A stretch of 22,460 nucleotides of DNA from a virus. The translations under genes were made by a program, and so were the position numbers. The first letter of the stretch is position 1, and each line of letters begins with the position of its first letter. The notes beneath the pieces are model-generated. The model saw only the letters and a program-made list of their open reading frames with translations, was not told the DNA's origin and did no database searches. Of this stretch, positions 1 through 22,460 are shown piece by piece. The stretch is taken from the IMG/VR virus record IMGVR_UViG_3300030118_000216, positions 1 to 22,460 of that record; one strand, given 5' to 3'.

Positions 1-2
1 GC

Positions 3-611
3 CGTTCGTTGTTCCAGCTTGTGCCACGGACGCACCTCACAGAAGAGACAGACTCTGGATCATCTGTAGAAATGTGGGCAACACCGAGAACGAGCGATAC
101 AAACAGTGGTCGGACGCTGAACGAGAAGGGGCAGAGGATAAGCAAGAGCAGCGACTTAGTGTTCGGAGCGAACCTAGCGGATCAAGTGAAGATGTGGCCG
201 ACACCCAGAGCTTGTTCAGCAATGTCGGCAGAGAACATACAGAACAGAGTAAACGACAAGTTTCCAAACTTGGAGAGCGAGGTGGCAAGATCAATGTGGC
301 CGACACCGACAGCGAGAGACTACAAGGACAGTGGAGAGAACATGAACTTGTATCGGAGCGAGAGGCAGAACACTCAGTTGGGGGTAGTGGCGAAGCGGTC
401 AGAGATAGCAAGACAAATGTTTCCAACACCGTCAGCAAGCGACAACAGGGATCGCGGTCACGTAGGGATGCCGGCAATAAAAAGACGCATGGAAAAGGGA
501 AAGCAACTCAACCTATCAATGGTAGTGTCGGAAGTTTCTGGGAGCCTGAACCCAGAGTGGGTAGAGTGGCTAATGGGGTATCCAAGAGGGTGGACCGACT
601 TAAAGGATTAG
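3..611 (+). CDS. DNA cytosine methyltransferase-like protein, C-terminal part (5' partial, frame-broken)
   Basis: This frame is open from the window edge, so the true start lies upstream and the catalytic PCQ and ENV motifs are outside view. It carries four copies of an M(W/F)xTPxAxD-type motif, starting at bases 72, 192, 294 and 417, then LNPEWVEWLMGYPRGWTDL near the end. Phage genes annotated as C5-cytosine methyltransferases commonly have this tail, with WPTP repeats before a WVEWLMGxPxGWTDL block. The usual last block, GNAxVPQ with the closing helix, is missing from this frame, which stops at TAG 609-611. It is found immediately afterwards in the -1 frame (separate entry). I infer either a single-base indel or error or a programmed -1 shift. 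The likely role is phage DNA methylation or evasion of restriction. The family call rests on the C-terminal blocks only. Confidence 0.7.
   Translation, partial: RSLFQLVPRTHLTEETDSGSSVEMWATPRTSDTNSGRTLNEKGQRISKSSDLVFGANLADQVKMWPTPRACSAMSAENIQNRVNDKFPNLESEVARSMWPTPTARDYKDSGENMNLYRSERQNTQLGVVAKRSEIARQMFPTPSASDNRDRGHVGMPAIKRRMEKGKQLNLSMVVSEVSGSLNPEWVEWLMGYPRGWTDLKD
72..431 (+). repeat. Four degenerate WPTP-type repeats in the methyltransferase-like gene
   Basis: Four related 15-base segments begin at 72, 192, 294 and 417. They encode MWATP, MWPTP, MWPTP and MFPTP, and each is followed by an R/S-x-A/S-x-D stretch. Spacing is about 102 to 123 bases. The repeats keep two sense frames and one antisense frame open, which explains the long overlapping open frames here. 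Confidence 0.7.
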
Positions 612-688
612 GTAACGCAATCGTACCTCAGATAGCAATGAGGATTGGGCAGACAATAAAGCAGATAGAGGAACAAGATGGGCGGTAA
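605..688 (+). other. C-terminal block of the methyltransferase-like gene in the -1 frame
   Basis: Reading -1 from the codon pair TTA AAG (600-605) gives GWTDLKGLGNAIVPQ and a helix ending in IEEQDGR before TGA at 686-688. R/KxLGNAxVPQ followed by an amphipathic helix is the normal last motif of cytosine C5 methyltransferases, so this is most likely the true end of the preceding gene. Its stop overlaps the ATG of the next gene (678) by 11 bases, as expected for a translationally coupled neighbour. The same frame is open back to about base 74, but that upstream part is low-quality shadow coding. Confidence 0.6.
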
Positions 689-1016
689 AGCGAGTAGAGA
701 TAAGGGCGCAAATTTTGAGCGCGAGATAGTAAACCTACACAAATCTTGGGGCGTTGATGCGGAGCGTATTCCGTTGTCAGGAGCTGTCAAAGGGAATTAT
801 TCGGGTGATTTGAAGATCGGCCCACAACAGGCTTTGCTTGCTGAGTGCAAGCGAAGAGCCAGAGCATACCAGGATTTGTATGATGCTTTGGATCAGGACG
901 GTAGCGATATGCTATTTGTCCGTAAAGACCGGGGGCGCACATTGGTTGTGCTACCGATTGAGACTTATGAAACATTTTTAGAATGGATTGGCTGGAAAAA
1001 AACAACGGAGGAATAA
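678..1016 (+). CDS. PD-(D/E)XK nuclease-like protein (Holliday junction resolvase-like)
   Basis: This 112-residue protein has the core of the PD-(D/E)XK fold: a basic N-terminus with FERE (E14), then SGD (D44), then the ECK signature (E56, K58). A basic helix and a strand reading DMLFVRKDRGRTLVVL follow. The pattern SRDKGxxFERE...VPLSG...GDLK...ECKRRA is typical of small phage nucleases annotated as resolvase-like or VRR-NUC-like. The likely job is cutting branched DNA during replication or packaging, or host DNA degradation. The substrate cannot be told from sequence. The ATG is preceded by GAGG and overlaps the end of the -1 frame of the methyltransferase-like gene, pointing to an operon. 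Confidence 0.75.
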   Translation: MGGKASRDKGANFEREIVNLHKSWGVDAERIPLSGAVKGNYSGDLKIGPQQALLAECKRRARAYQDLYDALDQDGSDMLFVRKDRGRTLVVLPIETYETFLEWIGWKKTTEE

Positions 1017-1304
1017 ATGCCATATACAGAAACAGGCGTAGGTTATCAAAAGACCGACACAAGCAAAGCAGCGGCGAACAGTAACTTTAAAGGCAAGCTT
1101 ACAATACGTGATCGAGTGTATCAATTGCTTGAGAAAACATCAGTATCATTGTCAACTGAAGATATAGCGGAGCTATTGAACGTACCATACGGTTCCGTAC
1201 AGCCACGTTTATCGGAGTTACAGAACGAGGACAAGGTAGTTGATAGTGGTGAGCGTGGTAAAACAAAGTGGGGTAAGTCATGTATAAAATGGAAAGTCAA
1301 ATGA
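1017..1304 (+). CDS. Winged helix-turn-helix DNA-binding protein
   Basis: This 95-residue protein starts directly after the stop of the nuclease gene, with a strong GGAGG site upstream. Residues about 46-74 (STEDIAELLNVPYGSVQPRLSELQ) form a helix-turn-helix of the winged-helix class: a first helix, a turn at NVPYGS and a recognition helix. A short hairpin wing and a tryptophan-lysine end follow. The basic N-terminus (KTDTSKAAANSN) resembles many phage wHTH proteins. It probably binds DNA as a regulator or accessory factor; the target is unknown. The CAGTG array about 1.2 kb downstream is a possible but untested target. Confidence 0.7.
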   Translation: MPYTETGVGYQKTDTSKAAANSNFKGKLTIRDRVYQLLEKTSVSLSTEDIAELLNVPYGSVQPRLSELQNEDKVVDSGERGKTKWGKSCIKWKVK

Positions 1305-1453
1305 CTGAGGATTGTAAGTATTGTGATGGCGATGGTTTTTACTTGGCAGAAGTACCCTACGTAGACTATTACAATGGAGGCTTTCTCAAAGAAGAGAGGC
1401 GCTGTTGTGAGGAGTGTGGAGGCAGTGGTTTCACTGTTGTAGATGGTGAATAA
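1301..1453 (+). CDS. Small CxxCxGxG zinc-binding protein
   Basis: This 50-residue open frame has two matched motifs: CKYCDGDGF near the N-terminus and CCEECGGSGF near the C-terminus, separated by an aromatic and acidic stretch. CxxCxGxG pairs are the zinc-binding unit of the DnaJ cysteine-rich domain and also occur in many stand-alone phage microproteins. The chosen start (1301) overlaps the stop of the wHTH gene as ATGA; in-frame ATG codons at 1280 and 1289 are alternatives and would give up to 57 residues. The stop overlaps the next gene by 11 bases. The function is unknown; binding a nucleic acid or an unfolded protein is a guess from the motif. Confidence 0.6.
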   Translation: MTEDCKYCDGDGFYLAEVPYVDYYNGGFLKEERRCCEECGGSGFTVVDGE

Positions 1454-2273
1454 AGATCCATACAAACTACCAGAAGGTAACACATTGATAAGTGTAAGCG
1501 GAGGGCGCACCAGCGCCTTCATGCTTTATGAAATCTTATGTAGGTATGACGGTGATTTGCCATCTAACTGCAAGGTATTGTTTGCAAATACCGGGCGAGA
1601 AATGGATGGTACTTTAGATTTTGTGCGCGACTTGGAGGTTCATTGGAATGTTCCCATCGTTTGGTTAGAGTATGATCGTGCGCCGCATGAGAAAAGAAAG
1701 AATGGCACAGCATCATTTAAGCGTGTTGTTTGGTCGGATGCGTCTCGAAACGGAGAGCCGTTCGATAAGTATTTATCTTTTAATATGCTACCAAATGTTT
1801 TTCGCCGGGGCTGTACTCAAGAGTTAAAAGTAAAGACAATGCGTAGGTATTTGCTATCTATTGGTTGGAAACAGTGGGCTAACATCATTGGCATTAGAGC
1901 CGATGAAGCTAGACGTGTCAAAGCTAGTAAAGACAAGAGAACTGAAAACCTTTTTCCATTAGTTCATGCTGGTGTTTCTCAACGCGATGTTATGGATTTT
2001 TGGAAAGACAAATCTTTTGATTTAAAGATTACACCTGGTTCTGGAAACTGTGATGGATGTTTTCTAAAGTCTGAAGCTACGTTGGCTGCTATGTGGAGAG
2101 AATACCCAGACCGTATGGAATGGTGGGCAGCATGGGAAAAAAAGACTGCAAATACATTTAACGATAGCCGCACTTACAAAGAACTTGGAGACTTCGTAGA
2201 CAAGCAAGGAGATTGGATCTTTGACAACGAAGCGTTTCTTTGTCAGGCAGACGATGGGGAGTGCACAGGATGA
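1443..2273 (+). CDS. PAPS reductase-like PP-loop protein
   Basis: This 276-residue protein has the PP-loop SGGRTS (residues 19-24), which binds the phosphates of an adenine nucleotide, and a strand-helix order typical of the adenine nucleotide alpha-hydrolase superfamily. Other family marks are VLFANTG (45-51), CTxxLKV (C124-V130), GIRADEARR (150-158) and GNCDGCF (C203, C206). Phage proteins with this set are usually called phosphoadenosine phosphosulfate reductases. Whether this one reduces PAPS, or instead activates or transfers sulfur for nucleic-acid modification, cannot be told. C124, C203, C206 and perhaps C267 could ligate a metal or iron-sulfur cluster. It starts inside the zinc microprotein gene; GTG at 1446 is an alternative start. 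Confidence 0.75.
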   Translation: MVNKDPYKLPEGNTLISVSGGRTSAFMLYEILCRYDGDLPSNCKVLFANTGREMDGTLDFVRDLEVHWNVPIVWLEYDRAPHEKRKNGTASFKRVVWSDASRNGEPFDKYLSFNMLPNVFRRGCTQELKVKTMRRYLLSIGWKQWANIIGIRADEARRVKASKDKRTENLFPLVHAGVSQRDVMDFWKDKSFDLKITPGSGNCDGCFLKSEATLAAMWREYPDRMEWWAAWEKKTANTFNDSRTYKELGDFVDKQGDWIFDNEAFLCQADDGECTG

Positions 2274-2479
2274 ACAAGTTAGTTTGCAAAGCATGTAACA
2301 GAGAGCATGACGTTAATCGAGGTGGCTGGATTATTCTGGCCACCGGGGATTTGATCTGTGATCCGGCAGACAAGCCAGAATGTTGGGAAAAGATCAGTGA
2401 TTATTACATCCAGAAACGTGCTCAAAATCCTACGTTGACCTACTCTGAAAATATGGGGTTGACAAATGCCAATACGTAA
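2270..2479 (+). CDS. Small zinc-finger-like protein of unknown function
   Basis: The chosen ATG overlaps the stop of the PP-loop gene as ATGA and has GGGGAG about nine bases upstream; an in-frame TTG at 2240 lies deep in the previous gene and is less likely. The 69-residue product begins MNKLVCKACNREHDV and later has LICDPADKPECW, giving a possible four-cysteine site (CxxC...Cx7C). The rest is short and polar. I do not recognise a named family. Its tight coupling suggests it is made together with the sulfur and nuclease module. Confidence 0.6.
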   Translation: MNKLVCKACNREHDVNRGGWIILATGDLICDPADKPECWEKISDYYIQKRAQNPTLTYSENMGLTNANT

Positions 2480-2912
2480 GTACGCTAACGCGAGGTCTAC
2501 AGACCGAGATAGTGATTACAGTGTAAGTGAATACAGTGCTAATCACAGTGTATACACTGAAACTACTAATAATATACATAGTAATAGCACTGTAATACAG
2601 ACAGACAGTGTAATCACTGACACTGTAATACAGCAGCCGGGTGATTTGATTTCGCCTACGTTGACTAAGTCGGCACTTGAGCAAACGTTGACCAGGATGC
2701 AACCCCAGTACAAGCTTGGCAAAGCGAAACGACAGAATGATCCGTTGGCGTGGCGTATCGAAAAAATCCTACGTAGACTTAGACCCATGCTATCCACAGA
2801 AAATTTTTTAGAAGTCTCTCAAGAGTTCACTACCTCAGACCCTATGCAGCGTGTAGCACTCGCGGACAAGCTTGAGAAATGGCTAGAACTAAGTTCAGAT
2901 AGGCAAGGGTAG
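2466..2912 (+). CDS. Unknown protein with Ser/Thr/Asn-rich N-terminus
   Basis: This 148-residue protein overlaps the preceding gene by 14 bases and has GGGG eight bases before the ATG. Residues about 10-58 are low-complexity (Ser, Thr, Asn, Val, Tyr), because the DNA there is a dense array of CAGTG and CACTG elements. Residues about 60-148 look folded and helical, basic in the middle (KLGKAKRQ, RIEKILRRLRPML) and acidic towards the end. I do not recognise the family. A regulator or replication accessory that carries its own binding sites in its gene, as lambda O does, is one possible reading, but no homology supports it. It is the last rightward gene before the convergent terminator. Confidence 0.6.
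   Translation: MPIRKYANARSTDRDSDYSVSEYSANHSVYTETTNNIHSNSTVIQTDSVITDTVIQQPGDLISPTLTKSALEQTLTRMQPQYKLGKAKRQNDPLAWRIEKILRRLRPMLSTENFLEVSQEFTTSDPMQRVALADKLEKWLELSSDRQG
2516..2625. repeat. Array of CAGTG/CACTG elements (possible operator or iteron array)
   Basis: Eight copies of CAGTG or its complement lie in about 110 bases: CAGTG at 2519, 2534, 2546 and 2606, and CACTG at 2555, 2588, 2615 and 2621. Many extend to ACAGTGTAA or the mirrored form. CAGTGTATACACTG (2546-2559) is a perfect 14-base palindrome, and TTACAGTGTAA (2516-2526) is symmetrical apart from its centre. Far fewer than one such 5-mer is expected by chance in this length. The density and symmetry suggest protein-binding sites. Confidence 0.55.
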
Positions 2913-2914
2913 GC

Positions 2915-2943
2915 AAAAATAAAAAGCCCCATTTCTGGGGCTT
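2915..2943 (-). terminator. Rho-independent terminator of the leftward genes (possibly bidirectional)
   Basis: AAGCCCC (2924-2930) and GGGGCTT (2937-2943) form a perfect 7-bp stem with a 6-base loop. Read leftward, the stem is followed by a U-rich tail (TTTTTATTTTT), which is a strong terminator. Read rightward the tail is weak (CTCTGTG). It sits between the ends of the two convergent gene clusters. Confidence 0.85.
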
Positions 2944-2965
2944 CTCTGTGGCTCTGAGACGTTAG

Positions 2966-3075
2966 CTATTCTGGGTAGTAAGCTTTTTTATGATTAGCTA
3001 GAACGTGGTCAGCGTAATAATATAAAGGCTCGCCATGTTCGTCGTAAATTGTGTTTTTAACTTATGTTTAGTCAT
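2966..3075 (-). pseudogene. Small gene with an apparent -1 frame break
   Basis: The ATG at 3075 overlaps the stop of the upstream gene as ATGA and has GGAG at a good distance. In the initial frame it reads MTKHKLK and then a poor-looking tail to a stop at 2998 (25 codons). If the ribosome slips -1 at TTA AAA, or if the A-run has one more base, it continues as NTIYDEHGEPLYYYADHVL and ends KKAYYPE at 2966, giving 36 residues with ordinary protein character. The longer form looks more natural, so this is either a broken gene, a base-call or indel event in the A5 run, or programmed slippage. The family is unknown. Confidence 0.45.
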
Positions 3076-3293
3076 CCTAAAAGCTCCTTTATGAACTCAG
3101 CGCTTTCTAACATGTCTGAGGACATCAACTGAGGATCGTCTTTCTGTACGTCCTCAATATGCTCAATCATGTGGTCTAACGCTACTTGTAGAACATTTAC
3201 GTCCATTCCGTTTAACTGAGCCGCCGCCCCATTTTTTAGGACAATGTAGTTGTGACCCAATGGCAAGTTTAATTCAATCATTCTGTTGGTCAT
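3072..3293 (-). CDS. Unknown small acidic protein
   Basis: This is a 73-residue protein with no named family that I recognise. The N-terminal third is hydrophobic and beta-like (IELNLPLGHNYIVLKNGAAAQ). The rest is acidic and helical (ALDHMIEHIEDVQKDDPQ to the end). The start has GGAGAG a few bases upstream. It lies in the leftward cluster after a 77-base gap holding two hairpins, and its stop overlaps the start of the next small gene as ATGA. Confidence 0.65.
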   Translation of the reverse strand: MTNRMIELNLPLGHNYIVLKNGAAAQLNGMDVNVLQVALDHMIEHIEDVQKDDPQLMSSDMLESAEFIKELLG

Positions 3294-3320
3294 GTGTTAC
3301 TCTCCTTTGTACACCTCAAG

Positions 3321-3358
3321 TCATGCGATTGCATGAGAACGCACCGCCGAAACGGTGC
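3321..3358 (-). promoter_or_regulatory. Two adjacent hairpins in the leftward transcript
   Basis: TCATGC (3321-3326) pairs with GCATGA (3331-3336) around a 4-base loop, and GCACCG (3341-3346) pairs with CGGTGC (3353-3358) around a 6-base loop. They lie in the only sizeable gap of the leftward cluster. No U-tract follows, so they are not a classical terminator. An RNA processing or stability site, or a regulatory leader for the last genes, is possible. Confidence 0.45.
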
Positions 3359-3370
3359 TATCTGATACAA

Positions 3371-3880
3371 TCAAATTGTTTGATAAATTTCTAAAGCTTG
3401 ATTTTCACTTATATCGTTTAAGATTGTAACATCAGTGTATTTGTTCTTGATAAACTCTTTTAAAAGCCAATCAGGTTTATCTTTGGGTTTATTCCATTGG
3501 GCAACCCTAAGCTCGTCATTCTCTTTGATCTGAGCCACTACACAACGCTTCAAAAGCCTTTTGAGATCTTTCTTGGTTAGATACTCAAAGACTTGAGCAT
3601 GACACCAACTTTCTAGAGTTTGCTCAAATCCCTCAGGTGCCCAATCATAGACACCGACATCCGTTTTAGGCAATGATTTGAAATAGGCTTCAACCTCTTG
3701 ATACTTTTTGAACCAATGACCTTTAAAATTTTTGTGATCGTGCACACGATCCGCTCCCCCATGTCCGTCATTGTCAACATGAGCAAAGGGTTTACCGTCA
3801 AGATAAATGACACCCTCAAAACAGTAAGTTTCTTGACTTGCAAAGTCACAGTATTTGATTGCTTTTAATTCTAGTTTCAT
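3371..3880 (-). CDS. Phage protein of unknown function
   Basis: This is a 169-residue soluble protein. The N-terminal part is strand-rich: charged residues, then YCFEGVIYLDGKPFAHVDNDG followed by HGGADRVHDH. The FxGxxYLDGKxxxxVxNDGxGG pattern recurs in phage hypothetical proteins, to my recollection. The second half is helical and lysine-rich. No catalytic motif is certain, although the histidine and aspartate cluster near residues 34-48 could bind a metal. The start has GGAGGATC upstream and overlaps the stop of the preceding gene as ATGA. An inhibitor or host-takeover role is suggested only by its cluster. Confidence 0.65.
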   Translation of the reverse strand: MKLELKAIKYCDFASQETYCFEGVIYLDGKPFAHVDNDGHGGADRVHDHKNFKGHWFKKYQEVEAYFKSLPKTDVGVYDWAPEGFEQTLESWCHAQVFEYLTKKDLKRLLKRCVVAQIKENDELRVAQWNKPKDKPDWLLKEFIKNKYTDVTILNDISENQALEIYQTI

Positions 3881-4182
3881 TTTAGATCCTCCGTTAAGGT
3901 GTTAAAAAAATCCATGCCGCAACCAATCCAAAGATTAGAGCGCATGAGGCTACATCGCTGAGTTTGATGTTCTTGATGATTGTGATTAGTTCTGAGATTG
4001 TCATTTGTTCCTCCGTATAATTTCTTTTCAGCCCAAAAAACAAAAGACTGTAGTTCGTTTCCCTCTGAGATATTGTTGTCACTTGCACATTGTTTAAGCG
4101 CTGATCTAGGTTCAAGATCCTCAAACATATCAAGTAAGGTTAAAGCCTCATCAAAAGCTTGTGAAAATCTAACGTCTGTCAT
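3877..4182 (-). CDS. Unknown small protein with an overprinted C-terminus
   Basis: This open frame of 101 codons begins three bases past the stop of the preceding gene and has a GAGGAGG site. Residues 1 to about 57 (acidic and helical, FDEALTLLDMFEDLEP, then SFVFWAEKKLYGGTN) look like normal coding sequence. From there to the end the composition changes to N, H, Q and R residues. This is exactly where another frame encodes a membrane microprotein. The frame stops by ATGA overlap with the next gene. The N-terminal part is probably real; the tail may simply be a run-on caused by the overlapping gene. No family is recognised. Confidence 0.55.
   Translation of the reverse strand: MTDVRFSQAFDEALTLLDMFEDLEPRSALKQCASDNNISEGNELQSFVFWAEKKLYGGTNDNLRTNHNHQEHQTQRCSLMRSNLWIGCGMDFFNTLTEDLK
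3894..4004 (-). CDS. Nested single-pass membrane microprotein
   Basis: This is a 36-residue open frame lying wholly inside the 3877-4182 gene in another frame. The ATG has a near-ideal GGAGGAACAA site upstream. The product is a short polar N-terminus (MTISELITIIKNIKLSD) and one strongly hydrophobic helix (VASCALIFGLVAAWIFLTP) at residues 18-36. That fits a small inner-membrane protein. A holin-like, superinfection-exclusion or membrane-stress role is possible but unsupported. The clean Shine-Dalgarno and sharp hydrophobic segment favour a real gene. Confidence 0.55.
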   Translation of the reverse strand: MTISELITIIKNIKLSDVASCALIFGLVAAWIFLTP

Positions 4183-4467
4183 TTAGCAATCCTCCTCACT
4201 CATCCAACAAAGACCCATACCAACAAAGTAAAGATTATCTTTGTTTGGCTTTTGATCCCTCAACTCAATCCAGAAATCCTCATCATCCCAATCTGGATTA
4301 AAGACCTTTGGCACAACGTCCTCAACTATCTTTTCAAAGACTTCTTTAGTTACGTATGGATTAAGCCATCCGTTCCAACGTGGATTAGAAGGATTATAAA
4401 AACCCTCATAAATAGGATCGTTCTCATCGTTGTACAATCCAAAGTTTGTTTTGATATATTCTGTCAT
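4183..4467 (-). CDS. Unknown acidic, aromatic-rich protein (WNGW motif)
   Basis: This is the first gene of the leftward cluster. The 94-residue product is acidic and rich in Trp, Tyr, Phe and Asn, with FYNPSNPRWNGWLNPYVTKE near residues 23-42 and DDEDFWIEL further on. RWNGW...PYxTKE resembles a motif in small bacterial and phage proteins of unknown function; I cannot name the family. The ATG has AGAGG upstream and follows the strong promoter at 4495-4522 by a short leader of roughly 20 bases. Small acidic proteins made first from a strong promoter are often host-directed inhibitors, but this is inference from position. Confidence 0.65.
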   Translation of the reverse strand: MTEYIKTNFGLYNDENDPIYEGFYNPSNPRWNGWLNPYVTKEVFEKIVEDVVPKVFNPDWDDEDFWIELRDQKPNKDNLYFVGMGLCWMSEEDC

Positions 4468-4494
4468 TGTATACCTCTTTGTTGTTATGCCCTC

Positions 4495-4522
4495 ATTCTA
4501 TAGAAGTGACACGCCGTGTCAA
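4495..4522 (-). promoter_or_regulatory. Strong sigma70-type promoter for the leftward cluster
   Basis: Read leftward, TTGACA (4522-4517, perfect -35) is followed after 16 bases by TAGAAT (4500-4495, five of six -10 bases). Transcription would begin near 4488, about 20 bases before the first ATG at 4467. Confidence 0.75.
4507..4521. promoter_or_regulatory. Palindromic operator overlapping the leftward -35
   Basis: TGACACGCCGTGTCA is a 15-base palindrome with 7-base arms around a single C. It covers most of the -35 and the start of the spacer of the leftward promoter, so a bound dimer would block RNA polymerase. A second copy of the half-site TGACACG lies at 4566-4572, near the expected start of a rightward transcript. 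The protein that binds it is not identifiable here. Confidence 0.6.
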
Positions 4523-4534
4523 CTAAATAATTAT

Positions 4535-4563
4535 TTGTAATCTATCGCCGCTTAGTTTATGCT
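4535..4563 (+). promoter_or_regulatory. Possible rightward promoter before the packaging genes
   Basis: TTGTAA (4535-4540), a 17-base spacer and TATGCT (4558-4563) give four of six matches in each box, with the TGACACG half-site just downstream. This is a weak match and is supported mainly by its place between divergent gene sets. Confidence 0.35.
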
Positions 4564-4614
4564 TATGACACGGTACAAGGTTCCTAGCCTGTGACTTTGT
4601 ATGCCTCAATAACT

Positions 4615-4641
4615 AGCCCCTCTTTATGGGGGGCGCTTTTT
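4615..4641 (+). terminator. Terminator-like hairpin just upstream of terS
   Basis: AGCCCC (4615-4620) can pair with GGG and GCT (4631-4637, one bulged C) around a loop of about ten bases, followed directly by a T-run (4637-4641). The Shine-Dalgarno of terS begins at once after it. It may attenuate transcripts from a nearby rightward promoter or end a short leader RNA. Confidence 0.55.
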
Positions 4642-4654
4642 GAAGGAATTCGAT

Positions 4655-5089
4655 TTGAGTAAACGAAGTGTAAATACGGTGATTATGGAGAAAATCGTTG
4701 ATCGCCTAGCATCAGGCGAAACGCTTGTTGACATCACAAAAGACAAGGCAATGCCGAGCTATAGAGCCGTTACAAGAGCCGTCGCAGCTGACGAGGATTT
4801 ATGGGCGCTTTATCGCAAAGGGCGTATTCTCCAAGCCGAGTTTTACGCGGATAAAATCAATGGGCTTGCAATGGAACCTCTCCCAGAAGGTGACGTGCGT
4901 TTTCTCAATGCTGAGGTTAACAGACGGCGTTTAGAGATTGACACACTGAAATGGACAACGGCAAGAAACCAACCATTTGGAATACGTGACAAGAAAGAGG
5001 ATCAACCTCAAGCTCAGACATTCACGATTTCATGGAGCGGAGGTGACACCGCTATTAACGCACATGAGGATGAAGAGGTCTTGCATTGA
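4655..5089 (+). CDS. terS: Terminase small subunit
   Basis: This 144-residue protein probably starts at TTG 4655, because AAGGA lies seven bases upstream; an in-frame TTG at 4640 sits inside the terminator hairpin. Residues about 10-60 hold a helix-turn-helix-like stretch (RLASGETLVDITKDKAMPSYRAVTRAV) of the kind used by small terminases to recognise packaging DNA. A helical part follows (YADKINGLAMEP, FLNAEVNRRRLEIDTLKWTTARNQP) that is typical of this protein type. The acidic tail probably contacts the large subunit. It lies directly upstream of the large terminase region. The protein would form a ring that marks the genome for packaging. Confidence 0.75.
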   Translation: MSKRSVNTVIMEKIVDRLASGETLVDITKDKAMPSYRAVTRAVAADEDLWALYRKGRILQAEFYADKINGLAMEPLPEGDVRFLNAEVNRRRLEIDTLKWTTARNQPFGIRDKKEDQPQAQTFTISWSGGDTAINAHEDEEVLH

Positions 5090-5190
5090 ACGCACTAGCC
5101 AACATCCTGAGTGGCCGAGGTACGCGCGTGAATGACAAAACGTTTTCGCATAATATGTATTATGTTAACAAAACGCCGTATTTGCTGTAG
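5086..5190 (+). CDS. Possible 34-residue open frame after terS
   Basis: TTG 5086 overlaps the terS stop as TTGA, with AGAGG about seven bases upstream, and the frame runs to TAG at 5188-5190. The product begins MNALANILSGRGTRVNDKTF. The starting arrangement is like other coupled genes here. The product is short, resembles nothing I know, and the DNA under it contains two inverted repeats, so it may not be a gene. Confidence 0.25.
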   Translation: MNALANILSGRGTRVNDKTFSHNMYYVNKTPYLL

Positions 5191-5275
5191 TTTGCCGCAT
5201 TTTTGGCGATACAGACCCCCCACCCTCCCAAAATCACCGCGCCTCTCCTTGCTACATAATATACCTGCGGAGCAG
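5137..5275. other. terS-terL spacer with inverted repeats and a C-rich tract
   Basis: This part of the terS-terL gap holds the palindrome AAAACGTTTT (5137-5146), the inverted repeat CATAATA-TG-TATTATG (from about 5149), CTGTA/TACAG arms around 5185-5213, a cytosine tract near 5215-5228, and CTGC-GGA-GCAG (5265-5275), which includes the Shine-Dalgarno of the next gene. Such a structured gap next to terminase genes could be a packaging-initiation site or a control region. No cos or pac consensus was recognised. Confidence 0.35.
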
Positions 5276-5280
5276 TTACC

Positions 5281-5475
5281 GTGCCACACACGCTGACCCC
5301 AGACCAACACGCAATGCTAGGCCATCTCTCAGCGCTGCGGAGAAGCGTTGTAGAAGGCGAAAGCCATCAGGAGCAGTTTGAGGCTGCGGTATTGCTTATT
5401 GATCTGTACGAGGCTATCTTAGAGTTAAATGGCATATTGATATATGAAGATCAGGAGAGGATTGTTCGGCAGTGA
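5281..5475 (+). CDS. Small unknown protein between the terminase genes
   Basis: This 64-residue protein starts at GTG 5281, with GGAG eight bases upstream. It is largely helical (HAMLGHLSALRRSVVEGE, then EAAVLLIDLYEAILELNGILI) and acidic near the end. Its stop overlaps the GTG of the large terminase gene as GTGA, so the two are translated together. I do not recognise a family. It may be a packaging accessory, from position alone. Confidence 0.6.
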   Translation: MPHTLTPDQHAMLGHLSALRRSVVEGESHQEQFEAAVLLIDLYEAILELNGILIYEDQERIVRQ

Positions 5476-6749
5476 CGCATATAGAAATACCGTATCAGCC
5501 GCGTCCGTTGCAGATGGAGTTGCACAATGAGATGCAAGAGAAGCGGTGGGGTGTTGTTGTATGTCATCGAAGATTTGGCAAGACTGTCTGGGCGATCAAT
5601 CATATATTAAGGCACTCTCTTCTTAGCAACAAGAGTAACCCTAGGTATGCGTATATGGCTCCAACGTATAGGCAAGCTAAGAATGTGGCTTGGGATTATC
5701 TGAAACATTTTGCTGGTAAGATACCGAATGTGAAGTTTCATGAAACGGAGTTGAGGTGTGACTTGCCTACTGGTGCGAGGATTAGTTTGTTGGGTGCTGA
5801 GAACCCGGACAGTTTACGTGGAATATATTTGGATGGTTGTGTTATGGACGAGGTTGCCGACATGCCGGAGAGTGTATTTCCAGAAGTATTGAGGCCAGCA
5901 TTATCTGATAGGAAGGGATTTTGTATATTTGTGGGAACACCAAAGGGGCATAATGCTTTCTTTGATTTTTATGAACAGGCTGCATCGAGTGATGATTGGT
6001 TGTCTGCGGTGTACAAGGCGAGTGAGACTGGCATATTGGACGAGGAAGAGTTAGAGGCTGCTCGTGCTATGATGTCTGTGGATCAGTATGCTCAGGAGTT
6101 TGAGTGTAGTTGGAACGCGAATGTGCCTGGTGCTATTTATGGCAAGGAGTTGGAAGAGGCTACGGTAGGGGGTCGTATTACGAATGTACCGTATGATCCT
6201 AGTCACAAGGTAGATACCTGGTGGGATTTAGGTGTTGGGGATAGTACGGCGATTTGGTTTACACAGAATGTAGGTCGTGCTGTTCATGTGATAGATTATT
6301 ATGAGAATAGGAATGAGGGGTTGCCGCATTATTGCCAGCTACTTAATTCTAAGCAGTATTTATATGGTACGCACAATGCACCGCATGATATAGAGGTGCG
6401 TGAGCTGGGTAGTGGTAAGAGTAGACGAGAGGTTGCTTGGGATCTGGGTTTGAATTTTAGGGTTGTTCCTAAGCTTCCTGTTGAGGATGGGATACATGCG
6501 GCTCAGATGCTGATACCAAGGCTTTGGTTTGATCGTGATAAGTGTAAGCAAGGTTTGGAGTGTTTGCGGCAATATCATAGGGCGTATAACGATAGAACGA
6601 GGACATATCGAGCTACCCCGGTGCATGACTGGTCAAGTCACTCAGCCGATGCGTTTCGATACCTTGCGGTGGGTTTAAGAGAGAGTGGGCCAAGTCATAA
6701 AGCCCCACAAGTACAAGCGGTGATGGATTATGACCCATTTGCAGCTTAA
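5472..6749 (+). CDS. terL: Terminase large subunit (ATPase and nuclease)
   Basis: This 425-residue packaging motor shows all the expected motifs. The adenine-motif region is at residues 6-15, Walker A CHRRFGKT at 31-38, Walker B YLDGCVMDE at 119-127 with catalytic E127, and the coupling motif VGTPKG at 154-159. The C-terminal RNase H-type nuclease begins with TWWDLGVGDS (D252, D257), and HSADAFRY at 390-397 supplies D393. Length and motif order are normal. The start is GTG 5472, overlapping the preceding gene. The protein pumps DNA into the prohead through the portal and cuts the concatemer. It overlaps the acetyltransferase gene by 20 bases. Confidence 0.95.
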   Translation: MTHIEIPYQPRPLQMELHNEMQEKRWGVVVCHRRFGKTVWAINHILRHSLLSNKSNPRYAYMAPTYRQAKNVAWDYLKHFAGKIPNVKFHETELRCDLPTGARISLLGAENPDSLRGIYLDGCVMDEVADMPESVFPEVLRPALSDRKGFCIFVGTPKGHNAFFDFYEQAASSDDWLSAVYKASETGILDEEELEAARAMMSVDQYAQEFECSWNANVPGAIYGKELEEATVGGRITNVPYDPSHKVDTWWDLGVGDSTAIWFTQNVGRAVHVIDYYENRNEGLPHYCQLLNSKQYLYGTHNAPHDIEVRELGSGKSRREVAWDLGLNFRVVPKLPVEDGIHAAQMLIPRLWFDRDKCKQGLECLRQYHRAYNDRTRTYRATPVHDWSSHSADAFRYLAVGLRESGPSHKAPQVQAVMDYDPFAA

Positions 6750-7203
6750 TACGAAAGAATATTGCGTAGCGCAGATTTCGGACGTGCCAGAGGTGGTTGA
6801 GTTGTGTGCAAGGTTTCATAAAGAGAGTTGGCAGGTGTTTGCAGACTTTGATTATGATAAAATGACAAGTTGGATTGTTGAGAGGGTGCGGAATGAAGAG
6901 GATCAAATCTTCTTGGCAAAAAAGCACGGAGAGGTCATAGGTGTGTTAATTGGGATGATTTTTTCGTTTCCGTATAGTAACACACTAGTCGGGGGCGATT
7001 ATATCTGGTATGTTGTTCCTCAAGAGCGCGGTGGTATAGCTGGTGTAAGGCTTATGAAGATGTTTGAAGCGTGGGCTAAAGAGAATGGTGCGGTTCGTGT
7101 TATGACAGGTGCAACCTCTGGTATTGCGTCAAACAGGGCTGCTAGGTTAATGATGCGTTTAGGCTTTGAGCCTATGGGTTCGTTTATGCAGAAGGAGATA
7201 TAG
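6730..7203 (+). CDS. GNAT-family N-acetyltransferase
   Basis: This 157-residue protein has the GNAT layout: an N-terminal strand and helices (ISDVPEVVELCARFH), central strands (IFLAKKHGEVIGVLIGMIF, then YIWYVVPQERGG), and the acetyl-CoA loop and helix QERGGIAGVRLMKMFEAWAK at residues 98-117. It ends ASNRAARLMMRLGFEPMGSFMQKEI, the usual final strands. The substrate is unknown. GNAT genes between terL and the portal recur in podoviruses, and modification of a virion or host protein is a common suggestion. The start lies inside terL, so it is translationally coupled. It is followed at once by the Thr-rich protein. Confidence 0.85.
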   Translation: MTHLQLNTKEYCVAQISDVPEVVELCARFHKESWQVFADFDYDKMTSWIVERVRNEEDQIFLAKKHGEVIGVLIGMIFSFPYSNTLVGGDYIWYVVPQERGGIAGVRLMKMFEAWAKENGAVRVMTGATSGIASNRAARLMMRLGFEPMGSFMQKEI

Positions 7204-7204
7204 T

Positions 7205-7831
7205 ATGGGTGGTTTGTGTGGTCGTAGCAGAGCAACCAGAAGAACGCCAGCAGAAAGAGCTAGGCAAAGAACAGGCGCTGAGGATGCGGTTCGTAGAGGT
7301 CAGGTAACAAGGCGCACTGGTTTAGATGCGATTGTAAATGATATTGCAATGGACACAGGTTTACGCCAACCAGATACAGAATACTATTCAAGGCTGAATG
7401 AACGCCAGAGAAGAAGTCAGGAAGCATTGGCTGCTATGCGTGATCGACGTAGAAAGCGAAATGATAATAAAGTTACCACGACTACTGACACCACAACAGA
7501 CACAACAGATACGACTGCCGACACTGACACAGATACAACGACAACAACAACTACGACAGCAACTACCCCCACTCCTCCAGATCCACCCACATCGTTTGAT
7601 GATACGGTAAATACAGGTGCGGATACAACATATAAGGGTGGAGATGTGAGTGTCGGTGATGTGATTGATAACCGTGTTGTTACGAGTGAAACGGAAGCTG
7701 AGGCGATTGAAAGCACTGGTAAGGGTAGAGTTTCAACGATTGCAACAAGTCCAAAAGGATTGCTTGGCACTGGTACAGCCGGAACAGTTCGTAGGCGAAG
7801 ATCTCTTATGGGCGGTGGTTTAATCAGATGA
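7205..7831 (+). CDS. Thr/Asp-rich phage protein with conserved C-terminal motif
   Basis: ATG 7205 (GAAGGAG upstream) gives 208 residues; in-frame non-ATG starts further up lie inside the acetyltransferase gene. The first 88 residues are basic and helical with many Arg. Residues about 90-128 are almost only Thr, Asp and Ala and end in PTPPDPPTS, an unstructured linker. The C-terminus reads ATSPKGLLGTGTAGTVRRRRSLMGGG. A similar GLLG...RRxLLGG ending is found on podovirus proteins encoded just before the portal, usually labelled hypothetical or structural. It probably acts in head or tail assembly. It overlaps the next gene by ATGA. Confidence 0.65.
   Translation: MGGLCGRSRATRRTPAERARQRTGAEDAVRRGQVTRRTGLDAIVNDIAMDTGLRQPDTEYYSRLNERQRRSQEALAAMRDRRRKRNDNKVTTTTDTTTDTTDTTADTDTDTTTTTTTTATTPTPPDPPTSFDDTVNTGADTTYKGGDVSVGDVIDNRVVTSETEAEAIESTGKGRVSTIATSPKGLLGTGTAGTVRRRRSLMGGGLIR
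7478..7566 (+). repeat. Low-complexity ACA/GAC-type triplet run encoding Thr/Asp
   Basis: The DNA is a near-continuous run of ACA, ACG, ACT and GAC codons, giving the Thr/Asp linker of the surrounding gene. It is a likely site of length variation by replication slippage. Confidence 0.7.
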
Positions 7832-8034
7832 TTATGTATCGTAGAAACATTGCTGGTGAGATGGGTGCAAAGTCGGCGCAACCTGCGAAGCGGCGTGTGG
7901 ATATGACGGTTGATCCTTTAGAGCGTCTAAATCAAAAGATGGCTGGTAGAACGCAAGGTGGTTCTACAGAAGGGTTGGCAATGACTAACAAGAAGAAAAA
8001 ACGCTCTCTTATGAATAATTATGGAATGATGTAA
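7828..8034 (+). CDS. Small basic protein preceding the portal
   Basis: This 68-residue, strongly basic protein reads MIMYRRNIAGEMGAKSAQPA and ends TNKKKKRSLMNNYGMM. It starts by ATGA overlap with the Thr-rich gene and stops by TAATG overlap with the portal gene. Its (K)RSLMxNYG ending resembles the RRRSLMGGG ending of its neighbour, suggesting a shared binding partner or a duplicated peptide signal. No family is recognised. Binding DNA or an acidic structural protein is plausible from charge. Confidence 0.6.
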   Translation: MIMYRRNIAGEMGAKSAQPAKRRVDMTVDPLERLNQKMAGRTQGGSTEGLAMTNKKKKRSLMNNYGMM

Positions 8035-9632
8035 TGGCACAGATCTCACCGTTGATAGCGCAACTAGACAGACGTTTTAAGTCTTTGCAAAGCACACGTT
8101 CTAATTGGGAGCGTCATTGGCAAGAATTAGCAGACTATATGTTGCCGCGAAAAGCAGACATAACAAAGAAAAGAACGCAAGGTGATAAACGTACAGAGTT
8201 GATCTATGACGGCACAGCGATCCATGCCGTAGAGCTTTTATCGTCTAGCTTGCATGGTATGCTTACATCTCCTAGCACCCCTTGGTTTTCTATGCGGTAT
8301 CGAGATCCATCACTACAAAATGATGATATGGCAAATGAGTGGTTGGAATTGTGTTTGGATCAAATGTATCAGGCGTTTCACAGATCTAACTTTCAGCAAG
8401 AGATACATGAGCTTTATTATGACCTTGTAGTGTTTGGCACTGCTGCTTTCTATGTAGAAGGTGACAAAGAGGGGTTGCGGTTTTCGTGTCGGCATATTGC
8501 AGAGATAACGATTGCTGAGGATGCGAATGGGCAAGTAGACACAATCTATAGAAAGTTTAAAATCTCTGCTCGTGCTGCGGCGCAACGTTTTGGTGAGGAA
8601 ACATTGCCAGCACAAATGGCAAAAGACTTCAAGAACGAGCCGCATAAGGAACATGAGATTGTCCATGCGATATATCCGCGTGGCGAAGCAAAAGGACGTA
8701 AAGCGCAGAACAAACCAATAGCGTCTGTTTATTATCATGCTGACACAAGACAGTTATTGTCTGAAGGTGGTTTTGATGATTTTCCGTTTATGGTTCCGCG
8801 TTTCGTAAAAGATAGCGTAAGTACGTATGGCAGAAGTCCAGCAATGAACGCACTGCCAGATGTAAAGATGCTAAACAAAATGTCAGAAATAACAATCAGG
8901 GCAAGTCAGAAACAAGTTGACCCACCTCTGATGGTTCCAGATGACGGATTTATGTTACCTGTACGTACAACACCGGGGGCGTTGAATTTTTACAGAACAG
9001 GAACAAGAGACAGGTTAGAGCCTTTAAATATTGGAGCAAACAATCCTCTCGGTTTAAACATGGAAGAGCAGAGACGTAATGCTATACGTCAGGCTTTCTA
9101 TGTGGATCAGTTGTTGATGTCGCAAGGGCCAGCGATGACAGCGACTGAAGTGTTGCAGCGCAACGAGGAAAAGATGCGGCTATTAGGACCAGTTCTCGGT
9201 AGGCTCCAGTCGGAATTGCTCCAGCCCCTTATATCCAGATCCTTTGCGCTGCTGCTCAGGAACGGACTCCTCCCTGCCGCGCCTGAGCAACTACAAGGCC
9301 AAGACATTGATATTGAGTATGTCTCACCGCTTGCCAAGGCTCAGAGACTTACAGATCTACAGTCAATGTTGCGTGGCTTTGAGGTAATGATGCAGGTAGC
9401 AGAAATTGCGCCTGTTATGGATTATCTCGATGATGATAAGCTTGTGCAGTATCTTGTAGAGGTGACAGGTATTCCGGCACGAGTAATCAGAAGCAATGAA
9501 GAGGTACGGCGCTTGCGTGAAGAAAAAGCAGAGCAAGAAGCAGCGCAACAAGAAATGCAGCAACAGATGATGCAAGCTGAAACCGCGCAGAAAGTAGCAC
9601 CATTAATTAAAGCAGCAGGGGCTGTTGATTAA
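8034..9632 (+). CDS. Portal protein (head-tail connector, T7-type)
   Basis: This 532-residue protein matches the podovirus head-to-tail connector family. N-terminal features are RSNWERHWQELADYMLPRKAD and LIYDGTAIHAVELLSSSLHGMLTSPSTPWF, followed by DLVVFGTAAFYVEGDKEGL, FPFMVPRFVK, YGRSPAMNALPDVKMLN and MTATEVLQRNEEKMRLLGP, all in the expected order. The end is a Gln-rich coiled coil (KAEQEAAQQEMQQQ). The protein forms the dodecameric ring at one vertex, through which TerL packages DNA and to which the tail attaches. A stretch around 9185-9300 uses C-rich codons unlike the rest. The start shares one base with the preceding stop (TAATG). Confidence 0.93.
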   Translation: MAQISPLIAQLDRRFKSLQSTRSNWERHWQELADYMLPRKADITKKRTQGDKRTELIYDGTAIHAVELLSSSLHGMLTSPSTPWFSMRYRDPSLQNDDMANEWLELCLDQMYQAFHRSNFQQEIHELYYDLVVFGTAAFYVEGDKEGLRFSCRHIAEITIAEDANGQVDTIYRKFKISARAAAQRFGEETLPAQMAKDFKNEPHKEHEIVHAIYPRGEAKGRKAQNKPIASVYYHADTRQLLSEGGFDDFPFMVPRFVKDSVSTYGRSPAMNALPDVKMLNKMSEITIRASQKQVDPPLMVPDDGFMLPVRTTPGALNFYRTGTRDRLEPLNIGANNPLGLNMEEQRRNAIRQAFYVDQLLMSQGPAMTATEVLQRNEEKMRLLGPVLGRLQSELLQPLISRSFALLLRNGLLPAAPEQLQGQDIDIEYVSPLAKAQRLTDLQSMLRGFEVMMQVAEIAPVMDYLDDDKLVQYLVEVTGIPARVIRSNEEVRRLREEKAEQEAAQQEMQQQMMQAETAQKVAPLIKAAGAVD

Positions 9633-9841
9633 TGAAAGAAATAGAAGAGTTAAAATTGGCTTATAGACGCACGTTTAATACAGAGGACGGCGAAAGAGTA
9701 TTGAGTGATCTCAAGTCCAGATTTGGATTTGAGGCAACCACGTTTACTGGCGATCCATATGAAAATTCATTTAACGAAGGACAACGAGCAGCCGTGCTGT
9801 TGATCGTCAGGATGTTGTCTGAAGGGAAGGAACCGCAATGA
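9632..9841 (+). CDS. Bbp19-like small phage protein
   Basis: This 69-residue protein has YRRTFNTEDGERVLSDLKSRFGF and then FTGDPYENSFNEGQRAAVLLIVRML. This is the characteristic pattern of the Bbp19-like family, found next to podovirus portal and scaffold genes. Its exact role is unknown; a structural or assembly function is assumed from position. It starts by TAATG overlap with the portal stop and ends by ATGA overlap with the scaffold gene, so the three are one translation unit. Confidence 0.8.
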   Translation: MKEIEELKLAYRRTFNTEDGERVLSDLKSRFGFEATTFTGDPYENSFNEGQRAAVLLIVRMLSEGKEPQ

Positions 9842-10665
9842 GCGAAGAGGCAATCCAAGATACTGGATCTCAAGAAGCTGCACCAGAAGCTGTTGTAGCA
9901 CAAGCTGCACCAGAAACCGCATCAGTTGGCTTTTTAGAAAGCTTACCAGAAGAGCTACGTAATGAACCATCACTACGAAACTTTACTGATCCTAGCGCAT
10001 TAGCGAAAAGCTATGTACATGCACAACGCATGATTGGAGCCGATAAGGTAGCCATACCTGGTAAATCTGCAACGCCAGAAGAATGGCGTGAGGTGTTTAC
10101 AAAACTTGGCGCACCGCAAGAAGCAAATGCCTATGAGTTTGCAGAAAGCGAAGTTTCCGTAAGTGATGATCTTGTTGGGAACTTTCGTGAGCGTGCATTG
10201 ACTGCTGGTCTTACAAATGCACAAGCGAATGAAATGATGGGTTTTGTCAGAGATACAATCAGTGGCTTGGAAACTGATATGACTGAGACCACAGAGAAAG
10301 CTTTGCATGAAGGTGAGCAAGAATTACGTCAGGAGTTTGGTCAAGCGTTTGACCAGAGACTTGAGCTTGCACAAATGGCAGCAAGAGATTTGCTTGGTGA
10401 TACAGAAATATTTGATAATATCATTTTATCTGACGGGCGAATGTTAGGGGATCATCCAATGGTTGTAAAGATGTTTTCGCAGTTAGCGGAACAGATTGGA
10501 GAAGATAACCTTGAAGGCGCACCATCAGAGCTTATAATGACACCACAAGAGGCTCAACGTCAAATTTCAGAGATGACTAGACGTGATGGGCCATATTGGG
10601 ATAAGATGCACCCAGAGCATGACACTTACATTCAAGAAGTGTTACGTCTCAGGGAGTATGTTTAG
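9838..10665 (+). CDS. Capsid assembly scaffolding protein
   Basis: This 275-residue protein has an acidic, Ala/Glu-rich N-terminus followed by FLESLPEELRNEPSLRNF, DPSALAKSYVHAQRMIG and IPGKSATPEEWREVFTKLG. These features are shared by T7-type podovirus scaffolds. The middle is a long charged helix (ETTEKALHEGEQELRQEFG), and the C-terminus is SEMTRRDGPYWDKMHPEHD with a final basic helix, the part that normally binds the capsid protein. It guides prohead assembly and then leaves. AAGGA precedes the ATG. The stop is an amber codon followed by a structured spacer, not by the next start. Confidence 0.85.
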   Translation: MSEEAIQDTGSQEAAPEAVVAQAAPETASVGFLESLPEELRNEPSLRNFTDPSALAKSYVHAQRMIGADKVAIPGKSATPEEWREVFTKLGAPQEANAYEFAESEVSVSDDLVGNFRERALTAGLTNAQANEMMGFVRDTISGLETDMTETTEKALHEGEQELRQEFGQAFDQRLELAQMAARDLLGDTEIFDNIILSDGRMLGDHPMVVKMFSQLAEQIGEDNLEGAPSELIMTPQEAQRQISEMTRRDGPYWDKMHPEHDTYIQEVLRLREYV

Positions 10666-10751
10666 TGGATAACCGCAAGGCCCACGAGAAAGCTTGTAGA
10701 CAAGCGGAATAGCTGCCCTAAGCAGTAGCATTGGCCCCTCTGGGATAACCA
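10665..10751 (+). promoter_or_regulatory. Structured spacer between scaffold and capsid genes
   Basis: The 128-base gap can fold into successive hairpins: GTGG/CCAC (10665-10668, 10682-10685), GCTTG/CAAGC (10692-10705), CTGC/GCAG (10713-10725), and TGG/CCA with CCC/GGG (10732-10751). No U-tract follows. The Shine-Dalgarno of the capsid gene (AAAGGAGAG) lies beyond it. It could stabilise or process the mRNA to raise capsid expression. In frame with the scaffold, two amber codons separate short open stretches. Confidence 0.45.
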
Positions 10752-10793
10752 GGCGAAGCAAACCCGAAACTGAAACTGTAAAGGAGAGACGTA

Positions 10794-11654
10794 ATGTCAA
10801 CCCAAATTACTACAGCTTTTGTCAATCAGTTTTCTTCAAACGTCCAAATGCTATCGCAGCAAATGGGTTCTCTATTGCGTACAGCGGTAGATTCAGAAAG
10901 CGTGAATGGCGAAAAAGCTTTTTTTGACCAAGTGGGTGCAGCTTCCGCTGTCCTACGTACTTCACGCCATGCGGATACGCCGTTGGTGGAAACACCACAC
11001 AGCAGACGTATGGTAACAATGTCAGACTATGAGTACGCTGACTTGATCGACGATCAGGACAAAGTGCGTTTACTTGTTGATCCAACTTCAACCTACAGCC
11101 GTGCAGCAGCGGCAGCTATGGGTCGTGCTATGGATGATGTAATCATCACGGCGGCTCTCGGTACTGCAAACACTGGTAAAGACGGTAGCACTTCTACAGC
11201 GCTTCCATCAGGACAGAAAATTGCTCATGGTTCTGCTGGTTTGACAATTGCCAAGCTAGTAAGTGCTAAAGAGCTACTTGATGCAGCAAGTGTTGATCCG
11301 TCAATACCACGTTACATCGTTGTATCTCCAAAGCAAATCAGTGATTTGTTGAACAACACAACCGTGACTTCAAGTGATTTCAATACCGTCAAAGCTTTGG
11401 CTCAAGGTGAAATCAACTCGTTTGTGGGCTTTCAATTCATCGTATCTAACCGTCTAAACACAGACAGTAACAGTGACCGTCAGGTTATTGCGTTTGCATC
11501 AGATGGTATTAAGCTTGCTGTTGGTAAAGAGCCAGCCGCACGTATTGATGAACGAGCCGACAAGTCATATTCAACGCAAGTCTACTACTGTCAGTCTATC
11601 GGGGCAACTCGCATGGAAGAAGAAAAAGTAGTAGAAATTGCTTGTAACGAGTAA
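10794..11654 (+). CDS. Major capsid protein
   Basis: This 286-residue protein follows the scaffold gene and has a strong GGAGAG site, as expected for the most abundant virion protein. The N-terminus is a long amphipathic helix (AFVNQFSSNVQMLSQQMGS). Then come HADTPLVETPHSRRMVTMSDYEYADLIDDQDKVRLLVDP and AMGRAMDDVIITAALG, a pattern of podovirus capsid proteins with the HK97 fold. The C-terminal part, DGIKLAVGKEPAARIDERADKSYSTQVYY...GATRMEEEKVVEI, matches the axial domain strands. It forms the icosahedral shell. The next gene, 12 bases on, probably encodes a decoration protein. Confidence 0.9.
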   Translation: MSTQITTAFVNQFSSNVQMLSQQMGSLLRTAVDSESVNGEKAFFDQVGAASAVLRTSRHADTPLVETPHSRRMVTMSDYEYADLIDDQDKVRLLVDPTSTYSRAAAAAMGRAMDDVIITAALGTANTGKDGSTSTALPSGQKIAHGSAGLTIAKLVSAKELLDAASVDPSIPRYIVVSPKQISDLLNNTTVTSSDFNTVKALAQGEINSFVGFQFIVSNRLNTDSNSDRQVIAFASDGIKLAVGKEPAARIDERADKSYSTQVYYCQSIGATRMEEEKVVEIACNE

Positions 11655-11666
11655 GGAGACTGATAA

Positions 11667-12128
11667 ATGGCTACTGTTTTTTCGACACAACGCACTAATT
11701 CACGAGCAACTCCAGCCGTGATGAACAAAGCTAATGAGCTAGGTGGACGTGTCCGCGTTGCTCATGGCACATACGAAGCATCTTCATTAGCGTCTGGTGA
11801 CGTTATTGAAATGTTTATTCTTCCAGACGGCGCAAGATTGCTAGAAGGATCACTTGCACATGATGCAATGGGTTCATCTACAACTTTGTCAGTCGGGTAT
11901 GCTGCACACACAAATGCCGCTGGTTCTGCGGTGTCTGCTGCTGCTGCTGCATATAAGGCTGCTGCTGCGTCTACATCTGCACAGAAGGTAGACATTCTTG
12001 CTACTCTGGCTCTAGGCTCAGGCACAGAGACAGATACCAATGAAGATGGTGTTGCTATCACAGTTACTATGGGCGGCGCTGCCGGAACTGGTACTGTAGA
12101 GCTAACCATCAAGTATGTGGTTGACTAA
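11667..12128 (+). CDS. Putative capsid decoration or minor head protein
   Basis: This 153-residue protein starts ten bases after an AAGGAG site. It is rich in Ala, Ser, Thr and Gly and strand-like throughout (GRVRVAHGTYEASSLASGDVIEMFILPDGARLL, then DAMGSSTTLSVGYAAHT and TGTVELTIKYVVD), with an Ala-rich segment in the middle. Short, Ala/Thr-rich beta proteins encoded directly after the capsid gene are usually head decoration or minor structural proteins. It is the last gene before a strong terminator, so it shares the high expression of the capsid. Confidence 0.7.
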   Translation: MATVFSTQRTNSRATPAVMNKANELGGRVRVAHGTYEASSLASGDVIEMFILPDGARLLEGSLAHDAMGSSTTLSVGYAAHTNAAGSAVSAAAAAYKAAAASTSAQKVDILATLALGSGTETDTNEDGVAITVTMGGAAGTGTVELTIKYVVD

Positions 12129-12135
12129 CTAGGAT

Positions 12136-12162
12136 GGGGCGGTTCGCCGCCCCTTCTTTTAT
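12136..12162 (+). terminator. Rho-independent terminator with UUCG loop
   Basis: GGGGCGG (12136-12142) and CCGCCCC (12147-12153) form a perfect 7-bp stem closed by the very stable TTCG tetraloop, followed by TTCTTTTAT. It lies just after the capsid and decoration genes, and the next Shine-Dalgarno begins a few bases on. It probably limits read-through so that tail and core proteins are made in smaller amounts than the shell. Confidence 0.9.
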
Positions 12163-12175
12163 ATGGAGACAGTTG

Positions 12176-12781
12176 ATGGCAAGTACGGTTGATATAGCTA
12201 ACTACGCACTTAATCTTTTAGGAGCGTCAAACATTTCTAGCTTTTCTGAAAACAGTAAAGCGGCTCGTGTTGTTAATCAGTTTTACGAAGGAACGCGAGA
12301 TGCGGTGTTTAGATCACATCCTTGGAATTGTTTGATCACAAGAGCAGAGCTTGCACGAGATAGCACTGCACCTAACTTTGGATATACATATCAGTACGCA
12401 CTTCCAGCAGATCCATTTTGTTTACGAGTTTTAGAGTTCAGCAATGGTTCTCTGTCATACCCACAAGACAATATGACAAACAATTCTGGTGGCCCTGTGT
12501 TTGCGATAGAGGGCAGAAAGCTAGTAACTGATGAAGGCACAGCAAAGATAAAGTACATTGCAAAAATTACAGATCCACAGCAATACGATCCAAGCCTCAT
12601 ACAAGCGTTGTCTGCTCGATTAGCGTCTAACATTGCGTATGCAATCACAGGTTCTAACAGCGTTGTACAGACGATGTATGCCAAGTATGAAGCTGAGGTC
12701 AAGGAAGCACGGTTTAACGACGCTACAGAAAGCGCTACACAGCGCTTAGAAGCAAGTGACTTGATTGAGAGTAGGTTCTAG
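12176..12781 (+). CDS. Tail tubular protein A (T7 gp11-like adaptor)
   Basis: ATG 12176 (GGAG seven bases upstream) gives 201 residues; an earlier in-frame start at 12134 lies in the terminator hairpin. The N-terminus VDIANYALNLLGASNISSFSENSKAARVVNQFYEGTRDAVFRSHPWNCLITRAEL is the hallmark of podovirus gp11-type adaptors, and YQYALPADPFCLRVLEF continues the pattern. The rest has strands and a C-terminal helix. The protein forms the dodecameric ring between the portal and the nozzle. Confidence 0.9.
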   Translation: MASTVDIANYALNLLGASNISSFSENSKAARVVNQFYEGTRDAVFRSHPWNCLITRAELARDSTAPNFGYTYQYALPADPFCLRVLEFSNGSLSYPQDNMTNNSGGPVFAIEGRKLVTDEGTAKIKYIAKITDPQQYDPSLIQALSARLASNIAYAITGSNSVVQTMYAKYEAEVKEARFNDATESATQRLEASDLIESRF

Positions 12782-12783
12782 GA

Positions 12784-14787
12784 ATGGCAAGAAGCGCCCC
12801 TGCTCTTAGTTCTTTTACTGCTGGTGAAATAAGCCCTAGACTAGAGGGTAGAACGAATATTGAAAAATATCGTGAAGGATTATCAGATCTTACGAACATG
12901 GTGGTGATGCCGCACGGTGGCGTTACAAGACGCCCCGGCACTGAGTATTTAGGTGAGGTAAAGAGTAGCTCAGTTAAAACACGGCTTATTCCGTTTCAGT
13001 TTAAAACAAGTGATACGTATATTCTTGAGTTTGGTAATCAGATTATGAGAGTGTTTCGTAATGATCTACAGGTCTTAAACTCTTCCGCAAAAACAATTAC
13101 TGCCGCAACAAAGGCAAACCCCGGTGTATTTACAAGCAATAGTCACGGTTTCAGCAACGGTGACGAAGTGTTTGTTGATAGCTTAGGCGGTATGACAGAG
13201 GTAAATGGTAGGAATTATTTAGTAGCAAATTCAAGCACTAACACGTTTTCTTTGCAAGATCTCTTTGGAAATGACATAAATACTACCAATTTTACAACAT
13301 ATACATCTGGCGGCACTGCAACAGAAATCTTTGAAGTAGCAACGCCATACGCTGAGGCTGATTTATTTAATATTAGATTTGCTCAATCTGCGGATACAAT
13401 GTATCTTGTGCATCCATCATATGATATACGCACCTTAACAAGATCGGATCACAATAATTGGACATTCGCTACACTTTCTATTTCTGGATCTCCCTCACCA
13501 GGATTAAGTGGATCGGATAATAGGCCAAGTTGTGTCTCGTTTTTTGAGCAAAGACTTGTGTTCGCTGGCACAAATAATAATCCGCAAAGTATCTGGTTTA
13601 GCAAAAACGGTAACTATACAAACTTTACAGTTGGTTCAAACGCTGATGATGCGTTGATCTATACCATTGCGTCAAACCAAGTAAATGCTATTCGTTATCT
13701 CTCTGCAACAAGAGTGCTTACGATTGGTACGTCTGGCGGTGAGTATGTGCTTACGTCAACAAATGATGGACCTATAACACCCACAACAACATTGATACGT
13801 AAGTATTCAAACTATGGATCAGCGGCAATAGAGCCTGTGCAAGTTGCTGATGTAACGTTGTTTGTGCAACGTGGCGCACGTAAAGTTAGAGAGTTTAAGT
13901 TTGTTGGTAATGTTAATACTGGTGGGTATTCTGCCCCTGATATGACGATACTTGCAGAGCATATCACAGATGGCGGTCTTACACAGTTTGCGTATCAACA
14001 AGAGCCAGATAGTGTTGTGTGGGCTACAAGAGCAGACGGTACGCTTTTAGGAATGACATATAGACGTGAAGAAGAGGTTGTTGCTTGGCATAAGCATGTA
14101 ATCGGCGGTGCTTTTAACGGTGGACAAGCTGTGGTAGAAAGCATTGCAACATTGCCGTCTGATAGTGGTGAAGATGAATTGTATATGATTGTGAAACGTA
14201 CAATCAACAGTGTTACAAAAAGATACGTTGAGAAACTTAAATTGTTTGACTTTGGCGCAAATACAACAGGTGCTTTCTTTGTGGATAGTGGATTGTCGTA
14301 TAGTGGCGGTGCGGTAAATAGCCTATCAGGTTTATACCACTTGCCGGGTGAAAGCGTATCTGTGTTAGCCAATGGCGCAAGCCATCCTGACAAAACGGTT
14401 GCATCTGGTGGTATTTCGCTTGATTTCTCTGCAACAAGTGCATCTGTGGGCTTTGGATTTACAAGCAACCTAGAAACACTGCGTATTGAAAGTGGCTCTG
14501 TTGATGGCACAAGTCAAGGTAAACCAAAACGTATTCACGCAATTACGTTAAGACTGTTTGAAACAGTGGGTGTAGAAGTTGGTAATAGTGCATCTGACTT
14601 AGATCGTATACCTTTCAGAGATAGTTCTATGGATATGGACACAGCCATACCATTGTTCACAGGAGACAAAGAGATAGAGTTTCCTGGTGGGTTTGAAGAT
14701 GATGACCGTATTTTTGTGAGGCAAACGCAACCACTACCATTGACGGTATTGGCGTTGTTCCCACGCATGAATACATTTGATTTGTGA
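12784..14787 (+). CDS. Tail tubular protein B (T7 gp12-like nozzle)
   Basis: This 667-residue protein starts APALSSFTAGEISPRLEGRTNIEKYREGLSDLTNMVVMPHGGVTRRPGTEYLGE, the conserved beginning of podovirus nozzle proteins, and FQFKTSDTYILEFGNQIMRVFR follows. The body is strand-rich, with propeller-type blades (FEQRLVFAGTNNNPQSIWFSKNGN). It ends in RIFVRQTQPLPLTVLALFPRMN, again characteristic of the family. Six copies form the tail nozzle that carries fibres and opens on infection. It begins two bases after the gp11-like gene. Length is normal for the marine and T7-like versions. Confidence 0.92.
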   Translation: MARSAPALSSFTAGEISPRLEGRTNIEKYREGLSDLTNMVVMPHGGVTRRPGTEYLGEVKSSSVKTRLIPFQFKTSDTYILEFGNQIMRVFRNDLQVLNSSAKTITAATKANPGVFTSNSHGFSNGDEVFVDSLGGMTEVNGRNYLVANSSTNTFSLQDLFGNDINTTNFTTYTSGGTATEIFEVATPYAEADLFNIRFAQSADTMYLVHPSYDIRTLTRSDHNNWTFATLSISGSPSPGLSGSDNRPSCVSFFEQRLVFAGTNNNPQSIWFSKNGNYTNFTVGSNADDALIYTIASNQVNAIRYLSATRVLTIGTSGGEYVLTSTNDGPITPTTTLIRKYSNYGSAAIEPVQVADVTLFVQRGARKVREFKFVGNVNTGGYSAPDMTILAEHITDGGLTQFAYQQEPDSVVWATRADGTLLGMTYRREEEVVAWHKHVIGGAFNGGQAVVESIATLPSDSGEDELYMIVKRTINSVTKRYVEKLKLFDFGANTTGAFFVDSGLSYSGGAVNSLSGLYHLPGESVSVLANGASHPDKTVASGGISLDFSATSASVGFGFTSNLETLRIESGSVDGTSQGKPKRIHAITLRLFETVGVEVGNSASDLDRIPFRDSSMDMDTAIPLFTGDKEIEFPGGFEDDDRIFVRQTQPLPLTVLALFPRMNTFDL

Positions 14788-14795
14788 GGTAGATT

Positions 14796-15404
14796 ATGGG
14801 CGCTATTTGCACAGGAATACAAGTTGTCACAGGATTAACTGGCGCTATCAAACAGAAAAATGCGTCTGATAAAGCTGCTGAGAAAGCGCAAGCTGCGGCA
14901 AACTTCAATGCAGAAATGATTGAGCGCGATATTGGTTTGCTTGAAAAACAACGGGGTATTATCAATGCACAGTTTGCTATTGACCAAGTAAGAGATCGTA
15001 GGGCGTTTGAAAGAGAAATACAGGGTACGGCACGAGCTGGGTTTGGTTATGCTGGCTTTGATATGAGCAGAGGTACACCACTTGCTGTATTGCGCATAAA
15101 TGCCAGAGAGTTTGATTATCAAGCGGCTGTTAATGAGTTTAACAATGAAATGACAAATATGCAGATAAGTGATGAACAAGAAAACGCACGTCTTAATGCT
15201 GAGTTGGCACGTATGGAGGGCAGCGGCGCTGCTGCTAGTTTACGTGCTCAAGGCACTGCATCATTAATAAGTGGGTTAGGTCAAGTAGCAGGTCTTGGCT
15301 ATCAACGTGGGATATTCGGTTCTGGCCCGCAATATTCTACAACAGCGTCAGGATCTAACTTTACAACTAGCCTACGCCCTATGCCACGTCCTTTGTTGAG
15401 GTAA
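14796..15404 (+). CDS. Internal virion protein (T7 gp14-like)
   Basis: This 202-residue protein is helical, with Ala- and Gln-rich segments (KQKNASDKAAEKAQAAANFNAEMIERDIGLLEKQRGIINAQFA). Its middle has ARAGFGYAGFDMSRGTPLAVL, a loop common in podovirus internal core proteins that follow gp12. The C-terminus has a Gly-rich hydrophobic stretch (ASLISGLGQVAGLGYQRG). By comparison with T7 gp14 it would be ejected first and form a pore in the outer membrane. GAGGT precedes the ATG. It is shown by position and composition rather than a strict motif. Confidence 0.75.
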   Translation: MGAICTGIQVVTGLTGAIKQKNASDKAAEKAQAAANFNAEMIERDIGLLEKQRGIINAQFAIDQVRDRRAFEREIQGTARAGFGYAGFDMSRGTPLAVLRINAREFDYQAAVNEFNNEMTNMQISDEQENARLNAELARMEGSGAAASLRAQGTASLISGLGQVAGLGYQRGIFGSGPQYSTTASGSNFTTSLRPMPRPLLR

Positions 15405-15408
15405 GAAC

Positions 15409-17871
15409 ATGAGAATACCAGTATATCGAGCAGAAGGAAGAGTAAGTACAGACATGCCTGGGCGTCCTATACGTGCAAGGCGAAGTGTGGCTAGAGAAGC
15501 TGAACAGGAGTTAGCAAAGGCTGCACCAGCAAAAGCTGCGTTGGCTGCAATCGGTGAATACGCTGAAACACGCTACAAGATGGAAACAAAGAACAATCTT
15601 GATAATGCGTTGTTAGATGCACAAGAGGCGTTGCGTGAGAGACGTGAAGAGCTTGCTAAGTCAGATCTGTATGGCAATGTTCTTGATGGTGATGATCCAA
15701 TATGGACGCGAGAAACAAGTAAGCTGTATCGTGATTTATCTGAGAAAGTAGGGCGTGATAGATATGCACAGCAACAATTTCAGTCGCAGTTTCGTCAGTT
15801 AGAGATACAGAATAGATTTGCGTTACGCGGTGACATTGATCGCCGTGTTGAAATTGCCTCTCTACAAAACAGAGAAAGAAAACTAACAGACGTTGAGAAC
15901 CAAATAGCAAATGGTCAGGATCTCAGTGTCATATCTATGGCATTGCAAGGTGTTGTAAACGATACACAGAAAATGGCGCAGATAAAGGCTGGTGATCTTA
16001 GCAGTCTCACAAAGCAACAATACGCTATGATTTACAACGGTACGGTACGTGCGCTCACAAACTATGCTAATAGTTCAGAAAGCGGTGTACGTGCTATTGA
16101 TGAAGTAAGACGTGCGTTACGTGATGGATTACCTGCTGACTTATTTGATCCACGCCAAGAAGAAATGCCTATGGGTGAAAAGGCTATAACATCTTCTCAA
16201 GCCGCATATGTCTATGGATTGATGAAAATGCTTGATCCATCAGATCAAGTAAAGATGTTAAAAGCTGTTGGCGGCGAACAGACATTTTTAGAAGGTCCAA
16301 CTATTGCAGAGGAACAAGCACAAGAACTTGCTAAACTTTACACAGATGAATTATTGTCATCAATAAGTGTTTATGCTGACAACTTGCCTAATCAAACATT
16401 GCCAGAAGAAACAATGCTCGATTTAGAAACAAGCATAGCAAGCGTAATACCACAATTGGAATCAGAAGAACAAATTAAAATCTCAAAAGAGCTCAATGAT
16501 TTAAAACAATTAAATTCTCTGAAAATTGGATTAGGGCGTCAAGCGACGTTAAAAAACATAGACGCCTATGTAAAACATTACGAAAAAGGTGTTGAGGGTC
16601 GTGGTCTAAAGGGGCGAGATACCGACTTTGAAAATAAAGCATTTAAAATGGCAAAAGATTTGCGTGATGCTATGGTGGTTCAATTAGGCGTAAACGGTGA
16701 TGCAATTGCTTTTGCGGAAACAAACAAAATGGATACTGTTAATATCCAACCTGTAAACTTATCTTTAGAAGCTTTAAGCACAGGTCAAAGCGGTTTAGAA
16801 GATAGGATAGAAGCTGGTAAAAAAATACAGAAAATCAATGGGTTGCCATATATACCCGTTCTTTCACAAGAAGAGGCTAATCTTGTTCTGTCAAACATTC
16901 AAGCGCAACAAGCACCAGCGGATCAAGCTGCCTACTTAAAGTTAATTACAGATAAAGTAAGTATGGAAAGCAAAGGTTTTTTGTTAGAAAGCTTGCGTCG
17001 AAAAGGATTAGCGCCAGAGTTTGTGCAAGCAATGTATATTGATGATCCAAAAGTATTTGGTGATCTTATAGCAACTAAAGATTTAGAAACGTCAAAACTG
17101 AAAGCTGGTTTAGAAAAAAGCAAAGCGTCTGGTGTAACTGGGGTTTCATCCACTTTAGTTAACCTACCGTTTTTTCAAAACTATGCTTCCGCTTACGTTG
17201 CCGGAGGTGACGGTGCTAGAGCTGTAGAGTTACTAACAGAACAAAGACTTATGGCTGAGAAGCTTGCGCTATATTACGCATATACAATGGATGTTAATAC
17301 GGCAGTTGAAAAAGCTGTAGAAAGTATCTTTCCAGGCGAAGTACAAATAGACAGAAATCTTAACTTTATTGTGCCTAAAGGATTAGATGCAGATAAAATT
17401 TCAACAGCAGCAAAAACCATAGTCAGGGCTGATGTTCTTAATAGATTTGAGTTAGCTCCTTTAAGTGATCCAAGGTTTAGTTTTTTGCAAAATGTAGGAA
17501 TAAATGCAGCGTCTTTATCATCAAATGGCAAATGGTTAAACAACAGCACTGGTGACGGTGTAGTGCTGCATTATGATTTAGAAGGAACTTTTATACCAGT
17601 TCTTCTTAAAGATGGTGCAAAACCTTTAGAGTTTAAATTTACAGATTTAGAAAAAATGAATTTGTTAGAATTAAAAAGCGGTCAAGATAATTTGACGCCA
17701 GAAGGTGTATCAAAAAGTTTTGTTACTGGATTTAAAAACATACCAACAGAAATAACTGGTGCAGGCACATACTCTCTAGGCGTTTCGCCAGTGGCATCAG
17801 AAATGCCGGGATTAGAAGAAGATTTGAACAAACGTGCACAAGAAGCGTTAAAAGAATTTTACGGTCAATAA
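15409..17871 (+). CDS. Internal virion protein (T7 gp15-like, long helical)
   Basis: This 820-residue protein begins RIPVYRAEGRVSTDMPGRPIRARRSVAREAEQELAKAAPAKAALAAIGEYAETRYKMETKNNLDNALLDAQEAL, typical of large core proteins in this position. The protein is almost wholly helical, with many Glu, Lys and Ala residues and no predicted membrane helix or lysozyme motif that I can see. T7 gp15 forms a periplasmic tube during DNA ejection; that role is inferred. The start lies four bases after the preceding stop, with GAGG upstream. The length is close to gp15-type proteins of related phages. Confidence 0.75.
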   Translation: MRIPVYRAEGRVSTDMPGRPIRARRSVAREAEQELAKAAPAKAALAAIGEYAETRYKMETKNNLDNALLDAQEALRERREELAKSDLYGNVLDGDDPIWTRETSKLYRDLSEKVGRDRYAQQQFQSQFRQLEIQNRFALRGDIDRRVEIASLQNRERKLTDVENQIANGQDLSVISMALQGVVNDTQKMAQIKAGDLSSLTKQQYAMIYNGTVRALTNYANSSESGVRAIDEVRRALRDGLPADLFDPRQEEMPMGEKAITSSQAAYVYGLMKMLDPSDQVKMLKAVGGEQTFLEGPTIAEEQAQELAKLYTDELLSSISVYADNLPNQTLPEETMLDLETSIASVIPQLESEEQIKISKELNDLKQLNSLKIGLGRQATLKNIDAYVKHYEKGVEGRGLKGRDTDFENKAFKMAKDLRDAMVVQLGVNGDAIAFAETNKMDTVNIQPVNLSLEALSTGQSGLEDRIEAGKKIQKINGLPYIPVLSQEEANLVLSNIQAQQAPADQAAYLKLITDKVSMESKGFLLESLRRKGLAPEFVQAMYIDDPKVFGDLIATKDLETSKLKAGLEKSKASGVTGVSSTLVNLPFFQNYASAYVAGGDGARAVELLTEQRLMAEKLALYYAYTMDVNTAVEKAVESIFPGEVQIDRNLNFIVPKGLDADKISTAAKTIVRADVLNRFELAPLSDPRFSFLQNVGINAASLSSNGKWLNNSTGDGVVLHYDLEGTFIPVLLKDGAKPLEFKFTDLEKMNLLELKSGQDNLTPEGVSKSFVTGFKNIPTEITGAGTYSLGVSPVASEMPGLEEDLNKRAQEALKEFYGQ

Positions 17872-17880
17872 AGGTTACAA

Positions 17881-19722
17881 ATGCGTCCACGTCCGTTAAA
17901 ACAAGATAGTGCAGTAATAAGAGCAACAGGTTTTGCTGACTTAGAAGTTTCGGCTGGGCAAGTATTTAAGCAAGCATTTGAAGCCCCAACCGTAGGTAAT
18001 CTTTTATATCACAAATATAAAACAACTAACGATCAATATAACAATCTAACAGAAGAAGAAAAAAATAACTTTTTTGACCAACAAGAAGATTTTTTTAACA
18101 GAAAGCATCAGTTGCAATCGGAGCTTGACCAAGAAACAGACCCCATAAAAAGGGATCGTTTGTTAGATGAAATGGACGAGTTGCAAAAAAACAAAAACGT
18201 GCAACGAGATTTTCAAACGCAAAAAATGATAGACGATGGTAGGTTATTAACTGTCGATGCGTTAAATGACGAATATGGAGACCTTTATAAATTTGAAAAA
18301 CCACAGTCACGAGAAGTGGCAGAAATGTTGGTCAAAAACAAACGCGAAGAGCTAATACGCAACGCTATTTTAGAAAAAGGTTTGGATGATGTTTCTGGTT
18401 ATACAGCACTTATAAGCGGTGCTTTGCTTGCGGCTGCAACAGATCCTGTAGAACTTGCTGCGGCATTTATACCGTATTTTGGGCAAGCAAGACGTGCGGC
18501 TACCGTTGCTCGATTTGGCAAAGTTAAAGGGCGTACTGCTATAGGTGCTGCGGAAGGTCTTGCCGGATCTCTAGTTACAGAACCTTTGTATTATGGATTA
18601 TCTCAACAACTACAGCTTGATTATAGCATGGGCGAGGCATTGCTTAATGTTGGCGTAGGAACATTGCTTGGATCTGGAATTGGTACTATCACTGGTGTTA
18701 CTGCTAGACGGCTAGATATAAAAGAGATTGCTCGTGATAGTGGTGTGCCAGATGACATATTTCCTGAGCCACAACGTATTAGCGAAGCAGAAGCATTAGC
18801 AAAGTCAGAACGTACACGGCAAAACATTCTTAGAAACTACAAGATACTAGGAAAACATAATGTAGCCAATACTGTGTTGCGCCAGTTTGTGACAGATAAT
18901 GAAATAGATGTAAGTCCTGTTTTGCCAAAATCTATGCCACAACCAATGGACTTAGGGAGATTTGTAAGACAACAAGGCGGTATAAACGATCAGGATACAA
19001 CGTTTCGTGGAGAGCTAAAAAGTTTTGACGTAAAAGGTATCAAAGGTTACTACAGAGGTCAGACGTATGTTTCTGGTATAAGCAACCCAGATGGCATGAG
19101 TTTAGATCAAATGGCAGAGCTTGCACATGAAGCTGGTTATTTAAAAAACAGAGATACAAATGAGCTTATAGACAAGCTACGAGAAACCTCAAAGGGCAAC
19201 TATACTTTTGCAGAACAAGATCAGGATTTGGCGTTACAATGGCGATCTACCGTTGTAGCACAAAATGATTTTGAAAAAGAAATGGCAAATCGAGAAGCCA
19301 TACGTCAACAGATTAAAGAAACGCAAGGTCGTGAGCTTACAGATGAAGAGGTGGCAATTATATCAGATCGTATGATGCGTACTGGTGATGACATTGAGGA
19401 AGCTGCTTATGATGTTGGTCTAAAGCTTGAACAAGCTGAAGCAGAGTTTTTAGCTCGGTATGCTGCATCACCGACAAACGATGTGGGCGCAGATGTAAAC
19501 TCGGCAGAACGATTTGACGAATTGTTGCCGCAAGTGCAAGATGAATTTGAGTTTGATGCGGAGTTAGAGCAAAATGAAGCAATCATAAGACAGTATGAGG
19601 AAAACGGTGATTTAGATGCAGAAGATCTTAAAGAGCTTGAAGAGATACGTCAGATAGAAGAAAAAGCTGAGGCATATCAAGAGCTTACAAGAGTTGCAGC
19701 TATTTGTACGGCGAGGGCGTAA
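17881..19722 (+). CDS. Internal virion protein, gp16-like first part
   Basis: This 613-residue protein has a charged helical N-terminus, then three hydrophobic, Gly/Ala-rich segments at about 173-199, 219-239 and 250-274 that could insert in a membrane. Residues about 362-440 (FVRQQGGINDQDTTFRGEL, then MAELAHEAGYL and IDKLRETSKGNYTF) match a domain often found in large internal and MuF-like phage proteins. The rest is acidic coiled coil. I see no transglycosylase motif. It ends by TAATG overlap with the next internal protein gene. T7 gp16 is one protein of about 1,300 residues; here the equivalent seems split between this gene and the next. Confidence 0.7.
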   Translation: MRPRPLKQDSAVIRATGFADLEVSAGQVFKQAFEAPTVGNLLYHKYKTTNDQYNNLTEEEKNNFFDQQEDFFNRKHQLQSELDQETDPIKRDRLLDEMDELQKNKNVQRDFQTQKMIDDGRLLTVDALNDEYGDLYKFEKPQSREVAEMLVKNKREELIRNAILEKGLDDVSGYTALISGALLAAATDPVELAAAFIPYFGQARRAATVARFGKVKGRTAIGAAEGLAGSLVTEPLYYGLSQQLQLDYSMGEALLNVGVGTLLGSGIGTITGVTARRLDIKEIARDSGVPDDIFPEPQRISEAEALAKSERTRQNILRNYKILGKHNVANTVLRQFVTDNEIDVSPVLPKSMPQPMDLGRFVRQQGGINDQDTTFRGELKSFDVKGIKGYYRGQTYVSGISNPDGMSLDQMAELAHEAGYLKNRDTNELIDKLRETSKGNYTFAEQDQDLALQWRSTVVAQNDFEKEMANREAIRQQIKETQGRELTDEEVAIISDRMMRTGDDIEEAAYDVGLKLEQAEAEFLARYAASPTNDVGADVNSAERFDELLPQVQDEFEFDAELEQNEAIIRQYEENGDLDAEDLKELEEIRQIEEKAEAYQELTRVAAICTARA

Positions 19723-22211
19723 TGGCAGATTGTTTAAAACTTATAGATGACGCAAACAACGGTAGACTTACAGACCAAGAGCTATCTGATATTATTGAGG
19801 ATTTGCAATCTGCTAAAAATGCACAGAGAGCCGCAAGTAAGTTAGAGTCCGTAGAAGAAAGCATATTTGAACGTGGTGCGTATCTTGTAAGAGAAGCAGA
19901 GCTTGCTGCTAAAATAGAAAAACGCAATCGTTATATAAATATTCTACGCGAAAAGAATTTGCTTGAACTAGCAGATCGAGCAGACAAAGCTGTAAACGAT
20001 CCGTCATTAGGATTAGAAGCGGCGTTGGTTGGCGTAAACGCTGGCTTTGAAGGCGCTCTTAGATCTGTTGATAGCCTTATGAACTCACTAGGCGGTCAAT
20101 ACTTTGGTGGCTTTACTGCCGACTTAAAAAAAGCAAAATTACATACCGAGTTTAATACAATGCGCGGAGATCTTGAATTAGAAGTCTCAAGAGCATTGGC
20201 AAATCTTAATAAAAAAGTTCCAGATGCAAATATTAATGCAAGTTCAACAGCACAAAAAATTGCAAAAATAATGTTTAAATATCAGCGTATGGCTTTGCAT
20301 AGAGAAAACAAAGCTGGTGCTTTTATACGACTAAAAGAAGGGCGTGTTGTTAGAGCAAGCCATGATCCGCGTAAAATGACAAACGTAGGTAAAGATGCGT
20401 GGGTAGATTATATGTCAGAAGGTGGGCGTATAAATTGGTCAAAAACAGCTAATGGTGATTTTGCAAATGCAGATGATGCAGCAAAACGTGGGTTTTTAGA
20501 ACGCTCCTACGAAGCTATAACAACAGGCGTAAGGTTAAATTCAGATACTACAGAACTTTCTAAAGCATTTACAGGGCCACAAAACTTAGCAAAAGCCAGA
20601 AGTGAAAGCGCTGTGTTTACTTTTAAGGATGCAGACACTTGGTATGAGTACGATCAGCAATTCGGACGCGGCTCATTGCGTGAGGCTTTTGTGCAAGATT
20701 TACAATCATCATTTAGATCTATTGCTTTGTTAGAACAATTTGGCACAAACCCAGAAGCAATGTTTAAAAAAACGCAAAAGAAACTTTTAAAGAAATATAG
20801 AAGTAATCCTAAAAAAGTAAAAAGATTAAAACGCCAAGGTTCTATACTTAACTTTGACGCAATGATTGCTGAAGTCACAGGTGACGTAAACATTGGGTCT
20901 CATACTAAATTAGCTCGGTGGTTGCACGGATATAGAGCAATACAAACAATGGCGAAACTAGGTGGTGCTGCTGTGTCTGCTTTTTCTGATGTAGCGTTTA
21001 TGGCATCAAATCGTATGTATCAGGGTCGTAGTCTTATGGACGCTTGGGGTGATAGTTTTAGTGCTTTGTTTCGAGGCATGAACCAAGGTGAAATGCGTGA
21101 GTTTGCAGATAGACTTGGGGTTGGCTTAGAAAGTCAGTTAGGTGATTTTATGTCACGGTTTAATGCCTCAGATGATATACCAGGCAATACATCAAAACTG
21201 CTAAACAAATTTTTTAAGCTAAACTTATTACAGCCTTGGACAGAAGCTAACAAGCGCGGTGTGACGCTTATGATTGCTAATGATCTAGGCAGAGAGGCTG
21301 GTAAGACTTTTGACAATCTTGCACCTGATTTACAACGGTTGCTCAGTATCTATGGCATAGATGCGGTCAAATGGAACGCGGTACGCAAGGGTGTAAAGAA
21401 GGGGCCAGACGGCAGGGATTACATTGTGCCTGGTGAGATACCAGACGAAAGCGTAAGAGAAAATATGTTTAACTTGCTTACAAATGAAGCAGAGTTTTCC
21501 GTACCATCGCCTGGCGCAAGAGAACGTGCAATACTACGACAAGGGTATAGACCCGGTACTTTTGCTGGTGAAGCAATACGTTTTGTAGGTCAATTCAAGT
21601 CTTTTGGTGTGTTAGGTATTACTAAGAATATCGGACGCCATGCGTATGGCACAGGTGCTAAGAACAAACGTGAGATCTTTGCTAGAGGTGTAGGCGGCAA
21701 TCTTGGCTTAATAAACACCATAGTTGGCACAACGGTTATGGGTTACTTTGTTATGCAGGCCAAAGAGGTTATGAAGGGTAGAGAGCCTAGGCCAGCTTCA
21801 CCAGAAGCTTTCTTAGCTGCTGCATTGCAAGGCGGTGGGCTTGGTATATACGGCGATTTCTTGTTTGGTCGTGCAACTCGATTTGGTGGTGGCACATTGG
21901 AAACAGCGATAGGACCGGGTATATCCGCTGGATTTGAGGGAATAGATTTATTGCTACGTACAAGAGATCAGCTACTAACTGGTGATGAAGATGTACGTGG
22001 TGATGCAATACGGTTTTTAAAAAGCAACACGCCATTGGCAAATTTATTTTATACGCAACAAGCACTCGATTATATGATATGGTATCAATTGCAAGAAACG
22101 ATCAACCCAGGGTATCTACAGCGTATGGAACAAAGAATACGGCGCGAAAACAATCAAGACTTTATAGTACCGCCATCTAGTGTCGTTGCGACAGGCGGAG
22201 GTTTTAGATGA
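19722..22211 (+). CDS. Internal virion protein, gp16-like second part
   Basis: ATG 19722 shares one base with the previous stop (TAATG) and has GAGGG upstream; an in-frame TTG at 19704 is less likely. The 829-residue product is helical, with ASDVAFMASNRMYQG-like segments in the centre, hydrophobic helices at about 661-678 and 696-716, and a C-terminus reading NTPLANLFYTQQALDYMIWYQLQETINPGYLQRMEQR. That ending is shared by the largest internal core proteins of many podoviruses, where it helps DNA cross the inner membrane. No catalytic motif was seen. It is followed by a 51-base gap and the tail fibre gene. Confidence 0.75.
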   Translation: MADCLKLIDDANNGRLTDQELSDIIEDLQSAKNAQRAASKLESVEESIFERGAYLVREAELAAKIEKRNRYINILREKNLLELADRADKAVNDPSLGLEAALVGVNAGFEGALRSVDSLMNSLGGQYFGGFTADLKKAKLHTEFNTMRGDLELEVSRALANLNKKVPDANINASSTAQKIAKIMFKYQRMALHRENKAGAFIRLKEGRVVRASHDPRKMTNVGKDAWVDYMSEGGRINWSKTANGDFANADDAAKRGFLERSYEAITTGVRLNSDTTELSKAFTGPQNLAKARSESAVFTFKDADTWYEYDQQFGRGSLREAFVQDLQSSFRSIALLEQFGTNPEAMFKKTQKKLLKKYRSNPKKVKRLKRQGSILNFDAMIAEVTGDVNIGSHTKLARWLHGYRAIQTMAKLGGAAVSAFSDVAFMASNRMYQGRSLMDAWGDSFSALFRGMNQGEMREFADRLGVGLESQLGDFMSRFNASDDIPGNTSKLLNKFFKLNLLQPWTEANKRGVTLMIANDLGREAGKTFDNLAPDLQRLLSIYGIDAVKWNAVRKGVKKGPDGRDYIVPGEIPDESVRENMFNLLTNEAEFSVPSPGARERAILRQGYRPGTFAGEAIRFVGQFKSFGVLGITKNIGRHAYGTGAKNKREIFARGVGGNLGLINTIVGTTVMGYFVMQAKEVMKGREPRPASPEAFLAAALQGGGLGIYGDFLFGRATRFGGGTLETAIGPGISAGFEGIDLLLRTRDQLLTGDEDVRGDAIRFLKSNTPLANLFYTQQALDYMIWYQLQETINPGYLQRMEQRIRRENNQDFIVPPSSVVATGGGFR

Positions 22212-22262
22212 CTGTTCAAATCATTAAATTCGTGGTAAAACACTCTTAGTAGAGGATGTAAC

Positions 22263-22460
22263 ATGACAGTAAGTAGTAGCACAAACAAAGTAAGTTACAG
22301 TGGCAACGGTTCGCTAACCACGTTTGCTTACACGTTCAAGATATTTGACGAGGATGATTTAACAGTTATTCTTAGGGCAGCAGACGGCACAGAAACAACA
22401 CAAACCATAACGACACACTACACAGTAACAGGTGTAGGCGTAGCTAGCGGCGGTAACGTG
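22263..22460 (+). CDS. Tail fibre protein, N-terminal part (3' truncated by the window)
   Basis: ATG 22263 has GAGG at a good distance and the frame runs open to the window end, giving 66 residues. They read SSSTNKVSYSGNGSLTTFAYTFKIFDEDDLTVIL, then DGTETTQTITTHYTVTGVGVASGG. This is the N-terminal attachment domain of T7 gp17-type fibres (NxVxYxGNG...FxFxFKxFDxxDLxV...HYTVTGxGxxxGG), which binds the nozzle and adaptor proteins. The distal receptor-binding part lies beyond the window. Confidence 0.92.
   Translation, partial: MTVSSSTNKVSYSGNGSLTTFAYTFKIFDEDDLTVILRAADGTETTQTITTHYTVTGVGVASGGNV

Follow-up and report, generated by a model that had tools for sequence, protein, structure and literature searches.

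A conserved candidate operator for a Cro-like protein at a leftward promoter upstream of terS in an uncultured marine phage

The question raised by this locus is what a perfect palindrome is doing on a strong leftward promoter, close to the terminase small subunit gene of an uncultured marine phage. The window, meaning the whole stretch of DNA analysed, comprises 22,460 nucleotides and corresponds to positions 1 to 22,460 of a 35,203-base viral record (IMGVR_UViG_3300030118_000216, here G000). An earlier reading of the sequence alone had proposed that one regulator, acting at the palindrome and at a further TGACACG 59 bases away, could switch transcription in both directions. The palindrome TGACACGCCGTGTCA, of the form TGACACG-C-CGTGTCA, was confirmed at 4507-4521, and it does overlap the TTGACA (4522 to 4517) of the leftward promoter, as that reading had it. 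The features on the leftward side are the following.

4506-4522, no strand: 17-bp candidate operator GTGACACGCCGTGTCAA, consensus TTGWC-N7-GWCAA, present at the homologous place in relatives with fixed spacing
4517-4522, minus strand: -35 box TTGACA of the leftward promoter, within the right half of the operator
4495-4500, minus strand: -10 box TAGAAT of the leftward promoter, conserved in relatives
4183-4467, minus strand: first gene of the leftward operon, 94 amino acids, function unassigned, behind the operator-bearing promoter
3072-4182, minus strand: further small leftward genes (3877-4182, 3371-3880 and 3072-3293), functions unassigned, likely in the same operon
2946-2921, minus strand: terminator-like site 3' of the small leftward genes

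Taken by itself, the palindrome is unremarkable; its significance comes from comparison with relatives. The window contains five perfect 7-1-7 palindromes, against a mean of 1.45 in shuffled windows, and TGACACG occurs four times where 2.5 are expected. Rfam and tRNA searches of the palindrome region gave no matches. An exact search of viral contigs found the 15-mer in 39 of them, and those with a terS homologue were close relatives. The genome-wide search suggested by the sequence-only reading had a divided outcome: no second copy of the 15-mer exists in the 35,203-base record even when two mismatches are allowed, whereas a broader 17-bp motif was found again in front of a Cro-like gene.

Among relatives the palindrome takes the form of this 17-base motif, TTGWC-N7-GWCAA, with a variable centre, to which the window site (4506-4522) has one mismatch. 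In dereplicated regions the core TGWC-N7-GWCA was present upstream of terS in 26 of 43 (other spacings, 0-4; shuffled mean, 0.475) and upstream of the regulator gene in 14 of 20 (other spacings, 0-2; shuffled mean, 0.085). This spacing test is the strongest single result. The same contigs bear the motif at both places, and a matrix built from the regulator sites only placed the terS-upstream site at the top of all positions in 12 of the 28 loci having both genes. The regulator-upstream regions of L209, L249 and L250 had no clear site.

Because the half-sites coincide with the -35 consensus, this conservation may in part be promoter conservation. At the extreme, there would be no operator, and the palindrome would be two back-to-back -35 boxes belonging to divergent sigma-70 promoters in competition for RNA polymerase. 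TTGACA is indeed the -35 consensus, and the left half can be read here as a rightward promoter, GTGACA-17-AATTAT, with 9 of 12 matches. Across relatives, however, a rightward -10 for the left half occurred at chance level (z 0.3); the left half is therefore more than an additional -35. The 7-base spacing is moreover fixed, and it is seen again both in the gap between the CI-like and Cro-like genes of relatives and at the regulator gene; an entire clade of relatives tolerates a change of TGACA to TGTCA that would harm a -35 box yet preserves the motif. We consider this explanation highly unlikely.

The leftward promoter, TTGACA-16-TAGAAT (4522 to 4495), is the best sigma-70 match of the region (11 of 12), and its -10 at the right spacing is conserved across relatives (z 6.4). 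When dereplicated regions were sorted by the direction of the neighbouring gene, the motif was present in all 23 with a leftward neighbour and in only 3 of the 18 with a rightward one (Fisher test, 1.3e-8); the three exceptions include L214, whose orientation is ambiguous, and L238, whose site is weak. Since the motif tracks leftward neighbours and the leftward -10 is conserved, we assign the operator to the leftward promoter. Close relatives (TerS identity 93-100%) share the promoter and ribosome-binding site yet differ in the first gene after them, and the leftward operon (3072-4467) thus appears from these sequences to be a variable, swappable early cassette.

The other side of the locus bears on the proposal that the site governs leftward and late rightward transcription together. 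Its features are the following.

4534-4563, plus strand: probable rightward (late) promoter TTTGTA-18-TATGCT, read from sequence, a weak consensus match with no operator
4566-4572, plus strand: spaced half-site TGACACG, with no partner half in register
4616-4634, plus strand: intrinsic terminator within the leader that separates terS from the rightward promoter
4640-5089, plus strand: terminase small subunit gene terS (Pfam Sf6_terminase, E 2.9e-19), first gene of the late packaging and structural operon

The layout is divergent, and the probable rightward start follows the operator by about 50-60 bases, as a two-way switch would have it. The distance from the operator to the rightward promoter nevertheless varies widely among relatives, in which TTGTGT-17-TATATA or TATCAT stands as the rightward promoter at the homologous place, and regions that have the rightward operon alone lack the motif. 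The further TGACACG is present at 4566-4572, 59 bases away as had been reported, but it is kept in the closest relatives only, reads TGATACG in L122 and is missing from the L127 clade; it is probably a chance occurrence. Control of both directions from one site is thus quite unlikely, and that part of the sequence-only reading found no support: the motif follows the leftward promoter only.

The terS leader has a composition of its own. Within 4564-4640 a hairpin and a conserved string, TGCCTCA..AACTAGC, precede the intrinsic terminator, which stands directly 5' of terS, and similar elements are present in relatives of both neighbour orientations. By analogy, the leader resembles the lambda pR'-tR' late leader, and it may need antitermination.

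If the palindrome is an operator, a protein that binds it should be identifiable. The earlier suggestion that the genome be searched for a Cro- or CI-like regulator proved fruitful, as such a gene was found outside the window with the same motif upstream of it.

Record 34546-34749, outside the window: 67-residue Cro-like HTH gene, divergent from an exonuclease gene
Record 34489-34505: regulator-region 17-mer, perfect match
Record 34517-34533: regulator-region 17-mer, one mismatch

The gap between the exonuclease and HTH genes is 69 bases and contains several copies of the same half-sites, so that dyad operators occupy the divergent promoter region of the regulator itself; the same operator recurs at another early promoter (4506-4522 and its homologues, the window copy being low-scoring). 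The 67-residue protein matched HTH_3 with an E-value of 6e-4, which does not reach the Pfam cut-off, and a PHROG transcriptional repressor family with an E-value of 2e-4. Its AlphaFold model (pLDDT 95) has a small HTH fold of the lambda-repressor type; the best Foldseek matches were the CapH N-domain, SinR, P22 c2 and N15 Cro, with TM scores of 0.55-0.67, E-values above 0.05 and a probability near 1 for the best match. The recognition segment H-A/G-T-V-V-R-R-W-C-L was nearly invariant in a diverse set of 29 regulators, and 28 relatives with 51-82% identity have it almost unaltered; the use of HATVVRRW as one of the search patterns inflates this result. The shared motif supports the earlier view of the palindrome as an operator-like site for a dimeric protein of the Cro/CI type.

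A host regulator, or another regulator of the phage, might bind the site instead. Two more small HTH-like proteins were observed, one of 85 residues (record 32276-32533, minus strand) and one of 95 residues (1017-1304); both gave weak matches and are candidates for other regulators, for example a late activator. Against such an assignment, the motif lies directly 5' of the Cro-like gene through most of the family, down to the regulator of L274, which has 47% identity and an altered recognition segment yet a perfect 17-mer upstream. In addition, G003-G006, in which the Cro-like gene was not found, also lack the motif upstream of terS. We consider binding by a different regulator very unlikely. 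A search of bacterial genomes with the regulator profile gave 21 pattern matches, none of which was confirmed.

We also considered a restriction-modification controller (C-protein) system. A cytosine methyltransferase gene lies 3' of the HTH gene in this genome, and C.BclI, C.AhdI and C.Esp1396I were among the fold matches. This reading was rejected, as it is scarcely credible given that the gene after the HTH gene in L238 is nuclease-like and not a methyltransferase, that the motif is also present at an unrelated operon, and that no C-protein match was obtained in Pfam or PHROG.

The strength of the window copy is uncertain. It has a G at position 1 and a C at its centre, where the regulator-upstream sites have A or T, and with a matrix score of 10.2 it ranks ninth in its own genome, under two sites within coding genes; the atypical positions and the low score mean that it may be a weak site. 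It could even be a degenerate relic, an ancestral operator whose G+C-rich centre is no longer bound and of which only the promoter function has been kept, in keeping with the absence of cI and int. Both half-sites, TGACA and TGTCA, are nevertheless intact, and the closest group (TerS, 97-100%) keeps the 17-mer in each of its seven distinct sequences, which are too alike to count as independent evidence. We regard a relic as rather unlikely. High-scoring 17-mers were also seen inside coding genes, at 774-790 (a nuclease) and record 34859-34875 (a methyltransferase), and are probably due to chance; by a rough hand estimate from base composition, about 0.15 perfect 17-mers per genome are expected by chance.

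The record ends have about 39 bases in common, with one mismatch, so the record is probably near complete or circular. No integrase (PF00589) was detected in the entire 35,203-base record, which extends to the full record the earlier remark that none was visible. The nearest isolates are HTVC010P-type pelagiphages (capsid identity 66-74% in most, TerL 52-57%), and with homologous TerL and capsid and a genome of about 35 kb the phage belongs with them. A comparison of the exonuclease with the phage collection gave no match. The TerL profile found chiefly distant prophages in bacterial genomes, and the regulator accompanied it in L274 only. This L274 is a viral-like contig in a metagenome-assembled genome labelled Euryarchaeota, with a TerL of 66% identity, the exonuclease and the Cro-like gene, and it is probably mis-binned. 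The CRP-810 family was rejected as kin, its genome being 57.7 kb and described as only distantly related to the HTVC010P type (PMC11288001). The rightward operon also contains a gene for a protein with a PAPS-reductase domain (1443-2273; Pfam E 5e-6), and a similar open frame was seen at 8044-8880 in the temperate relative L238.

Lysogeny genes separate this phage from its relatives. No CI match was found in its clade, where the exonuclease gene directly abuts the operator region, and this phage has no CI-type repressor divergent from the Cro-like gene; no S24 domain was detected among 17 records. Relatives whose regulators have 51-61% identity usually carry a CI-like gene (HTH_26 of the Cro/C1 type, with E-values as low as 2e-7) between the exonuclease and Cro-like genes, divergent from the latter, with an integrase gene near this locus where the contig is long enough; PF00589 integrases were detected in three relatives, G010-G012. 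Most CI-Cro gaps contain two 17-mers with starts 39-42 bases apart, and in phages lacking CI the corresponding distance is 24-29 wherever both sites can be recognised. The module of this phage and the cI-cro immunity region of these temperate relatives are homologous. The kinship to a genetic switch that had been pointed out is thus real, given relatives with an integrase, a CI-like gene, paired operators and this Cro; in the phage itself cI and int are absent.

An exonuclease tree recovers the clade of the window as a monophyletic group with 100/100 support; none of its 20 rows has CI or an integrase. Its sister group (L250 and L254) includes a phage with an integrase and no CI. Rooted on a distant pelagiphage outgroup the pattern reads as a stepwise loss of cI and int, from which we infer loss rather than gain; this direction hangs on a very distant outgroup, and the root is unsure. 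Four relatives (L252, L254, L260 and L262) have an integrase and no CI gene adjoining Cro; they may represent steps on the way to losing lysogeny, or they may rely on a different repressor.

Considering these results together, we think it probable that the palindrome serves as an operator, bound by the 67-residue Cro-like protein of the phage itself to shut off early genes. We infer binding, repression and timing as follows. A dimer of the protein would contact two TTGWC half-sites separated by one turn of DNA, would mask the leftward -35 box and would silence the small early genes (3072-4467); at 34489-34505 and 34517-34533 the same protein would repress the divergent exonuclease and recombination operon as well as its own. 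It would be made early, so that early genes are turned off while late transcription proceeds. The late promoter before terS, having no operator of its own, would stay unblocked, and the net effect would therefore be early-gene shut-off. Our best reading is that a Cro-like shut-off of early promoters may persist in a phage with no lysogeny genes. More tentatively, it is possible that a widespread HTVC010P-like marine clade has turned a lambda-type switch into a purely lytic early shut-off, dropping first cI and then the integrase, with the operator-bearing promoter driving a swappable cassette. With their operators retained, these phages may be open to silencing by CI from related prophages, which, if true, would be homo-immunity against phages unable to lysogenise.

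The analysis supplies an operator consensus, together with a candidate regulator, for uncultured marine phages of a group in which we found no described transcriptional control in open papers. Their relatives form a natural series, some with both cI and int, some with int alone and some with neither gene. The change of lifestyle can thereby be put to a direct test, as can immunity of the lytic phages to related prophages.

The cI-cro regions of lambda and P22 resemble this arrangement: they encode a small HTH protein of the Cro kind and have 17-bp dyad operators whose half-sites are spaced by roughly one turn, the interval between the divergent early promoters holds several sites, and a second leftward promoter has an operator too. 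The temperate relatives, with a CI-like gene, an integrase and an adjoining exonuclease, add to the likeness. The lambda and P22 regions differ in that this clade has no cI, integrase or S24-type CI, that two sites rather than three are recognised at the regulator gene of this phage, and that the extra operator adjoins terS and not an N-like gene. Among HTVC010P-type isolates, a small HTH gene adjoins the exonuclease in HTVC010P and HTVC204P, and the annotations of HTVC010P, Greip and HTVC204P list no integrase; in contrast to the phage described here, the isolate genomes scanned have no perfect operator motif, and their HTH proteins are far diverged. Staphylococcus phage SA97 has a partial lysogeny module and forms no lysogens; it lacks cI- and cro-like genes and retains an integrase and an antirepressor (PMC4632378). 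Here the reverse is seen, with Cro and operators retained and the integrase gone. The closest precedent comes from virulent phages of Streptococcus thermophilus such as DT1, a phage with temperate kin that, in work credited to Lamothe and colleagues (2005; listed among the references of PMC3952083), reportedly kept a cro gene and operator region with no cI; the host and phage group are unrelated, and here an additional conserved operator lies at a distant leftward promoter. A virulent phage with Cro and operators but no cI is thus already known in principle; within the reach of our searches, the novel elements are the marine phage group, the consensus of its operator, the second leftward promoter that bears an operator, and the series of relatives that have or lack cI and int.
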